Positions 1-64,000 of a stretch of DNA of 64,000 nt are shown here, one piece after another (the stretch's first letter is position 1; every line of letters begins with the position of its first letter). Source of the DNA: Actinomycetospora sp. TBRC 11914 (GTDB lineage Bacteria; Actinomycetota; Actinomycetes; Mycobacteriales; Pseudonocardiaceae); the NCBI RefSeq assembly GCF_012933465.1, contig NZ_JABBND010000009.1:1-64000 (forward strand). Reading direction: 5' to 3'. The position numbers and the translations under genes are program-made. Below the pieces are notes generated by a model that worked only from the letters and a program-made list of their open reading frames with translations, had not been told where the DNA came from and ran no database searches.

Positions 1-13
1 TAGTGCTCACGAG
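1..13. repeat. Half of a dispersed palindromic element
   Basis: The first bases (TAGTGCTCACGAG) match one arm of the complete palindrome at 63854-63893, about 64 kb away. In both places the arm lies just downstream of, or includes, a stop codon (mutM here, lysS there), and a similar CTGACG tract precedes it on the minus strand. Only one arm is inside the window, so the full element is inferred. Confidence 0.5.
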
Positions 14-17
14 CGCG

Positions 18-893
18 TCAGCGCACCTTCCGAGGCGCCTTCTGGCACGTCGGGCACCAGTACGACGAGCGGTTCGTGAACGACGTCCGCACGATCGGCG
101 TCCCGTCGCGCGGGCACGGCTCGTCCTCGCGCCCGTAGACCGCGAGGGAGCGCTCGAAGTAGCCCCGGTCGCCGTGGACGTCGACGTAGAGCGCGTCGAA
201 CGACGTCCCGCCCGCGGCCAGCGCCTCACCCATCACCTCGGCGGCCGCGTCCAGCACGCGCCGTCCCTCTGGCCGGGTCAGCGTCGCCGTCGGGCGCAGC
301 GAGTGCAGCCTGGCCCGCCACAGCGCCTCGTCCGCGTAGATGTTGCCGATCCCCGACACCACCGTCTGGTCGAGCAGCGCCCGCTTCAGCTCGGTGCGCC
401 GCCGGCGGTAGGCCCCGACGGCCGCCTCCCGGTCGAACCGCGGGTCCAGCGGGTCCCGGCCGATGTGGGCCACCAGCGCCGGCACCGTCTCGCCGTCGGA
501 CTCCGCGGTGTCGACGGCGGTGAGGCCGCCGAACGTCCGCTGGTCGACGAACCGCAGCTCCGAGCCCCCGTCGTCGAAGCGGACCCGCACCCGCAGATGG
601 GTCTCGTCGGGCCGCTCGGCGGGCTGCACCAGCAGCTGCCCGCTCATCCCGAGGTGCGCGAGGACGGCACCGTCGGGCTCGCCGTCGCGGGTGAGGTCGA
701 GCCACAGGAACTTCCCCCGCCGCCGCGCCGCCGCCAGCGTGCGGCCCGCGAGGCGGCTCGCGAGCTCCGGCGCCCCGCCGGGCTGGCGCCGCACCGCGCG
801 CGGGTGCCGCACCTCGACGGAGGACACGGTGCGCCCGACCGCGTGGTCGGCCAGACCGCGGCGCACGACCTCGACCTCGGGCAGCTCGGGCAG
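18..893 (-). CDS. mutM: Formamidopyrimidine-DNA glycosylase (Fpg/MutM)
   Basis: Base-excision repair glycosylase/AP lyase for 8-oxoguanine and formamidopyrimidines; 291 codons, normal for the family. The family requires proline 2 as nucleophile in an M-PELPEVE start. That sequence is present only if translation begins at a CTG codon (893-891): no ATG or GTG lies in frame between the rnc stop and PELPEVE, and the first GTG (866) would remove the catalytic proline. Further signatures are RRGKFLWL with the conserved Lys, HLGMSG, and [12 protein letters not shown]. The C-terminal zinc finger is odd: the usual CxxC...CxxC appears as CPRD...CPTC, with Asp replacing the second Cys. The stop of rnc (895-897) is one base upstream, so the genes are likely co-transcribed and coupled. 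Confidence 0.93.
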
Positions 894-894
894 G

Positions 895-1680
895 TCAGCC
901 CGCCGAACCCGAGGAGTCGGGGTCCTCGCCCTGCAGCGCCTCGTAGGCCGCCTGCGCCGCCTTCTGCTCGGCGTCCTTCTTCGTCCGCCCCACCCCGACG
1001 CCGAGGTCGCGGTCGGCCACCACGGCCGTCGCGGTGAACTCCTTGGCGTGGTCCGGGCCCTCGTCGGTGATCCGGTACTCCGGCACGCCCCGCCCGGTGG
1101 CCGCGGTGAGCTCCTGCAGGCTGGTCTTCCAGTCCAGGCCGGCGCCCAGCCGCGGCGCCGCGTGCATCAGCTCGCCGAAGAGCCGCAGCACCAGCGCCCG
1201 GGACACGTCGATGCCGTGCTGGAGGTGCACCGCGCCGAGGATCGCCTCGACGGCGTCGCCGAGGATCGAGTCCTTGTCGCGGCCGCCGGTCATCTCCTCG
1301 CCGCGGCCCAGGTACACGAGCTCGCCGAGCCCGAGGGTGCGGGCGACGCCGGCCAGCGCGTGCATGTTGACCACGCTCGCGCGGAGCTTCGCCAGCTGCC
1401 CCTCGGGCAGGTCGGGGTGCTCGCGGTAGAGCCGCTCGGTGACCGCCACACCGAGCACCGAGTCGCCCAGGAACTCCAGGCGCTCGTTGGTGGGCAGCCC
1501 GCCCTTCTCGTAGGCGTAGGACCGGTGGGTCAGGGCGAGCGTCAGCAGCTCGGGGTCGACGTCGACCCCGAGCACCCGGCTCAGCCGTGCGGCCCGGTCC
1601 TCACCCACGGCGTCCGGGTGGGCTGCCGTGCGGTCTTCTCCGTCGCGTCCCGTCGAGGGCGCGGGCGCCGTCGGGGGCAC
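895..1680 (-). CDS. rnc: Ribonuclease III
   Basis: Double-stranded-RNA endonuclease that processes rRNA precursors and mRNAs. The RNase III signature [13 protein letters not shown] follows [16 protein letters not shown], and a C-terminal dsRNA-binding domain ends near [16 protein letters not shown]. The reading frame is open far upstream through rpmF, but a GTG at 1680, seven bases after the rpmF stop, gives 261 aa, matching actinobacterial RNase III. The next in-frame GTG (in [11 protein letters not shown]) is an alternative. The gene sits in the conserved order DUF177-rpmF-rnc-mutM, suggesting one transcript for RNA processing and repair. Confidence 0.92.
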
Positions 1681-1687
1681 CCCGGCG

Positions 1688-1870
1688 TCAGGCCGGGGTG
1701 ACGGCCCGGCGGCCGGCGTACTGGCCGCAGTTCGGGCAGGCGACGTGCGGGGGCTTCGGCTTCCCGCAGGCCTTGTTCTGGCAGGCGACGAGCGTGGGCG
1801 CGGACGCCTTCCACTGCGAGCGGCGGGCGTGGGTGTTGGCGCGCGACATCCGGCGCTTGGGGACGGCCAC
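1688..1870 (-). CDS. rpmF: 50S ribosomal protein L32
   Basis: 60-aa L32 of the large ribosomal subunit. It begins [20 protein letters not shown], typical for the family, and carries a four-cysteine zinc ribbon (CQNKAC...CPNC), so it is the zinc-dependent (C+) form. It lies 15 bases after the DUF177 gene, with which it is co-transcribed in most bacteria, and 7 bases before rnc. Confidence 0.96.
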
Positions 1871-1885
1871 GGTGGTTCGATCTCC

Positions 1886-2491
1886 TCAGGTATCTGTGCT
1901 GTCGCCGGCGAAACGCTCCTGCAGGGCGGCCCAGCGAGGATCGATTCTCTCACGCGCGGTCCCGGCGGGCACGAAGGCCCATGCCTGTTCGTCCGGGGAG
2001 GCCACGCCGGGGCAGTCCTCGCGGCACAGCGGAGCGTTCGGCAGCTCGAGGAGCACCGCGTCGCGCACGGCCGGCTCCAGGTCGATCTTCTCGTCGACGA
2101 TGCGGCTGACGTCGTCGGAGTCGGTCGTCTCGTCGGTCACCGAGTCCGGGTAGGCGTACAGCTCGGTGAGGTCGACGTCGACGTGGTCGTGCACCGGCCC
2201 CAGGCACCGGGAGCACTCCCCGACGACGTCGGCGCTCACGCCGCCGCTCGCCAGGACGCCCTCGACGACGGACTCGAGGCGCAGGTCCAGGTGGATGGGC
2301 TCGCCGGCGGGCACGCCGATGACCTCGAGGCCGAAGTCGTCGGGCGCGGGCACGTCGCGCACCCAGGGCTTCATGGTGCCCGGGCGCCGCGAGATCTCGC
2401 GCAGGACGTCGATCGTCCACGGACTCGTGGGGTCGGGCGGCGTCGCCCTGTCCTGGGGGGTCTTCTCGACCGGGGTCTTGTCAGTAGTCAT
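1886..2491 (-). CDS. YceD/DUF177 family protein
   Basis: A 201-aa YceD-like protein, equivalent in position to Rv2926c. The family is linked to 23S rRNA or ribosome metabolism by its constant pairing with rpmF; the exact biochemical role is not established. The protein has a CSRCLGPV pair and a C-terminal CREDC motif, which could bind metal, and an acidic middle. The ATG at 2491 is chosen; a TTG at 2506 would add five residues but has poorer spacing to a ribosome-binding site. It precedes rpmF by 15 bases. Confidence 0.85.
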
Positions 2492-2569
2492 CTCGCCGCG
2501 TTCCAACGTGCTCGGCCGAGGGGCGTGTTCCCGACGGCGGCCGTCGTCTCCCGAGGGTACGGGGCGGGT

Positions 2570-3286
2570 TCAGGCGCTCGCGCGGTCGGACCAGCGGGCG
2601 CCGTCGCCGGCGTCGTCGTGCTGCCCCGCGGCCGCCCCGACCTGCCCGGTGCGCAGCTGGTGGCGGTGCCGGCCCACGGTGTCGAGCACCGACTCGAGGG
2701 TCTCGGTGAACTCGGCGAGCGCCGTGTCGACGTAGGAGTCGCAGTCGGTCCGGGCGCGGTGGGCGTCCTCGGCGGCGCGGTCCAGAATGCGGCCGGCCTC
2801 GTCGCGGGCGGCGTGCGTGACGGCGTGCTCGGACACCAGCCGCTGCTGCTCGGCGCGCCCGTCGGCGACGGCGCGGTCGTAGCTCTGCCGACCGGCCTCG
2901 GCCATGCGGTCGGCCTCCGCCGCGGCCCGGTCGGTGAGGTCGGCGTACTCGCGGCGCCCGCGCGAGACGACCCGCTCGGCCTCGTGCTCGGCCTCGGCGA
3001 TCATCTGCTGGGCCTGCTCCCGGGCCTCGGCGAGGAGCCGCTCGGCCTCGGTCCGCGCCTCCTCGGTGGCCCGCGACGCCTGCTCGGTGGCCTCGGTGAC
3101 CAGCTGGTCGCGGTGGTCGAGCACGTCCTGGGCGTCGTCGAGCTCGCCCGGGATGGCCTCGCGGACGTCGTCGAGCAGCTCGAGGACGTCCCCGCGCGGC
3201 ACGACGCAGCTCGTCGTCATGGGGACCCCGCGAGCCTCCTCGCAGATGGTCACCAGTTCGTCGAGCGCCTCGAACACCCGGTACAC
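2570..3286 (-). CDS. SepIVA/DivIVA-like coiled-coil protein
   Basis: 238 aa, predominantly heptad-rich coiled coil (about residues 30-200, rich in A, E, R and Q). It starts VYRVFEALDELV and contains the conserved segment GVPMTTSCVVPRGDVLELL. This start, length and position match mycobacterial SepIVA (Rv2927c), a septation factor that helps organise cell-envelope growth. A GTG at 3286 is the start: it aligns with the family N terminus and has a strong GGAGGTGG seven bases upstream, whereas the longer reading frame to 3394 has neither. The C-terminal tail is low in coiled-coil character. Function by homology and synteny only. Confidence 0.85.
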   Translation of the reverse strand: MYRVFEALDELVTICEEARGVPMTTSCVVPRGDVLELLDDVREAIPGELDDAQDVLDHRDQLVTEATEQASRATEEARTEAERLLAEAREQAQQMIAEAEHEAERVVSRGRREYADLTDRAAAEADRMAEAGRQSYDRAVADGRAEQQRLVSEHAVTHAARDEAGRILDRAAEDAHRARTDCDSYVDTALAEFTETLESVLDTVGRHRHQLRTGQVGAAAGQHDDAGDGARWSDRASA

Positions 3287-3457
3287 GTCCGCCCACCTCC
3301 CGCCGTCACGATCGCTGTTCCAGTCTGCGACGCCCGTCCCCGCGGGCGGTGCATTCGGCGCGGGTCCGGCGTGTCGAGGAGCCCGGCCCTGCACGGGAGC
3401 AACGGCACATTCCCGCCACCCGACGCGAGGACGGCGCCACTCACTCGTGGCGGACCG

Positions 3458-3940
3458 TCAGCCCAGCTTCGTCCGCAGCGCGTCGAGGACGGCGGGGGTC
3501 AGGAACGCCGAGACGTCCCCGCCGCCCCGCGCGACCTCCTTGACCAGCGAGCTGGAGACGAACGTGTGCGCCGGGTCGGCGGTGAGGAAGACGGTGTCGA
3601 CGCCGGTGAGGTGCCGGTTCATCTGCGCCATCGGCAGCTCGTAGGCGTAGTCGGTGTCCGAGCGCAGACCCTTGGCGATGACGCCGACGCCCTGCTCGCG
3701 GCACCAGTCGACGAGCAGGCCGGAGAAGGCCGCCGTCGTGACGTTCGGGAGGTCGCCGACCGCGCCGGCGATGAGGTCGCGGCGCTCGTCGACGGTGAAC
3801 AGGCCCTGCTTGGCGGGGTTGACCGCCACCGCGACGACGACCTCGTCGAACATCGCCGCCGCCCGGCGGACCACGTCGACGTGCCCCAGGGTCATCGGGT
3901 CGAACGAGCCGGGGCACACCGCGCGCATGGCGGTGATCAT
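3458..3940 (-). CDS. coaD: Phosphopantetheine adenylyltransferase
   Basis: Penultimate step of coenzyme A synthesis (4'-phosphopantetheine + ATP to dephospho-CoA). 160 aa with the nucleotidyltransferase motif PGSFDPMTLGHVDVV (T/HxGH), KGLRSDTDYAYELPMAQMN, and the ISSS-like loop near VSSSLVKEVA. Starts are possible at ATG 3940 or ATG 3928 (MRAVCPGS); the shorter one matches the usual N terminus, so the first four residues are uncertain. The next gene diverges only 17 bases away, so promoters must overlap the coding starts. Confidence 0.94.
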   Translation of the reverse strand: MITAMRAVCPGSFDPMTLGHVDVVRRAAAMFDEVVVAVAVNPAKQGLFTVDERRDLIAGAVGDLPNVTTAAFSGLLVDWCREQGVGVIAKGLRSDTDYAYELPMAQMNRHLTGVDTVFLTADPAHTFVSSSLVKEVARGGGDVSAFLTPAVLDALRTKLG

Positions 3941-3957
3941 GCCCGATCCGCGCCACG

Positions 3958-4626
3958 ATGGGCGCCGTGGACCCCGGCCTGCTGCGCGACGACCTCGCCG
4001 CGCTCTACCCGCAGTTCGCCGTGACCGTCGCCCACGCCGGCCTCCTGCTCGCCCCGCCGACGGACGTCGAGCTGCTCGAGCTGGCGGCGATCGTCGCCGA
4101 GCCCGGCGGCATCGTCGAACCCGGGCGGGAGCGCGAGCTGCTCGGCTGGCCCACCGAGGGCGGCGCCGTCGCCGCCCGCCGGTTCCTCGAGTGGGCCTGG
4201 CGCCTGCGGGAGGTCCCGACGGCGGGTCGGTGGCGGCTGCCGCTCGCCGTCATCGAGGGCGGCCGGACCGTCGGGCTCGTGGTGCTCTCGCACGAGGTCG
4301 ACCACCCCGCGGGGACCGTGCACACCTCGTCCTGGCTGGCGCGGGCCGAGCAGGGCCGGGGGCTCGGCCGGCGGGTGCGGCTCATGCTGCTCGAGCTGGC
4401 GTTCGGCCACCTCGGCGCGGTCCGCGCGGTCACCGGGGCCGCGGCGGGCAACACCGCCTCGCTGCGGGTCAGCACCCGGCTCGGCTACCGCGAGACCCAC
4501 CGCGAGACCGGCTCCGTCGTCGAGGTCCACCTCGCGGTCACCCCCGGCGCCTGGCGCCGGCGGCGCCTCGCCGACGTCGTCGTCGAGGGGCTCGACGGGT
4601 TCCGCGAGGCGATCACTCCAGGGTGA
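3958..4626 (+). CDS. GNAT family N-acetyltransferase
   Basis: 222-aa GNAT-fold protein, probably the RimJ/RimL-like subgroup. The acetyl-CoA loop is ARAEQGRGLGRRVRLMLLELAF (Q/RxxGxG/A type) near residues 120-140, followed by the NTASLRVSTRLGY motif typical of motif B. The substrate cannot be told from sequence. It diverges from coaD (17-base gap), and its 3' end overlaps the 3' end of the convergent dehydratase-like gene by about 14 bases. GTG 3967 is an alternative start. Confidence 0.8.
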   Translation: MGAVDPGLLRDDLAALYPQFAVTVAHAGLLLAPPTDVELLELAAIVAEPGGIVEPGRERELLGWPTEGGAVAARRFLEWAWRLREVPTAGRWRLPLAVIEGGRTVGLVVLSHEVDHPAGTVHTSSWLARAEQGRGLGRRVRLMLLELAFGHLGAVRAVTGAAAGNTASLRVSTRLGYRETHRETGSVVEVHLAVTPGAWRRRRLADVVVEGLDGFREAITPG

Positions 4627-5494
4627 TCGTCCCGGTCACCGAGGGCGGGAGGCCGACCGCGCCCGCGGTGACCACGAGCTCGTCGGTCCCCGCCCCGCCG
4701 TCGTGGTCGGCCACCAGCGGCGTCCCCGCGAACGCGGGCCGGGTGAGCCGGTAGTCGAACCCGGTCACGGTGCGCCCGGCCCGGTGGCGGCGCGGGATCT
4801 CCAGCAGCATCAGCGCGAGCAGCGGCCCGTGGACGACGAGGCCGGGGTAGCCCTCGACGCCCGTCGCGTACGGGTGGTCGTAGTGGATGCGGTGGCTGTT
4901 GTAGGTCAGCGCGGAGACCCGGAAGAGCAGTGTCTCGTCGGGGTGCAGCGTCACCGCCTCGCTGCTCGTGGCCGGCGCCGCGGCCGCGGGCGTGTCGAAC
5001 CCGATCCCCCGCGCCTGCCCGGGGGCCTGCGAGCGGTAGACCAGGTCCGAGTCCTCGGTGACGGCCACGTCACCGCCCGGCCCGGCCCGGAACTCGTCGC
5101 GCACGGTCACCAGCAGCATCTCCCCGCTGCGGCCGTGCTTGACGCGGGCGTCGACGAGCGTCGACGTCCGGGACAGCGCCTCCCCCACCCGCATCGGCCG
5201 GGCCACGCGCAGCCGGCCGCCCGCGAACATCCGGCGCCGTTGCGGCAGCGGCGGGAGGAAGTGCCCGTCCTCGATGTGGCCGTCCTCCGCGAGCTCGTCC
5301 GAGCGGGGCTGCTCCAGGAAGCCGAACCAGTGCCACAGCGGCGGCAGGTCGTCGCCCTCGCCGGCCACCGGCTCGAGGTCGAACAGCCCGCTCGCGGCGG
5401 CGACCGCCCACGGCGTCGTCGTCCCCGTCGTGGTCACCGGCTCCGGGGCCCAGCCGCGGATCGCGTCCTCGAGGTCCGTCACGGCCACGATCAT
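4613..5494 (-). CDS. FAS1-like/HTD2-type MaoC dehydratase family protein
   Basis: 293-aa double-hotdog protein resembling HTD2 and mesaconyl-CoA hydratase-like enzymes. The N-terminal FAS1-like dehydratase half contains WHWFGF and PLPQRRRMFAGGRL. The C-terminal hotdog contains the MaoC-type TYNSHRIHYDHPYA segment with the likely catalytic His, then GLVVHGPLLALMLLE. Such enzymes hydrate or dehydrate acyl-CoA or acyl-ACP; the substrate here is unknown. The ATG at 5494 overlaps the rsmD stop (ATGA), indicating translational coupling. Association with rsmD and pyc has no clear metabolic logic. Confidence 0.8.
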   Translation of the reverse strand: MIVAVTDLEDAIRGWAPEPVTTTGTTTPWAVAAASGLFDLEPVAGEGDDLPPLWHWFGFLEQPRSDELAEDGHIEDGHFLPPLPQRRRMFAGGRLRVARPMRVGEALSRTSTLVDARVKHGRSGEMLLVTVRDEFRAGPGGDVAVTEDSDLVYRSQAPGQARGIGFDTPAAAAPATSSEAVTLHPDETLLFRVSALTYNSHRIHYDHPYATGVEGYPGLVVHGPLLALMLLEIPRRHRAGRTVTGFDYRLTRPAFAGTPLVADHDGGAGTDELVVTAGAVGLPPSVTGTITLE

Positions 5495-6072
5495 GCTCCC
5501 CGGCCGGGGGTTCCGCGGCGTTCGGCGGCCCACCCGCTCGCCAGGTGCAGCGTGGTCTCCCCGTAGACCCGCGGCTCCTCCGGCGCGAGCGCCTCGGGCC
5601 AGGCGGGGGTGCGCGACCGGGAGTCCCGTTCGACGACGACGAGCGCCCCGGCCCCGAGCCACGGCGGCAGCGCGGCGAGCACCGCGTCGACCTCCGCCTC
5701 GGTGTCGGCGTACGGCGGGTCGACGAACACCAGGTCGACCGTGTCGGTGGCCCGCTTGAGGAAGGTGAGGACCGAGGCTCGGCGCACGAGCGCACCGGAC
5801 AGGTGCGTCGTGCGCGCGTTGGTCTGGATGAACCCGCAGGCCCGGGGGTCGCGCTCGACGAGGGTCGCGGTGAGGGCGCCGCGGCTCAGTGCCTCGAGCC
5901 CGAGCGCGCCCGACCCGGCGTAGAGGTCGAGCACCGTCGCGTCCTCGAGCGCCCCGCGCGCCTCGAGCAGCGAGAACAGCGCCTCGCGGACCCGGTCCGA
6001 CGTCGGCCGGACGCCGTGGGGCGGCACCGCGATCCGCACGCCGCCCGCCGTCCCCGCGACGATCCGGCTCAC
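5491..6072 (-). CDS. rsmD: 16S rRNA (guanine-966-N2)-methyltransferase RsmD
   Basis: 193-aa SAM-dependent methyltransferase modifying G966 of 16S rRNA. It begins with SRIVAGTAGG and RPTSDRVREALFSLL, then the SAM-binding DLYAGSGALGLEAL and catalytic DPPY (LVFVDPPYAD). GTG 6072 overlaps the pyc stop by GTGA, and the gene end overlaps the next start by ATGA, so it is translationally coupled on both sides. The pyc-rsmD-coaD order (with two genes inserted) matches Rv2967c-Rv2965c. Confidence 0.94.
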   Translation of the reverse strand: MSRIVAGTAGGVRIAVPPHGVRPTSDRVREALFSLLEARGALEDATVLDLYAGSGALGLEALSRGALTATLVERDPRACGFIQTNARTTHLSGALVRRASVLTFLKRATDTVDLVFVDPPYADTEAEVDAVLAALPPWLGAGALVVVERDSRSRTPAWPEALAPEEPRVYGETTLHLASGWAAERRGTPGRGA

Positions 6073-9000
6073 GAGGACAGCACGACGACCAGGTCGCCGC
6101 CCTCGACCTGCTGGACGGACCCGATCGCCAGCCGCTCGACCGTCCCGGCCCGCGGCGCGGTGATCGCCGCCTCCATCTTCATGGCCTCGATCGTGCCGAC
6201 GGTGTCGCCGGCCGCGACCCGGTCGCCCTCGGCCACCCCGAGCGTCACCACCCCCGCGAACGGCGCCGCGACGTGGCCCGGGTCGGACCGGTCGGCCTTC
6301 TCGGCGACCTTGACGTCGGTGTCGACGGCGCGGTCGCGGACCTGCACCGGGCGCAGCTGCCCGTTGAGCGACATCAGCACGGTGCGCAGCCCGCGCGCGT
6401 CGGGCTCGGAGATCGCCTCGAGCGCGATCAGCAGCTGGACCCCGGGCTCGAGGTCGACCGCGTACTCCGTCTCCGGGCGCAGCCCGTAGAAGAACTCCTG
6501 GCTGCGCAGCACCGAGGTGTCGCCGTAGGTGTCGCGGTGCTCGCGGAACTCCCGGGTGGGCCCGGGGAAGAGCAGCGCGTTGAGCGTGGCGGCGCGGTCG
6601 GCCTCGAGGCCCTTGCGGTCGTCGTCGGAGAGGTCCGCCGGTCCCGGGCGCTCGGTACGTCCCTCCAGCGCGCGGGTGCGCAGCGGCTCGGGCCAGCCGC
6701 CGGGCGGGTCGCCGAGCTCGCCGCGCAGGAACCCGATCACCGAGTCGGGGATGTCGTAGCGCGACGGGTCGGCCTCGAACGCGGCCGGGTCCACGCCGGC
6801 GCCCACGAAGTGCAGCGCGAGGTCCCCGACGACCTTCGACGACGGCGTCACCTTCACCAGGTGCCCCAGCATCCGGTCGGCGGCGGCGTAGGCGTCCTCG
6901 ACCTGCTCGAAGCGGTCGCCCAGCCCGAGCGCCACCGCCTGGGTGCGCAGGTTCGACAGCTGCCCGCCGGGGATCTCGTGGGTGTAGACCCGGCCGGTCG
7001 GCGACGTCAGGCCCGCCTCGAACGGCGCGTAGACCTTGCGGACCAGCTCCCAGTACGGCTCGAGGGCGTTGACGGCGTCCAGCGAGAGCCCGGTGGTGCG
7101 GTCGCTGTGGTCGGTGGCCGCGACGAGCGCGGACAGCGAGGGCTGCGACGTCGTGCCCGCCATCGAGGCGACGGCCGCGTCGACGGCGTCCACCCCGGCG
7201 TCGATCGCGGCGGTGAGCGTGGCCAGCTGGCCGCCCGCGGTGTCGTGGGTGTGCAGGTGCACGGGCAGGTCGAACCGCTCCCGCAGCGCCCCCACCAGCC
7301 GGCGCGCCGCCGGCGGGCGCAGCAGCCCGGCCATGTCCTTGATCGCGAGCACGTGCGCCCCGGCGTCGACGATCTGCTCGGCCAGGCGCAGGTAGTAGTC
7401 GAGGGTGTAGAGCCGCTCGGCCGGGTCGGAGAGGTCGCCGGTGTAGCAGAGCGCGACCTCGGCCACCGCCCCGCCGGACTGCCGCACCGCCTCGATCGCC
7501 GGGCGCATCTGCCCGACGTCGTTGAGGGCGTCGAAGATGCGGAAGACGTCGATCCCGACGCGGGCCGCCTCGGCGACGAAGGCGTCGGTCACCTCCGTCG
7601 GGTAGGGCGTGTAGCCCACGGTGTTCCGGCCGCGCAGCAGCATCTGCAGGCAGAGGTTCGGCACGGCCTCGCGCAGCCGGGCCAGCCGCTCCCACGGGTC
7701 CTCGGCGAGGAAGCGCAGCGCCACGTCGTAGGTCGCGCCGCCCCAGCACTCCAGCGAGAGCAGCTCGGGCGCGGTGCGGGCCACGTGGGGCGCGATCTCG
7801 ACGAGGTCGCGGGTCCTCACCCGGGTGGCGAGCAGCGACTGGTGGGCGTCGCGGAAGGTGGTGTCGGTGACGAGGACGCCCGACTGCTCGCGCAGCCACG
7901 CCGCGAAGCCCTCCGGACCGAGCTCCCCCAGCCGCCGGCGGGACCCGTCGGGCGGAGCCGCCGTGAGGTCGACGGCCGGGAGCTTCTCGCGCGGGTCGAC
8001 GAGGTCGGGCGGGGCGCCGTGCGGCTTGTTCACCGTGACGTCGGCGAGGTAGCTCATCAGCCGGGTACCGCGGTCGGCGGGCGCGCGGGCCGAGAGCAGG
8101 CCCGGGTGGTCGGCGATGAAGCTCGTCGTGACCCGGCCGTCGCGGAAGTCCGGGTCGTCGAGCAGCGCCATGAGGAACGGGATGTTCGTCGACACGCCCC
8201 GCACCCGGAACTCCGCGAGGGCTCGGCGCGCGCGCCTGACCGCCGTCGTGAAGTCGCGGCCGCGGCAGGTGACCTTGACCAGCAGCGAGTCGAAGTGGGC
8301 GCTGATCTGGGCGCCGGCGTAGGCCGTGCCCCCGTCGAGGCGGACGCCGGAGCCCGACGCCGAGCGGTAGGCCGAGATCATCCCGATGTCGGGGCGGAAC
8401 TCGTTGGCGGGGTCCTCGGTGGTGATCCGGCACTGCAGCGCGAAGCCGTGCAGGGCCACCGCGTCCTGGGACAGGCCGAGGTCGGCGAGGGTCTCCCCCG
8501 AGGCGATCCGCATCTGGGCGGCGACGAGGTCGACGTCGGCGACCTCCTCGGTCACCGTGTGCTCGACCTGGATCCGCGGGTTCATCTCGATGAAGTGGTG
8601 GTGGCCGTCGCGGTCGAGCAGGAACTCGACGGTGCCGGCGTTGACGTAGCCGATCGCGGTGGCGAAGCGGACCGCGTCGGCGCAGATCCGCTCCCGCAGC
8701 TCCGGGGAGAGGTGGGGGGCGGGCGCGATCTCGACGACCTTCTGGTGACGACGCTGCACCGAGCAGTCGCGCTCGAAGAGGTGCATGACGTGGCCCTGCG
8801 CGTCGGCGAGGATCTGCACCTCGATGTGCCGCGGGTCGACCACCGCCTGCTCGAGGATCACCGTGGCGTCCCCGAACGCCGACGACGCCTCGTTCATCGC
8901 GGCCTGGAGGGCGTCGCGCAGGCCGCGCTCCTCCTCGACCAGGCGCATCCCGCGCCCGCCGCCGCCCGCGACCGCCTTGACGAAGAGCGGGAACGTCATC

Positions 9001-9449
9001 TCCCGCGCGGCGGCGAGCAGGGTGTCGACGTCGTCGGACGGGTCGGAGGAGTCGAGCACCGGGACGCCGGCCTCGCGGGCCGCCGCCACGGCCCGGTGCT
9101 TGTTCCCGGCCATCGCGAGCACGCGCGGCGGCGGGCCGATGAAGGTGATGCCGGCCTCGGCGCAGGCACCGGCGAGCTTCGGGTTCTCCGAGAGGAACCC
9201 GTAGCCGGGGTAGATCGCGTCGGCCCCGGCCTTCCGGGCGGCGCGGATCATCTCCTCGATCGAGAGGTACGCCCGGACCGGGTGGCCCGCCTCGCCGATC
9301 TGGTAGGCCTCGTCGGCCTTGAGCCGGTGCTCGGAGTTGCGGTCCTCGACGGGGAACACCGCCACCGTGGCGGCGCCGAGCTCGTAGGCGGCACGGAACC
9401 CCCGGATGGCGATCTCGCCGCGGTTGGCCACCAGCACCTTGCGGAACAT
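6069..9449 (-). CDS. pyc: Pyruvate carboxylase
   Basis: ATP- and biotin-dependent anaplerotic enzyme: pyruvate + HCO3- to oxaloacetate. 1126 aa, the full single-chain length. In order it has biotin carboxylase (MFRKVLVANRGEIAIRGFRA at the start, KAVAGGGGRGMR ATP-grasp loop, EMNPRIQVEHTVTEE), the carboxyltransferase barrel (DTTFRDAHQSLLATR, LHTHDTAGG), the allosteric/linker region, and a C-terminal biotinyl domain with EAMKMEAAI carrying the biotinylated Lys. The ATG at 9449 has a GGAGGGTGGAG site just upstream. A TAACGT box on the minus strand (9532-9527) could be its -10. Downstream rsmD overlaps its stop. Confidence 0.97.
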   Translation of the reverse strand: MFRKVLVANRGEIAIRGFRAAYELGAATVAVFPVEDRNSEHRLKADEAYQIGEAGHPVRAYLSIEEMIRAARKAGADAIYPGYGFLSENPKLAGACAEAGITFIGPPPRVLAMAGNKHRAVAAAREAGVPVLDSSDPSDDVDTLLAAAREMTFPLFVKAVAGGGGRGMRLVEEERGLRDALQAAMNEASSAFGDATVILEQAVVDPRHIEVQILADAQGHVMHLFERDCSVQRRHQKVVEIAPAPHLSPELRERICADAVRFATAIGYVNAGTVEFLLDRDGHHHFIEMNPRIQVEHTVTEEVADVDLVAAQMRIASGETLADLGLSQDAVALHGFALQCRITTEDPANEFRPDIGMISAYRSASGSGVRLDGGTAYAGAQISAHFDSLLVKVTCRGRDFTTAVRRARRALAEFRVRGVSTNIPFLMALLDDPDFRDGRVTTSFIADHPGLLSARAPADRGTRLMSYLADVTVNKPHGAPPDLVDPREKLPAVDLTAAPPDGSRRRLGELGPEGFAAWLREQSGVLVTDTTFRDAHQSLLATRVRTRDLVEIAPHVARTAPELLSLECWGGATYDVALRFLAEDPWERLARLREAVPNLCLQMLLRGRNTVGYTPYPTEVTDAFVAEAARVGIDVFRIFDALNDVGQMRPAIEAVRQSGGAVAEVALCYTGDLSDPAERLYTLDYYLRLAEQIVDAGAHVLAIKDMAGLLRPPAARRLVGALRERFDLPVHLHTHDTAGGQLATLTAAIDAGVDAVDAAVASMAGTTSQPSLSALVAATDHSDRTTGLSLDAVNALEPYWELVRKVYAPFEAGLTSPTGRVYTHEIPGGQLSNLRTQAVALGLGDRFEQVEDAYAAADRMLGHLVKVTPSSKVVGDLALHFVGAGVDPAAFEADPSRYDIPDSVIGFLRGELGDPPGGWPEPLRTRALEGRTERPGPADLSDDDRKGLEADRAATLNALLFPGPTREFREHRDTYGDTSVLRSQEFFYGLRPETEYAVDLEPGVQLLIALEAISEPDARGLRTVLMSLNGQLRPVQVRDRAVDTDVKVAEKADRSDPGHVAAPFAGVVTLGVAEGDRVAAGDTVGTIEAMKMEAAITAPRAGTVERLAIGSVQQVEGGDLVVVLSS

Positions 9450-9616
9450 CGACTCCACCCTCCGGGACCGGCCTCGCGACGTCGGGGAGCACCACCCTCC
9501 CCGCCCGGCGGGGTGGAGCGGGCGCGACGTTATCGCGGGTCCGGGTGCGCGGCCGTGGTCCTCGTCGCCCCGCGTGCGGTACCAAGGAGGAGTCACCCCG
9601 GCGAGGAGGGCACGCG

Positions 9617-10348
9617 ATGGCTGCCGACACCGTTCCCCTGCGACGCTCCGCCGTGCCCTGGCTCTACGGCCTCGCGGCGCTGCTGACCGTGCTCGTCCCG
9701 GTGGTCCTCCTCGGCGTCTGGGTCGGCGGGGCCGGCATCGGCGCCGCGCTGTTCGCCGCGGTCGCGGACCTCGTCGCCGCCGTGATCGCCGCGGCCACGG
9801 CGACGGTGCTGCTCGCCCGGCGGGGCGTCCGGCGGGTGCGCGCGACGGTGCTCGGCCACCCCGACGGCCGCGCCGGGCGCCTGGCCGCGCACGGTGCGGC
9901 ACGCTGGGTCCTCGCCCGCGACCGCTTCGCCGCCCTGCAGGCCGAGTACGCCCGGGCGGAGTCCGACCCGCACGAGATCGCCGCGCGCCCGGCCCTCCGC
10001 GACGTGTCGGTGCCCGCCACGGCCCGCTTCGTCGAGGCGCTCGGCGAGGCGCACGACCTCGCCACCCCGGGCGAGCCGGCCGACCCGCGCGACCGCGAGC
10101 GCTTCACGGCGGCGGTCGACCGGGCGGTGGCCGCGTGGGATGAGGCGTGCCGCACGGCCGACGCCCTGGCCGCCGCCACGGGGCCCGTGGTCACGGGACC
10201 GCCGGTCACGCCGCGGCCCACCCTCGCCCCCGGCACCGCGGGCCGGCCTCGGTCAGCGGGGAGCGACGAGTACGGGGCGGCCGCCCAGGCGGTCCGCGCC
10301 GCGGCCGCGCGCGGGGTGCGTGACCTGCGGGAACGGTTGCGGGCCTGA
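9617..10348 (+). CDS. Membrane-anchored protein of unknown function
   Basis: 243 aa. Two hydrophobic segments lie near residues 14-35 (PWLYGLAALLTVLVPVVLLG) and 42-65, followed by a basic stretch and a soluble, Ala/Arg-rich probably helical C-terminal part. No family was recognised. ATG 9617 follows GAGGAGGGC at good spacing. It diverges from pyc and converges with the NlpC/P60 gene. A role in the envelope is only a guess from the topology. Confidence 0.65.
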   Translation: MAADTVPLRRSAVPWLYGLAALLTVLVPVVLLGVWVGGAGIGAALFAAVADLVAAVIAAATATVLLARRGVRRVRATVLGHPDGRAGRLAAHGAARWVLARDRFAALQAEYARAESDPHEIAARPALRDVSVPATARFVEALGEAHDLATPGEPADPRDRERFTAAVDRAVAAWDEACRTADALAAATGPVVTGPPVTPRPTLAPGTAGRPRSAGSDEYGAAAQAVRAAAARGVRDLRERLRA

Positions 10349-10634
10349 CGCCGCGCACCCGGTCAGCGGCACGATGATGCGCTGAGTAGTGCTGTGCGCT
10401 AGCTCACTTCACCCGATCGAACCCGATTGGGGAGGCCGTCGTTGGGACATCCTCTCGGGAACGGGCGCCGCGACGAGCGGGGCCTGACGAGAGACCATCG
10501 GTGTATGGGAGCTGGGGAGCGTCCGTCCACCGAGCAAGGCCCGGGGTTCCCTTTCGGGGAGGGAGCCCCGGGCCGTTCTCGTGTGTGGGGCCGTTCCGGT
10601 GGCCGGGTCGTGCCGGCCGGTGCGCGGTGCGGTC
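10349..10634. other. Intergenic region between convergent genes
   Basis: 286 bases with no supportable coding frame. It holds the terminator hairpin at 10538-10574 and, near 10412-10435, a short repeat in which CCCGAT occurs twice around GAAC. Nothing else was recognised. Confidence 0.5.
10538..10574. terminator. Strong GC hairpin, likely terminator of the NlpC/P60 gene
   Basis: GGCCCGGGG (10538-10546) pairs perfectly with CCCCGGGCC (10566-10574), and the inner TTCCC can pair with GGGAG. The hairpin is about 60 bases downstream of the NlpC/P60 stop. There is no T-tract, as is usual in actinobacteria. Confidence 0.7.
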
Positions 10635-11531
10635 TCAGGCGACCCGGCGGGCGCCGACCGCGTTCTTCTCGATCTTCGACAGCGGCGTGTACTTGACGTC
10701 CTCGCCGCTGTTCGGCGCTTCGATGACCTTGCCGTTGCCGACGTACATGACGACGTGGCTCACGGGGCTGTAGAGGAAGATCAGGTCGCCGGGCTTGAGG
10801 TCGTCCATCGAGACCTCCTCGCCGACCTGCGACTGCGCGGCCGAGGTGCGCGGGAGGTCCTTGCCGGCCTGCTCGAAGGCGTACTGCATGAGCCCGGAGC
10901 AGTCGAAGGAGTTCGGGCCGGTGGCGCCCCAGACGTAGGGCTTGCCGAGCTTCGACTCCGCGGCGTCGATCGCGTCGGCGGCGATCGACGACGGCTGGTC
11001 CGCGGCGGGCTTCGCGGCCGGCTCGGGCGCGGCGGCAGCATGGCGGGCGGACGCGGCGACCGTCTTGTACTGCGGCGCCTCGACGTGCGACGCGGCCGGG
11101 ACGACCGGCATCACGGTGGTGACCGAGGGGGCCTGCACCTGGTGCGAGGCGCCCTGCAGCGACAGGTTGCTGGACGCGAGGCTCGTCGGGAGCGCGACCT
11201 CGCCGGTGGTGGCGGGCTCGTCGCTCGGGAGGAGGCCGTGGGCGGCGGCGCCGCCCGCGCCGGCGAGGGCGCCGAGGGCGGCGAGCGAGAGGCCCGCGGT
11301 GCGCGCGGCGCGGTTCAGCGGCGCCGGGCCCGGGCGCTGGTCGCGCCGCGGCTGCGGGCCACCGGGACGGGGACCCCGGGGGCCGACCGGGCGGCCGTCG
11401 CCGGGGGCGCCGTGCGCGGCGCGGCCGGTCCACTCCTGCGGGATCGGCCCGAGCGAGCCCGTCGTCGCGGCGTCGGGCGCGCGGTGGCGCCCGGCGGGAA
11501 CAGGCCTGACCGGAGGAAGGACAGCGGTCAT
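10635..11531 (-). CDS. Secreted NlpC/P60 peptidoglycan endopeptidase
   Basis: 298 aa. The first 75 residues are Pro/Arg/Gly-rich, then comes a hydrophobic segment (AGLSLAALGALAGAGGAAAHG, about 80-100) serving as signal or anchor, a linker, and a C-terminal NlpC/P60 domain (about 190-298). The catalytic Cys is in FDCSGLMQYAF (C211), with the His in SHVVMYVGNG and a polar third residue near VIEAP. Such enzymes cleave D-gamma-glutamyl-mesoDAP bonds during growth and daughter-cell separation. ATG 11531 follows GAGGAG. The long cytoplasmic basic N terminus is unusual for a simple signal peptide. Confidence 0.88.
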   Translation of the reverse strand: MTAVLPPVRPVPAGRHRAPDAATTGSLGPIPQEWTGRAAHGAPGDGRPVGPRGPRPGGPQPRRDQRPGPAPLNRAARTAGLSLAALGALAGAGGAAAHGLLPSDEPATTGEVALPTSLASSNLSLQGASHQVQAPSVTTVMPVVPAASHVEAPQYKTVAASARHAAAAPEPAAKPAADQPSSIAADAIDAAESKLGKPYVWGATGPNSFDCSGLMQYAFEQAGKDLPRTSAAQSQVGEEVSMDDLKPGDLIFLYSPVSHVVMYVGNGKVIEAPNSGEDVKYTPLSKIEKNAVGARRVA

Positions 11532-11982
11532 GCGGGGTCTCCTCACCCGACGGCGACCGGACGAGGACGGCACGCGACCGTTCCCTGGTCGGCCCGACCG
11601 CTGGGGAGTGCTGCGGGCCGACGATCTCCGTCCCGTCCTGGACGTCCACGCGCTCCGGGGAGGCCGCCGAACGGGAGTCGGGCGAAACGGCCGAGCGCAT
11701 CGGCACGCTGTTGCGGACCGACCGCCAGACCGTAACCGAACCGTGACCGGTGTGGCCCGGGCAGGACCTGGGTGTCGCGCCCGGAGGTCGCCCCCGCGCG
11801 GTGATCGGCGAGCGCCCCGTACCCGGATGGTCACCCGCTGTTCGCCCCGGCGACCGCGCGCGGCGCGCCGCCCGTCGGCCGTCCGGACCGCTCGACCCCC
11901 GTGGGAGCCGTTCGGGGGCGGTCGGTGGACCGTTCAGAGCCGTGCCGGGCCGTGCAAGGCCGTGCAGAACCGTCCAGAGTCC
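11532..11982. other. 451-base upstream region of the NlpC/P60 gene
   Basis: No convincing gene. It must contain the minus-strand promoter for the NlpC/P60 gene; a candidate TACGGT -10 occurs on the minus strand near 11728-11733. Between about 11938 and 11975 the short motif GCCGTGC is repeated three times with small spacers. I looked for the c-di-AMP (ydaO) riboswitch common upstream of such genes and could not see its conserved blocks. Confidence 0.45.
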
Positions 11983-14250
11983 TCAGAGCCGGTCGAGGAA
12001 GCGGGCGCCCTCGTCACCGACGACCGCACGGACGAGCCCGACCAGCCGCGGGTGCCGGGCCAGCGCCGGGTCCTCCTCGAGCACCGTCCGCGCCACCTCC
12101 CGCGCCTCGGCGATCTCCTCGCCGTGCCGGCGCACCGAGAGGAAGCGCAGCGTGCTCATCCGCCCGGCCTGCTCGGTACCGAGCACGTCGCCCTCGCTGC
12201 GCAGCTCCAGGTCCAGGTCGGCCATGGCGAACCCGTCCGAGATCTCGGCGATGCGCTCCAGCCGGGTCATCGCCGGGCTGCCCGGCGCCGCGTCGGTCAC
12301 GAGGAAGCACGACGCGGGCGACGTACCCCGGCCGACGCGGCCGCGGAGCTGGTGGAGCTGCGAGACCCCGAACCGCTCGGCGTCGAGCACCACGATCGCC
12401 GTGGCGTTGGGGACGTCGACACCCACCTCGACGACGGTCGTCGCGACCAGCACGTCGATGTCCCCCGCGCCGAAGCGGCGCATCACGTCGTCCTTCTCCT
12501 CGGCGGGCAGCCTGCCGTGCAGGATCTCGACCCGCAGCCCGGCCAGCGGCCCGGCGACGAGCAGCTCGGCCACCTCCAGGACCCCGAGGGGCGGGCGCCG
12601 CTCCTCCCCGTCGGCGGCGTCGTCGGGGGAGGCCGACCCGTCCGCCTGGTCGCCGGGGTCGGCGGGCTCGTCGTCGCCGATGCGCGGGCAGACGACGTAG
12701 GCCTGGTGGCCGGCGTCGACCTCCTCGCGCACCCGTTCCCACACCCGCGCGAGCCACTTCGGGAGCCCGCCGGGCACGGCCCGCGTCCCGATCGGCTGCC
12801 GCCCGGCGGGCAGCTCGTCGAGCACGGAGACGTCGAGGTCGCCGTAGAGGGTGAGGGCGACGGTGCGCGGGATCGGGGTCGCCGTCATCACCAGCAGGTG
12901 CGGCACGGTGTCCCCGGTGCGGGACCGGAGCTCGTCGCGCTGGCGGACCCCGAAGCGGTGCTGCTCGTCGACGACGACGAGGCCGAGGTCGGCGAAGCCC
13001 ACGCCCTCCTGGATCACCGCGTGCGTGCCGACCACGATCCCGGCCGCCCCGGACTGCACGTCGAGGAGGGCCGCCCGGCGGTCCTTCGCCGACAGCGAGC
13101 CCGTGAGCAGGACGACGCGCGTGGCCCGGTCGCTGGTGTCGAGCTCGACCGGCTCGGGCAGGGCATCGGCGGCGTCGTCGAACAGCGCCGCGGGCTCCCC
13201 CGCCCGGCCCAGCGGGCCGAGCATGGCGCGCAGCGACCGGGCGTGCTGGGCGGCGAGGACCTCGGTGGGCGCGAGGAGCACGGCCTGGCGCCCGGCGTCG
13301 ACGACCTGCAGCATCGCCCGCAGCGCCACCACGGTCTTGCCGGACCCGACGTCGCCCTGCAGTAGCCGGTTGAGCGGTCGGGTGCCCGCGAGGGACTCCG
13401 CGAGGTCGGCCCCGACCTTCTGCTGCCCGGCGGTCAGCGCGAACGGCAGGCGGGCGTCGAAGGCCGCCGCCAGGCCGTCGGCGGTCCGCGGGCAGGACGG
13501 CGCCGGGCGGTCGGACGCGGCGAGCTTCTCGCCCTGCAGGACGAGCTGGAGGGCCAGCGCCTCGTCCCAGGTCAGCCGGCGCATCGCGGGCTTCGTGTCC
13601 TCGAGCGTGGCCGGCAGGTGGATGTCGCGCAGCGCCCGGCCCAGCCCGACGAGGCCGTGGCGGCGGCGGATCTCCTCCGGGACCGGGTCCACCGGGTCGT
13701 CGAACACGTCGAGGGTCTGGCGGACCGCGGCGAGCAGGTCCCAGGTCTGGACGTTGCGGGTGGCGGGGTAGATGGGCGTGACCGGGGGGAGCTTGAGCGA
13801 CTCCTCCCCCCCACCGTCGTCGTCCTCGCCGTCGGCCCGGATCTTGCGGGCCTGGGGGGTGTCGAGCTGCCAGCCCCCGCGAAAGCGCTGCAGCTTGCCG
13901 GCGAACATCGCCCGGCTGCCGCGCGGCATCTGCAGGTGGCGCCAGGGCTGGTTGAAGAAGGTGACGCCGAGCTCGATCGACCCGACCGAGATCTGCATGC
14001 TCGTGATGTCCAGCAGGCCGCGGCCCCCGCGCCGGGGACGGCGCTGGTGGGTGACGCGCTCGACCTCGGCCACGACCGTGACGTAGGTGCCCTCGCGCAG
14101 CTCCCGCGGGTCCATGGCCCCGAGGTCGTTCACCAGCTGGTACTTCCGCGGGAGGTGACGCAGGAGGTCACCGACGGTGTCCATCCCGAGGTGCTTGCGC
14201 AGCGCGGCCGCCGAGCGCCCGCCGAGGGCCGCCGCGAGGGGGGAGTCCAT
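11983..14250 (-). CDS. recG: ATP-dependent DNA helicase RecG
   Basis: 755-aa branch-migration helicase that remodels stalled forks and Holliday junctions. An N-terminal wedge/OB domain (DTVGDLLRHLPRKYQL; ITSMQISVGSIELGVTFFNQPW) precedes helicase motifs: QGDVGSGKTVVALRAML (Walker A), VVDEQHRFGVRQR (DEQH, Walker B), MTATPIPRT, and the C-terminal QLHQLRGRVGRG. ATG 14250 gives the family-like start MDSPLAAAL; the open frame to 14343 lacks further conservation. In mycobacteria a DhaL/FakA-like gene lies between recG and rpmB; it is absent here and rpmB diverges directly. Confidence 0.95.
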   Translation of the reverse strand: MDSPLAAALGGRSAAALRKHLGMDTVGDLLRHLPRKYQLVNDLGAMDPRELREGTYVTVVAEVERVTHQRRPRRGGRGLLDITSMQISVGSIELGVTFFNQPWRHLQMPRGSRAMFAGKLQRFRGGWQLDTPQARKIRADGEDDDGGGEESLKLPPVTPIYPATRNVQTWDLLAAVRQTLDVFDDPVDPVPEEIRRRHGLVGLGRALRDIHLPATLEDTKPAMRRLTWDEALALQLVLQGEKLAASDRPAPSCPRTADGLAAAFDARLPFALTAGQQKVGADLAESLAGTRPLNRLLQGDVGSGKTVVALRAMLQVVDAGRQAVLLAPTEVLAAQHARSLRAMLGPLGRAGEPAALFDDAADALPEPVELDTSDRATRVVLLTGSLSAKDRRAALLDVQSGAAGIVVGTHAVIQEGVGFADLGLVVVDEQHRFGVRQRDELRSRTGDTVPHLLVMTATPIPRTVALTLYGDLDVSVLDELPAGRQPIGTRAVPGGLPKWLARVWERVREEVDAGHQAYVVCPRIGDDEPADPGDQADGSASPDDAADGEERRPPLGVLEVAELLVAGPLAGLRVEILHGRLPAEEKDDVMRRFGAGDIDVLVATTVVEVGVDVPNATAIVVLDAERFGVSQLHQLRGRVGRGTSPASCFLVTDAAPGSPAMTRLERIAEISDGFAMADLDLELRSEGDVLGTEQAGRMSTLRFLSVRRHGEEIAEAREVARTVLEEDPALARHPRLVGLVRAVVGDEGARFLDRL

Positions 14251-14356
14251 GTCCACCACGGGGTGAAGGTTCTCATCCCCCACCGACGGCGTGGCCGACT
14301 CAGCCGCACGCGGCGCCCCGGGACCCCCGGCCGCCGGGTCCACCCGGCCGCTCGGT

Positions 14357-14362
14357 TACGCT
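14357..14362 (+). promoter_or_regulatory. Candidate -10 box of rpmB
   Basis: TACGCT fits the actinobacterial sigma-A -10 pattern TANNNT and lies 70 bases before the rpmB start, in the short gap between divergent recG and rpmB. No clear -35 was found. Confidence 0.35.
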
Positions 14363-14431
14363 GGAGTCCTGTCGCGCGGGAGCTCGTCCGCCGCGCGCTC
14401 CGGTGATCGGCGATCTCGAGAGGTGTTCGAA

Positions 14432-14623
14432 GTGGCTGCGGTGTGCGACGTGTGCGCGAAGGGCCCCGGGTTCGGGAAGTCGGTCTCGCACTCCCACCGC
14501 CGGACCAACCGCCGGTGGAACCCGAACGTGCAGACGGTGCACGCCCGCATCGGCAAGGGCAACCGCCAGCGGCTCAACGTCTGCACCTCCTGCCTGAAGG
14601 CGGGCAAGGTCAGCCGCGCCTGA
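14432..14623 (+). CDS. rpmB: 50S ribosomal protein L28
   Basis: 63-aa L28. It begins at GTG 14432 as [20 protein letters not shown] and contains [13 protein letters not shown], with paired cysteines CDVC and CTSC forming a zinc ribbon, hence the zinc-dependent (C+) form. GAGAGGTG is the ribosome-binding site. Two hairpins follow the stop. Actinobacteria often have C+ and C- copies switched by Zur; no Zur box was recognised here. Confidence 0.95.
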
Positions 14624-14629
14624 CCCCCT

Positions 14630-14693
14630 CCCCGGCCGGCGGCCGGGGAACCACGCGCCACCTCGGGCCCGGCCTCGTGCCGGGCCCGAGGTG
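14630..14693 (+). terminator. Double-hairpin terminator after rpmB
   Basis: CCCCGGCC (14630-14637) pairs with GGCCGGGG (14641-14648). A second perfect 14-bp stem, CACCTCGGGCCCGG (14659-14672) with CCGGGCCCGAGGTG (14680-14693), encloses a 7-base loop. The tandem arrangement directly after the stop is a typical actinobacterial strong terminator. Confidence 0.75.
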
Positions 14694-14694
14694 T

Positions 14695-14745
14695 GTCAGG
14701 GGGGTGCCAGGGTCAGCGGAGTGCCGGGGTCAGGGGCGTGCCGAC
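14695..14745. repeat. Three tandem 17-bp repeats
   Basis: Three adjoining copies of roughly GTCAGGGGNGTGCCNGG at 14695-14711, 14712-14728 and 14729-14745. The last copy overlaps the 3' end of the DUF397 gene. The copies differ at a few positions, so this is a decayed minisatellite. Confidence 0.65.
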
Positions 14746-14933
14746 CCGGCGTCGCACCCCGCCAGGTCGTCGAACTCGCCGTCCTTGGCGCCGCGCACGA
14801 AGGCGTCGACCTCGGCGCGCGTGTAGTGCAGCACCGGACCCTCCGCGTCCCCCGCCGCCCGGACCAGGAGCCCGCCGTCGGCCAGCCGGGCCGTCTCGAT
14901 GCCCGCCCCGCTCGGTGTCCACGTCGGTACCAC
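14730..14933 (-). CDS. DUF397 domain protein
   Basis: 67-aa protein made of one DUF397 domain: W-TPSGAGIETARL near the start, then DGGLLVRAAGD and HYTRAEVDAFVRGAKDGEFD, the usual end. GTG 14933 has a strong GGGGGAGG upstream. DUF397 proteins in actinomycetes are usually paired with a DUF5753/XRE regulator and belong to BldB/WhiJ-like developmental systems; no such partner lies beside this one. The last ten residues fall in a tandem-repeat tract. It is too short to have appeared as a separate long frame. Confidence 0.8.
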   Translation of the reverse strand: MVPTWTPSGAGIETARLADGGLLVRAAGDAEGPVLHYTRAEVDAFVRGAKDGEFDDLAGCDAGSARP

Positions 14934-15075
14934 GGTCCTCCCCCCGGTGCACGCGTCGCGACCGCGGCACGTGCCGTCGGCAGACGCACATGCGGTCGTC
15001 CTTGCGCCTGCACGGTACGTAGGTGAAGATCGAACGACAGCCACCAGAGCCGATGAGCGACGAACGGGGGACGCG

Positions 15076-15531
15076 GTGAGCCGACCGGATCCGGACCCGG
15101 CCGCCGAGCCCCGCGTCCCCCGCGCCGAGCGCACGGTGCACCGTCGCTCGGCCCCGGTGCCGCTGCGGGTGGTGGCGCAACGTCTCACCCCCGAGGAGGC
15201 CGCCCGTCCGGCCGCGCCCGTTCCCGCTCCCCGTCCGGCGCCGGGCCCGGCCGCCGGGGCCCGTCCGGCGGCGGGCGCGGTGGCCACGCTCGAGGCCGCG
15301 CCGCCGTCCTCACCGGAGGCCGCCGGCCTGCCCGTCCGGGCCGACCGGCCCCTGCCCGTCCTCGACCGGCGGCCCCGCCGCAGGCCGTTCGCCCGCCTGC
15401 TCGCGCTGGTGCGCGGCCGGCGCCGGGCCGAGGGCTGCGGGCGGCACCGGCCCGACACCATCCCCACCAGCGGGTGGAGCATGTTCGCCCCGCACCGGCG
15501 CTCGCGGCGCCGCTTCGGCGCGCGGCGCTGA
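15076..15531 (+). CDS. Hypothetical proline/arginine-rich protein
   Basis: 151 aa from GTG 15076; very rich in Ala, Pro and Arg, with no recognised domain. The middle (about 50-75) is an Ala-Pro low-complexity stretch and the C terminus is strongly basic. It diverges from the DUF397 gene and converges with ung. High-GC DNA yields spurious frames easily, so this call rests on frame length, position and a GGGGGACGC tract upstream only; it may be rapidly evolving or not a gene. Confidence 0.4.
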   Translation: MSRPDPDPAAEPRVPRAERTVHRRSAPVPLRVVAQRLTPEEAARPAAPVPAPRPAPGPAAGARPAAGAVATLEAAPPSSPEAAGLPVRADRPLPVLDRRPRRRPFARLLALVRGRRRAEGCGRHRPDTIPTSGWSMFAPHRRSRRRFGARR

Positions 15532-15571
15532 CCCGCGGGATCCACCACCGGCCCCGCGGGCCTCATGGGTC

Positions 15572-16252
15572 TCAGGGCAGGCGCCAGTCCACCGGGTCGT
15601 CGCCGAGCTCCTCGAGGTAGGCGTTGACGCGGCTGAACGGCCGGGAGCCGAAGAAGCCGCCGGCGGCCGACATCGGGCTCGGGTGGGCCGACTCGACCGT
15701 GGGCACGTCCTCGCCCAGGAGCGGGGCGAGCGAGCGGGCGTCACGTCCCCAGAGGATCGCGACGAGGGGCTGGTCGATGCGGTCGACCAGGGCGCGGATG
15801 GCCTGCTCGGTGACCTTCTCCCACCCCTTGTTGCGGTGGGAGCCGGGAGCCCCGGGCGCCACGGTGAGCACGCGATTGAGGAGCAGGACGCCCTGCTCGG
15901 TCCACGGGGAGAGGTCGCCGGTGGCGGGCGGCGGGTGGCCGAGGTCCTCGCCGTACTCGCGGAAGATGTTCTGCAGGCTCTTGGGCAGCGGGCGCACGTC
16001 GGGCGCGACCGAGAAGGACAGGCCGACGGCGTGGCCGGGCGTCGGGTAGGGGTCCTGGCCGACCACGAGCACCCGCACGTCGGAGAACGGCTGGGAGAAC
16101 GCCCGGAGCACGTTGGCCCCCGACGGGAGGTAGGTGCGGCCCGCGGCGACCTCGGCGCGCAGGAAGTCGCCCATCGCCGCCACGTCCTCGGCCACCGGTT
16201 CGAGGGCCTGCGCCCAGCCGGCCTCGACGGTCTCGGAGAGGGGGCGCGCCAT
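15572..16252 (-). CDS. ung: Uracil-DNA glycosylase (family 1)
   Basis: 226-aa enzyme that removes uracil from DNA. Motifs: [21 protein letters not shown], with the catalytic Asp (GQDPYP), [10 protein letters not shown], and [18 protein letters not shown] with the catalytic His. ATG 16252 is preferred over GTG 16255. It follows the Rv2976c position relative to rpmB and thiL, though the glycolate operon is inserted between ung and thiL here. Confidence 0.96.
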
Positions 16253-16334
16253 CACGTGTCCCGGTCCTCGGTCGCCACGGCGATCACGCTAGCCGCGGGC
16301 GGGGCCGCCACCGCGTGGGGGTCGCGCCGCCCGG

Positions 16335-16865
16335 TCAGCCCGCGAGGTCCCGGGCGCAGCAGATGCTGCCGGGCTCGTCGCGGTAGACGCCGAAGCGGGG
16401 GATGCGGCGGTAGCCGCGCTCGGCGTAGAACGCCAGCGCCTCGGGCTGGCGGTCACCGGTCTCGAGGACGGTGCGGCGGCACCCGGCCGCACGGGCGGTG
16501 CGCTCGAGCTCGGCGAGCACCGCGGTCGCGAGGCCCCGCCGCCGGTGGGCCGGGTCGACCCACATCCGCTTGATCTCCGCGTCGTCGGGGCGCAGGACCC
16601 CGCGGTCCTCCGGGGCGACCGAGCCGGCGGTGTGCCGGCGCCAGCCGCCGCAGCACACCGGCCCGGTCCCCGGCAGGGCCCCGAGCAGGAACAGGCCTCG
16701 CGGGGCGGCGAACTCGGCGGGGTCGACCGGCGTGCGGTCGGCCCCGCCGTAGCGCTCGGTGTAGAAGGCCTGGACCGCGTCGACGAACCGGACGCTGCGG
16801 GGGTCGTCGTAGGCGGCGACCTCCAGCACCAGCCCGTCCGGGCCGGCGACCGACCCGGCCGTCAC
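16335..16865 (-). CDS. GNAT family N-acetyltransferase
   Basis: 176 aa with a complete GNAT core: KRMWVDPAHRRRGLATAVLAELE carries the acetyl-CoA P-loop (RRRGLA), followed by VLETGDRQPEALAFYAERGYRRI, typical motif B. Substrate unknown; similar proteins acetylate small amines or amino acids. GTG 16865 is chosen; the frame stays open further upstream but without conservation. It diverges from the IclR-led operon. Confidence 0.78.
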   Translation of the reverse strand: MTAGSVAGPDGLVLEVAAYDDPRSVRFVDAVQAFYTERYGGADRTPVDPAEFAAPRGLFLLGALPGTGPVCCGGWRRHTAGSVAPEDRGVLRPDDAEIKRMWVDPAHRRRGLATAVLAELERTARAAGCRRTVLETGDRQPEALAFYAERGYRRIPRFGVYRDEPGSICCARDLAG

Positions 16866-17013
16866 CTCGGTCGACGAGCGCGTCGGCGGGCCTGCCGGCG
16901 GTCGGCCGTGGACCTGGGGAGCTCGACACCCGTCGACGGCATGACTGCGTGCTCCTCCCCGTGACGTGGTGGCACCGCCGACGGTACTTCCCCGGCGCTC
17001 CCCTCCACAGCGC

Positions 17014-17038
17014 GGAACTTGTTTCCCGCATCGCGGAA
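17014..17038. promoter_or_regulatory. Candidate IclR operator (three alternating half-sites)
   Basis: GGAA (17014-17017), TTCC (17023-17026) and GGAA (17035-17038) form two overlapping inverted repeats, including TTCCCGCATCGCGGAA, 57 bases before the IclR start. Spaced GGAA/TTCC dyads are typical of IclR-family operators. Autoregulation and control of the downstream glc genes is inferred. Confidence 0.45.
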
Positions 17039-17094
17039 TGGTGCACTGGCCCCGCCGTGGGCCGGGCCAGGGGTACCCGGACAGGAGGTGCGCC

Positions 17095-17898
17095 GTGCCG
17101 GAGTCCCCGGGCCGTCCCGTCCAGTCGCTGCAGCGCGCGTTCGACCTGCTGGACGACCTCGCGGACGCCGGCGGCCGCGCCACCCTCTCCGAGCTCGCGG
17201 CCGCCTCCGGGCTGCCGGTCGCGACGATCCACCGCCTGCTCGCCACGCTCGTCGAGCTCGGCCACGTGCGTCGTGAGCCCGGTCGGCGCTACGCGCTCGG
17301 ACCGCGGCTGGTGCGCCTCGGGGACACCGCCGGGCGGGTGCTGGGCGACGGGGTGCGCCCGGTGCTGGCCGACCTCGTCGCGCGCACGGGCGAGTCGGCC
17401 AACCTCGCGGGACTCGACGGCTCCTCGGCCGTCTACCTCGCCCAGGTGCCCTCGCCGCACCCGATGCGGATGTTCACCGAGGTCGGCGCCCACGTCCCGC
17501 TGCACTGCACCGGGGTGGGCAAGGCACTGCTGTCCACCGTGGGGGCCTCGCGCGCCCGGCAGCTCGTGGAGCGCGCCGGGATGCCGGCGCTCACCCCGTC
17601 CACCATCGTCGACGTCGTGACGCTCGATCGCGAGATCCGGGCCGGCCTCGAACGGGGCTGGCACGTGGACGACGGTGAGCAGGAGATCGGGGTCCGCTGC
17701 GTCGCGGTGCCCGTCCCCGACGCCCCGACGCCGTGCGCGGTCTCGGTGTCCGGGCCGGCGGCGCGCCTCGGCTCCGACCGCATGGCGGCGGTGGGCGCCC
17801 TGCTCGGCGAGGCCGCCCGGCGCATCGCCGGCCGGCCGGCGGGCGCGGCACCCGGCGCCGCCCCGGCCGTCCGCGTCCCCGAGGGGACGAGCCCGTGA
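17095..17898 (+). CDS. IclR-family regulator of the glycolate operon
   Basis: 267 aa. N-terminal winged helix (SLQRAFDLLDDLADAGGRATLSEL; recognition helix near LPVATIHRLLATL) and C-terminal IclR effector domain (LHCTGVGKALL, DDGEQEIGVRCVAVPV). GTG 17095 follows AGGAGGTG. Its stop overlaps the start of the HAD phosphatase (GTGA), so it is the first gene of a five-gene operon for phosphoglycolate and glycolate. The likely effector is glycolate or glyoxylate (inference). A GGAA/TTCC dyad precedes it. Confidence 0.9.
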   Translation: MPESPGRPVQSLQRAFDLLDDLADAGGRATLSELAAASGLPVATIHRLLATLVELGHVRREPGRRYALGPRLVRLGDTAGRVLGDGVRPVLADLVARTGESANLAGLDGSSAVYLAQVPSPHPMRMFTEVGAHVPLHCTGVGKALLSTVGASRARQLVERAGMPALTPSTIVDVVTLDREIRAGLERGWHVDDGEQEIGVRCVAVPVPDAPTPCAVSVSGPAARLGSDRMAAVGALLGEAARRIAGRPAGAAPGAAPAVRVPEGTSP

Positions 17899-18638
17899 CC
17901 CGGCCGGTCGGGGTGTGCTGGGACGTCGACGGCACGCTGCTGCGCGGCGGCAGGGTCGGCGGCGAGGTGCTGCGCCGGGCGTTCCTGGCAGTCACCGGCC
18001 ACGAGCCACCGCCCGTGGCGATGGGCGGGATGACCGACCACCTCGTCGCCGAGGCCTTCCGCGACGGCCTGCCGTCCGACCACGCCGCCGCGCTCTGGCG
18101 CCGCGGCGACGAGTACACCCGCGCGATGGTGGCGGCGATCGCCCGCGAGTGGGACGGCCGCGTCCCGGAGCTCGCCGAGGTCCTCACCGTCCTGCCCGGC
18201 GTGCCCGAGGCGGTCGGGCTGCTCGCCGCCGCACCGCACGTCGACCAGATCGTCGTCACCGGCAACGTCCGCGCGGGTGCCGAGGCCAAGCTCACCGCCG
18301 CCGGCCTGCACCCGGGGCCGTTCGACCTCGACGCCGGGGTCTACGGCGACCTCCCCGGGCCCCGGTCGGTCCTCGTCCACACCGCGCGGGCGCACCTCGA
18401 ACGCCGCCACGGCGGCCCGGTGGCACTCGTCGTCGTCGGGGACACCCCGCGCGACGTCGAGGCCGCGCACGCCGCCGGGGCGCTGGCGGTCGGGGTGGCC
18501 ACGGGCGCGGCCACCGCGGCCGAGCTCGCGGCGGCCGGGGCCGACCACGTCGCCGAGGACCTCGCCGACCCGTCGGCTCTGGTGGCGATCGTGACGGCGG
18601 CGGGCGAGGATCCCCACCACACCCGAGGGAGCGTGTAG
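17895..18638 (+). CDS. HAD hydrolase, phosphoglycolate phosphatase-like
   Basis: 247 aa. HAD motifs: DVDGTLL near residue 10 (nucleophile Asp and acid Asp), VVTGN (motif II), and GDTPRDVEAAHAAG (motif IV), with an alpha-helical cap between I and II. The family includes Gph, which yields glycolate from 2-phosphoglycolate. The position, overlapping iclR by four bases and four bases before glcD, makes 2-phosphoglycolate the most likely substrate, but other small phosphoesters cannot be excluded. Confidence 0.82.
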   Translation: MTRPVGVCWDVDGTLLRGGRVGGEVLRRAFLAVTGHEPPPVAMGGMTDHLVAEAFRDGLPSDHAAALWRRGDEYTRAMVAAIAREWDGRVPELAEVLTVLPGVPEAVGLLAAAPHVDQIVVTGNVRAGAEAKLTAAGLHPGPFDLDAGVYGDLPGPRSVLVHTARAHLERRHGGPVALVVVGDTPRDVEAAHAAGALAVGVATGAATAAELAAAGADHVAEDLADPSALVAIVTAAGEDPHHTRGSV

Positions 18639-18642
18639 AGCC

Positions 18643-20121
18643 ATGGCCACACCCACCACCGCCACCGGGCCCACCACGGGCCCCCTGGCGGCGGACTTCG
18701 CCGCCGTCCTGCCCGACACGTGCGTCATCACCGACGAGGTCGGCCTGCGCAGCTACGAGTGCGACGGGCTGACCGGCTTCCGGCAGGTCCCCGCCGTCGT
18801 CGTGCTCCCGCGCGACGCCGAGGAGGTCGCGGCCTGCGTGCGGGTCTGCGCCCGCCACGGCGTGCCCTTCGTCGCCCGCGGCGCCGGCACCGGCCTGTCG
18901 GGGGGCGCGCTGCCGGTGGCGGACGGCGTCGTGATCTCGCTGCAGAAGCTGCGCCGGATCCTCGAGATCGACGTGGAGAACCGCCGGGCGGTGCTCGAGC
19001 CGGGCGTGTTCAACCTCGACATCACCCGGGCCGCGTCACCGCACGGGCTGTACTACGCCCCGGACCCGTCGAGCCAGCAGGTGTGCACCATCGGCGGCAA
19101 CGTCGCGGAGAACTCCGGCGGCGCCCACTGCCTCAAGTACGGGTTCACCACGAACCACGTGCTCGAGATGGAGGTCGTGCTCGCCGACGGGTCGCTGGTC
19201 ACCCTCGGCGGCCCCACCGGCGACCAGGCGGGGCCGGACCTGCGCGGGCTGTTCATCGGGTCGGAGGGCACGCTCGGGATCTGCACCAAGGTCACCGTGC
19301 GGCTGCTGCAGACGCCGGAGTCGGTGCGCACCCTGCTCGCGGACTTCCCGTCGATCGAGGCCGCGGGCGACGTCGTCGGCGACATCGTCGAGGCGGCGAT
19401 CATCCCCGCCGCCGTCGAGATGATGGACTCGCTGGCTATGGAGGCCGCCGAGGCCGCGACGGGCGCCGGGCTGACCGTCGACGCCCCCGCGGCGCTGATC
19501 GTCGAGCTCGACGGGCCCGCCGACGAGGTCGACGCGGAGTTCGAGCACCTCACCGCGATCTGCGAGCGCCACGGCGCCACCCGGCTCCACGTGCCGACCG
19601 AGGCCGAGGAGCGCGCCCGGGTATGGAAGGGCCGCAAGGCCGCGTTCGCCGCGGTCGGGCGCATCAGCCCCGACTACATCGTCCAGGACGGCGTGGTCCC
19701 GCGGACGCGGCTGGCCGAGGTGCTGACGCGCATCGCCGAGATGGGCCGCGACGCCGGGCTGCGCGTCGCCAACGTCTTCCACGCCGGCGACGGGAACCTC
19801 CACCCCCTGGTGCTGTACTCGGAGGCCGCGGGCGAGCACGACGCCGCGGAGGAGCTCTCCACGCAGATCGCCGAGCTGTGCGTCGAGCTGGGCGGGTCGC
19901 TCTCGGGGGAGCACGGCATCGGCACCGACAAGGCGTGCTCGATGCCGCGGATGTTCTCCCCGGACGACCTCGACGTCATGCACCGCGTCCGCCTCGGGTT
20001 CGACCCCGACTCGCGCTGCAACCCGGGCAAGCTGTTCCCGACGCCGCGGCTGTGCGGCGAGCGGCCCGGCCCGTACCGCCCCCACCCCCTCGAGGAAGCC
20101 GGAGTGATCGAGCGCCTGTGA
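18643..20121 (+). CDS. glcD: Glycolate oxidase FAD subunit GlcD
   Basis: 492-aa FAD-linked oxidase of the vanillyl-alcohol-oxidase fold, the catalytic subunit of the membrane-associated GlcDEF complex oxidising glycolate (or D-lactate) to glyoxylate. FAD-binding segments: VARGAGTGLSGGAL, PDPSSQQVCTIGGNVAENSGG and LKYGFTTNHVLEME; C-terminal HAGDGNLHP and GEHGIGTDK. Length and motifs are canonical. It lies four bases after the phosphatase and overlaps glcE by GTGA. Confidence 0.95.
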   Translation: MATPTTATGPTTGPLAADFAAVLPDTCVITDEVGLRSYECDGLTGFRQVPAVVVLPRDAEEVAACVRVCARHGVPFVARGAGTGLSGGALPVADGVVISLQKLRRILEIDVENRRAVLEPGVFNLDITRAASPHGLYYAPDPSSQQVCTIGGNVAENSGGAHCLKYGFTTNHVLEMEVVLADGSLVTLGGPTGDQAGPDLRGLFIGSEGTLGICTKVTVRLLQTPESVRTLLADFPSIEAAGDVVGDIVEAAIIPAAVEMMDSLAMEAAEAATGAGLTVDAPAALIVELDGPADEVDAEFEHLTAICERHGATRLHVPTEAEERARVWKGRKAAFAAVGRISPDYIVQDGVVPRTRLAEVLTRIAEMGRDAGLRVANVFHAGDGNLHPLVLYSEAAGEHDAAEELSTQIAELCVELGGSLSGEHGIGTDKACSMPRMFSPDDLDVMHRVRLGFDPDSRCNPGKLFPTPRLCGERPGPYRPHPLEEAGVIERL

Positions 20122-21290
20122 CCACGTCGGACCCCACCACCGTCACCCCGTCGTCGCTCGAGGAGCTGCGCGACGCCGTCCTCGACCGCCCGGGCCCGAT
20201 CCGTGTCGCCGGCGCCGGCACCGCGCACGACTGGGCGGGCACCCCGGCGCCCGCCGGCACCGTCCTGTCCACCACCGGGCTGTCCGGGATCGTCACCCAC
20301 AACCCCGGCGACATGACCGCCGAGGTGTGGGCGGGGACGCCCTTCGCGCAGCTGCAGGCCCGGCTCGGCGAGCACCACCAGCGCATCGCCGCCGACCCCG
20401 CGCGGGAGGCCGACGGCGCCACGCTCGGCGGGCTGTTCGCCACGGCCGACTCCGGGCCGCGCTCGCTGCAGTACGGCTCGCTGCGCGACGTCGTCATCGG
20501 CGCCACGATCGTGCTCGCCGACGGCACCGTGGCCCGCTCCGGCGGCCACGTCATCAAGAACGTCGCGGGCTACGACCTCACCAAGCTGCTGCACGGCGCC
20601 CACGGCACGCTCGGGGTGCTCGCGGCGCTGGTCCTGCGCCTGCACCCCACCCCGCAGGTGACGGCCACCGTCGCGGTGCCCTGCGACCGGGCGGCGATGA
20701 CCGACCTCGCCCGCCGCGTCGCCGACAGCCCCGTCGAGGCGGCCGCCGTCGCGTGGCACGACGGGCGCCTGCTGGCCCTGGTCGAGGGGTCCGAGCGGGG
20801 CGCGGAGGCCCGGGCCCGGCGGCTCGTCGAGACCCTCGGTGACGAGGCCGGCCTGCTCGCCCCGGACGACGCCACGGCCGCGTGGGAGGCCCACGACGCC
20901 GCGGTGCGCGCGCGGCCCGACGACCGGGCCGTGCTGCGGTTCGGGGTGATCCCGGGCTCGCTGTCCGGGGTGCTCGACGGGCTCGACACCGACACCGGCG
21001 GGCTGACCGAGGTCACCGCGTCCCCGCGCACCGGCATCGCGACCGTCGCCCTCCCCGCCGACGCCGACGTGGTGGCCGCCGCCCACCGCCGCGTCGCCGA
21101 CGCCCACGGCACCTCGACGCTGCGCCAGCGGCCCCCGGGGGCGGACCTGCCCGCGTTCGGCCCCGCCCCGGCGTCGGCGGCCCTGCTGCGCCAGGTCGCC
21201 GCGTCCGTCGACCCCGACCAGCGCTTCGGCCGCGGGCGCCTCGCGCCCTGGCTGCCCCTGCCCTCCACCACCGTGGGAGCGACCGCATGA
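20118..21290 (+). CDS. glcE: Glycolate oxidase subunit GlcE
   Basis: 390 aa; a second FAD-binding PCMH-type subunit. IRVAGAGTAHDWAG near the start, DGATLGGLFATADSGP, SLQYGSLRDVVIGA and HVIKNVAGYDLTKLLHGAHGTLG are the typical GlcE motifs. GTG 20118 overlaps the glcD stop, and its own stop overlaps the glcF start (ATGA), so the three subunits are translationally coupled in complex order. Confidence 0.93.
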   Translation: MTTSDPTTVTPSSLEELRDAVLDRPGPIRVAGAGTAHDWAGTPAPAGTVLSTTGLSGIVTHNPGDMTAEVWAGTPFAQLQARLGEHHQRIAADPAREADGATLGGLFATADSGPRSLQYGSLRDVVIGATIVLADGTVARSGGHVIKNVAGYDLTKLLHGAHGTLGVLAALVLRLHPTPQVTATVAVPCDRAAMTDLARRVADSPVEAAAVAWHDGRLLALVEGSERGAEARARRLVETLGDEAGLLAPDDATAAWEAHDAAVRARPDDRAVLRFGVIPGSLSGVLDGLDTDTGGLTEVTASPRTGIATVALPADADVVAAAHRRVADAHGTSTLRQRPPGADLPAFGPAPASAALLRQVAASVDPDQRFGRGRLAPWLPLPSTTVGATA

Positions 21291-22693
21291 CCGACACCCA
21301 GCCGCCCACCCACGAGACCGGCCCGTCCCCGGACTACACCTCCGAGCGCGGCGAGAAGGCCGCGCCGGAGCGCGCGGACGTCCTGAGCGGCGACTTCGGC
21401 AGCTTCGACGACCACCATCCGCCCGCCCAGGAACTGCTCGACGACTGCGTCCACTGCGGGTTCTGCCTGCCGACCTGCCCGACCTACGCGCTGTGGGGCG
21501 AGGAGATGGACTCCCCCCGGGGGCGCATCTACCTGATGGAGATGGCGGAGAAGGGAGAGATCCCGCTCGAGGGCGCCTTCACCACCCACATCGACCGCTG
21601 CCTGGGCTGCATGGCCTGCGTGACGGCCTGCCCCTCCGGGGTGCAGTACGACCGGCTGCTCGAGGCCACCCGACCGCAGATCGAGCGCAACGTGCCCCGG
21701 TCGCGGGCCGACCGGCTGTTCCGCGAGGCGATCTTCACCCTCTTCCCCTACCGGCGCCGGCTGCGGGCCGCGTCGCTCGGCGGCGCGCTCTACCAGAAGC
21801 TGCGGCCCGCGACGATGGACCGCCTGCTGGCCAAGCTGCCGCGCCGCCTCGAGCGGCTCGTGGCGATGGAGTCGCTGCTGCCCCCGGTGAGCGTCCGCGA
21901 CGCGTTCGCGCGCACCCCCATCTTCACGCCCGCCGTCGGGACCCGCCGCGGGCGCGTCGGGATGCTCACCGGCTGCGTGCAGGACGTGTTCTTCCACCAG
22001 GTCAACCTGGCGACGGTGCGGGTGCTGGCCGCCGAGGGCCACGACGTCGTCGCGCCGGCCGAGCAGGCCTGCTGCGGCGCGCTCGGGCTGCACGCGGGCC
22101 GCGAGGAGGAGTCGGCCGAGCGGGCCAGGGCGCTGATCGCGGTGTTCGAGCGGGCCGAGGTCGACGTGATCGCGGTCAACGTCGCGGGCTGCGGCTCGTC
22201 GATGAAGGAGTACGGCGAGCTGCTCGCCGACGACCCGGTGTGGGCCGACCGGGCCGCGGCCTTCTCCGCGAAGGTGCGCGACGTCTCCGAGGTGCTCGCC
22301 GACGCCCTCGCCGACTCCCGGGCGCCCCGGCACCGGGTCGACGCCACCGTCGTCTACCACGACGCCTGCCACCTCGGGCACGCGCAGAAGATCCGGACCC
22401 AGCCCCGGGACGTGCTGCGCTCGATCCCGGGGGTGACGCTCACCGAGCTCCCGGAGGCCGAGATCTGCTGCGGGTCCGCGGGGATCTACAACATGCTGCA
22501 GCCGGAGGCGGCCGGCGACCTGGGCCGCCGCAAGGCCGACAACATCCGGGGCACCGGCGCGGACCTGCTGGTCACCGCGAACCCCGGCTGCCTGCTGCAG
22601 ATCCGCAAGTACCTCGAGGGCGAGCTGCCGATGCTGCACCCGGTCCAGCTGCTCGACGCCTCGATCCGCGGGGTCCGGCCGCCGGGCATGTGA
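21287..22693 (+). CDS. glcF: Glycolate oxidase iron-sulfur subunit GlcF
   Basis: 468 aa. Two 4Fe-4S motifs: CVHCGFCLPTCPTY (C54, C57, C60, C64) and CLGCMACVTACPS, then two CCG domains (EQACCGALGLHAG and EICCGSAGIYN), as in GlcF/LldE-type electron-transfer subunits that pass electrons to the quinone pool. The N terminus (about 45 residues) is hydrophilic and longer than in E. coli. It ends the operon, 14 bases before the convergent thiL stop. Confidence 0.95.
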   Translation: MTDTQPPTHETGPSPDYTSERGEKAAPERADVLSGDFGSFDDHHPPAQELLDDCVHCGFCLPTCPTYALWGEEMDSPRGRIYLMEMAEKGEIPLEGAFTTHIDRCLGCMACVTACPSGVQYDRLLEATRPQIERNVPRSRADRLFREAIFTLFPYRRRLRAASLGGALYQKLRPATMDRLLAKLPRRLERLVAMESLLPPVSVRDAFARTPIFTPAVGTRRGRVGMLTGCVQDVFFHQVNLATVRVLAAEGHDVVAPAEQACCGALGLHAGREEESAERARALIAVFERAEVDVIAVNVAGCGSSMKEYGELLADDPVWADRAAAFSAKVRDVSEVLADALADSRAPRHRVDATVVYHDACHLGHAQKIRTQPRDVLRSIPGVTLTELPEAEICCGSAGIYNMLQPEAAGDLGRRKADNIRGTGADLLVTANPGCLLQIRKYLEGELPMLHPVQLLDASIRGVRPPGM

Positions 22694-22706
22694 CGGGGCC
22701 GGGCCG

Positions 22707-23645
22707 TCACCGCCAGTGGCGCCAGCCCGGGTCGCCCGCGCCGCCCCAGCGGTCGGCGTCGACGCTGACGCCGGCGCCCAGCCGGACGTCGGCGAACACC
22801 TGCCAGCCCTCGGGCACGGCGTCCTCGGAGGGGAAGCAGGCGACCAGGGCGTGGTCCTCGCCGCCGGTGAGCGCCCACGTCAGGGCGTCCTTGCCGAGCG
22901 CCGAGGCGATGTCGCGGAGCTTGTCGGCCACCGGGACGAGATCCGAGCGGACGTCGATGCGCACCCGCGAGGCCTCGGCGACGTGCCCGAGGTCGGCCAG
23001 GAGCCCGTCGGAGGTGTCGACCATCGCGGTGGCGCCGGCGCGGGCGGCCACCGGGCCCTCGGTGAACGGCGGGCGGGGGGTGCGGTGCGCGGCGACCATC
23101 GCCACCGGCGACCGGAACCCGCGCCGCAGCACCTCCATCCCCGCCGCGGACCACCCGAGCACCCCGCGGACCGCGACCACGTTCCCGACCTTCGCCCCGG
23201 ACCGGCGGACCGGCTCGCGGCCCTGGAGGTCGCCCAGCGCCGTGATCGACACCACGATCTGCTCGGCCGACACCGTGTCCCCGCCGACCACCCCGATGCC
23301 GGCCTCGGAGGCCGCGTCCCAGATGCCGGAGGCGAGGCCGTCGACGACGTCGGTCGGGGTCGAGGCCGGACAGGCCAGCGAGAGCAGCAGCCCGGTCGGG
23401 ACCGCGCCCATGGCCGCCACGTCGGCGAGGTTCGCGGCCACCGCCTTGCGCCCGACCTGTTCGGGACCGGACCAGTCGAGCCGGAAGTGCACGCCCTGCA
23501 CCAGGGTGTCGACCGTCGCGACCACCCGGCCGTCGGGGGCGGCGAGCACGGCCGCGTCGTCGCCGGGCCCGAGGAGCGTGCCCTCGGGCTGGGGGCGGTC
23601 CGCGGTGATGCGGTCGATCACCCCGAACTCACCGACGTCGGCCAC
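22707..23645 (-). CDS. thiL: Thiamine-monophosphate kinase
   Basis: 312 aa; ATP-dependent last step to thiamine pyrophosphate. PurM-like fold with GEFGVIDRI near the N terminus, LLGPGDDAAVL, NLADVAAMGAVP, GGDTVSAE and DTSDGLLADLGHV, the metal- and ATP-binding acidic motifs. GTG 23645 starts MADVGEFGVI; the open frame further upstream translates a duplicated repeat and is not part of the protein. Equivalent to Rv2977c. Confidence 0.94.
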   Translation of the reverse strand: MADVGEFGVIDRITADRPQPEGTLLGPGDDAAVLAAPDGRVVATVDTLVQGVHFRLDWSGPEQVGRKAVAANLADVAAMGAVPTGLLLSLACPASTPTDVVDGLASGIWDAASEAGIGVVGGDTVSAEQIVVSITALGDLQGREPVRRSGAKVGNVVAVRGVLGWSAAGMEVLRRGFRSPVAMVAAHRTPRPPFTEGPVAARAGATAMVDTSDGLLADLGHVAEASRVRIDVRSDLVPVADKLRDIASALGKDALTWALTGGEDHALVACFPSEDAVPEGWQVFADVRLGAGVSVDADRWGGAGDPGWRHWR

Positions 23646-23678
23646 GCTGCCGCCCGGAGCCCGTGACGCCACGGGGCC

Positions 23679-23738
23679 GCTCCGCTCCGCTGCGTCTCCC
23701 GTTCTCCGGGTCGAGCTCCGCTCCGCTGCGTCTCCCGT
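23679..23738. repeat. Exact 24-bp direct repeat
   Basis: The 24 bases at 23679-23702, beginning GCTCCGCTCCGCTGCG, recur exactly at 23715-23738, offset by 36. They lie in the 200-base divergent gap between thiL and the AsnC-type gene. A 12-base spacer separates them. Confidence 0.85.
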
Positions 23739-23764
23739 CCGCCTCACCCGTCTACTCCCTGCGG

Positions 23765-23770
23765 TACCTT
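23765..23770 (+). promoter_or_regulatory. Candidate -10 box for the AsnC-domain gene
   Basis: TACCTT fits TANNNT and lies 76 bases before the GTG start in a divergent intergenic region. No convincing -35. Confidence 0.3.
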
Positions 23771-23845
23771 CCGACAGTTCGTGTCACGTCCCGTGCACGC
23801 CTCCCCGCGCGGGCGAGCGTGCCCGACCCCCGAGGAGGCCCGTCC

Positions 23846-24100
23846 GTGGTCCAGGCCTACATCCTGATCCAGACCGAGGTGGGCCGGGCTGCCGCCGTCG
23901 CCTCGGACGTGGCCGGGATCGAGGGTGTGACCCGGGCGGAGGACGTGACGGGCCCCTACGACGTCGTCGTGCACGTGGAGGCCCCCGACGAGGAGGCGCT
24001 CGCCGGGAAGGTGGTCGCCGCCGTGCAGAAGGTCCCCGGCATCACGCGCACCCTGACGTGCCCCGTGGTGTCCGCCGCGGCCCGCTCCACCTCCGCCTGA
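23846..24100 (+). CDS. Stand-alone Lrp/AsnC ligand-binding (RAM) domain protein
   Basis: 84 aa, consisting only of the alpha/beta ligand-binding domain of Lrp/AsnC regulators (AYILIQTEVGRAAAVA..GVTRAEDVTGPYDVVVHVE..KVVAAVQKVPGITRTLTCPVV), with no helix-turn-helix. GTG 23846 follows GAGGAGG. Such proteins can form oligomers with full-length Lrp proteins or sense amino acids on their own; the role here is unknown. It is 13 bases upstream of the DUF3515 gene. Confidence 0.88.
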   Translation: MVQAYILIQTEVGRAAAVASDVAGIEGVTRAEDVTGPYDVVVHVEAPDEEALAGKVVAAVQKVPGITRTLTCPVVSAAARSTSA

Positions 24101-24113
24101 CCCCGTCCCGCCG

Positions 24114-24716
24114 GTGACCCCCTCGCGCGCCCCGGAACTGCAGCACCGTCTCCCGCGGGTCCTGCTGGGGGTGGCGCTCGCCCTGCCGGTGCTGCTCGTC
24201 GTCGGCGTCCTGGTGGCCTCCCAGATCCTCGGCCGGCAGACCGACCCCGACCCGGAGACCGGCCCCCTCGCGGTCCCGGCCGTGCCCGTGCCCGCCGCCG
24301 CGTCGGCCGACTGCGCCCGGTTCTTCTCCGGGCTCCCCCAGGAGATCAACACCGGGAACGGGCTGCTGCCCCGCCGCGCGCTCGCGGCGCCGGCGCCGCC
24401 GGGCACCGTCGCGTGGGGCGGCGAGGAGCAGGCGTCCGGGCGCCCGGAGGACCAGCCGATCGTGCTGCGCTGCGGCCTGCCGGCGCCGGCCGAGCTCGGC
24501 CCGACGAGCCCGCTGCTCGACGTCGACGGGGTCGACTGGCTCCAGCTCCCCGGCGTCGGCGCGACGACGTGGGTGACCGCCGACCGCGCGGTGTATGTCG
24601 GCCTCACCCTGCCCGACGGCATCGGCAGCGGGCCGATCCAGGACGTCTCCCGCGGCGTCAAGATCACGCTGGTGAGCCGGAGCACGACGCCTCCCGCACC
24701 CACGCCGACCCGCTGA
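24114..24716 (+). CDS. DUF3515 family membrane-anchored protein
   Basis: 200 aa; one N-terminal transmembrane segment (VLLGVALALPVLLVVGVLVASQIL, about 16-39) and an extracytoplasmic domain with two cysteines (ADCARFF and LRCGLP) that could form a disulfide. It corresponds to Rv2980, conserved beside ddl in actinobacteria, function unknown. GTG 24114. It converges with ddl. Confidence 0.83.
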   Translation: MTPSRAPELQHRLPRVLLGVALALPVLLVVGVLVASQILGRQTDPDPETGPLAVPAVPVPAAASADCARFFSGLPQEINTGNGLLPRRALAAPAPPGTVAWGGEEQASGRPEDQPIVLRCGLPAPAELGPTSPLLDVDGVDWLQLPGVGATTWVTADRAVYVGLTLPDGIGSGPIQDVSRGVKITLVSRSTTPPAPTPTR

Positions 24717-24728
24717 CGACGGGGCACG

Positions 24729-25832
24729 TCACCGCACGCCGGTGCCGCGCGCGAGGGCGGTGTCGACGAGCGTCGTGAGCAGCGTGCCGTAGTCCACCCC
24801 GGTCGTCGCCCACATCCGCGGGTAGAGCGAGGTGGAGGTGAACCCCGGCATCGTGTTCAGCTCGTTGACCAGCACCCGGCCGTCGTCGGTGACGAAGAAG
24901 TCGACCCGCGCGAGGCCGGCGCAGTCCAGCGTGCGGAACACCCGCACCGCCTGCTCCCGGACCGTCTCCGCGACGGCGTCGTCGAGCTTGGCCGGCACGT
25001 CGAGCTCGACGACGTCGTCCAGGTACTTGGTGTCGAAGTCGTACCAGTCGTCGGGACCCGCCAGCCGGATCTCGGCGGGGACGCTGGCCTCGACGCGCCC
25101 GTCGGGGAACTGCAGGACCCCGCACTCGATCTCGCGCCCGACGACGGCGGCCTCGACGAGCACCTTGGGGTCGCTGCGGCGGGCGAGGGCGACGGCGTCG
25201 GGCACGTCGTCCCAGGCGGTGACGCGGCTGATCCCGACCGACGACCCGGCCCGCGAGGGCTTGACGAACACCGGCAGGCCGAGCCGGTCGCGCTCGGCGG
25301 GGGTGAGGTCGGTCGCGGCGCGGTCGAGCGCGACGGCGTCGCCGACGCCGAGCCCGGCGTCGCGCAGCAGCGCCTTCGTCACCACCTTGTCCATCGAGGC
25401 GGCGCTGGCGCAGACGCCGGCGCCCACGTAGGGCAGGCCCGCCGTCTCCAGCAGGCCCTGCACCTCGCCGTCCTCGCCGGCCGGGCCGTGCAGGACGGGG
25501 AAGACGGCGTCGACGGTCGCGAGGACGGCGCCGCGGCGGTCGTCGGCGAGGCTGATCAGCTCCCGGCGGGTGGGGTCGGGCAGCAGCGCCACCGGCTCGC
25601 CGGCCGCCGGGGTGACCTCGGGCAGCTCGCGCCCGTGCAGCCGCCACGGCGAGGTGTCGTCGCCGACGGCGAGCCACTCCCCGTCGCGGGTGATGCCGAC
25701 CGCGACCACGTCGAAGCGCTCCCGGTCGAGGTTGTCGAGGATCCCGCCCGCGGACACGCAGGACACGGCGTGCTCCCCCGAGCGGCCCCCGAAGAGGACC
25801 AGCAGCGTCGGGCGCCGTGCGGGTGCTCCCAT
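24729..25832 (-). CDS. ddl: D-alanine--D-alanine ligase
   Basis: 367-aa ATP-grasp ligase making D-Ala-D-Ala for peptidoglycan. [19 protein letters not shown] near the start, [36 protein letters not shown], and the C-terminal [25 protein letters not shown] containing metal ligands. ATG 25832 is the start; the longer frame runs into the MocR gene. Equivalent to Rv2981c. Confidence 0.96.
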
Positions 25833-25843
25833 GCGCGCGGAGC

Positions 25844-27280
25844 CTACGCGGGCCCGACAGGTCCCCCACGCGGCCTGCCGGGGACCCCGCGCAGCACCTC
25901 GGTCCAGCGGGACAGCGCGCCGACCAGCGCGGTCCGGGTCGGGGCGGCCCACCCGACGAGGACGCCGTGGGTCCGGGCGGGCGCCGCGAGGTGGAACGCC
26001 GCCAGCCCGTCGACCAGCACCCCCGCCGCCGCCGCCCGCGCCACCGCGGTCTCCTCGGCGTCGGCCGAGGGCAGCGGGACCACGAGGTGCGCCCCCGCGC
26101 GGTCACCGACCACCTCGTGGCCGGCCTCCCCCACCGCCGCCACGACGAGCGCCCGGCGCGCCGCCAGCTCGCGGCGCAGCCGGGCGAGGTGGCGGCCGAG
26201 CGCACCGTCGGCGGCCCACGCCGCCAGCACCCCCTGGCCCGCGGGCGCGGGCCGCGTCCCGGTCGCCCGGCGGACCGCCAGCACCTCCTCGCGCAGGGCG
26301 GGCGGGGCGGCCATCCACCCGACGCCCAGCGTCGGCGTCGCGATCTTGCTGGCCGTGCCGAGGTGCACGACGACGTCGGGCGCGAGCGCGGCGAGGACCG
26401 GCAGCGGCGCAACGTCGTAGCGCAGCTCGCCGTCGTAGTCGTCCTCCACCACGACGAACCCCTCCACGCGAGCCCGGTCCACGAGCTCGCCGCGCCGGGC
26501 GACCGGCAGCCGGCCGCCGAGGGGGTACTGGTGCGCCGGGCTCACGACGACGACGTCGAGGCCGGTCGGCACCGCGCCGACCACCAGCCCGTCGGCGTCG
26601 ACCGGCAGCCCGACCACCTCGTCACCGCCGGCCCGCACCACGCCGGCGGCCCGGCGGTACCCGGGGTCCTCGACCCCCACGCGCAGCGGGCGGCCCCGGG
26701 ACGCACGGAGCACACCGAGCACCTCGGTGAACCCCGCGGTGGTGCCGGCGGTGGCGAGGAGCTCCCCCGGGGCGGCGGGGACCCCGCGGTGGCGCAGCAG
26801 GTGCTCGGCGACGGCGGCGCGGTAGGCCTCGGCGCCGGCGTGCTCCGGTCGCTCGGCCGGCTCGAGGTCCCCGGCCCGGCGCCACGCCCGCTGCCACGCC
26901 GCGGTGTCGAGCACCTCGAGGCAGGGTGCGCCGGGCCGGAGGTCGATCGACGACGGGGCTTTCCTGTCACTGGATGCAAGCAACGACGCTCCGCTGGCAA
27001 CGGAGGCCACGGACGAGGGCGGCGCAGCGGTCACCACGGTGCCCGACCCGTGCCGCGCCCCCAGCCAGCCCTCGGCCACCAACTGGTCGTAGGCCGCCGT
27101 CGTGACCGTGCGGCTGACGCCCAGCTCGCGCGCCAGCACCCGGGTCGCCGGGACCCGGTCCCCCGGGCGGAGCCGGCCGTCGAGCGCGGCCCGGCGCAGC
27201 GCGTCGGCGAGCTGGACCGCCAGCGGGACCCCCGCCGCGCGGTCGAGCCCGACGACGACCGACGACACCGCGCTCGCCAC
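25844..27280 (-). CDS. MocR/PdxR-type GntR-aminotransferase regulator
   Basis: 478 aa: N-terminal GntR winged helix ([40 protein letters not shown]) joined to a fold-type I PLP aminotransferase-like domain ([44 protein letters not shown] with the PLP Lys). MocR proteins sense PLP or its adducts and often control vitamin B6 genes. GTG 27280 has GGGGAGG seven bases upstream; an ATG at 27322 would crowd the divergent gene. It is divergent from an FMN-binding split-barrel gene, the probable target. Confidence 0.9.
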
Positions 27281-27281
27281 G

Positions 27282-27312
27282 AGTGGCCTCCCCGATCGAC
27301 GCGGAAGTGGCC
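27282..27312. promoter_or_regulatory. Candidate MocR operator (direct repeats)
   Basis: AGTGGCC occurs at 27282-27288 and again at 27306-27312, in the same orientation, in the 60-base gap between mocR and its divergent neighbour. MocR regulators bind direct repeats, and the first copy overlaps the mocR translation start region, which suits autorepression. Confidence 0.4.
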
Positions 27313-27340
27313 CTCGCAGCATGCCACCGCAGCGGCGAGC

Positions 27341-28030
27341 ATGGCTGCCATGACCCTCTCCGCGACGCCCCGCACCCGCTTGCGCCGCAAGCGCGAGCGG
27401 CAGGCCGACGACCGCACCGCCCTGCACGCCGTCCTCGACGAGGCCCTCGTCTGCCACCTCGGCCTCGTCGACCCCGAGGGGGCGCCGCTGGTGCTCCCGA
27501 CGATGCACGCGCGCGTGGGCGAGGTGGTCTACGTCCACGGGTCGACGGGCGCCGCGAGCCTGGCGGCCGAGCGCGAGGTGTGCCTGACCGTCACGCTGCT
27601 CGACGGGCTCGTGCTGGCCCGCAGCGTGTTCTCCCACTCCGCGAACTACCGCAGCGCCGTCGTCCGGGGCCGGGCCCGCCGGGTGACCGACCCGGAGGAG
27701 CACCTCCGCGCCCTCGAGGCGGTCGTCGAGCACCTCACCCCGGGCCAGTGGGACCACGCCCGCCGGCCGGACCGCCGCGAGACCGCCGCCACCGCCGTCC
27801 TGGCGCTCGACCTCGCCGAGGCCAGCGTCAAGGTCCGCCAGGGACCGCCGGGCGACCCCGAGGAGGTGGCGGCGGGCGACCGGCGCTGGGCCGGGGTGGT
27901 GCCGATCAGCACCGTCCTCGGCACGCCCGAGACCTGCCCGGCGCTCCCGGACGACGTCGAGGTCCCGGAGCACGTGCGGGGATGGGCCGAACAGCCGCTG
28001 GGCCGCCGATCGACGGTGCGCGTTTCCTGA
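27341..28030 (+). CDS. Pyridoxamine 5'-phosphate oxidase-like split-barrel protein
   Basis: 229 aa; FMN-binding split barrel of the NimA/PNPOx-like group. Core: EALVCHLGLVDPEGAPLVLPTMHARVGEVVYVHGS...CLTVTLLDGLVLARSVFSHSANYRSAVVRGRARRV, typical of NimA-type proteins. ATG 27341 or 27350 are both possible. Divergence from a PLP-sensing MocR regulator suggests a link to vitamin B6 or to amine detoxification, but the catalytic activity is not determined. Confidence 0.82.
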   Translation: MAAMTLSATPRTRLRRKRERQADDRTALHAVLDEALVCHLGLVDPEGAPLVLPTMHARVGEVVYVHGSTGAASLAAEREVCLTVTLLDGLVLARSVFSHSANYRSAVVRGRARRVTDPEEHLRALEAVVEHLTPGQWDHARRPDRRETAATAVLALDLAEASVKVRQGPPGDPEEVAAGDRRWAGVVPISTVLGTPETCPALPDDVEVPEHVRGWAEQPLGRRSTVRVS

Positions 28031-28063
28031 CGTCCAGTGTCTGCGATGCGACACCGCTGACGG

Positions 28064-28606
28064 TCAGGCCGGGACGAGCGCCGGCACCGGCGCGACCCGG
28101 CGGCGCATCTGCACCACCGTGCCCGTGGCGCCGGAGATCACCGAGGCGTGCGCGAGCGTGTGCATGAGCGGCAGGCCGCGACCCCGCCAGCCGGGGGCCT
28201 GCGCGCGGCGCCAGGACCCGTCGTCGGACACGGTGACGACGAGGTCGCGCCCGCCGGAGAGCGGCGGCGACACCGCCGCCCACAGCCGCATCTCGCCGCG
28301 GCGCCGCGCCGAGGCGTAGGCGTGGTCGACCACGTTGGCGAGCGCCTCGTAGACGGCGAGGGTGAGGTCGTCGGCGGTGTCCGGGTCGGCCAGCGCGGTG
28401 AGCCAGACGCGGAAGTCGCGGCGGATCGCGGAGGCGTCGGCGCGGGTCGCGGGACCACTGAGGGTGAGCGGGCCGCCCGGCATCCCCGTACCGACCGCGG
28501 GTGGGCCCATCCGCTGCAGCACGTCCACGGAGCCCGGGATTCCTCGCCGGACACGGGCCGAAACCCGGCCCTCACCACTCGTGCACGGCTCGGGCACCCG
28601 ACTCAC
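28064..28606 (-). CDS. Anti-sigma factor/RsbW-like histidine-kinase-fold protein
   Basis: 180 aa. GHKL ATPase core: N box [13 protein letters not shown]1-like [10 protein letters not shown] and G2-like [14 protein letters not shown], as in SpoIIAB/RsbW-type serine kinases of sigma factor antagonists and regulators. The first about 30 residues are not conserved; a start at ATG 28510 is an alternative, but GTG 28606 overlaps the gpsA stop (GTGA), consistent with coupling. No cognate sigma factor or anti-anti-sigma gene is nearby. Confidence 0.8.
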
Positions 28607-29613
28607 TCGGGCTTGCGCTCCCGGTTGATGAGCTCGTCACCGACGTCACGCGCCGAGACGTCTCCGGCACACACCCGTCGCACCGCGTCCACGATCGGGG
28701 TGTCGACCTCGTGACGGCGGGCCAGCTCCCCGATGGCCTCGCAGGACTTCACGCCCTCCGCGACCTGGCCGTGGTTGGCCTCCTCGGCCTCGGCGACGGA
28801 CATCCCCTTGCCCAGCGACGCCCCGAAGCGCCGGTTGCGCGAGAGCGGGGACGAGCAGGTCGCGACGAGGTCGCCCATCCCCGCGAGCCCGGCCAGGGTG
28901 AGTGCCTGCCCGCCGAGGGCCACGGTGAGCCGGGAGATCTCGGCGAGCCCGCGGGTGATCAGCGAGGCGGTGGTGTTGTCGCCGTAGCCGAGTCCCGCGG
29001 CCATGCCGCAGGCGAGCGCGATGACGTTCTTGCAGGCCCCGCCGAGCTCGCAGCCGATCACGTCGACGTTGGTGTAGGGCTTGAAGTAGCCGGTGGAGCA
29101 GGCGTGCTGCACGGCGACCGCGCGGTCGTGGTCGGAGCACGCGACGACGGTGGCCGTGGGCTGCTCGGCGGCGATCTCGCCGGCGAGGTTCGGGCCGCTG
29201 ACCACCGCGATCCGGTGCGGGTCGACGGCCCCGGCGTCGGCGACGACCTCGCTCATCCGCTTGAGCGTGCCCATCTCGACGCCCTTGGCGAGGCTGACGA
29301 CGGTGGCGTCGCGCGGGAGGTGGGAGCGCCAGTCGTCCAGGTGGGCGCGCAGCTTCTGCGCCGGGATGGCGAGCACGACGGTCGAGACCCCGTCGAGCGC
29401 GGCCTCGGCGTCGTGGGTCGCCCGCAGCCGGTCGGGAAGCACGACGTCGGGCAGGTACTCGGGGTTGAGGTGCTTCTCGGAGATCGCGTCCGCCACCTCC
29501 TGGCGCCGCGCCCACAGGCACACGTCGGTGCCCGCGTCGGCGAGCACCTTGGCGAACGTGGTGCCCCACGAGCCCGCCCCGAGCACGGCGTAGCGGCCGT
29601 CGGCGGTACTCAC
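28603..29613 (-). CDS. gpsA: Glycerol-3-phosphate dehydrogenase [NAD(P)+]
   Basis: 336 aa; converts dihydroxyacetone phosphate to sn-glycerol-3-phosphate for phospholipid synthesis. [16 protein letters not shown] (Rossmann), [30 protein letters not shown] with the catalytic Lys, and NRRFG. GTG 29613 overlaps the acyltransferase stop by four bases; its product, G3P, is the acyl acceptor of PlsC-type enzymes, so the pair makes metabolic sense. Equivalent to Rv2982c. Confidence 0.96.
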
Positions 29614-30410
29614 CGCCCCGTCCCCGTCCCCGGGCTCCCGGCACCGTTCCCGGCGTCCCCGACCGGGGCCTTCTCGCCCCGGACCTCCTCGAGCAGCGCG
29701 CGCACGGCGGACATCATCCGCTCCGTCGTCTCCCGCATCAGCGCGGCACCCGGTGGCCGGTCCCCGACGCGGGCCCGCAGGTCGTCGAGGTCGATCGGCG
29801 TGCCCGCCCTCACGGTGATCGTCGCCCCGAACGGCGAGGGGCGGATCTTCTTGCGGTAGTGGTCGTAGACCGCGAGCGTGCCCCAGTGCACCGTCGGGAT
29901 CACCGGGACGTCGCTGGTCAGCGCCAGGCGCGCCGCCCCGGACCGGGCCTCCATCGGCCAGCCGTCGGGATCGCGGGTGATGGTGCCCTCCGGATAGATC
30001 ACGACGACGCCGTCGTCGTCGAAGGCGCGGTGCGCCGCGGCGAGGCTCGCGCCGGCGTCGCGGGAGCCGCGCGAGACCGGGATCTGGCGGCTGCCGGCCA
30101 TGATCCGGCCGAAGACCGGCACCTTCCACAGCGAGTCCTTCGCCAGGAACCGCGGGGTCCGGCGGGCCCGGTGGACGAAGACGGCGGTGTAGACCGGGTC
30201 GAGGTAGGAGACGTGGTTGCACACCAGCATCGCCGGGCCCTCGGCCGGCACGTTCTCCAGCCCGACCATCCGGCGCCGGGCGACCCACCACGTGATCGGG
30301 TAGAAGACGAGCGCCGTCAGCGCGACCCACGGCCCGGCCGGCTCGCGGCGCCGGCGGCGCACCGCGTCGGGCATCGGGGCCGCCGGGTCGCCGCGTCGTC
30401 CGCGCGCCAT
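29610..30410 (-). CDS. plsC: 1-acyl-sn-glycerol-3-phosphate acyltransferase
   Basis: 266 aa PlsC family. A hydrophobic segment ([17 protein letters not shown]) is followed by the catalytic NHVSYLD (HX4D), [17 protein letters not shown], and [12 protein letters not shown] (EGT motif). It acylates lysophosphatidate or glycerol-3-phosphate. ATG 30410 chosen. It forms an overlapping operon plsC-gpsA-RsbW-like. Confidence 0.92.
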
Positions 30411-30540
30411 CGCCACTGTCGATGCCCTCCTCGCCGCCCCGCCGGTCCGCGGGCGCAGTCTCCCCCGGCGGTGATCGCGAGTCCACACTCCCGAACGGAG
30501 GAGTACGCGCCCGGGCGCGGACGGGCGGAGGATGGGGTCC

Positions 30541-31284
30541 ATGCCCGTCGCGGTGGACCTCGTGGTCCCCATCAAGGAGCTCCGGCGCGCGAAGTCGCGG
30601 CTGGTCGGCGCCACCGCCGGCCTCGGCCGGGCCCCGGCCGAGGCCTCGGCCGCCCACGCCGACCTCGCGCTGGCGCTCGCGGCCGACACCCTCGCCGCGG
30701 TGCTCGCCTCGGCGGTGCGTCGGGTCGCGGTCGTCACCACCGACCCCCGCGCGGCCGCCCTGGTCCGCCCGGAGCGGTACGACGGGGCGGTCGAGCACGC
30801 CGACGGGGGGTGCGCGGCCCGCGCCGTCGTCGTGGACGACCCGGCGGCCGGGCTCAACGCCGCGGTCCGCGCGGGCGTCGAGGAGCTGGCGCGGGCCGGC
30901 CGCGGGCGCCCCGTGCCGGTCGCGGCCCTGCTCGGCGACCTGCCGGCGCTGCGGCCGGCCGAGCTGGACGCCGCGCTCGCCCGGGCCGTCGCGGTCCTCG
31001 CGGACGGCGCCCCGGCCGCGTTCGTGGCGGACCACACGGGCGAGGGGACGACACTGCTCGTGCTGGCCCGGCCGGGGGACGCCGTGCCGCACTTCGGCCC
31101 GCATTCGGCCCGGGCCCACGCGGCGGCCGGGGCCGTGGCGCTCGCCGGGGACTGGCCGGGCCTGCGCCACGACGTCGACGTCCCCGCTGACCTCGAGAGG
31201 GTCCGGGCCCTCGGCGTCGGGCCCGCCACCCGGGCCTGGCCCGACGCGCCGGTCCCGGCCGTGCCCCTCGCGGGGTGCCGCTGA
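30541..31284 (+). CDS. cofC: 2-phospho-L-lactate/phosphoenolpyruvate guanylyltransferase (F420 synthesis)
   Basis: 247 aa nucleotidyltransferase for coenzyme F420 (CofC, FbiD in mycobacteria, Rv2983). [15 protein letters not shown] at the N terminus, then [18 protein letters not shown] and [17 protein letters not shown], and THE-like [15 protein letters not shown] 30541 is chosen: GGAGGATGGGG lies at the right distance, while ATG 30532 is too close to it. It begins a plus-strand run with ppk and mutT1, as in M. tuberculosis. Confidence 0.92.
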
Positions 31285-31348
31285 CCACACCCCCGCCCGC
31301 CGAGTGAGGCGGCCGCCGCACTCGCCCGCGCGGCCCGTGCTGGGGACA

Positions 31349-33694
31349 ATGCGCCGTGTGAGCGACACGGAGGCCGGCGCGGCGGACACCGCCCTGCACG
31401 ACGCCGTCGGGGCGGGGCCCGGGAGGCACGAGGCCCCCGTGGCGGCCGGTCCTCCCCCACCGGCGCCACCGACCGGGGCGGACATCGACACCGACGGGCA
31501 GGACACGGAGATCCGGCTGGTCGACGGCCGGGGCCGCCTGCCCGTCGCGCCCGCCCCGGCGACCCCGGCCAGCGACGGCTCCGCCGACCTGCCCGAGGAC
31601 CGCTACCTCAACCGCGAGCTGTCGTGGCTGGAGTTCAACGCCCGGGTGCTCGCGCTCGCCGAGGACACCAGCCAGCCGCTGCTCGAGCGGGCCAAGTTCC
31701 TCGCGATCTTCGCGTCCAACCTGGACGAGTTCTACATGGTCCGGGTCGCGGGGCTGAAGCGCCGCGAGGAGACCGGCCTGTCGGTGCGCAGCGCGGACGG
31801 CCTGACCCCCCGCGAGCAGCTGGTCCGCATCGCGGCGCGCAGCCAGGAGCTCGCCGAGAAGCACGCCCGGGTCTGGCTCGACGAGGTCGGGCCGGCGCTC
31901 GAGGACGCCGGGATCCACGTGATCGGCTGGGACCGCGTCACCCCCGAGGCCCGCGAACGGCTCTCGGCGTGGTTCGACGCACAGGTGTTCCCGGTGCTCA
32001 CGCCGCTGGCGGTCGACCCGGCCCACCCGTTCCCCTACATCTCCAACCAGTCGCTCAACCTCGCCGTCGCGGTCCGGGACCCGCAGACCGGCACCGAGCA
32101 CTTCGCTCGGGTCAAGGTCCCGAACAACGTGCCGCGGCTGGTGCGGGTCGGGCCCGAGCCCGGCGACGACGACGAGGACGGGCCCGGCGCGGTGAACCAC
32201 GACCTGCGCTGCTGGTTCCTGCCCATCGAGGACCTCATCGCCGAGCACCTCGACCGGCTGTTCGAGGGCATGCAGGTCGCCGAGCACCACGTGTTCCGGG
32301 TGACCCGCAACGCCGACCTCGACGTCGAGGAGGACCGCGACGAGGACCTGCTGCAGGCCCTCGAGCGGGAGCTCGCGCGCCGCCGCTTCGGTCCGCCGGT
32401 GCGTCTCGAGATCACCGACGAGATGAGCGAGCACATGCTGGAGCTGCTGCTCCGCGAGCTCGACGTCGACCCGCACGACGTCGTGCAGGTGCCCGGCCTG
32501 CTCGACCTGTCGGCGCTGATGGAGCTCCTGGGCCTCAACCGCCCGGAGCTCAAGGACCCGGTGTTCGTGCCGGCCACGCACCCGGCGTTCAGCGAGGGCG
32601 AGACCCCGAAGAGCGTCTTCGCCACGCTGCGCGAGGGCGACGTGATGGTCCACCACCCCTACGACTCGTTCTCCACGAGCGTCCAGCGGTTCATCGAGCA
32701 GGCGGCGACGGACCCGAAGGTCCTCGCGATCAAGCAGACGCTCTACCGGACCTCGGGCGACTCCCCGATCGTCGAGGCGCTGATCGACGCGGCGGAGGCG
32801 GGCAAGCAGGTCGTGGCCGTCGTCGAGATCAAGGCGCGGTTCGACGAGCGCGCCAACATCAACTGGGCCCGGGCGCTGGAGCGCGCGGGGGTCCACGTGG
32901 TCTACGGCCTCGTCGGGCTGAAGACGCACGCCAAGGCCGCGCTGGTGGTGCGCCAGGAGGGCGCCACGCTCCGGCGCTACTGCCACCTGGGCACCGGCAA
33001 CTACAACCCCAAGACCGCGCGGCTCTACGAGGACATCGGGGTGTTCACCGCCGACGAGACCATCGGGGCGGACCTGACCGACCTGTTCAACGTGCTCACC
33101 GGGTACGCGCGGCGCCGCCAGTACCGTCGGCTGCTCGTGGCGCCCTACGGCGTGCGGCGCGGGGTGGTCGAGCGGATCGACACCGAGCGCGAACGGGCGC
33201 TGGCCGGGTGGAGCTCGGGCATCCGGATCAAGGTCAACGGGCTGGTCGACGAGCAGGTCATCGACGCGCTGTACCGGGCCTCGCAGGCCGGGGTGCCGAT
33301 CGACCTGGTGGTCCGCGGCATCTGCGCGCTGCGGCCCGGCGTGCCCGGCCTCTCGGACAACATCCGGGTGCGCTCGATCCTCGGGCGCTTCCTCGAGCAC
33401 TCGCGGATCTTCCACTTCGTCGGGGCGGACGAGCACTGGATCGGCAGCGCCGACATGATGCACCGCAACCTCGACCGCCGGGTCGAGGAGCTGGCGCCGG
33501 TCACCGACCCCCGGCTGGTCGCCCAGCTCGACGGGATCCTCGACTCCGCGACGGCGCCGTCGACGCGGTGCTGGGTCCTGGAGCCGGACGGGTCGTGGAC
33601 GCCGTGGCCGGTGGCGGCCGGGGAGGATGCCGACGGGATGCAGGTCTGCGACCACCAGATCCAGCTGCTGATGCGGCGCGAGGCGAAGGCGTGA
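31349..33694 (+). CDS. ppk: Polyphosphate kinase 1
   Basis: About 781 aa; reversibly polymerises ATP gamma-phosphate into polyphosphate. The first about 75 residues are a variable Pro/Ala-rich extension; the PPK1 domains then begin with [16 protein letters not shown]. Active-site His lies in [15 protein letters not shown], with a second conserved His in [25 protein letters not shown] 31349 or GTG 31358 may start. The stop overlaps mutT1 (GTGA). Equivalent to Rv2984. Confidence 0.95.
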
Positions 33695-34689
33695 CGGGGG
33701 ACGCGGCCCAGTACGCCCCGACCTCGGGATCCGAGATCCGGTTCGCCGGGGAGTCCGACGAGGACCTCCCGCCGAGCATCCACGCCGCCGGCGCGGTGCT
33801 CTGGCGGCCCGGGCGCTCCGGCGACCCGGAGGTCGCGCTGGTCCACCGGCCCCACCACCAGGACTGGAGCCTGCCCAAGGGGAAGGTCGACCCCGGCGAG
33901 TCCCGCGCCCGCACCGCGGTGCGGGAGATCGGCGAGGAGACCGGCTTCGGCGCGGTCCTGGGGCGCCACCTGGCGACGGTGCGCTACCCGGTCGGGGGCG
34001 AGCGCAAGGTCGTCGACTACTGGGAGGCCCGCGCGGGCGAGGGCTCCTTCACCCCGAACGGCGAGACCGACGAGCTGCGCTGGTGCGACCCGTCGGAGGC
34101 TGCGGGCCTGCTCACCTACGACTCCGACCGCGACGTGCTCGACGCGTTCGCCCGCGGACCGCGGCCCCTGCACTCGCTGCTGCTGGTCCGGCACGCCAAG
34201 GCGGGCAAGCGGGGGACCTGGCCCGACGACGATGCCCGTCCCCTCGTCGACGAGGGCCGCGACCAGGCCCGCCGGGTCGCCGACCTGCTGACCGCGCACG
34301 GGGTGGGCCGCCTCGTCACGGCGCCGAAGGTGCGCTGCCGGGAGACCCTCGAACCCGCCTCGCACCGCCTCGGCGTCGGGATCTCCGAGGAGCCGGTGTT
34401 CGCCGACGAGGCGGTGCTCGCCGACCCCGACCGGGCGCGGGCGCGCCTGCTCGAGCTCGCGGCGGGGCCGACGACCGCGGTGTGCGCGCAGGGGGCCGGC
34501 ATCCCGACCCTGGTGCACGAGCTGGCCGCCGACCCCCACGGCCGGGTCCGCCCCGACGTGGCGAGCAACCGGCGGCTGACCGACCCGCCCTCGCGCAAGG
34601 GCAGCGTGTGGTCGCTGTCGTTCCACGCCGCGCCCGACGGGACGCTGCGCCTCGTCGCGGCCGACTACGTGCGCGACCCCGCGATCTAG
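33691..34689 (+). CDS. mutT1: MutT1-type Nudix hydrolase with histidine phosphatase domain
   Basis: 332 aa, two domains. The N-terminal Nudix domain has the box [22 protein letters not shown]; the C-terminal phosphohistidine/RHG phosphatase domain starts [13 protein letters not shown]. In mycobacteria this fusion sanitises 8-oxo-dGTP and diadenosine polyphosphates (Rv2985). GTG 33691 overlaps the ppk stop, and polyP/nucleotide pool functions fit together. Confidence 0.93.
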
Positions 34690-34750
34690 GGACACGGTCG
34701 CGTCACGGCACGGTCACGGGGCCGCCGTCAAGCCGCCGCACCGGCTCGGT

Positions 34751-34756
34751 TAGCGT
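34751..34756 (+). promoter_or_regulatory. Candidate -10 box of the GlxA-like gene
   Basis: TAGCGT fits TANNNT, 32 bases before the chosen start. It is the first clear promoter-like element after the mutT1 stop and would separate the accessory block from the conserved operon. Confidence 0.3.
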
Positions 34757-34787
34757 TCACCACGGCCATCCGCCGGAACCGTGGAGA

Positions 34788-36722
34788 GTGGGCTTGCGCG
34801 CGAAGACACGTCGTTACCGACAGATCGCGCTCGTCGTCGTCGCCGCCGCCGTGCTGCTCGGGGTCAACGTGCCGCCGGCCGTGAACTACGTCCAGGAGTG
34901 GCGCCACGAGCGGCTGATCAACAGCGCGCCGTACAAGGCCCAGTACGGCCACTGGGACACCATCGAGGTGCCGCCGGACAACCGCGTCAACTCGATCCAC
35001 GCCGCGCTGCTGACCGACGGCAAGGTCCTCCTCATCGCCGGATCCGGCAACAAGGAGGACATGTTCGCCACCAAGGCGCTCAAGAGCATGGTGTACGACC
35101 CGGCGACCGGGCAGTCGAAGATGATCCCGGTCCCCGACGACATGTTCTGCGGCGGGCAGACGGTGCTCCCCGACGGCCGCATCCTCTTCGCGGGCGGCAC
35201 GCAGCGCTACGAGAAGCTCGACGGCGCGGTGACCAACGCGGCCGGGGCGATGCGGATCAAGAACGAGAACCCGAACGCCCCGCGCGTCCTCCCGGCGGGC
35301 ACCGAGTTCACCTCGCCCACCGGCCAGAAGTACCGCTCCGACTTCGACACGACGGTGCCGCCGGCGGTGAAGACCGGGACGGGGGCGCGGACCAAGGTCA
35401 CCGCGTCCGAGGAGAAGGTCTTCGTCGAGGCCGAGCAGCCCGGCCCGCAGGCGGTCAACGGCAACCGCGACAAGTACTCCATCACCGGGCTCAGCCCCGC
35501 CGACGCGAAGAACCTCTACGGCCTCGGCGAGCCGATGACCCTGGACAAGCAGGACTACCAGGGCACGAACAAGGCCTACACGTTCGATCCCAAGACCGAG
35601 CAGTGGACCGAAGTCCCGAACATGAACCAGTCCCGCTGGTACCCGACGCTGACGCCGCTCTCGGACGGCAACGTGCTCACGGTCGCGGGCCTGGACAACG
35701 TCGGGCAGGTGATCAACGGCCAGACCGAGGAGTACGACCCGAAGGCCAACACCTGGATCGACCGCAAGGACCTCAACCAGTACTTCCCGACCTACCCGGC
35801 GCTCTTCGAGACCGAGACGCCGCACAAGATGGTCTACACCGGCGCGACCGCCGGGTACGGCCCGTCGAACCAGGGCCGCATCCCGGGTTTCTGGAACATC
35901 GACGACAACCAGTTCACGCCGATCCCCGGGCTGCGCGACCCCGAGCTCATGGAGACGGCGGGCTCGGCGTTCGTCGGCCCGGTGCAGGACCAGCGGCTGG
36001 CCGTCGTCGGCGGCGGCGGGGTCGGCGAGAGCCCGATCTCGACGGCCCGGATCGACTTCCTGAACCTCAAGGACCCGGCGCCGCACTTCACGCCGGGCCC
36101 CAACCTCGCGCAGCCGACCCGCTACCCGAACCTCGTGAACATGCCCGACGACACCACGTTCATCACGAACGGGTCGCTGGACTACCGCGGCAAGGGCGCG
36201 ACGAACAACCACCTCGCGTACACGCTGGACCCGACGACGAACCAGCTCTCGCCGATGGCCGACCCCAACATCGGCCGCGACTACCACACCGAGGCGCTGC
36301 TGCTGCCCGACGGCCGGGTCCTCGTGGCCGGGTCCGACCCCCTGTTCGACGACCAGAAGAACACGATCCCGGGCACGTTCGAGCAGCGGATCGAGATCTT
36401 CACGCCGCCGTACCTGGAGAAGGGCCTCCCCCGCCCGACGATCACCTCGGCCCCGCCGACGATGAACCGCGGCCAGACGGTCGACATCCCGACCCCGGAC
36501 GCGAACCGCATCGCCAAGGCACGCCTCATCCGGACCTCGACGGCCACCCACGTCACCACGACCGACATGCGGGACGTCGCGCTGCCGATGCAGAAGACCC
36601 CGGACGGCGTGTCGGTGACGGTGCCGCCGGAGGCCACCATCACCCCGCCCGGCCCGTACATGCTCTTCCTCGTCGACGACAAGGGCGTGCCGAGCGAGGC
36701 GAAGATCGTCGACGTCCCGTAG
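34788..36722 (+). CDS. GlxA-like copper radical oxidase (galactose oxidase fold)
   Basis: 644 aa. N-terminal basic segment and one membrane helix (QIALVVVAAAVLLGVNVPPAV), then a kelch seven-blade propeller and a C-terminal DUF1929 Ig-like domain. Copper-site signatures are visible: Cys in DDMFCGGQTVLPDGR and Tyr in SRWYPTLTPLSDGNVL (pair forming the Cys-Tyr cofactor, with adjacent Trp), and His in RDYHTEALLLPDGR and in TATHVTTTDMR. Streptomyces GlxA acts with the synthase CslA in glycan deposition at hyphal tips; no cslA is here. Start GTG 34788 or TTG 34794 (GGAGAG site favours the latter). Confidence 0.88.
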   Translation: MGLRAKTRRYRQIALVVVAAAVLLGVNVPPAVNYVQEWRHERLINSAPYKAQYGHWDTIEVPPDNRVNSIHAALLTDGKVLLIAGSGNKEDMFATKALKSMVYDPATGQSKMIPVPDDMFCGGQTVLPDGRILFAGGTQRYEKLDGAVTNAAGAMRIKNENPNAPRVLPAGTEFTSPTGQKYRSDFDTTVPPAVKTGTGARTKVTASEEKVFVEAEQPGPQAVNGNRDKYSITGLSPADAKNLYGLGEPMTLDKQDYQGTNKAYTFDPKTEQWTEVPNMNQSRWYPTLTPLSDGNVLTVAGLDNVGQVINGQTEEYDPKANTWIDRKDLNQYFPTYPALFETETPHKMVYTGATAGYGPSNQGRIPGFWNIDDNQFTPIPGLRDPELMETAGSAFVGPVQDQRLAVVGGGGVGESPISTARIDFLNLKDPAPHFTPGPNLAQPTRYPNLVNMPDDTTFITNGSLDYRGKGATNNHLAYTLDPTTNQLSPMADPNIGRDYHTEALLLPDGRVLVAGSDPLFDDQKNTIPGTFEQRIEIFTPPYLEKGLPRPTITSAPPTMNRGQTVDIPTPDANRIAKARLIRTSTATHVTTTDMRDVALPMQKTPDGVSVTVPPEATITPPGPYMLFLVDDKGVPSEAKIVDVP

Positions 36723-36731
36723 GGCCGGGCC

Positions 36732-37688
36732 GTGCCGATCGGGCCCGTGGACGGGCAGCAGGTCCCCCGGTTCGCCGGGCCGGCCACGTTCGCGCGCCTG
36801 CCCCGGCTCGACGAGGTGTCCCGGGCGGACGTCGCGATCGTCGGGCTGCCGTTCGACGCCGGCGTGAGCTACCGGCCCGGGGCGCGGTTCGGCCCGGCCC
36901 ACATCCGGGCGTCGTCGCGGCTGCTGCGGCCCTACCACCCGGCGGTCGGAGTGTCGCCGTTCGCGTCCCTGCAGGTCGCCGACGCCGGTGACCTCGCCCT
37001 CAACCCGTTCTCGATCGACGAGGCACTCGGCGCCGCCCGGGACGGGATCACCGCGCTCGCGCAGGACGGGGCCACCGTCGTCGGCCTCGGCGGCGACCAC
37101 ACCCTCGCCCTGCCGGCCCTGCGCGCCCTGGCCGCGCTCCACGGCCCGCTCGCCGTGCTGCACTTCGACGCCCACCTCGACACCTGGGACACCTACTTCG
37201 GCGCGCCCTACACGCACGGCACCCCCTTCCGCCGGGCGAGCGAGGAGGGGCTGATCGACCAGGAGCGGTCGATGCACGTCGGGATCCGCGGGCCGCTGTA
37301 CTCCGCGGCCGACCTCGACGACGACTCCCGGCTGGGCTTCGCGGTGATCCGCGCCGACGACTACGAGACCGACGGCGTCGCCCGCGCCGTGGAGCGGATG
37401 CGCCGCCGGCTCGCCGGCGGACCGGTGTACGTGTCGGTGGACATCGACGTCCTCGACCCGTCCGCCGCGCCCGGCACCGGCACCCCCGAGGCGGGCGGTC
37501 TCACGTCGCGGGAACTGCTGCACTCGCTGCGCGGACTCGCTCCGACGGGAGATCAGGCGGGCCTCGACGTCGTCGGGATCGACGTCGTCGAGGTCGCGCC
37601 CGCCTACGACCACGCCGAGATCACCGGCATCGCCGCCGCGCACGTGGTCTACGACCTGCTCGCCGTGCTGGCGGCGACCCGGGGCTGA
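36732..37688 (+). CDS. Ureohydrolase (agmatinase/guanidinobutyrase type)
   Basis: 318 aa arginase-superfamily enzyme with dinuclear manganese ligands [17 protein letters not shown] and [11 protein letters not shown]. It removes urea from a guanidino compound. The usual automatic name is agmatinase (SpeB), but the next two genes encode an amidase and an amino-acid 2-monooxygenase, which favours 4-guanidinobutyrate as substrate (inference). GTG 36732; nine bases after the GlxA-like stop, 21 bases before the nitrilase. Confidence 0.88.
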
Positions 37689-37709
37689 CACCGGAGGAGG
37701 CTGGACGGC

Positions 37710-38435
37710 ATGCGGATCGCGGTCTGGCAGGCGCGGGGTCCCGACGCCGGGTCGGTGCGGCTCGCCGACGCGGCCGCCCGGGCCGCGGCGGCCGGGGCCG
37801 ACGTCCTCGTCACCCCCGAGCTGTTCACCACCGGGTACGGCAGGCCGTTCGGCCCACCGGACCCGGGCCTCGTCGGGCGCTGGCAGGAGATCGCGGCCGA
37901 GCAGCGGATCGCGCTCGTCGCCTCGGAGCCGCACGAGGGCCGCATCACGGCCGTCGTCGTGCGCACCGACGGCACCGTCGCCGGCCGCTACGTGAAGACC
38001 CACCTCTGGGGCGACGACGAGCGCGCGGCGTTCACCCCGGGCGACGGGACGCCGCTGCTGGTGGAGCTCGCCGGCCTGCGCTGCGGGGTGGTCGTCTGCT
38101 ACGACGTCGAGTTCCCCGAGGTCGTCCGCGGCCTCGCCCTCGCCGGGGCGCAGGCGGTGCTGGTCCCCACGGCGCTCGACGACGAGGCCGTCGCGCGGGT
38201 GCTGGTGCCGGCGCGGGCGATGGAGAACCGCGTCGCGATCGCGTACGCCAACCAGGTCGGACCGGGGTTCTGCGGGGCCTCGGTGATCGTCGGCCCGGAC
38301 GGCCGGGACCTCGCCCGGGCCGGGCGCGACGCCGAGGAGCTGATCGTGGCCGACGTCGTCGCCGCTGACCTGGAGCGGGCCCGCGGGCTGGGCGACTACC
38401 TCGCGGACCGGCGGCGGGAGACCTACCGGTGGTGA
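37710..38435 (+). CDS. Nitrilase-superfamily amidohydrolase (DavA-like)
   Basis: 241 aa carbon-nitrogen hydrolase. The catalytic triad is visible: Glu in VTPELFTTGYG, Lys in GRYVKTHLWGDDE and Cys in VVVCYDVEFPEVVRGLA. Sequence texture and length match DavA (5-aminovaleramide amidase) and 4-guanidinobutyramide amidases. ATG 37710 follows GGAGGAGG. Directly followed by the flavin monooxygenase whose amide product it would hydrolyse. Confidence 0.88.
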   Translation: MRIAVWQARGPDAGSVRLADAAARAAAAGADVLVTPELFTTGYGRPFGPPDPGLVGRWQEIAAEQRIALVASEPHEGRITAVVVRTDGTVAGRYVKTHLWGDDERAAFTPGDGTPLLVELAGLRCGVVVCYDVEFPEVVRGLALAGAQAVLVPTALDDEAVARVLVPARAMENRVAIAYANQVGPGFCGASVIVGPDGRDLARAGRDAEELIVADVVAADLERARGLGDYLADRRRETYRW

Positions 38436-38442
38436 CCGACGC

Positions 38443-40116
38443 GTGGTGACCGATCCCGGGCCGTCGATGCTGGTCCCCGACTTCCCGTTCCCCTACGACA
38501 CCCACCTCGCCCACCCGGCCGGGCTCGGCGCGGTGCCCGTCGAGGCGCGCGGCACCGAGGTCGCGGTCGTCGGGGCCGGCATGGCCGGGCTCGTCGCGGC
38601 CTACGAACTGATGCGGCTCGGGCTGCGCCCCGTCGTCTACGAGGCGGGCGAGATCGGCGGCCGGCTGCGCTCGCAGGCCTTCCCGGGGACGCCCGGCGCG
38701 GTCGCCGACCTCGGGGGCATGCGCTTCCCCGCCTCCGGCCGGGCGTTCGGGCACTACCTGCGCATCCTCGACGTCCGGACCTCGCCGTTCCCCAACCCGC
38801 TCGCCCCGCAGACCCCGTCCACCGTGATCGAGCTCGGCGGACAGCCCTACTACGCGGAACGTCCCGAGGACCTGCCGCCGGTGTTCGGCGAGGTCTCGCG
38901 GGCCTGGGCGACCGCGCTCGCGGACGGCGCGGAGCTGCCCGCCCTGCGGGCGGCGGTCGCCGCCCGGTCCCCCGCGGCGATCAAGCAGATCTGGGACCGG
39001 CTCGTCCCCCGGCTCGACGACGAGAGCTTCTCGGGTTTCCTGGCCCGCTCGCCGTCGTTCGCCTCGTTCTCGCACCGCGAGCTGTTCGGCCAGGTCGGTT
39101 TCGGGACCGGCGGCTGGGACACCGACTTCCCGAACTCGATGCTGGAGATCCTGCGCGTCGTGGCCACCGACGCCGACGACCAGCACGTCCGCATCCACGG
39201 CGGCGCGCAGTCGGTGCCGCTGGGGCTGTGGCGGCGGGCGCCGTCGTCGCTGGTGGGGTGGACGCCCGGCGCGTCGCTGGAGTCGCTGCACGGCGGCTCA
39301 CCGCGGCCGGCGGTCCGGGCGTTGCGGCGCCTCGACGACGGTCGGATCGGGGTCCTCGACCGCTGGGGCACGGAGCGGCCGTACGCCGCGGTGATCTCGA
39401 CGGTGCAGTCGTGGCTGCTCTCGGCCGGGATCGACACCGACGAGTCGCTGTTCAGCCAGGACCTGTGGCGGGCGCTCGAGCGGTCGCACTACATGCAGAG
39501 CTCGAAGACGTTCGTGCTGGTGGACCGGCCGTTCTGGCGCGACCGCGACCCGGCGTCGGGCCGCCACGTCATGTCGACGACCCTCACCGACCGCATGACC
39601 CGCGGCACCTACCTGCTCGACGGCGGGGGCGGGCTCACCGACCCGGACGCGGCGACGCGGCCCGCGGTGCTGTGCCTGAGCTACACCTGGAACGACGACG
39701 CCCTCAAGTGGCTCGCGCTGCCCACCGACGAGCGGGTGCGGCTGATGCTGCACTCGCTGCGCCAGATCTACCCCGACCTCGACGTCGCCTCGCACATCCT
39801 CGGCGAGCCGATCACGATCTCGTGGGAGCGCGAGCCGCACTTCATGGGGGCGTTCCGCGGCAACCTGCCCGGGCACTACCGCTACCAGCGGCGGATGTTC
39901 ACCCACTTCGTGCAGGACGCCTTCCCGCCCGAGCACCGCGGCCTGTTCCTGGCCGGCGACGACATCTCGTTCACCCCCGGGTGGGCCGAGGGCGCGGTGC
40001 ACACGGCCCTGAACGCGGTGTGGGGGGTGGTGCACCAGCTCGGCGGCCGCTCGGCGCCGGGCAACCCGGGGCCCGGGGACCGGTTCGCCGAGCTGGCGCC
40101 GGTGGAACTGACGTGA
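38443..40116 (+). CDS. Flavin amino-acid 2-monooxygenase (DavB/arginine 2-monooxygenase-like)
   Basis: 557 aa FAD amine-oxidase fold. Dinucleotide motif VAVVGAGMAGLVAAYELM (about 34-51), then the family hallmarks GGRLRSQAFPG, DLGGMRFPASGRAF with the substrate-carboxylate Arg, FGQVGFGTGGWDTDFPNSM, and AGDDISFTPGWAEGAV. The sequence closely resembles Pseudomonas DavB (lysine 2-monooxygenase), which oxidatively decarboxylates an amino acid to an amide. With a DavA-like amidase and a ureohydrolase upstream, arginine is the likelier substrate here; lysine remains possible. GTG 38443 or 38446. Confidence 0.9.
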   Translation: MVTDPGPSMLVPDFPFPYDTHLAHPAGLGAVPVEARGTEVAVVGAGMAGLVAAYELMRLGLRPVVYEAGEIGGRLRSQAFPGTPGAVADLGGMRFPASGRAFGHYLRILDVRTSPFPNPLAPQTPSTVIELGGQPYYAERPEDLPPVFGEVSRAWATALADGAELPALRAAVAARSPAAIKQIWDRLVPRLDDESFSGFLARSPSFASFSHRELFGQVGFGTGGWDTDFPNSMLEILRVVATDADDQHVRIHGGAQSVPLGLWRRAPSSLVGWTPGASLESLHGGSPRPAVRALRRLDDGRIGVLDRWGTERPYAAVISTVQSWLLSAGIDTDESLFSQDLWRALERSHYMQSSKTFVLVDRPFWRDRDPASGRHVMSTTLTDRMTRGTYLLDGGGGLTDPDAATRPAVLCLSYTWNDDALKWLALPTDERVRLMLHSLRQIYPDLDVASHILGEPITISWEREPHFMGAFRGNLPGHYRYQRRMFTHFVQDAFPPEHRGLFLAGDDISFTPGWAEGAVHTALNAVWGVVHQLGGRSAPGNPGPGDRFAELAPVELT

Positions 40117-40199
40117 CCGCTGCGGATCTCGCGGACCGTGTCGCGCTGCACGAGCTGGTGTCCCGGCACAGCAGGGATGGCGCATCCGGCGTCGGGTGA
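40113..40199 (+). pseudogene. Truncated NTF2/SnoaL-like gene start
   Basis: GTG 40113 overlaps the monooxygenase stop (GTGA), the coupling mode used throughout the window, and encodes TAADLADRVALHELVSRHS before diverging and stopping after 28 codons. The segment looks like the first helix of a SnoaL/NTF2-like protein. The rest is missing, and the SOS-controlled 13E12-type gene begins 135 bases on. Interpretation as a gene broken by insertion or deletion is inference from a very short match. Confidence 0.4.
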
Positions 40200-40314
40200 T
40201 CCGGCGTCGGCGGCGGCTGCTGGAGCGGTAGCGGCGCGTGCGGGGCATCGTGATCGGATCGTGATCATCTGGCTCGCGTCGAGCTGGGCGGGTGGCGCTG
40301 TGACTGTCAGACCC

Positions 40315-40330
40315 TCGAACTAGTGTTCGA
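40315..40330. promoter_or_regulatory. LexA SOS box upstream of the DUF222/HNH gene
   Basis: TCGAACTAGTGTTCGA is a perfect 16-base palindrome and an exact match to the actinobacterial LexA consensus TCGAAC-N4-GTTCGA. It ends three bases before the ATG. The internal TAGTGT (40321-40326) is a good -10 seven bases from the ATG, so LexA would cover the promoter of a leaderless transcript. Confidence 0.88.
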
Positions 40331-40333
40331 TCC

Positions 40334-42484
40334 ATGACGGTGGCGGTGAGCTGGCAAGCCGAGCCCGACGAGGAACCCCTCGCCGAGGTCGTCGAGCTGC
40401 CCTGCCCCGACGTCGAGCACCTGCACGACCCCGCGGAGCTGCCCCCACCGGCGCTGCTGCTGGCCGCCGACCCCGTGGAGCTGCCCGGCCAGTGGGTCGA
40501 CGCCGGGATGAGCGCCTGGTTCGCCCACACGAACCGGACCACCCTGGCTCTCGCCCGCTGGATGCTGGAGACCAGCCGGGCCCAGGCCGGCACCCGCGAA
40601 CGTGTCCACGGCCGTCGCCGCGCCGGGAAGATCGTCGCCGCCTCCCTGGGCTGGTCGGAGGCCTACGCGGCGCAACGCATCGAGTTCGCCCGCCAGGTCC
40701 TCGAACGCCTCCCCGCCCTCGGCGAGGCCATGGCCGACGGCCGGCTCGAGGAGCGCAAGGCCGGGCTGTTCACCAGCGCCCTCGCCGATCTCGACACAGC
40801 CCAGGCCCGCACCGTCGTCGAGCGGGTGCTGCCCGACGCGCCCCGGCTGCCCTTCGGGGTGCTGCGCGCCCGCATCGAGGCCGCCGCGGAAGCCGTCGAC
40901 TCCGACTGGGCCGCCGCCTGGCGCGCTGCGGCCATCGCCCGCCGGCGCGTCACCTTCCGCGTCGCCCCGTCCGGAGCTGCCGAGCTGTGCGGGCTGGACC
41001 TGCCCGAGGAACCCGCCCAGGACGCGCACGACCGCATCGTCGCCCTCGCCCGCGCCGTGGCCCGCCGACTGCGTGCCGCCGGAGCGGACGCCCCCATCGG
41101 GCCGATCCGCTCCGAGGTCATGCTCACCCTCACCGGCCCCGACGGCGCGGGTATGTGGGACGCCGACGTCGTCGAGCACGTGGTGTCGCGCTTCGGCGAC
41201 GACAGCGACGGCGGCGCCGACCCTGACGACCCCGACGACGGGCCGGACGACGAGGGACCCGACGACGAGGGACCCGACGACGAGGGACCCGACGACGAGG
41301 GACCCGACGACGAGGGACCCGATGACGAGGGACCCGATGGCGGGCCTGAAGACGACAGGGCCCGGGACGACGAGCCCGACACCGACGAGCCCGACGACCT
41401 CGGGTCCCGCGAGAGACCGTCGCAGGCGTCCGGCCCAGACGACGCCGCACGGGAGAAGCAGCCGACGCCCTGGCGGGTGCCGTTCGTCCCGCGGGTCGCG
41501 CTGCGGGTCGGCCTGGCCACGGTGCTCGGCCTCGACCGGCGCCCGGGCCACCTCCCCGGACGCGGCCCGGTCACCAACCAGGTCGCGATCTCCATGGCCT
41601 GGAACCGCCCCCACAGCACCTTCCGGCTGCTGCTCTACGACCCCGACGGCGCCCTCGACCACGTCCTCACCGTCCGCCCACCGCGGAACGGTCCGCCGCC
41701 CCCGCACGCCGCGCAGCGGCGCCACCACGTCGTCGAGCTCACCGCCTACACCCACGAGCTCGACGCCCCCACCGCCGCGCTCGCCGACCCGACCCGTGGC
41801 GAGCTGCCGGGGCCGACCCCGCGCGACGCCCTGGTACCCGGCGACGCCCTGACCCTGCTCGAGCGGGCCGGCCGCGCGCTGAAGCGTGCGCGGGCACGTC
41901 CGCCGGAGGAGCACCCTGCCCGCACCGAAGCCGAGGTCGGCAACCGCTTCCCGAGCGCCGAGCTGCGGGCCTGGATTCAGGCCCGCGACCGCACCTGCCG
42001 CCACGTGGCCTGCACCGCCGACGCGATCGGCTGCGACGTCGACCACACGGTGGCCGTCGTCGACGACGGCCGCACCGAAGCCGGTGACCTCGGTCCGTTC
42101 TGCCGCCGCGACCACGCGTTCAAGCACGATCCCGACAGCGGCTGGACCGTCCGGCAACCCAGGCCCGGTCGCTTCGAATGGACCTCGCCGACCGGCCGGC
42201 TGCACATCAAGGAGCCCGAGCCGTACGACCCGCTGCCCGATCCCGTCCCGCGCACCGACCCTGACCACCACTACCTGCTCGGCCTCACCAGCGAGCCGCC
42301 GCCGCCCGCCCCGCCGCCGGGCAGCCCCCGCCGCAACAAGCACGGCTTCCTCACCCGAGCCGCCCTCGACACCGCGGCACATCTACGCCGGCGCGCCCGC
42401 GAGCAGCCCCGGCCCGCCACCGAGACCGAGACCGAGACCGACCCGAACCCGGATGAGCGCTTTCCCGAGGAGCCGCCCTTCTAG
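40334..42484 (+). CDS. DUF222/HNH endonuclease protein (13E12 repeat family)
   Basis: 716 aa. Helical DUF222 domain in the first about 270 residues (LARWMLETSRAQAGT.., GWSEAYAAQRIEFARQVLERLPALGEAMADGRL), an acidic spacer holding six DDEGP repeats (about 305-334), a second conserved part, then an HNH nuclease (about 545-590) with CRHVAC, CDVDHTV and LGPFCRRDHAFKH. This is the family of mycobacterial REP13E12 proteins, multi-copy and thought to be mobile; biochemical function is not established. A perfect SOS box lies at the start codon. No Shine-Dalgarno is present, fitting a leaderless mRNA. Longer than typical members, mainly from the spacer. Confidence 0.92.
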   Translation: MTVAVSWQAEPDEEPLAEVVELPCPDVEHLHDPAELPPPALLLAADPVELPGQWVDAGMSAWFAHTNRTTLALARWMLETSRAQAGTRERVHGRRRAGKIVAASLGWSEAYAAQRIEFARQVLERLPALGEAMADGRLEERKAGLFTSALADLDTAQARTVVERVLPDAPRLPFGVLRARIEAAAEAVDSDWAAAWRAAAIARRRVTFRVAPSGAAELCGLDLPEEPAQDAHDRIVALARAVARRLRAAGADAPIGPIRSEVMLTLTGPDGAGMWDADVVEHVVSRFGDDSDGGADPDDPDDGPDDEGPDDEGPDDEGPDDEGPDDEGPDDEGPDGGPEDDRARDDEPDTDEPDDLGSRERPSQASGPDDAAREKQPTPWRVPFVPRVALRVGLATVLGLDRRPGHLPGRGPVTNQVAISMAWNRPHSTFRLLLYDPDGALDHVLTVRPPRNGPPPPHAAQRRHHVVELTAYTHELDAPTAALADPTRGELPGPTPRDALVPGDALTLLERAGRALKRARARPPEEHPARTEAEVGNRFPSAELRAWIQARDRTCRHVACTADAIGCDVDHTVAVVDDGRTEAGDLGPFCRRDHAFKHDPDSGWTVRQPRPGRFEWTSPTGRLHIKEPEPYDPLPDPVPRTDPDHHYLLGLTSEPPPPAPPPGSPRRNKHGFLTRAALDTAAHLRRRAREQPRPATETETETDPNPDERFPEEPPF
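41246..41335 (+). repeat. Six tandem 15-bp coding repeats
   Basis: GACGACGAGGGACCC is repeated six times without spacer (the last copy has GAT for GAC), coding (DDEGP)6 in the acidic linker of the DUF222/HNH protein. The near-identity of copies implies recent slippage expansion. Confidence 0.95.
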
Positions 42485-42515
42485 GTCCGCCGCTCGTGGC
42501 CGTTGTCGAGCCCCC

Positions 42516-43106
42516 TCAGACCAGCGTGGTCGGCTTGTGCGAGGGCCGGGTCGTCTCGTAGGCGTCGATGTCCTCGGCGTGGCGCAGGGTGAGCCCGATG
42601 TCGTCGAGCCCCTCCATGAGCCGCCACCGGGTGTAGTCGTCGATCGTGAACGGGACGACGAGGTCCTCGGCGGTGATCGTCTTGGCCTGCAGGTCGACGG
42701 TGAGCTCCATGCCGGGCCGCGACTCGATCTTCTTCCACAGCAGTTCGACGTCGGAGTGCTCGACGGTGGCCGCGAGCAGCCCCGCCTTCGACGAGTTGCC
42801 CTTGAAGATCTCGCCGAACCGCGACGAGATGACCACGCGGAACCCGTAGTCGAGCAGCGCCCACACGGCGTGCTCGCGCGACGAGCCGGTCCCGAAGTCG
42901 GCGCCGGCCACGAGCACCGACCCGTGGCTGTAGGGCTCGGTGTTGAGCACGAACGAGGGGTCGGCGCGCCACGAGGCGAACAGCCCGTCCTCGAAGCCGG
43001 TGCGCGTGACGCGCTTGAGGTAGACCGCCGGGATGATCTGGTCGGTGTCGACGTTCGAGACCCGCAGCGGGGTCCCGATGCCGGTGTGCGTCGAGAACTT
43101 CTCCAT
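42516..43106 (-). CDS. leuD: 3-isopropylmalate dehydratase small subunit
   Basis: 196 aa LeuD; with LeuC it isomerises 2- to 3-isopropylmalate in leucine synthesis. [16 protein letters not shown] near the start, [21 protein letters not shown] and the C-terminal NSSKAGLL region are canonical. ATG 43106 lies 11 bases after the leuC stop, same strand, so one transcript. Confidence 0.96.
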
Positions 43107-43117
43107 GACGGGTCCCC

Positions 43118-44539
43118 TCAGGCGAGCGTCAGCGTGGTCGGCGACAGGTCCTCGGGCGAGGACAGCGTGCCCCGCACGGCGGTGGCGGCGGCGACGAGCG
43201 GCGACACGAGGTGGGTGCGCCCGCCCTTGCCCTGCCGGCCCTCGAAGTTGCGGTTGGACGTCGAGGCGCACCGCTGGCCCGGCTGGAGCTGGTCGGGGTT
43301 CATGCCGAGGCACATCGAGCAGCCCGCGGAGCGCCACTCGGCGCCCGCCGCGGTGAACACCTCGTCCAGGCCCTCCTGCTCGGCCTGGGCCTTGACCTGC
43401 ATCGAGCCCGGCACGACGAGCATCTGCACCGAGTCGGCGACGTGGTTGCCGCGCAGGACGTCCGCCGCCGCCCGCAGGTCCTCGATCCGGGCGTTGGTGC
43501 ACGAGCCGAGGAACACCACGTCGACCGCGACGTCGCGCAGCTTGGTGCCCGGCTCGAGGCCCATGTAGGTCAGCGCCTTGCGGGTGGCGGCCGCGTCGTC
43601 GTCGTCCATCTCCGCGGGGTCGGGCACCGACTCACCGAGCGGGAGGCCCTGGCCCGGGTTGGTGCCCCAGGTGACGAACGGGGTCAGCGAGTCGGCGTCG
43701 ACGTGGACGACGGCGTCGAACTCGGCGTCGTCGTCGGTGCGCAGCTCCCGCCAGGCCGCGACGGCCGCGTCCCACTCCTCGCCCTGCGGTGCATGCGGGC
43801 GGCCCTTCAGGTACTCGAAGGTGGTCTCGTCCGGGGCGACCATCCCGGCGCGCCCGCCCGCCTCGATGGACATGTTGCACATCGTCATGCGCGCCTCCAT
43901 CGACATGGCGCGCACCGCCTCGCCGCGGTACTCGAACACGTAGCCCGCGCCGCCGCCGGTGCCGATCTGGGCGATGACGGCGAGGATCACGTCCTTGCTG
44001 GTCACGCCCGGGCGCAGCTGCCCCTCGATCTCGATGGCCATGGTCTTGAAGGGCCGCAGCGGCAGCGTCTGGGTGGCGAGGACGTGCTCCACCTCGGAGG
44101 TGCCGATGCCGAACGCGAGCGCGCCGAACGCGCCGTGGGTGGAGGTGTGCGAGTCGCCGCAGACCACCGTCGTGCCCGGCTGGGTGAGCCCCAGCTCCGG
44201 GCCGATCATGTGGACGATGCCCTGGTTGCGGTCGCCCATCGGGAAGAGCCGGACGCCGAACTCCTCGACGTTGCGGCGCAGCGTCGCCACCTGCGTCGCC
44301 GACGTCTCGTCCGCGATCGGCTTGAGGATGTCGAGCGTCGGGACGTTGTGGTCCTCGGTGGCGATCGTGAGGTCGGGACGCCGGACCGGCCGGCCCGCGA
44401 GGCGCAGCCCGTCGAAGGCCTGCGGGCTGGTCACCTCGTGGACGAGGTGGAGGTCGATGTAGAGGAGGTCGGGCTCCTGTCCCTCCCCGTGACGGACCAC
44501 GTGCTGGTCCCAGACCTTCTCCGCGAGTGTGCGTCCCAC
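43118..44539 (-). CDS. leuC: 3-isopropylmalate dehydratase large subunit
   Basis: 473 aa aconitase-family subunit. 4Fe-4S ligands: Cys in [14 protein letters not shown] and two in [15 protein letters not shown]; also [22 protein letters not shown] and [11 protein letters not shown] 44539 ([15 protein letters not shown]) follows GAGGTGAG. Divergent from its probable IclR-family regulator with a 65-base shared control region, the arrangement of Rv2988c/Rv2989. Confidence 0.97.
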
Positions 44540-44586
44540 CGTCTCACCTCTGCCGTTCCCCACCCCGTAGGCAATCTCACGGAGTG

Positions 44587-44604
44587 GGACTAGTGTGTCG
44601 TCCC
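44587..44604. promoter_or_regulatory. Candidate operator and -10 in the leuC-iclR gap
   Basis: GGGAC (44587-44591) and GTCCC (44600-44604) form an inverted repeat ending at the IclR start codon, with TAGTGT as a candidate -10 inside it (44591-44596). A further GGGAC follows in the first codons. This fits an autoregulated leaderless gene whose product also controls divergent leuCD. Confidence 0.45.
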
Positions 44605-45315
44605 GTGGGACAGACTAGCGGAATCGGCGTGCTCGACAAGGCGGTGGGGGTGCTGCGGGCGGCGGCCGTCGCCCCCTGCGGCCTCGGCGAGCTGTGCGAC
44701 CGGACCGGCCTCCCGCGCGCCACCGCGCACCGCCTCGCCGTCGGGCTCGAGGTGCACCGCCTGCTCGAGCGTGACGCGGACGGGCGCTGGCAGCCCGGCC
44801 CCGCGCTCGGCGAGCTCGCCCACGGGCACCACGACCCGCTGCTCACCGCCGCCGAGGAGATCCTCCCGACGCTGCGCGACCTCACCGGCGAGAGCGTCCA
44901 GCTCTACCGCCGCGAGGGCGGGTCCCGCGTGTGCGTGGCCGCCTCGGAGCCGGCGTCGGGCCTGCGCGACACCGTCCCGGTCGGGGTGCGGCTGCCGATG
45001 ACGGCGGGCTCGGGGGCGCGCATCCTCGCCGCCTGGTCCGACCCGGACGCGGCCCTCGTGGAGGGCCGCACCCCCGCCGAGGTGTTCGGGGCCGAGCCGA
45101 TGGCCGAGGTGCGGCGCCGCGGCTGGGCGCAGAGCGTGGCCGAGCGCGAGGCCGGCGTGGCCAGCGTGTCGGCGCCGGTGCGGGGTCCCGACGGCGGCGT
45201 CGTCGCGGCGGTCTCGGTGTCGGGGCCGGTCGAGCGCATCGGGCGCAAGCCGGGCTCGCGGTGGGCGAACGACCTGCTCGCCGCCGCGCGCGACCTGGAG
45301 AAGGCCCTCGTCTGA
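44605..45315 (+). CDS. IclR-family regulator (NdgR/LtbR type) of leuCD
   Basis: 236 aa; starts [18 protein letters not shown] with helix-turn-helix [19 protein letters not shown] and an IclR effector domain ([30 protein letters not shown]). It aligns in start, length and position with NdgR of Streptomyces and LtbR of corynebacteria, which control leuCD and other amino-acid genes. GTG 44605 has no Shine-Dalgarno but a TAGTGT box eight bases upstream, so it is probably leaderless. Confidence 0.9.
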
Positions 45316-45356
45316 CGGTGGCGCAACGGGGTTGCCCGCCGACCTACCCTCGGGTG

Positions 45357-45992
45357 GTGAGCGAGGGCAGGCACATCACCACGGTCGAGGAGCTCCGCGC
45401 GGTCGTCGGGGAGCCGGTGCGCCGGGCCGTGACGAAGCAGCGCGACCGGCTCGACGACACCGACCGGGCCTTCATCGCCCGCAGCCCGTTCCAGATGCTC
45501 GCGACGGCGGGCGGCGACGGCACCGTCGACGTCTCCCCCAAGGGCGACCCGGCCGGCTCGGTGCACGTGCTCGACGACCGGACCCTCGTGATCCCGGACC
45601 GCCCCGGGAACCGTCGGGTGGACGGCTTCGGAAACGTCCTCGAGAACCCGCACGTCGGGCTGATCTTCCTGGTCCCGCGCCGCTCCGACACGCTGCGCGT
45701 CAACGGGACCGCCCGGGTCCTGCTCGACCCGCCCTACGCCGACGAGCTGCGCCACCGGGCGCACGTGCCGCGGCTGGTGCTCGAGGTCGGCGTCGAGGAG
45801 GTCTTCACCCACTGCGCCAAGGCGCTCCTGCGCGCGAACCTGTGGGAGCCCGAGCAGTGGCCGGCCGACGACCTCCCGAGCATCGCGCAGATGGACCGCC
45901 GCACCACGGCCGACCAGAGCCTCGCCGAGCTCGAGGCCTACTACAGCGAGGAGAACACCCGCTCGCTGCTCTACCGCGCCACCCCGCCCTGA
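45357..45992 (+). CDS. PNPOx-like FMN-binding protein (MSMEG_1061-type)
   Basis: 211 aa split-barrel flavoprotein of the pyridoxamine 5'-phosphate oxidase superfamily. Typical core: FIARSPFQMLATAGGDGTVDVSPKGDPAGSVHVLDDRTLVIPDRPGNRRVDGFGNVLENPHVGLIFLVP. Subfamily proteins bind FMN or F420 and reduce varied compounds. GTG 45357 follows TACCCT at six bases, suggesting a leaderless start. Its position after the leu regulator corresponds to Rv2991. It converges with the DUF2235 gene, 7 bases apart. Confidence 0.85.
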   Translation: MSEGRHITTVEELRAVVGEPVRRAVTKQRDRLDDTDRAFIARSPFQMLATAGGDGTVDVSPKGDPAGSVHVLDDRTLVIPDRPGNRRVDGFGNVLENPHVGLIFLVPRRSDTLRVNGTARVLLDPPYADELRHRAHVPRLVLEVGVEEVFTHCAKALLRANLWEPEQWPADDLPSIAQMDRRTTADQSLAELEAYYSEENTRSLLYRATPP

Positions 45993-45999
45993 CGCCGCG

Positions 46000-47085
46000 T
46001 CACGGCCCGAGCGGCGCGTCGACGTCCTCGACGCGATGGTCCGGCCCCGCGAGGTAGGTCGCCAGGTTCTCCGGGTGGTAGCCGAGACCCGCCTTCGTGG
46101 ACCGGGTCACGACGGTGTCCGCGGCCGCCTCCGCCGTCGGATCCGTCGTGCCGATCCCGCGCACGAACGCGCCGAGCAGCCGGTAGGCCCACGTCATCGT
46201 CTCGTGCACGGGGCCGAGCGGGTCGGGAGCGACGTCCCCGATGCGCGGGGACGGACCCCCGGCCCGCGTCGGCGCGAGCGGCGAGTCCGGCCGGAGCGCC
46301 AGGCCCGCGTCCACGGCGTGCCGGGCCATCCAGCGCAGGGTGACGTCGGAGAGACCGTGCGAGTCCTCGCCGCCGCCGACGTCGCCGTGGCACCCGGCGA
46401 ACCAGGTCTGGTGGCGGGGCACCGCGCCGTCGGTGGGTGGGTCCCAGAGCGTGGGCCGGAACGGCCGGCGACGTTCGTCGACGGCGACCGCGTGGCAGGC
46501 CGCGTCGACGGTGGAGCTCAGCCGGGTGTCGTGGAACTGCCACGGCCGGTTGAGCACGTCGACCAGCTCGATCCCCGAGAGCGGGATCCCCAGGGAGCCG
46601 ACGGTGTCCCACACCCCGACGAAGCGGATGCGCGTCTCGGAGGAGTAGGCCGCGCGGAACTGCTCGGCCTCCGCGGCGTCGGGCGCCGAGGCGTCGTCCC
46701 GGCGCCGGTAGAGCGCGTAGGCCTCCTCGAGACGGTCGACGTGCTCGGGCCGTAGCACCCCGCAGTTGCGGATCAGCCCGACGACGCTCCGGGCGGTGTA
46801 GGCGCCACGGCTGAAGCCGATCGCGAAGATCTGGTCGCCGGGGCGGAACGCGGTCACGACGGTGCGGTAGACGTCCCGCACGACGGCCGACAGCCCGTAC
46901 CCGAACGCCCCGCCGAGCAGCCGCTCGCCCGGCAGGGTCCCGACGCCGTCGTGGTAGTGGACGACCTGCTCGGTCCCGTCCGGGGCCCGGGGGGCGATCT
47001 CCTTGGCCAGCCGCTCGACGTTGGTCGGGGACGGTTGTCCCGCGGTGCTCCAGGTGCCGTCGCAGCAGACCACGAGGCGCTTCAC
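46000..47085 (-). CDS. DUF2235 alpha/beta hydrolase (Tle1-like phospholipase fold)
   Basis: 361 aa. Opens KRLVVCCDGTWSTAGQPSPTN, the DUF2235 signature, then the nucleophile elbow IGFSRGAYTARSVVG (GxSxG), an acidic residue in FVGVWDTVGSLG and His in TWFAGCHGDVGGG. Such enzymes are fungal or bacterial serine hydrolases; the same domain forms type VI secretion phospholipase effectors. Here it is a stand-alone gene without VgrG or immunity neighbours, so a house-keeping or detoxifying hydrolase is likelier. GTG 47085; no signal peptide. Confidence 0.85.
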   Translation of the reverse strand: MKRLVVCCDGTWSTAGQPSPTNVERLAKEIAPRAPDGTEQVVHYHDGVGTLPGERLLGGAFGYGLSAVVRDVYRTVVTAFRPGDQIFAIGFSRGAYTARSVVGLIRNCGVLRPEHVDRLEEAYALYRRRDDASAPDAAEAEQFRAAYSSETRIRFVGVWDTVGSLGIPLSGIELVDVLNRPWQFHDTRLSSTVDAACHAVAVDERRRPFRPTLWDPPTDGAVPRHQTWFAGCHGDVGGGEDSHGLSDVTLRWMARHAVDAGLALRPDSPLAPTRAGGPSPRIGDVAPDPLGPVHETMTWAYRLLGAFVRGIGTTDPTAEAAADTVVTRSTKAGLGYHPENLATYLAGPDHRVEDVDAPLGP

Positions 47086-47187
47086 GGCGCGTCGTCCCGG
47101 CCCTGGCCGCGGGGTTCCTCCACGCCCGGCATCATCGCGCACCGAGGTCCCCGGTGGGGAGCGTCCCGAGGTGCCAGGATCGCCCCC

Positions 47188-47772
47188 GTGAGTGCGCCGG
47201 GACCCGCCGTCGACGCGTTGACCGCCCGCTTCGTCGCGGCGCTGGGCCGCCGCGGCGCGATGGCCGAGCTGATGGCCCTCGCGAGCCTCGGCGGACCGCC
47301 GCGGCTCACCACGACACCCCCGGACCTCCCCGTCCTGGCCCACCTCGACGAGGCCGTCGCCCGGGTCGGTGACGAGGTCGACGGCCAGCTCCGCGAGGCC
47401 ATCGCGCTCCTGGGCGCCCGCGCGGACTGGACCCGGACCGCCGGTTACGCCGACGACGCGGCCCTGTTCGCGGGCTACGCCCACGCGACGCTGCGGGGGT
47501 CGCCGGACGACGAGCTCGTCCTGGGGCTCGTGCTGCTCGGTCCCGGCGTGCACTATCGGGCGCACCACCACCCGGCCGAGGAGTGGTACCTGCCGCTCGG
47601 CGGGCTCCGGTGGGACCACGGCGGAGGCTGGGTCGACGAGCCGCCCGGCGAGCTCATCCACCACGCTCCGTGGCAGCCGCACGCGATGGCCACCGACGAC
47701 CGGCCGGTGCTGCTCGCCTACCTGTGGTCCGGCGACGTCGCCACGCCCTCGGCGTTCGTCGACGCCCCGTGA
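47188..47772 (+). CDS. Cupin of the DMSP-lyase (DddL-like) family
   Basis: 194 aa. The second half is a cupin with the metal-binding pattern GVHYRAHHHPAEEWYLPLGG (His, His, Glu, Tyr) and HHAPWQPHAM (His), preceded by LGLVLLGPG; the N-terminal half is helical. These features match the dimethylsulfoniopropionate lyase family (DddL and relatives), which releases DMS and acrylate. Whether this member acts on DMSP is unproven; related cupins have other activities, and no acrylate-utilisation gene is adjacent. GTG 47188. Divergent from the DUF2235 gene. Confidence 0.7.
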   Translation: MSAPGPAVDALTARFVAALGRRGAMAELMALASLGGPPRLTTTPPDLPVLAHLDEAVARVGDEVDGQLREAIALLGARADWTRTAGYADDAALFAGYAHATLRGSPDDELVLGLVLLGPGVHYRAHHHPAEEWYLPLGGLRWDHGGGWVDEPPGELIHHAPWQPHAMATDDRPVLLAYLWSGDVATPSAFVDAP

Positions 47773-47779
47773 ACGACGG

Positions 47780-47810
47780 AACGCCGTGATCCGGTCCGGA
47801 TCACGGCGTT
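47780..47810. terminator. Bidirectional hairpin between the cupin gene and tRNA-Glu
   Basis: AACGCCGTGATCCGG (47780-47794) and CCGGATCACGGCGTT (47796-47810) form a near-perfect stem; the loop is about five bases in practice. It starts seven bases after the cupin stop and eleven bases beyond the 3' end of the minus-strand tRNA-Glu, so it may terminate both. Confidence 0.8.
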
Positions 47811-47821
47811 CGTTCGTGGTG

Positions 47822-47894
47822 TAGCCCCGAGGGGATTCGAACCCCCGCTACCGCCTTGAGAGGGCGGCGTCCTAGGCCGCTAGACGACGGGGCC
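47822..47894 (-). tRNA. tRNA-Glu (CTC)
   Basis: 73 bases on the minus strand. Acceptor GGCCCCG pairs with CGGGGCT; D-arm region GTCTAGCGGCCTAGGAC; anticodon stem GCCGC with loop CCTCTCA giving anticodon CTC; T-arm GGGGGTTCGAATCCCCT. No encoded CCA. It matches the gluT position next to glnU in M. tuberculosis. Confidence 0.93.
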
Positions 47895-47949
47895 CTAGGA
47901 GGAACAGCGCTCTGGAAACCCTACCGGGCTGCCGGAGCACCGCTCGCAG

Positions 47950-48021
47950 CTGGGGTACCAGGACTCGAACCTAGAACAACTGAACCAGAATCAGCCGTGT
48001 TGCCAATTACACCATACCCCA
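47950..48021 (-). tRNA. tRNA-Gln (CTG)
   Basis: 72 bases on the minus strand. It begins TGGGGTA, pairing with TACCCCA, discriminator G; anticodon stem CTGA/TCAG with loop TTCTGGT giving anticodon CTG; T-arm AGGTTCGAGTCCT. The first base T and discriminator G are typical tRNA-Gln identity features. 55 bases upstream of tRNA-Glu on the same strand, probably co-transcribed. Confidence 0.94.
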
Positions 48022-48174
48022 TGGCGCTCACCGAGCGTGACCAACCGGTCCGCCCGATGACGACGTCCATCGTAGAACACCGCCGGGCCGCCGCTCGACG
48101 CCCCCCGGCGACCCCGGCGAAGCCGCAGGTCACGGCAGGTGACCGCGCCCGCTCCGGGCACGGGGCCCGCTCGG

Positions 48175-48180
48175 TAGGCT
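48175..48180 (+). promoter_or_regulatory. Candidate -10 box of ileS
   Basis: TAGGCT fits TANNNT, 44 bases before the GTG start. I looked for an actinobacterial ileS T-box in the leader and could not find the GGTGG-type T-box sequence. Confidence 0.35.
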
Positions 48181-48223
48181 GGAGCGGTTGGTCCGCCCCA
48201 TCACCGCGAGGGAAGCAACACCC

Positions 48224-51421
<3,198 letters not shown>

Positions 51422-51428
51422 GACCCCG

Positions 51429-52454
51429 TCACGTGCTCCCCCGCACCACCAGCCGGGGCGAGAGCAGGCGGTGCTCGGCGGGGTGGCCGTCCACCCGGCG
51501 GCCGAGGACCTCGAGCAGGGTGCGGCCGAGCTCGTACTTGTCGGTGTGCACCGTCGTCAGCGGGGGGTCGAGGAGGGCGGCCATGGTGATGTCGTCGTAG
51601 CCGACCACCGCGACGTCCTCGGGCACCCGGCGGCCCGTGGCCCGGAGCGCCTGCACCGCGCCGATGGCGAGGAGGTCGTTGAACGCGAACACCCCGGTGA
51701 CGTCGGGGTGCCGGCCGAGCAGTTCGCGGACCGCGGCCGACCCCGCGGTCACGGTGGGCGGGCCGGTGACGACGTGGCCCGCCGGCTCGGGGTGGTCGTG
51801 CTCGCCGAGGACGGCGAGGAACGAGCGGCGCCGCACCGGCTCGACGCCGACGGCCCCGTCGAGCATCCCGAGCCGGGTGTGCCCGCGGGCGTAGAGGTGC
51901 TCGACGGCGGCCCGGGTGCCGGCGCCGAAGTCCGAGATCACCGAGGCCACGCCCTCCCCCGGGGAGCGACGGTCCGCCACCACCAGCGGCAGCCGCCGCC
52001 CGAGGGCGACCAGGGACTCGTCGTCGAGGGCCTCGAAGAAGCCGATGGCCCCGGCCGCGCCGGAGTCGACGATGGCGCGCGTCGCCTCCCGCTCGGCGTC
52101 GGCGTCGGCGTCGGTGTTGTGCACGACGACGGCGAGGCCGCGTCCCGCCGCCGCGTCGAACACGCCGCGGGCGACGGCCGGGAAGAACGGGTTCGCGATG
52201 TCGGAGAGGATCAGCGCGAGCGTCCCGGCCCGCTGGGTGCGCATGCCGCGGGCGAACGCGGAGGGGCGGTAGTCGAGCTCCTCGATGGTCGCGAGCACCC
52301 GGTGCCGGGTGGCCGCGCTGATCTCGCCCTTCCCGTTCATCGCGCGCGACACGGTCTGGCGTGAGACCCCGGCGGCCCGGGCGACGTCGTCGATGGTCAC
52401 GCGCACGCCCGGGTGGGGGGTCCAGCCGTCCCCGTCGTCCACGGACGCACCCAC
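51429..52454 (-). CDS. LacI-family regulator of the galactose genes
   Basis: 341 aa. N-terminal helix-turn-helix VTIDDVARAAGVSRQTVSRAMNG and hinge near LDYRPSAFARGM, then a periplasmic-binding-like effector domain (LALILSDIANPFFPAVARGV..HTDKYELGRTLLEVL). It is the last gene of galT-galK-lacI. GTG 52454 lies ten bases after the galK stop; GTG 52406 would give the shorter typical start. The likely operator lies in the galT-symporter divergent gap (54846-54859). Confidence 0.9.
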   Translation of the reverse strand: MGASVDDGDGWTPHPGVRVTIDDVARAAGVSRQTVSRAMNGKGEISAATRHRVLATIEELDYRPSAFARGMRTQRAGTLALILSDIANPFFPAVARGVFDAAAGRGLAVVVHNTDADADAEREATRAIVDSGAAGAIGFFEALDDESLVALGRRLPLVVADRRSPGEGVASVISDFGAGTRAAVEHLYARGHTRLGMLDGAVGVEPVRRRSFLAVLGEHDHPEPAGHVVTGPPTVTAGSAAVRELLGRHPDVTGVFAFNDLLAIGAVQALRATGRRVPEDVAVVGYDDITMAALLDPPLTTVHTDKYELGRTLLEVLGRRVDGHPAEHRLLSPRLVVRGST

Positions 52455-52464
52455 GCCGCCGACC

Positions 52465-53588
52465 CTAGACGTCCCGCCGGGCGCCCGGGGCCGGCGCGAC
52501 CTCGCGCACCGTCGGCTCCGGGCCGCGGGCGGCGGCCCGGCAGGCGGCGGCGACGTCCTCGAGGGCGGCCCGCGGGACGAGCGCGAGCACCGAGCCGCCG
52601 AAGCCACCGCCGACGATGCGCGCGCCCAGCGCCCCGGCTCCCTCGGCCGCGGTGACCAGGGCGTCGACCTCGGGCACCGAGACCGCGAAGTCGTCGCGCA
52701 GCGAGGCGTGCGACGCCGCGAGGACCGGCCCGACGTCGGGCGCCTTCCCGGCCCGCAGGAGCGTGACCACCTCGTGCACCCGCGCCTCCTCGGTGACCAC
52801 GTGGCGGGCGCGGCGGCGCAGCACCTCGTCCGCGAGCCCCTCGACCCCGGCGAGGTCGGCGTCGCGCAGCGCCGGCACGCCGAGCGCCGCGGCGGCCGCC
52901 ACGCACGCGGCCCGCCGGTCGGCGTACCCGCCATCGGCGAGATCGTGGCGGACCCGCGAGTCGACGACGAGGATGCCCAGCCCGGCCTCCTCGAGGCCCA
53001 GCGCGACGTCCTCGGTGGCCATCGACCGGCAGTCCAGCAGCAGCGCCGAGCCCTCCCGGCACAGCAGCGACGCCGCCTGGTCCATGATCCCGACCGGCGC
53101 GCCGACCACCTCGTTCTCGGCCCGCCGCCCGGCCGCGGCGAGGGCGAACCGGTCGAGGTCGGCGCCGCCCAGCTCGGCGACGGCGAGGGCGACCGCGCTC
53201 TCCAGCGCCGCCGAGGAGGAGAGCCCGGCCCCGAGCGGCACCTCCCCGTGCACCACGAGGTCCCAGCCCGACGGCTCCAGCCCCGCCTGCTCCAGCGCCC
53301 ACACGGTGCCCAGCGGGTAGGCCGCCCAGCCGGTCGCCTCCCGCAGGGTCCCGACGGCGGCCGTGGCCGGCCCGGTGCCCGGGTCCGACGAGCGGACGGT
53401 GACGGTGCCGTCGGGGCGGCGCCCGGCCGCGACCCAGGTGCGGCGGTCGATGGCGAAGGGCAGGACGTGCCCCTCGTTGTGGTCGGTGTGCTCGCCGATC
53501 AGGTTGACCCGGCCGGGCGCGGAGAAGACCCCGTCGGGGGCGTGGCCGTGGGCGTCGAGGAAGGCCGCCCGGACGTCGTCCAGGGCAC

Positions 53589-53592
<4 letters not shown>
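52465..53592 (-). CDS. galK: Galactokinase
   Basis: 375 aa GHMP kinase: galactose + ATP to galactose 1-phosphate (Leloir pathway). PGRVNLIGEHTDHNEGHVLPFA (galactokinase signature), VPLGAGLSSSAALESA (ATP loop) and GGGFGGSVLALV. ATG 53592 overlaps the galT stop (ATGA). No galE lies in the window, so UDP-galactose epimerisation must be encoded elsewhere. Confidence 0.96.
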
Positions 53593-54577
<985 letters not shown>

Positions 54578-54581
<4 letters not shown>

Positions 54582-54655
54582 TGCGCCGCCCTCGCACCCG
54601 CGACCTCGAAGTACGTGATGTGACGGCCGTCGGCCAGGAGCTCCCCGGTGACCAC
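54578..54655 (-). CDS. 25-codon leader frame resembling the GalT N terminus
   Basis: GTG 54655 to the TGA overlapping the galT start encodes VTGELLADGRHITYFEVAG and six more residues. Many actinobacterial GalT proteins begin with a similar LADGRELIYFD stretch in the same frame as the rest. Here it is in another frame, joined to galT by a GTGA overlap. It may be a frameshift (natural or sequencing) or a coupled leader. Confidence 0.5.
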
Positions 54656-54688
54656 GAGACCCGGAACGGTGGCCGGCCCCGCCTCCAC

Positions 54689-54748
54689 GTCAGGAACGCC
54701 TCGTTGCGGACGTCCAGTGTCAGGAACGCGACGTTCCTGACGTCGCCA
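54689..54748. repeat. Two tandem 30-bp units containing a 21-bp palindrome
   Basis: The units at 54689-54718 and 54719-54748 both begin GTCAGGAACG and share about three-quarters of positions. The second contains TCAGGAACG-CGA-CGTTCCTGA (54720-54740), a perfect inverted repeat; the first has the same dyad in decayed form. The block GACGTCCAGTGTC within it recurs after the FMN-protein gene near 28031-28043, so it may belong to a dispersed family. Confidence 0.7.
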
Positions 54749-54843
54749 GCCGTCCGGCGTCGTCATCGATCGCCCTCCTCACCTCGGTGCTCTTCATGCC
54801 CTCTTGACGTCCACCACGGGAGGGGCGACCCTGTGGCCCGCCT

Positions 54844-54859
54844 TACGATAACGTTCACG
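54844..54859 (+). promoter_or_regulatory. Symporter -10 overlapped by a LacI-type operator
   Basis: TACGAT (54844-54849) is a TANNNT box. CGATAACGTTCACG (54846-54859), with the central AACGTT core of LacI/GalR-family operators, overlaps it, so the local LacI protein could block the symporter promoter. Confidence 0.5.
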
Positions 54860-54900
54860 GGAACATTCTCGGAACACCCGCTCCAGTGCAAGGGGACGCG

Positions 54901-56562
54901 ATGCTGCGCCTGAATCCGGGATGGCTGGACTACACGCTCCTGGCGCTCTACTTCGTGGTCGTCCTGGGCATCGGCGTCGTCGCGCGCCGCGCCGTGGGGA
55001 CGAGCGCAGATTTCCTCCTCGCCGGCCGCGCGCTCCCCGCGTGGGTGACCGGCCTCGCCTTCGTCGCCGCCAACCTGGGCGCCACCGAGATCATCGGCAT
55101 GGCCGCCAACGGGGCGGAGTACGGCGTCGCGACCGTCCACTACTACTGGATCGGCGCGGTCCCGGCGATGGTCTTCCTCGGCATCGTCATGATGCCGTTC
55201 TACTACCGCTCCAAGGTCAGATCGGTTCCGGAGTTCCTACGGCTCCGCTTCGGGAACGGCACGCACGTCCTCAACGCGGTCGTCTTCGCGGTCGCCTCGG
55301 TGCTCATCGCCGGCGTCAACCTCTACGCGCTGGCCATCGTGCTCAACGCCCTGCTCGGCCTGCCGCAGATCTGGGGCATCGTGCTGTCGGCCGCGGTCGT
55401 GCTCGTCTACATCGGCTTCGGCGGCCTCGGCTCGGCGATCTACGGCGAGGTGCTGCAGTTCTTCGTCATCCTCGCCGGGCTCATCCCGCTCGCGATCGTC
55501 GCGGTGCGCCACGTCGGCGGCTTCCACGCGCTGGGCGAGAAGGTCACGCAGTCGGCGCTCGGGCCGGAGGGCCTGCACGCCTGGCAGGGCACCGGGATCG
55601 GCAGCGTCACCAACCCGATCGGCGCCAACTGGATCTCGATCGTCCTGGGCCTGGGCTTCGTCCTGTCGTTCGGCTACTGGACCACCAACTTCGCCGAGAT
55701 CCAGCGCGCCCTCTCCGCCAAGGATCGCTCCGCCTCGCAGCGCACCCCGCTGATCGCCGCGTTCCCCAAGCTCTTCATCCCGGCCGTGACGATCATCCCG
55801 GGCCTCGTCGCGCTCGTCGCCATCCCCAACTTCGGCAACGAGAGCTCGGGCGGGCTCGAGTACAACGACGCGATCCCCGCCCTCATGGGCCAGCTGCTCC
55901 CCGAGGGCGTGCTCGGCATCGCGATCACCGGCCTGTTCGCCTCGTTCATGGCGGGCGTCGCGGCGAACGTCAGCTCGCTGAACACGGTGGTCACCTACGA
56001 CCTGCTCCAGCCCTACCTCGCGAAGGGCCGCAGCGACCGGTACTACCTGACCGCGGGCCGGTGGGTGACCGTGGCCGGCGTCGTCATCGCGATCTTCACC
56101 GCGCTGCTGGCGTCGTCCTTCAACAACATCATGACCTACCTGCAGTCGCTGTTCGGCATCTTCAACGCGCCGATCTTCGCGACGTTCATCCTCGGGATGT
56201 TCTGGAAGCGGACCACCGGCTGGGGCGGCTTCTCCGGCCTCTTCACCGGCGTCATCGCCGGCACCCTGGTGTTCGTGCTCGCCGAGGCCGGCGTCGTGGA
56301 CTTCGGCTCCGGCATCGCGGTGAGCTTCTACCAGGCCGGGGCGGCGTTCCTCGTCGACGTCGTCGTCACCGTCACGGTCTCGCTGGCCACCGCCCGGCCC
56401 GAGCCCGAGCGCCTCGCCGGCATCGTCTACGGCGTCCCCGGCGCCGACGGCGTGGTCCCGACGCTGCGCCAGCCCCGCGAGCGCGTCTGGTACCGCAAGC
56501 CGGTGCTGCTCGGCAGCATCGCGCTCGTCATCACCGTCGTCCTCAACATCCTCTTCGCCTGA
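54901..56562 (+). CDS. Sodium:solute symporter (SSS family), probably galactose uptake
   Basis: 553 aa with about 13-14 hydrophobic segments and SSS-type sequence: DFLLAGRALPAWVTGLAFVAANLGATEIIGMAANG near the N terminus and GLFASFMAGVAANVSSLNTVVTYDL. Divergent from galT-galK-lacI across a region with a LacI-type operator, so galactose or a galactoside is the expected substrate (inference). ATG 54901 follows AAGGGGA. Confidence 0.9.
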   Translation: MLRLNPGWLDYTLLALYFVVVLGIGVVARRAVGTSADFLLAGRALPAWVTGLAFVAANLGATEIIGMAANGAEYGVATVHYYWIGAVPAMVFLGIVMMPFYYRSKVRSVPEFLRLRFGNGTHVLNAVVFAVASVLIAGVNLYALAIVLNALLGLPQIWGIVLSAAVVLVYIGFGGLGSAIYGEVLQFFVILAGLIPLAIVAVRHVGGFHALGEKVTQSALGPEGLHAWQGTGIGSVTNPIGANWISIVLGLGFVLSFGYWTTNFAEIQRALSAKDRSASQRTPLIAAFPKLFIPAVTIIPGLVALVAIPNFGNESSGGLEYNDAIPALMGQLLPEGVLGIAITGLFASFMAGVAANVSSLNTVVTYDLLQPYLAKGRSDRYYLTAGRWVTVAGVVIAIFTALLASSFNNIMTYLQSLFGIFNAPIFATFILGMFWKRTTGWGGFSGLFTGVIAGTLVFVLAEAGVVDFGSGIAVSFYQAGAAFLVDVVVTVTVSLATARPEPERLAGIVYGVPGADGVVPTLRQPRERVWYRKPVLLGSIALVITVVLNILFA

Positions 56563-56576
56563 GCCCGGGAGTCACC

Positions 56577-56915
56577 ATGAGCGAAGCAGCCAGGAGCGGG
56601 CCGGCCAGGAAAGAGTCAGCCCGGAACGAGTCGGCCCAGGGCGAGTCGGCACACGGCGGCCCGCAGGACACCGTGCAGACCGGCAGCCGCATGCAGCGGC
56701 TCTTCGACCTGCGCTACGTCATCGGGGTCCTGCTCGGGATCTACGGGATCGTCCTCGTGGTCCGGGGCGCGCTCGACGGCCCCCAGCAGCTCGCCCAGGC
56801 GGCGGGGACGGCGATCAACCTCTGGACCGGCATCGGCCTGCTCGTCGTCGCGGTGGTCTTCCTGGCGTGGGCGCGGCTGCGCCCGCTCGGGATCGACACC
56901 ACCGAGGAGGAGTAG
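56577..56915 (+). CDS. Small two-helix membrane protein
   Basis: 112 aa. A hydrophilic N terminus with short repeated ESA units (KESARNESAQGESAHGG), then two transmembrane segments (LRYVIGVLLGIYGIVLVVRG and WTGIGLLVVAVVFLAWARL). ATG 56577 follows CCGGGAG, 14 bases after the symporter stop, so it is co-transcribed. It may be an accessory of the symporter; no family recognised with certainty. Confidence 0.75.
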   Translation: MSEAARSGPARKESARNESAQGESAHGGPQDTVQTGSRMQRLFDLRYVIGVLLGIYGIVLVVRGALDGPQQLAQAAGTAINLWTGIGLLVVAVVFLAWARLRPLGIDTTEEE

Positions 56916-56978
56916 GCCCACCCGGCGCGGTGCGGCCCGGGAGGCGCGGCCCGGGCCCACCGCCGGGCGTCGCGGCCC

Positions 56979-58112
56979 TCAGACCGGGGGTCCGACGTCC
57001 GGCACCGGACCCATCCAGGGCGAGCGGCCGTCGGCGAACGTGATCGGCGGCAGCAGCGTCCGGATGGGTCCGGCCGAGCTGTCCACCTCGACGAACCGCC
57101 CGCGCCGCTCGTGCTGCGGGTGGGTGAGCACCTCGTCGAGCGTGCGACGGCGGGCGTTGGCCACGCCCGCCCGCTCGAGCCGCTCGACGAGCTCGTCGCC
57201 GGTCAGGTCCGCGAGCACGGCGTCGATCGCCGCGTGCAGCGCGGGCCGGTTCTCGACGCGGGCCGATCCGCTCGCGAAACGCTCGTCCTCGGCGACCGAC
57301 GCGTCGCCGAGCACCACCTCGCAGAAGCGCTGCCACTCGCGCTCGTTCTGGATGCCGAACACCACCTCGACACCGTCTCCCGCCGCGAACGCGCCGTACG
57401 GGGCGATGGCCGGGTGGCTCGTCCCCGCGCGGACCGGGGCGCGCCCGCTCCCGGCCGCGTACTGCAGCGGGAAGCCCATCCACTCGCTCAGGGCGTCGAA
57501 GAGGCTCACCTCGAACGCGGCGCCCTCGCCGGTGCGCTCCCGGTCGTAGAGCGCGGCGAGGATGCCGGAGAACGCGTACATGCCCGCGCCGATGTCGGCG
57601 GCCGGGATGCCGGCCTTGGCCGGGTACTCCTCCGTGCCGGTCACCGAGACGAGCCCGGCCTCGGCCTGGATGAGCAGGTCGTAGGCCTTGGCGTCGCGGT
57701 AGGGCCCGGTCGAGCCGTAGCCGGAGATGCTGCAGTGGACCAGGCGCGGGTGGTCCCGGCGCAGCGCGTCGGCGCCGAGCCCCAACCGCTCGGCCGCGCC
57801 GGGGGCGAAGTTCTGGACGAAGACGTCGGCGCCGCCGATCAGCGCGCGGACCCGCGCCAGCTGGTCGGGGTCCTTGAGGTCGGCGGTCACCGACTCCTTC
57901 GACCGGTTCAGCCACACGAAGTGGCTGGAGAGGCCGTGCACGACCGTGTCGTAGTCGCGCGCGAAGTCGCCCCGCCCCGGGCGCTCGATCTTGACCACGC
58001 GGGCGCCGAGGTCCGCGAGGTGGCGGGTCGCGAGCGGGGCGGCCACGGCCTGCTCGCAGGACACGACGAGGACGCCCTCGAGGGGCAGGGGTCGCGACGC
58101 GGAGTCGGTCAT
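56979..58112 (-). CDS. CaiB/BaiF family III CoA-transferase
   Basis: 377 aa. Family III signatures: LEGVLVVSCEQAVAAPLATRHLADLGARVVKIE, then FVWLNRSKESVTADLK, FAPGAAERLGLG, and the catalytic Asp in AKAYDLLIQAEAGL (about residue 145). Transfers CoA between carboxylic acids; the acids cannot be named from sequence (succinyl-CoA-dependent mesaconate/citramalate-type and other enzymes share these motifs). ATG 58112. Convergent with the symporter operon. Confidence 0.9.
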   Translation of the reverse strand: MTDSASRPLPLEGVLVVSCEQAVAAPLATRHLADLGARVVKIERPGRGDFARDYDTVVHGLSSHFVWLNRSKESVTADLKDPDQLARVRALIGGADVFVQNFAPGAAERLGLGADALRRDHPRLVHCSISGYGSTGPYRDAKAYDLLIQAEAGLVSVTGTEEYPAKAGIPAADIGAGMYAFSGILAALYDRERTGEGAAFEVSLFDALSEWMGFPLQYAAGSGRAPVRAGTSHPAIAPYGAFAAGDGVEVVFGIQNEREWQRFCEVVLGDASVAEDERFASGSARVENRPALHAAIDAVLADLTGDELVERLERAGVANARRRTLDEVLTHPQHERRGRFVEVDSSAGPIRTLLPPITFADGRSPWMGPVPDVGPPV

Positions 58113-58268
58113 GACGACGATCGTGCCGGTCCGACCCGAGGTCCGCTCCACGTCACACTCCGACACCTCTCCGAAGTCGCGTCACGCGAATGGGTGTAGA
58201 TCGTTCCTTCGTCGAGTGGTCGCTCTCGAGCAGCGGTGGCGACCAGAGCGTGACGGGAGCGGCGCCCG

Positions 58269-60674
58269 ATGAGACGCAGTGCGCGCACGGCGACGGCGGT
58301 GGTCATCACCTCGGCCTTCGGCCTCGTGGTCGCGGCGACCTCGACCCCCGGCGGTCCCCCGACCGTGCTCGCGGCGGGCGGACAGGTACTGCTCGCCGAT
58401 CACGACGACGACGGGTCGGGGTCCGGCTCCGGCTCGTCGGCGCACGGGTCGGGTTCGGGTTCGGTGCTCGACCTGGGGGGCGCGCTGTCGGTGTCGCACT
58501 CGTCGCACTCCTCGGGCTCCGGGTCGCACTCGTCCGGCTCGCACAACTCCGGTACGTCGTCGCACTCGTCGTCCTCGTCCTCGTCCTCCTCTTCGTCGGG
58601 ATCGCACGACACCGGCACCGTCCACCTGCCCGCCGTGCAGCTCCCGAAGGTCGAGTCGGGCAGCACGTCCGCGGCGAAGGCCCCGGCGTTGACGCCCGAG
58701 GTGAAGCTCCCGGTGGTGCAGACGCCCGAGGTCAAGCTCCCCGCGGTGCAGACGCCCGAGGTCGAGCTCCCCTCGGTATCGGTCCCTTCCGCGTCGGTGC
58801 CCTCCGTGTCGGTGCCCTCGGTGTCGGTGCCCTCGGTGTCGGTGCCCTCGGTGTCAGCGCCCTCGGTGTCAGTGCCCTCCGTGTCGGTGCCCTCCGTGTC
58901 CGTGCCCTCCGCCCTGGTCGCCGTGCCGAACCTGCCCCTGCCGGCGCTGACGCCGTCCATCTCGCTGGCGAACATCGCCCCGCTCCTCGCGCCCGCCGAC
59001 GTGCTCGCAGGGGTGCTGCAGAGTCCGGCCCTGCCCTCGGCGCTCCCGTTGTTCGGGCCACCCACCGGCGACCAGGGCGTCCTGCGCGTCGCGCACCTCT
59101 CGCCCTCGACCGGCGCCGTCGACATGTACGCCGAGGGACCCGGCCTGCCCCTCACGAAGGTCGCGTCCGACGTCACCTACCGGGGCGTGAGCAGCTACCT
59201 GGCCGCCACCCCCGGCATCTACACCCTCCAGGCCCGCCCGGCCGGCGCCGCCCCGACGTCCCCGCCGGCGCTCACGGCCGCCGTCGCCGTCTCGCCCCGC
59301 TCGGCGCAGACGGCCGCCTTCGTGGACGTCGGGCCGAACGACTCACCCCAGGCCGAGGTGCTCGACGACGGCAGCACGCCCGCGCCGCCCGGCAAGGCCT
59401 ACGTGCGGGTCGTCTCGGCGGCGGCCGGAGTCGGACCGATGGACGTCGTCGCGCGCGGCGGGGGCGCGCTCGCCCAGGGCCTCTTCTACGGGTCGGGCTC
59501 CTCGTACACCGAGGTCGACGCCAGGACCTGGACGATGGACGTCCGGACGTCGAACGGCGAGACCGCCGTCGCGACGGTGCCGGTGCCGAGCACCGCGGTC
59601 GCGACCGTCGTCGTCGGCCGCGACGCCCACGGCGCCCTCGCCGCCACCGCGGTCCCGGACGCCGCCTCGGCCTTCGCCGCCGCCGCACCGGCCGCGGCGT
59701 CCCCGGCGCCCGCCGCACCCGCCCCGGCAGCACCCGCGTCGCCGGCTCCCGCGTCCCCCGCACCCGCGTCCCCCGCCCCCGCGCCGACCTCAGCGGCACC
59801 GACCACGACACCGGCACCGTCCGCCCCCGCGACGACCTCTCCCACGCCGCGGCCGGCTCCGACGTCACCGCCGAAGCGGCTGCCGCGTGGCGGGGTCCCG
59901 GCCGGGTTCGGCGGGCTCGCCGACCTGGAGAGTCGCCTCGTCCCGGTCCAGGTGCGCTCGGCCCCGGCGGCCTCGCCTGCTCCGGCGTCGCCTGCTCCGG
60001 CGGCCCCTGCTCCGGCGGCCCCTGCTCCGGCGGCCCCTGCTCCGGCGGCGGCGCCCGCTCCCGGAGCGAGCACGCTCGACGCGGCGCCCGGCCCCTCGCT
60101 CGTCCCGCTCACCCAGCGCCGCGCCGCGCCGGCCGCCCCGGCGCTGGTCCCGCTCCCGGCCCGCCCGGCCCCGACCGCCCCCGCCCTGGTGCCCCTGACG
60201 GCCAAGCCGGCCCCGGCCGCCGTCGCCACCGGCGCCCGTCCCGCCGGCCTCGTCGTGCCCGCCGCCGGGATCGACGCCCCCGACGTCGGGACCCTGGGCC
60301 TGGACGGGGACGGCGAGCTGCAGGCACCGGCGACCCCGAACGACGTCGGCTGGTACCACGACGGCGCGAGCCCGGGCGACCCCGGCACCGCGGTGCTCGT
60401 CGGGCACGTCGACTCCTGGCGCGGTCCCGGCGTCTTCTGGCGCCTCCGCGACCTGCGCCCCGGCGACGCCATCGACGTGCCCCGCAGCGACGGCACCGTC
60501 GCGCACTTCGCGGTGGACGCCGTCGAGACCGTCCCCAAGGACGCCTTCCCGTCGGAGAAGGTCTACGCGCCGACCGCCGGGCCGTCGTTGCGCCTCATCA
60601 CCTGTGGCGGGCCGTTCGACCGGTCGGTGCGCTCCTACGAGGACAACGTCGTCGTCTACGCCTCGCCCCGCTGA
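58269..60674 (+). CDS. Secreted DUF4397-class F sortase fusion with low-complexity linkers
   Basis: 801 aa. Signal peptide (1-35), a Ser/Gly/His/Asp-rich stretch (about 45-115), TPEVKLP units, nine SVSVP repeats (about 169-213), a DUF4397 domain (about 268-465, RVAHLSPSTGAVDMYAEG), Ala-Pro linkers, and a C-terminal class F/E sortase domain (about 655-801) with His713 in VGHVDSW, Cys779 in LITCGG and Arg788 in RSVRSYEDNV. The sortase triad is intact. DUF4397 and the sortase are usually separate adjacent genes in actinobacteria. ATG 58269 follows GGGAG. Surface location is expected; LPxTG substrates are not obvious nearby. Confidence 0.87.
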   Translation: MRRSARTATAVVITSAFGLVVAATSTPGGPPTVLAAGGQVLLADHDDDGSGSGSGSSAHGSGSGSVLDLGGALSVSHSSHSSGSGSHSSGSHNSGTSSHSSSSSSSSSSSGSHDTGTVHLPAVQLPKVESGSTSAAKAPALTPEVKLPVVQTPEVKLPAVQTPEVELPSVSVPSASVPSVSVPSVSVPSVSVPSVSAPSVSVPSVSVPSVSVPSALVAVPNLPLPALTPSISLANIAPLLAPADVLAGVLQSPALPSALPLFGPPTGDQGVLRVAHLSPSTGAVDMYAEGPGLPLTKVASDVTYRGVSSYLAATPGIYTLQARPAGAAPTSPPALTAAVAVSPRSAQTAAFVDVGPNDSPQAEVLDDGSTPAPPGKAYVRVVSAAAGVGPMDVVARGGGALAQGLFYGSGSSYTEVDARTWTMDVRTSNGETAVATVPVPSTAVATVVVGRDAHGALAATAVPDAASAFAAAAPAAASPAPAAPAPAAPASPAPASPAPASPAPAPTSAAPTTTPAPSAPATTSPTPRPAPTSPPKRLPRGGVPAGFGGLADLESRLVPVQVRSAPAASPAPASPAPAAPAPAAPAPAAPAPAAAPAPGASTLDAAPGPSLVPLTQRRAAPAAPALVPLPARPAPTAPALVPLTAKPAPAAVATGARPAGLVVPAAGIDAPDVGTLGLDGDGELQAPATPNDVGWYHDGASPGDPGTAVLVGHVDSWRGPGVFWRLRDLRPGDAIDVPRSDGTVAHFAVDAVETVPKDAFPSEKVYAPTAGPSLRLITCGGPFDRSVRSYEDNVVVYASPR
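58773..58907 (+). repeat. Nine tandem 15-bp coding repeats (SVSVP)
   Basis: Nine contiguous 15-base units of the type TCGGTGTCGGTGCCC, with scattered substitutions, encode SVSVP in the N-terminal linker of the sortase fusion. A second 15-base repeat family (CCTGCTCCGGCGGCC type) lies at about 59975-60050 in the same gene, coding PAPAA. Confidence 0.9.
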
Positions 60675-60680
60675 TCGACC

Positions 60681-60726
60681 TCCGTGGAGAGAAGTGCCCC
60701 ACATGTGGGGCAGTTCCTCCCACGGA
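60681..60726. terminator. Nested stem-loop after the sortase gene
   Basis: TCCGTGG (60681-60687) pairs with CCACGGA (60720-60726), enclosing the perfect 18-base palindrome TGCCCCACATGTGGGGCA (60695-60712). It starts seven bases after the stop, so it is probably a terminator, although the inner palindrome could also be an operator for the next gene. Confidence 0.6.
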
Positions 60727-60778
60727 TCGCGATCATGGGAGGCGGAACCCGGCCTGGCACGGCGCCGCGGCCCGGGGA

Positions 60779-61336
60779 ATGCTCGCCGGCGTGGACATCC
60801 GCCCGGCCCGACCCGAGGACGCCGATGCCGCCGCCGCGATCGCGGCCGTCGTCGCCGAGGAGGGGACCATCGGCGCGCAGCCGCCGGTGGACGTCGCCGC
60901 CCGCGCCGATGCCCTCCGGTCCCTGCTCGCCGCAGACGGCCGCGGCGGGATGTGGGTGCTGTGCGGCGACGACGACCGCGACCGCGACCACGGGCCCGTC
61001 GTCGGCGTCGCGACCGCCGTCGAGCGCATCACCGGCGTGCTCAGCATCGCGATGATGCTGCTGCCCGGGGCGCGCGGACGCGGGGGCGGGCGTGGCCTGC
61101 TCGACGCCGTCCTCGCCCACGCCCGCGCCACCGGCGTCCACAAGGTCGACCTCGAGGTGTGGCCCGACAACGGCCGGGCGATCGGGCTCTACGCGTCGGC
61201 GGGCTTCACCGTCGAGGGCCTGCGCGAGCGGCACTACCGGCGCCGCGACGGCTCGCTGCGCTCGTCGCTGATCATGGCCCGCCGGACCGACGACGGCGGG
61301 AACCCCGACGATCAGCCGGACGTTGACGCTTCGTGA
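60779..61336 (+). CDS. GNAT family N-acetyltransferase
   Basis: 185 aa. DIRPARPEDADAAAAI at the start, acetyl-CoA loop LLPGARGRGGGRGLLDAVL (RGRGGGRG), then HKVDLEVWPDNGRAIGLYASAGFTVEGLRERHYRR with the Asn and Tyr of motif B; RimI-like. Substrate unknown. ATG 60779 or GTG 60791. Confidence 0.82.
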   Translation: MLAGVDIRPARPEDADAAAAIAAVVAEEGTIGAQPPVDVAARADALRSLLAADGRGGMWVLCGDDDRDRDHGPVVGVATAVERITGVLSIAMMLLPGARGRGGGRGLLDAVLAHARATGVHKVDLEVWPDNGRAIGLYASAGFTVEGLRERHYRRRDGSLRSSLIMARRTDDGGNPDDQPDVDAS

Positions 61337-61353
61337 TCACCAGGCGGATGATC

Positions 61354-61367
61354 CGGACGATCGTCCG
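61354..61367. promoter_or_regulatory. Palindrome upstream of the AIM24 gene
   Basis: CGGACGATCGTCCG is a perfect 14-base palindrome 35 bases before the AIM24 start, a few bases after the GNAT stop. A TTGACG hexamer lies at 61323-61328. It could be an operator; no specific regulator is indicated. Confidence 0.35.
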
Positions 61368-61402
61368 CGGTTCCGAGCACCGTGAGTCACGAGGAGACCT
61401 CG

Positions 61403-62152
61403 ATGCGCAGCAACCTGTTCGCCCCCGAGAACCAGGAGCAGGAGTCCGCGCAGCCGGGCCTGCGCCTGCAGAACTCGAAGATGCTCAAGATCGAGCTCGA
61501 CGGCGAGGCCCTCGCACGCCAGGGGTCGATGGTCGCCTACCAGGGTGACGTCCGGTTCGAGGCCAAGGGCTCCGGCGGGCTCGGCAACTTCGTCAAGCAG
61601 AAGCTGACCGGCGAGGGCGTGCCGCTCATGCGCCTCACCGGGCGGGGCGACGTGTTCCTCGCCGACGCGGCCGCGGACGTCCACCTCATCGACCTCGAGG
61701 GTCCCGACGACGCGCTGACGATCAACGGGAAGAACGTCCTCGCCTTCGAGCCGTCGCTCTCCCACGACATCCAGATGGTCCCGGGCGCCGGCTCCATGGG
61801 CGGCGCGGGCCTGTTCAACTGCGTCTTCCGCGGTCGCGGCCGGCTCGCGATCACCGCGAAGGGCGCCCCGGTGGTGCTCACCGTCGACGCCCCGACCTAC
61901 GCCGACCCGCAGGCGGCGATCGCGTGGTCGGCCGGGCTGCAGACGGGTCTGCACCGCGCGGAGCAGTTCGGCCTCGGCACGCTCATCGGCCGCACCACCG
62001 GCGAGGCCTTCACGATGTCGTTCGCCGGGCGCGGCTTCGTCATCGTGCAGCCCTCCGAGGAACTGCCGCAGAGCGCGATCAGCGGGACCGGCGGCGGCGA
62101 CCAGACCGGCGTCGGCGGCGTCGCGGGCGTGCTCGGCGGCTTCCTGCGCTAG
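61403..62152 (+). CDS. AIM24 family protein
   Basis: 249 aa, beta-rich AIM24/TIGR00266-type protein: NSKMLKIELDGEALARQGSMVAYQGDVRFEAKG, then GRGDVFLADAAADVHLIDLEG and GLFNCVFRGRGRLAI. Ends with a Gly-rich tail. The family resembles the yeast mitochondrial biogenesis protein Aim24; the bacterial function is unknown. ATG 61403 follows GAGGAG; GTG 61382 is a less likely start. Confidence 0.88.
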   Translation: MRSNLFAPENQEQESAQPGLRLQNSKMLKIELDGEALARQGSMVAYQGDVRFEAKGSGGLGNFVKQKLTGEGVPLMRLTGRGDVFLADAAADVHLIDLEGPDDALTINGKNVLAFEPSLSHDIQMVPGAGSMGGAGLFNCVFRGRGRLAITAKGAPVVLTVDAPTYADPQAAIAWSAGLQTGLHRAEQFGLGTLIGRTTGEAFTMSFAGRGFVIVQPSEELPQSAISGTGGGDQTGVGGVAGVLGGFLR

Positions 62153-62169
62153 ACGTCCCGGGCCGGTGC

Positions 62170-62201
62170 CTTGACCTGAATCGGCGTCGAGGTTGCACGG
62201 T
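62170..62201 (+). promoter_or_regulatory. MerR-type stretched promoter of the transketolase genes
   Basis: TTGACC (62171-62176) and a dyad ACCTGAA...TCGAGGT span the spacer, with a candidate -10 CACGGT (62196-62201) 19 bases downstream. A 19-base spacer with an internal ACCT/AGGT dyad is the hallmark of MerR/SoxR-activated promoters. The ATG starts seven bases after the -10, so the mRNA would be leaderless. No merR gene is in the window. Confidence 0.5.
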
Positions 62202-62208
62202 CGTCGGC

Positions 62209-62937
62209 ATGACCATCCTGCGACCTCCCGTGACGAACGGCGAGCTGCACCGGCTGATGTCGCTCATGACCGGCGACGAGAAGCACTCGGCCGCCGCCAC
62301 CTCGACGCTGGACGTGCTGCACGTCCTCTACGACCGCGTGCTGCACGTCGACCCGGCCCACCCCGACGACCCGGCCCGCGACCGCTTCCTGCTCTCCAAG
62401 GGCCACGGCCCGATGGCGTACTACGCCGTCCTCGCCGCCCACGGCTTCCTCGACGAGGCCGAGCTCCCCGGCTGGGCGACGCACGGCTCGCGGCTGGGTC
62501 TCCACCCCGACCGCACACTCATCCCCGGCGTGGAGATCGGCAGCGGCTCCCTCGGGCACGGCCTGCCGCTCGCGATGGGCACCGCGCTCGGCCTGCGCGC
62601 GCGGCGGATCACCCGTCCCGACGGCGGCCCGCGCGTGGTCGTGCTCGTCGGCGACGCCGAGCTCGACGAGGGCTCCAACCACGAGGCCATCGCCTACGCC
62701 GGGCGGCGCGGGCTCGCGAACCTCACCGCGGTCGTCGTCGACAACGTCTCGTCGACCCACGGCTGGCCCGGCCTGTGGACCGAGACCGGGCTCGCCGAGC
62801 GCTTCCTCGTCGAGGGCTGGCGCGCGATCACGGTCGACGGCCGCGACCACGACGCGGTCGAGCTCGCCCTGGACGCGGCCCACGACGACCGGCCGCTGGC
62901 CGTCGTCGCCCGCGTCGAACCGAAGGAGGCCTCGTGA
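62209..62937 (+). CDS. Transketolase, N-terminal (TPP-binding) subunit
   Basis: 242 aa; the thiamine-pyrophosphate domain of a two-chain transketolase. LSKGHGPMAYYAVLAAHGF, GVEIGSGSLGHGLPLAMGTALG, and the GDAELDEGSNHEAIAYA TPP/metal motif (GDG-type ... NN-like). It lacks a Shine-Dalgarno. The stop overlaps the second subunit start (GTGA), so together they rebuild the enzyme. Split transketolases transfer two-carbon ketol groups in sugar or secondary metabolism; the substrate is not determined. Confidence 0.9.
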   Translation: MTILRPPVTNGELHRLMSLMTGDEKHSAAATSTLDVLHVLYDRVLHVDPAHPDDPARDRFLLSKGHGPMAYYAVLAAHGFLDEAELPGWATHGSRLGLHPDRTLIPGVEIGSGSLGHGLPLAMGTALGLRARRITRPDGGPRVVVLVGDAELDEGSNHEAIAYAGRRGLANLTAVVVDNVSSTHGWPGLWTETGLAERFLVEGWRAITVDGRDHDAVELALDAAHDDRPLAVVARVEPKEAS

Positions 62938-63857
62938 CCGCCACGCTCGCCGTCCCGACCACCATGCGCGAGGCGTTCCTGCACGCCGCCGCGGACCTCG
63001 TCCACGCCGACGACCGGGTCGCGCTCGTGCTCGCCGACATCTCCGCCGGCGCCGACCCGGTCCCCGCCCTGGCCGCGCGCCACCCCGACCGCGTGGTCAA
63101 CGTCGGCATCCGCGAGCAGCTCATGGTCGGCGTCGCCGGCGGTCTGGCGCTGGCCGGGGTGCGGCCGATCGTCCACTCCTACGCGCCCTTCGCGGTCGAG
63201 CGGCCCTACGAGCAGCTCAAGGTCGACCTCGGTCACCAGGGCAGCGGCGCGGTGCTCGTCTCGATCGGCGCGTCCTACGACGTCGGGTCGGGCGGGCGCA
63301 CCCACGAGGCCCCCGAGGACGTGGCGCTGATCGACACGCTGCCGGGCTGGACGGTCCACGTCCCGGGCCATCCCGACGAGGCCGACCGGCTCGTCCGCGA
63401 CGCGGTCGCCGCCGACGGCCTCGTCTACCTGCGGCTCTCCGACGCGACCAACGCGGCGCCGCACCACGGCGCCGGGCTGGTGACGGTGCGGCGGGGCACC
63501 GAGGGGGTCGTCGTCGCCGTCGGGCCGGTCCTCGACACCGTGCTCGCGGCGGTGGCCCGCGCCGGCCGCGACCTCACGGTGCTCTACACGACGACGCCGC
63601 GGCCCTTCGACGCGGCCGGGCTGCGGGCCGCGGTCGACGCGCTGGCCCCGAAGCACGCGGCCGCGCCGACCGTCACGGTGGTCGAGCCCTACCTCGCGGG
63701 CACGTCCGCGCGGGTGGTGGCCGAGGCGCTCGCCGACCGTCCGCACCGCCAGGTGATGCTCGGGACCCGCCGCGAGGAGCTCCGGCTCTACGGCACGCGG
63801 GCCGAGCACGACGCCGCGCACGGCCTCGACGTCCGCCAGGTGGCTGACGCCTTGTGA
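62934..63857 (+). CDS. Transketolase, C-terminal subunit
   Basis: 307 aa; pyrimidine-binding and C-terminal domains. ALVLADISAGADPVPALAARHPDRVVNVGIREQLMVGVAGGLALAG contains the conserved Glu that activates TPP (GIREQ), followed by HSYAPFAVERPYEQLKVDLG and APEDVALIDTLPGWTV. GTG 62934 follows AAGGAGG. Its stop codon lies inside the palindrome shared with lysS, convergent. Confidence 0.92.
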   Translation: MTATLAVPTTMREAFLHAAADLVHADDRVALVLADISAGADPVPALAARHPDRVVNVGIREQLMVGVAGGLALAGVRPIVHSYAPFAVERPYEQLKVDLGHQGSGAVLVSIGASYDVGSGGRTHEAPEDVALIDTLPGWTVHVPGHPDEADRLVRDAVAADGLVYLRLSDATNAAPHHGAGLVTVRRGTEGVVVAVGPVLDTVLAAVARAGRDLTVLYTTTPRPFDAAGLRAAVDALAPKHAAAPTVTVVEPYLAGTSARVVAEALADRPHRQVMLGTRREELRLYGTRAEHDAAHGLDVRQVADAL

Positions 63858-63893
63858 GCACTAAGTGTCGCTATACCGACAGTTAGTGCTCAC
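63854..63893. terminator. 40-base palindrome shared by convergent genes
   Basis: GTGAGCACTAA (63854-63864) pairs perfectly with TTAGTGCTCAC (63883-63893), and the inner TGTCG (63866-63870) pairs with CGACA (63877-63881) around a CTATAC loop. It includes the TGA of the transketolase subunit and the TAA of lysS. One arm is repeated at the left edge of the window, so it is probably a dispersed terminator-like or REP-type element. Confidence 0.8.
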
Positions 63894-64000
63894 GAGCCGT
63901 CAGGCACCTCCGCACCGCCTCCGGCCCGGCGGCCAGGAGCAGCGTCGGGAGCCGCGGGCCGGTGTCGGAGCCGACGAGGAGCCGGTAGAGCAGCACGAAG
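63883..64000 (-). CDS. lysS: Lysyl-tRNA synthetase class I, C-terminal end (partial)
   Basis: The last 38 codons, cut by the window edge: FVLLYRLLVGSDTGPRLP then an Ala/Leu-rich tail, ending TAA inside the palindrome. The LYRLLVG-DTGPRL-LL pattern matches the C-terminal helix bundle of class I (archaeal-type) LysRS found in actinobacteria, but the fragment is short. Confidence 0.55.
   Translation of the reverse strand, partial: FVLLYRLLVGSDTGPRLPTLLLAAGPEAVRRCLTAREH

Follow-up and report, generated by a model that had tools for sequence, protein, structure and literature searches.

The solved flavoenzyme closest to the one considered here is L-AAO/MOG, an L-lysine oxidase/2-monooxygenase of Pseudomonas sp. 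AIU 813 (3WE0/5YB6-8), which also accepts arginine and ornithine as substrates (PMC5832979). In the DavB/DavA lysine pathway, a monooxygenase and a nitrilase-type amidase adjoin. An arginine monooxygenase acting with a 4-guanidinobutyramide hydrolase is known from azalomycin starter supply in Streptomyces, where the acid is converted to a CoA ester for the polyketide (PMC5082578). A route from arginine to 4-aminobutyrate was described in Streptomyces griseus from detected products (van Thoai et al. 1966, cited in PMC2242806), and its first enzyme is called uncharacterised there. A guanidinobutyrase, GbuA, has been solved from Pseudomonas aeruginosa (3NIO).

Here we describe three genes within a 64,000-nucleotide stretch of the Actinomycetospora sp. 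TBRC 11914 genome (the window), which, judging from sequence comparisons, very probably form a catabolic arginine monooxygenase operon leading from arginine to GABA and urea via an amide. The locus would share its first two reactions with the azalomycin system (PMC5082578), its last with GbuA and its overall conversion with the S. griseus route; it differs from the azalomycin system in that a ureohydrolase comes next, and from L-AAO/MOG and DavB/DavA loci in the presence of that ureohydrolase and in the position of the amidase. The original prediction had derived this pathway from DavB/DavA; the route fits, but it is less new than it appeared, since it is already documented (PMC5082578). The chemistry of the route and its first two enzymes are already known.

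Gene Organization and Conservation

The three genes (Table 1) match Arginase (PF00491, 2e-91), CN_hydrolase (PF00795, 1.1e-34) and Amino_oxidase (PF01593, 6.4e-46), with intergenic gaps of 21 bp between ureohydrolase and amidase and 7 bp between amidase and flavoenzyme. The reading frames, domain matches, spacing and common strand confirm the predicted three-gene set, and we infer that the genes are co-transcribed. A simple scan of positions 36,400–40,500 says little, returning 0 promoter-like and 0 terminator-like signals (expected 0.1 and 0.4).

Table 1. Coordinates of the operon and adjoining features in the window.
Feature	Position	Strand	Length	Remarks
glxA (radical copper oxidase)	34800..36722	+		NF052501; 9 bp upstream of ureohydrolase; fixed neighbour, outside module
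Ureohydrolase, proposed 4-guanidinobutyrase	36732..37688	+	318 aa	GTG start; PF00491; best solved relative 3nio
Gap with ribosome-binding-like GGAGG ahead of amidase ATG	37689..37709	+		From sequence
Nitrilase-superfamily amidase, proposed 4-guanidinobutyramide hydrolase	37710..38435	+	241 aa	ATG start; PF00795
FAD amino-acid oxidase/monooxygenase, proposed arginine 2-monooxygenase	38443..40116	+	557 aa	GTG start; best solved relative 3we0

The same trio recurs in A. chiangmaiensis (locus L049) with identities of 90% (ureohydrolase), 75% (amidase) and 91% (flavoenzyme), which argues that the set is not due to chance. An empty-site comparison of related genomes showed that the three genes come or go together; they look like one gained-or-lost unit. 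Two neighbours were ruled out as parts of this unit by the same comparison: glxA (969.7 bits against the NF052501 cut-off of 800), which occurs without the trio in four related genomes, and the LysR/SDR pair. Beyond the genus, the nearest relative is Kineococcus, whose 10 kb contig contains no amidase match.

Flavoenzyme

The flavoenzyme is homologous to L-AAO/MOG over its full length (3we0, 744 bits) and retains Arg102, Trp235, Asp238, Tyr416, Trp418, Phe473 and Trp516. Asp238, which binds the charged end of the side chain in L-AAO/MOG, places an acidic residue at the basic-side-chain site in the alignment with 3WE0. The Cys254/Gln258/Ala515 trio, which we propose as defining residues of the lysine 2-monooxygenase family, is replaced by Ala, His and Gly, at positions 244, 248 and 513 of the window flavoenzyme. 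The active-site comparison with a solved lysine enzyme that the original prediction suggested reveals a kept Asp238 and changes at 254, 258 and 515. The change of Ala515 to Gly has been linked to wider pockets in Trp and Phe enzymes (PMC5832979).

Among 160 distinct sequences, 97, including that of the window, carry Ala254/His258/Gly515/Trp516 (window-type), and 24, including the Pseudomonas rows, carry the lysine-type Cys/Gln/Ala/Trp and group with 3WE0. Positions 254, 258 and 515 differ without exception between the two (97/97 versus 24/24), being the very positions by which the groups were defined; positions 206, 237, 356, 359, 420 and others separate them equally fully. Besides 254, 258 and 515, the flavoenzyme differs from L-AAO/MOG at another 15 of the 22 group-separating positions. 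In a tree built with FastTree only, one side comprises 29 rows (support 98), namely the 24 lysine-type rows, 3WE0 and four others; no window-type row falls within it, and the flavoenzyme lies outside it, apart from the lysine enzymes. Another group of 82 rows (support 100) unites 33 Gly515/Phe516 rows with 49 window-type rows, the Gly515/Phe516 branch being nested among window-type sequences. The arginine anchor of this grouping is indirect, given by gene neighbours and polyketide context.

A lysine (or lysine/ornithine) 2-monooxygenase of the DavB kind, to which the neighbouring ureohydrolase would be unrelated, would agree with the retained Asp238, with the 58–59% identity to Pseudomonas lysine-type rows and with the monooxygenase kcat/Km of L-AAO/MOG, which is lower for arginine than for ornithine or lysine (PMC5832979). 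We nevertheless regard it as very unlikely, given the position on the other side of the tree, the fixed differences at the group-defining positions and beyond them, and the occurrence of a ureohydrolase within 3 kb in 14/97 window-type but 0/24 lysine-type rows. Lysine or ornithine may nonetheless be turned over in addition to arginine.

Amidase and Ureohydrolase

The amidase, which we propose to be a 4-guanidinobutyramide hydrolase, keeps Glu (in PELF), Lys (VKTHL) and Cys (VCYDVEFPE) in alignment with its relatives, presumably the catalytic triad. It is 38–43% identical to the amidase beside Pseudomonas lysine-type flavoenzymes, and the label "DavA-like" given to it earlier is fair but loose. 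In 21 of the 24 Cys/Gln/Ala rows the amidase lies directly downstream of the flavoenzyme; in the window it lies upstream.

The ureohydrolase exceeds the agmatinase model TIGR01230 (211 bits, cut-off 174.3), yet its best solved relative is the guanidinobutyrase GbuA (3nio, 268 bits), followed by GpuA (250) and PAH (240), ahead of agmatinases 4dz4 (195) and 7lol (173); a misleading agmatinase label had been correctly foreseen. Its identity to GbuA (44%) barely exceeds that to two agmatinases (42%), and in a 20-row tree its branch attaches firmly to neither GbuA/GpuA nor the agmatinases. The binuclear metal ligands of GbuA (129, 152, 154, 156 and 243) are matched. So is Arg72, which caps the substrate carboxylate in GbuA (PMC9772407); it is present in 12 of 14 aligned ureohydrolases (of the other two, one is truncated and one has Glu) and absent from two agmatinases. 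At the position of the GbuA specificity residue Met161 the ureohydrolase differs, having Tyr; the corresponding residue of 3-guanidinopropionase is Tyr157, and the guanidinobutyrase of A. niger likewise carries Tyr at this site (PMC10833137).

A true agmatinase, standing by chance in an operon with an amidase and an amino-acid oxidase, would account for the TIGR01230 match and the 42% identity. This appears extremely improbable in view of the ranking of solved relatives and the retained Arg72, and human AGMAT, likewise annotated as agmatinase, hydrolyses guanidino acids and not agmatine (PMC9772407). Both arginine decarboxylase families searched for genome-wide also stayed below cut-off, with 0 matches to PF01276 and 54 and 26 bits to TIGR01273 (cut-off 624), extending to the genome, for these two families, the earlier remark that no decarboxylase is nearby.

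A ureohydrolase (E ≤ 1e-100) is present in 29/29 genomes with a typed window-type flavoenzyme (three untyped genomes, G161, G216 and G236, being left out) versus 88/265 other genomes of the family, including 4/6 with the lysine type. We rejected this co-occurrence as independent evidence: 18 of the 29 genomes come from one genus, so the small p-value does not reflect independent cases, and three members of that genus (G279, G290 and G318) have the ureohydrolase without a flavoenzyme match.

Gene Neighborhoods of Related Flavoenzymes

Ketosynthase motifs occur at 21/30 Gly515/Phe516 loci, 1/59 window-type and 0/20 lysine-type loci, and were not found in the 64 kb window. Their presence near Gly515/Phe516 enzymes is as expected of arginine-derived polyketide starters (PMC5082578, PMC4737276). 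Of 127 rows counted, 17 have a ureohydrolase within 5 kb of the flavoenzyme; every one of these carries Gly515, and their distribution requires at least seven changes on the tree. Fifteen of the 17 are window-type with both genes on the same strand. Within 3 kb a ureohydrolase is lacking in 83/97 window-type rows (60/67 where both flanks extend 3 kb). The ureohydrolases near window-type flavoenzymes are of two kinds, in several arrangements, one kind resembling GbuA: three neighbours are 70–71% identical to it.

Another guanidino amino acid, such as norarginine or canavanine, could be imagined as the substrate because of the Tyr shared with 3-guanidinopropionase at the Met161 position. The GbuA-kind partners of the three relatives fit 4-guanidinobutyrate, and among guanidino amino acids arginine is the common one, making this alternative highly improbable.

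In Palleronia, a 5-guanidino-2-oxopentanoate decarboxylase (720 bits, cut-off 500) is encoded between the ureohydrolase and the amidase, and amidase and flavoenzyme read as a single 834-aa frame; a weaker relative of this 2-ketoarginine decarboxylase (342 versus 500 bits) occurs at locus L170. These genes would suit a flavoenzyme acting mainly as an oxidase, its 2-ketoarginine being decarboxylated and oxidized to 4-guanidinobutyrate and the amidase taking the monooxygenase share. L-AAO/MOG performs both reactions (PMC5832979), and Cys254, tied to the balance between them, is Ala in the window. We consider this course unlikely, as no 2-ketoarginine decarboxylase was recognised by eye among the reading frames beside the window operon, and the inclusion of an amidase in the block indicates that an amide is made.

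A GABA transaminase (TIGR00700, 562 versus 507 bits) follows the flavoenzyme in Geminicoccus; a GABA transaminase relative also occurs close to two lysine-type loci. Window-type flavoenzymes occur in Arthrobacter, Streptomyces, Amycolatopsis and others. In 11 plasmid records, ten flavoenzyme relatives are labelled only as NAD(P)/FAD-dependent oxidoreductase and one lacks annotation.

Proposed Pathway and Implications

In the arginine route, the flavoenzyme would use O2 to decarboxylate L-arginine oxidatively, giving 4-guanidinobutyramide. Hydrolysis by the amidase would then yield 4-guanidinobutyrate with release of ammonia, and the ureohydrolase would cleave this acid to GABA (4-aminobutyrate) and urea. 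The substrate and each of these reactions are predicted; residues, tree, neighbourhoods, empty-site comparison and decarboxylase searches support the substrate class and the order of steps, as originally suggested, rather than prove them. Urea could be used by the urease of this organism, whose alpha subunit is encoded in the genome. No dedicated GABA transaminase exceeded the TIGR00700 cut-off in the genome, where the top match, by eye, looks like argD (between argB and argF); SSADH likewise stayed below cut-off (576 versus 646 bits).

More broadly, we find it fairly probable that window-type enzymes, as dedicated arginine 2-monooxygenases, make up a widespread catabolic family, providing genes for the long-known arginine-to-GABA route and set apart by a short residue pattern from lysine enzymes and from the Gly515/Phe516 polyketide-supply branch. 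Guanidinobutyrases of two kinds would have been recruited to it several times, and the Palleronia amidase and monooxygenase are perhaps fused. The flavoenzyme family is used in the production of 5-aminovalerate and amides. If this reading holds, a route from arginine to GABA and urea could be assigned to many actinobacteria, and genome annotation would have a testable rule, built on a small number of residues, for telling arginine from lysine specificity.

Operon structure and predicted pathway

An ORF check found the three genes where the original prediction had placed them, in one orientation and separated by 21 and 7 bp; by Pfam they belong to the families Arginase, CN_hydrolase and Amino_oxidase. 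The agmatinase label foreseen for the ureohydrolase was borne out, as this protein passes the agmatinase model TIGR01230. The genome containing the window is a 6.5 Mb draft (63 contigs, 97% complete). Genome-wide, arginine decarboxylase PF01276 has no matches and TIGR01273 none over its cut-off, nor have TIGR00700 (GABA transaminase) and TIGR01780 (SSADH); urease alpha exceeds its cut-off. Taken as predicted activities, the reading of these genes as an arginine monooxygenase operon, leading through 4-guanidinobutyramide and 4-guanidinobutyrate to GABA and urea, is very probably correct.

Coordinates of the operon and of related features (window positions unless a locus is named)
Feature	Coordinates	Strand	Remark
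glxA radical copper oxidase	34800-36722		9 bp upstream of operon
Ureohydrolase	36732-37688	+	
Nitrilase-type amidase	37710-38435	+	
Flavoenzyme	38443-40116	+	
Short open stretch	40113-40200		28 codons from GTG overlapping flavoenzyme end
ORF in place of LysR/SDR pair	40334-42484		716 aa
Second PF00491 protein, own genome	G000:C22:33159-33980 (L190:1450-2700)	-	416 aa
Palleronia pontilimi amidase-flavoenzyme frame	L087:6419-8923		834 aa

Flavoenzyme active site and relatives

The top solved relative of the window flavoenzyme is L-AAO/MOG, the lysine oxidase/2-monooxygenase of Pseudomonas sp. AIU 813 (3WE0, 744 bits), followed by Trp 2-monooxygenase (190). In L-AAO/MOG, whose wild-type monooxygenase kcat/Km is 74, 200 and 24 per s per mM for Lys, Orn and Arg, Asp238 contacts the charged end of all three substrates and Cys254 is the key residue of the oxidase-monooxygenase switch; the wider pockets of Trp and Phe enzymes accompany the changes Ala515 to Gly and Trp235 to Phe (PMC5832979). 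The active-site comparison suggested by the original prediction showed that the window enzyme retains Arg102, Trp235, Asp238, Tyr416, Trp418, Phe473 and Trp516 and differs in Ala254, His258 and Gly515.

Relatives were collected by genome searches (matches in 9/61, 65/297 and 16/396 genomes, the sets overlapping), from a scan of named genomes (best 80 of 586 loci, so that close relatives are over-represented) and from individually fetched regions. After removal of 26 duplicates and exclusion of L001-L003, the set held 160 distinct flavoenzymes. Within the best 80 of 586 loci, Actinomycetospora chiangmaiensis is the nearest named relative, its flavoenzyme being 91% identical. Residues 254/258/515/516 read Ala/His/Gly/Trp in 97 sequences, including the window's (window-type), and Cys/Gln/Ala/Trp in 24 (lysine-type), and end in Gly/Phe in 33; the six others comprise two Cys/Gln/Gly/Trp, one Phe/Gln/Gly/Trp, one Leu/Gln/Ala/Trp and two distant sequences. 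Arginine oxygenase activity is also reported from Arthrobacter and Brevibacterium, and the former would fit the many Arthrobacter rows among the flavoenzymes. Window-type and lysine-type rows are separated at 22 positions, each group being at least 90% uniform; the window enzyme agrees with its own group at 18 of them and with the lysine-type group at four (56, 268, 487, 514).

On a FastTree tree of the 160 sequences and 3WE0, one side of 29 rows (support 98) holds the lysine-type rows, 3WE0 and four of the six other sequences. The 33 Gly/Phe rows share a group of 82 rows (support 100) with 49 window-type rows; the window's enzyme belongs to a group of 43 rows next to it (support 82), beside its own genus and Kineococcus (seven rows, support 100). 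Both the flavoenzyme and the ureohydrolase of Kineococcus locus L050 are 79% identical to the window's, compared with 60-64% for flavoenzymes of other genera in the window's own family. As the former value exceeds the latter, the likeness suggests horizontal transfer.

Ureohydrolases beside the flavoenzyme

A ureohydrolase lies within 3 kb in 14/97 window-type, 0/24 lysine-type, 1/33 Gly/Phe and 1/6 other rows of the 160 sampled (7/67, 0/20, 1/31 and 1/5 among rows with a full 3 kb on either side); the sole Gly/Phe case (36% identity) and the sole other case are on the opposite strand. Within 5 kb, counting rows with a match or 4.5 kb flanks (33/160 dropped), 17 of 127 have one, which needs at least seven changes on the tree. 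All 17 carry Gly515, and none of 20 Ala515 rows has a ureohydrolase. The gene precedes the amidase in Actinomycetospora, directly precedes the flavoenzyme in Kineococcus and Geminicoccus, and directly follows it in Haloechinothrix, a MAG labelled Actinophytocola and Kocuria palustris; it lies 2.1 kb downstream at locus L170 and 4.4 kb upstream in Palleronia.

The window ureohydrolase retains the metal ligands. It shares 44% identity with the guanidinobutyrase GbuA and with the 3-guanidinopropionase GpuA, 45% with PAH and 42% with either agmatinase (7lol is presumably the E. coli agmatinase). A 20-row tree places its branch firmly with none of these and separates window-kind from GbuA-kind proteins, the latter including the partners of Geminicoccus (70% identity to GbuA), Palleronia (70%) and locus L183 (71%). 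Arg72 of GbuA points into the adjoining active site, toward the carboxylate (PMC9772407). Its position holds Arg in 12 of 14 aligned proteins, one being cut by the locus end and one, the opposite-strand match L147, having Glu; among solved relatives it is Arg in GpuA, His in PAH, and Ala and Trp in two agmatinases. At the GbuA Met161 position, Tyr occurs in the window protein, nine actinobacterial partners and GpuA, Met in three GbuA-kind partners and Ile in L147; the Aspergillus niger guanidinobutyrase, which prefers 4-guanidinobutyrate 25-30-fold, has Tyr as well (PMC10833137).

The window's genome encodes one more PF00491 protein. Its nearest structures, 'agmatinase 2' 9fek and 7esr/7oi1 (678 and 545 bits), which we take to be guanidine hydrolases, are far ahead of other ureohydrolases. 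This gene lies about 22 kb from ureC.

Occurrence within the genus

The flavoenzyme is present in 6 of 18 genomes of the genus. At E below 1e-100 the ureohydrolase occurs in the same six and in 0/12 others, three of which are less than 85% complete. Relatives of glxA occur in 17/18. The empty-site comparison covered five fetched genomes besides A. chiangmaiensis: the three genes follow glxA in the window, A. chiangmaiensis and G012, and glxA stands without them in G003, G016, G011 and G005, where the next gene is LysR/SDR (G016, G011) or leuC (G003, G005). The three genes look like one unit that is gained or lost whole. The LysR/SDR pair, present in A. chiangmaiensis, G012, G016 and G011, is absent from the window, where its place is taken by a 716-aa ORF that hits no NCBIfam model at 1e-10, by eye presumably a DUF222/HNH protein. 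The 28-codon open stretch at the end of the flavoenzyme gene resembles the beginning of a gene that has been lost.

Other neighbours and relation to known pathways

An APC-family amino-acid permease like that of the Kocuria locus lies within 9 kb in 46/62 window-type, 0/20 lysine-type, 0/31 Gly/Phe and 0/5 other rows with 5 kb flanks. The Kocuria protein itself is under every curated cut-off (branched-chain transporter 497/690, amino acid transporter 478/557, cationic permease 306/682 bits).

In Palleronia pontilimi (L087) the ureohydrolase is followed by an ORF that matches no NCBIfam model, then by 5-guanidino-2-oxopentanoate decarboxylase (720 vs 500 bits), amidase and flavoenzyme. The last two share one open frame, as in no other of 72 rows with a same-strand upstream amidase; a true natural fusion, a stop lost in assembly or an internal start are all possible. 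Geminicoccus (L083) has ureohydrolase, flavoenzyme and GABA transaminase (562 vs 507 bits), L170 an SSADH relative (595 vs 646) together with the terminal part of a GABA transaminase, and Kocuria a GABA transaminase relative (48%). These loci put guanidino acids and GABA around the flavoenzyme. Such transaminase relatives are, however, not peculiar to it, others (32-47%) lying near two lysine-type loci, one Gly/Phe locus and another window-type locus.

The kind of pathway is already known; what is most useful among the new findings is that residues and gene neighbours speak for an arginine branch of its own. Products detected in Streptomyces griseus gave the first description of an arginine-to-4-aminobutyrate route (PMC2242806), and the accessible part of a study of soil genomes mentions arginine monooxygenase once, alongside an aliphatic amidase (PMC13270027). 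Among the open-access titles and abstracts searched, subscription papers being outside scope, none describes the three-gene operon or the residue pattern, and the accessible parts of PMC6297676 and PMC10224408 have no bearing on either.

Marginolactones obtain their polyketide starter through an arginine monooxygenase and a 4-guanidinobutyramide hydrolase (PMC5082578), and six marginolactone clusters were found with an arginine oxidase gene as probe (marginolactone papers). With 7 kb flanks, a ketosynthase motif is nearby in 21/30 Gly/Phe, 1/59 window-type, 0/20 lysine-type and 0/5 other rows, and an AMP-binding motif in 17/30, 0/59, 1/20 and 1/5, respectively. The Gly/Phe group (33 rows among L129-L166) has Phe at the aromatic-cage position 516. 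We take it to be a putative marginolactone-starter branch, and as such it could serve to track down polyketide clusters that start from arginine.
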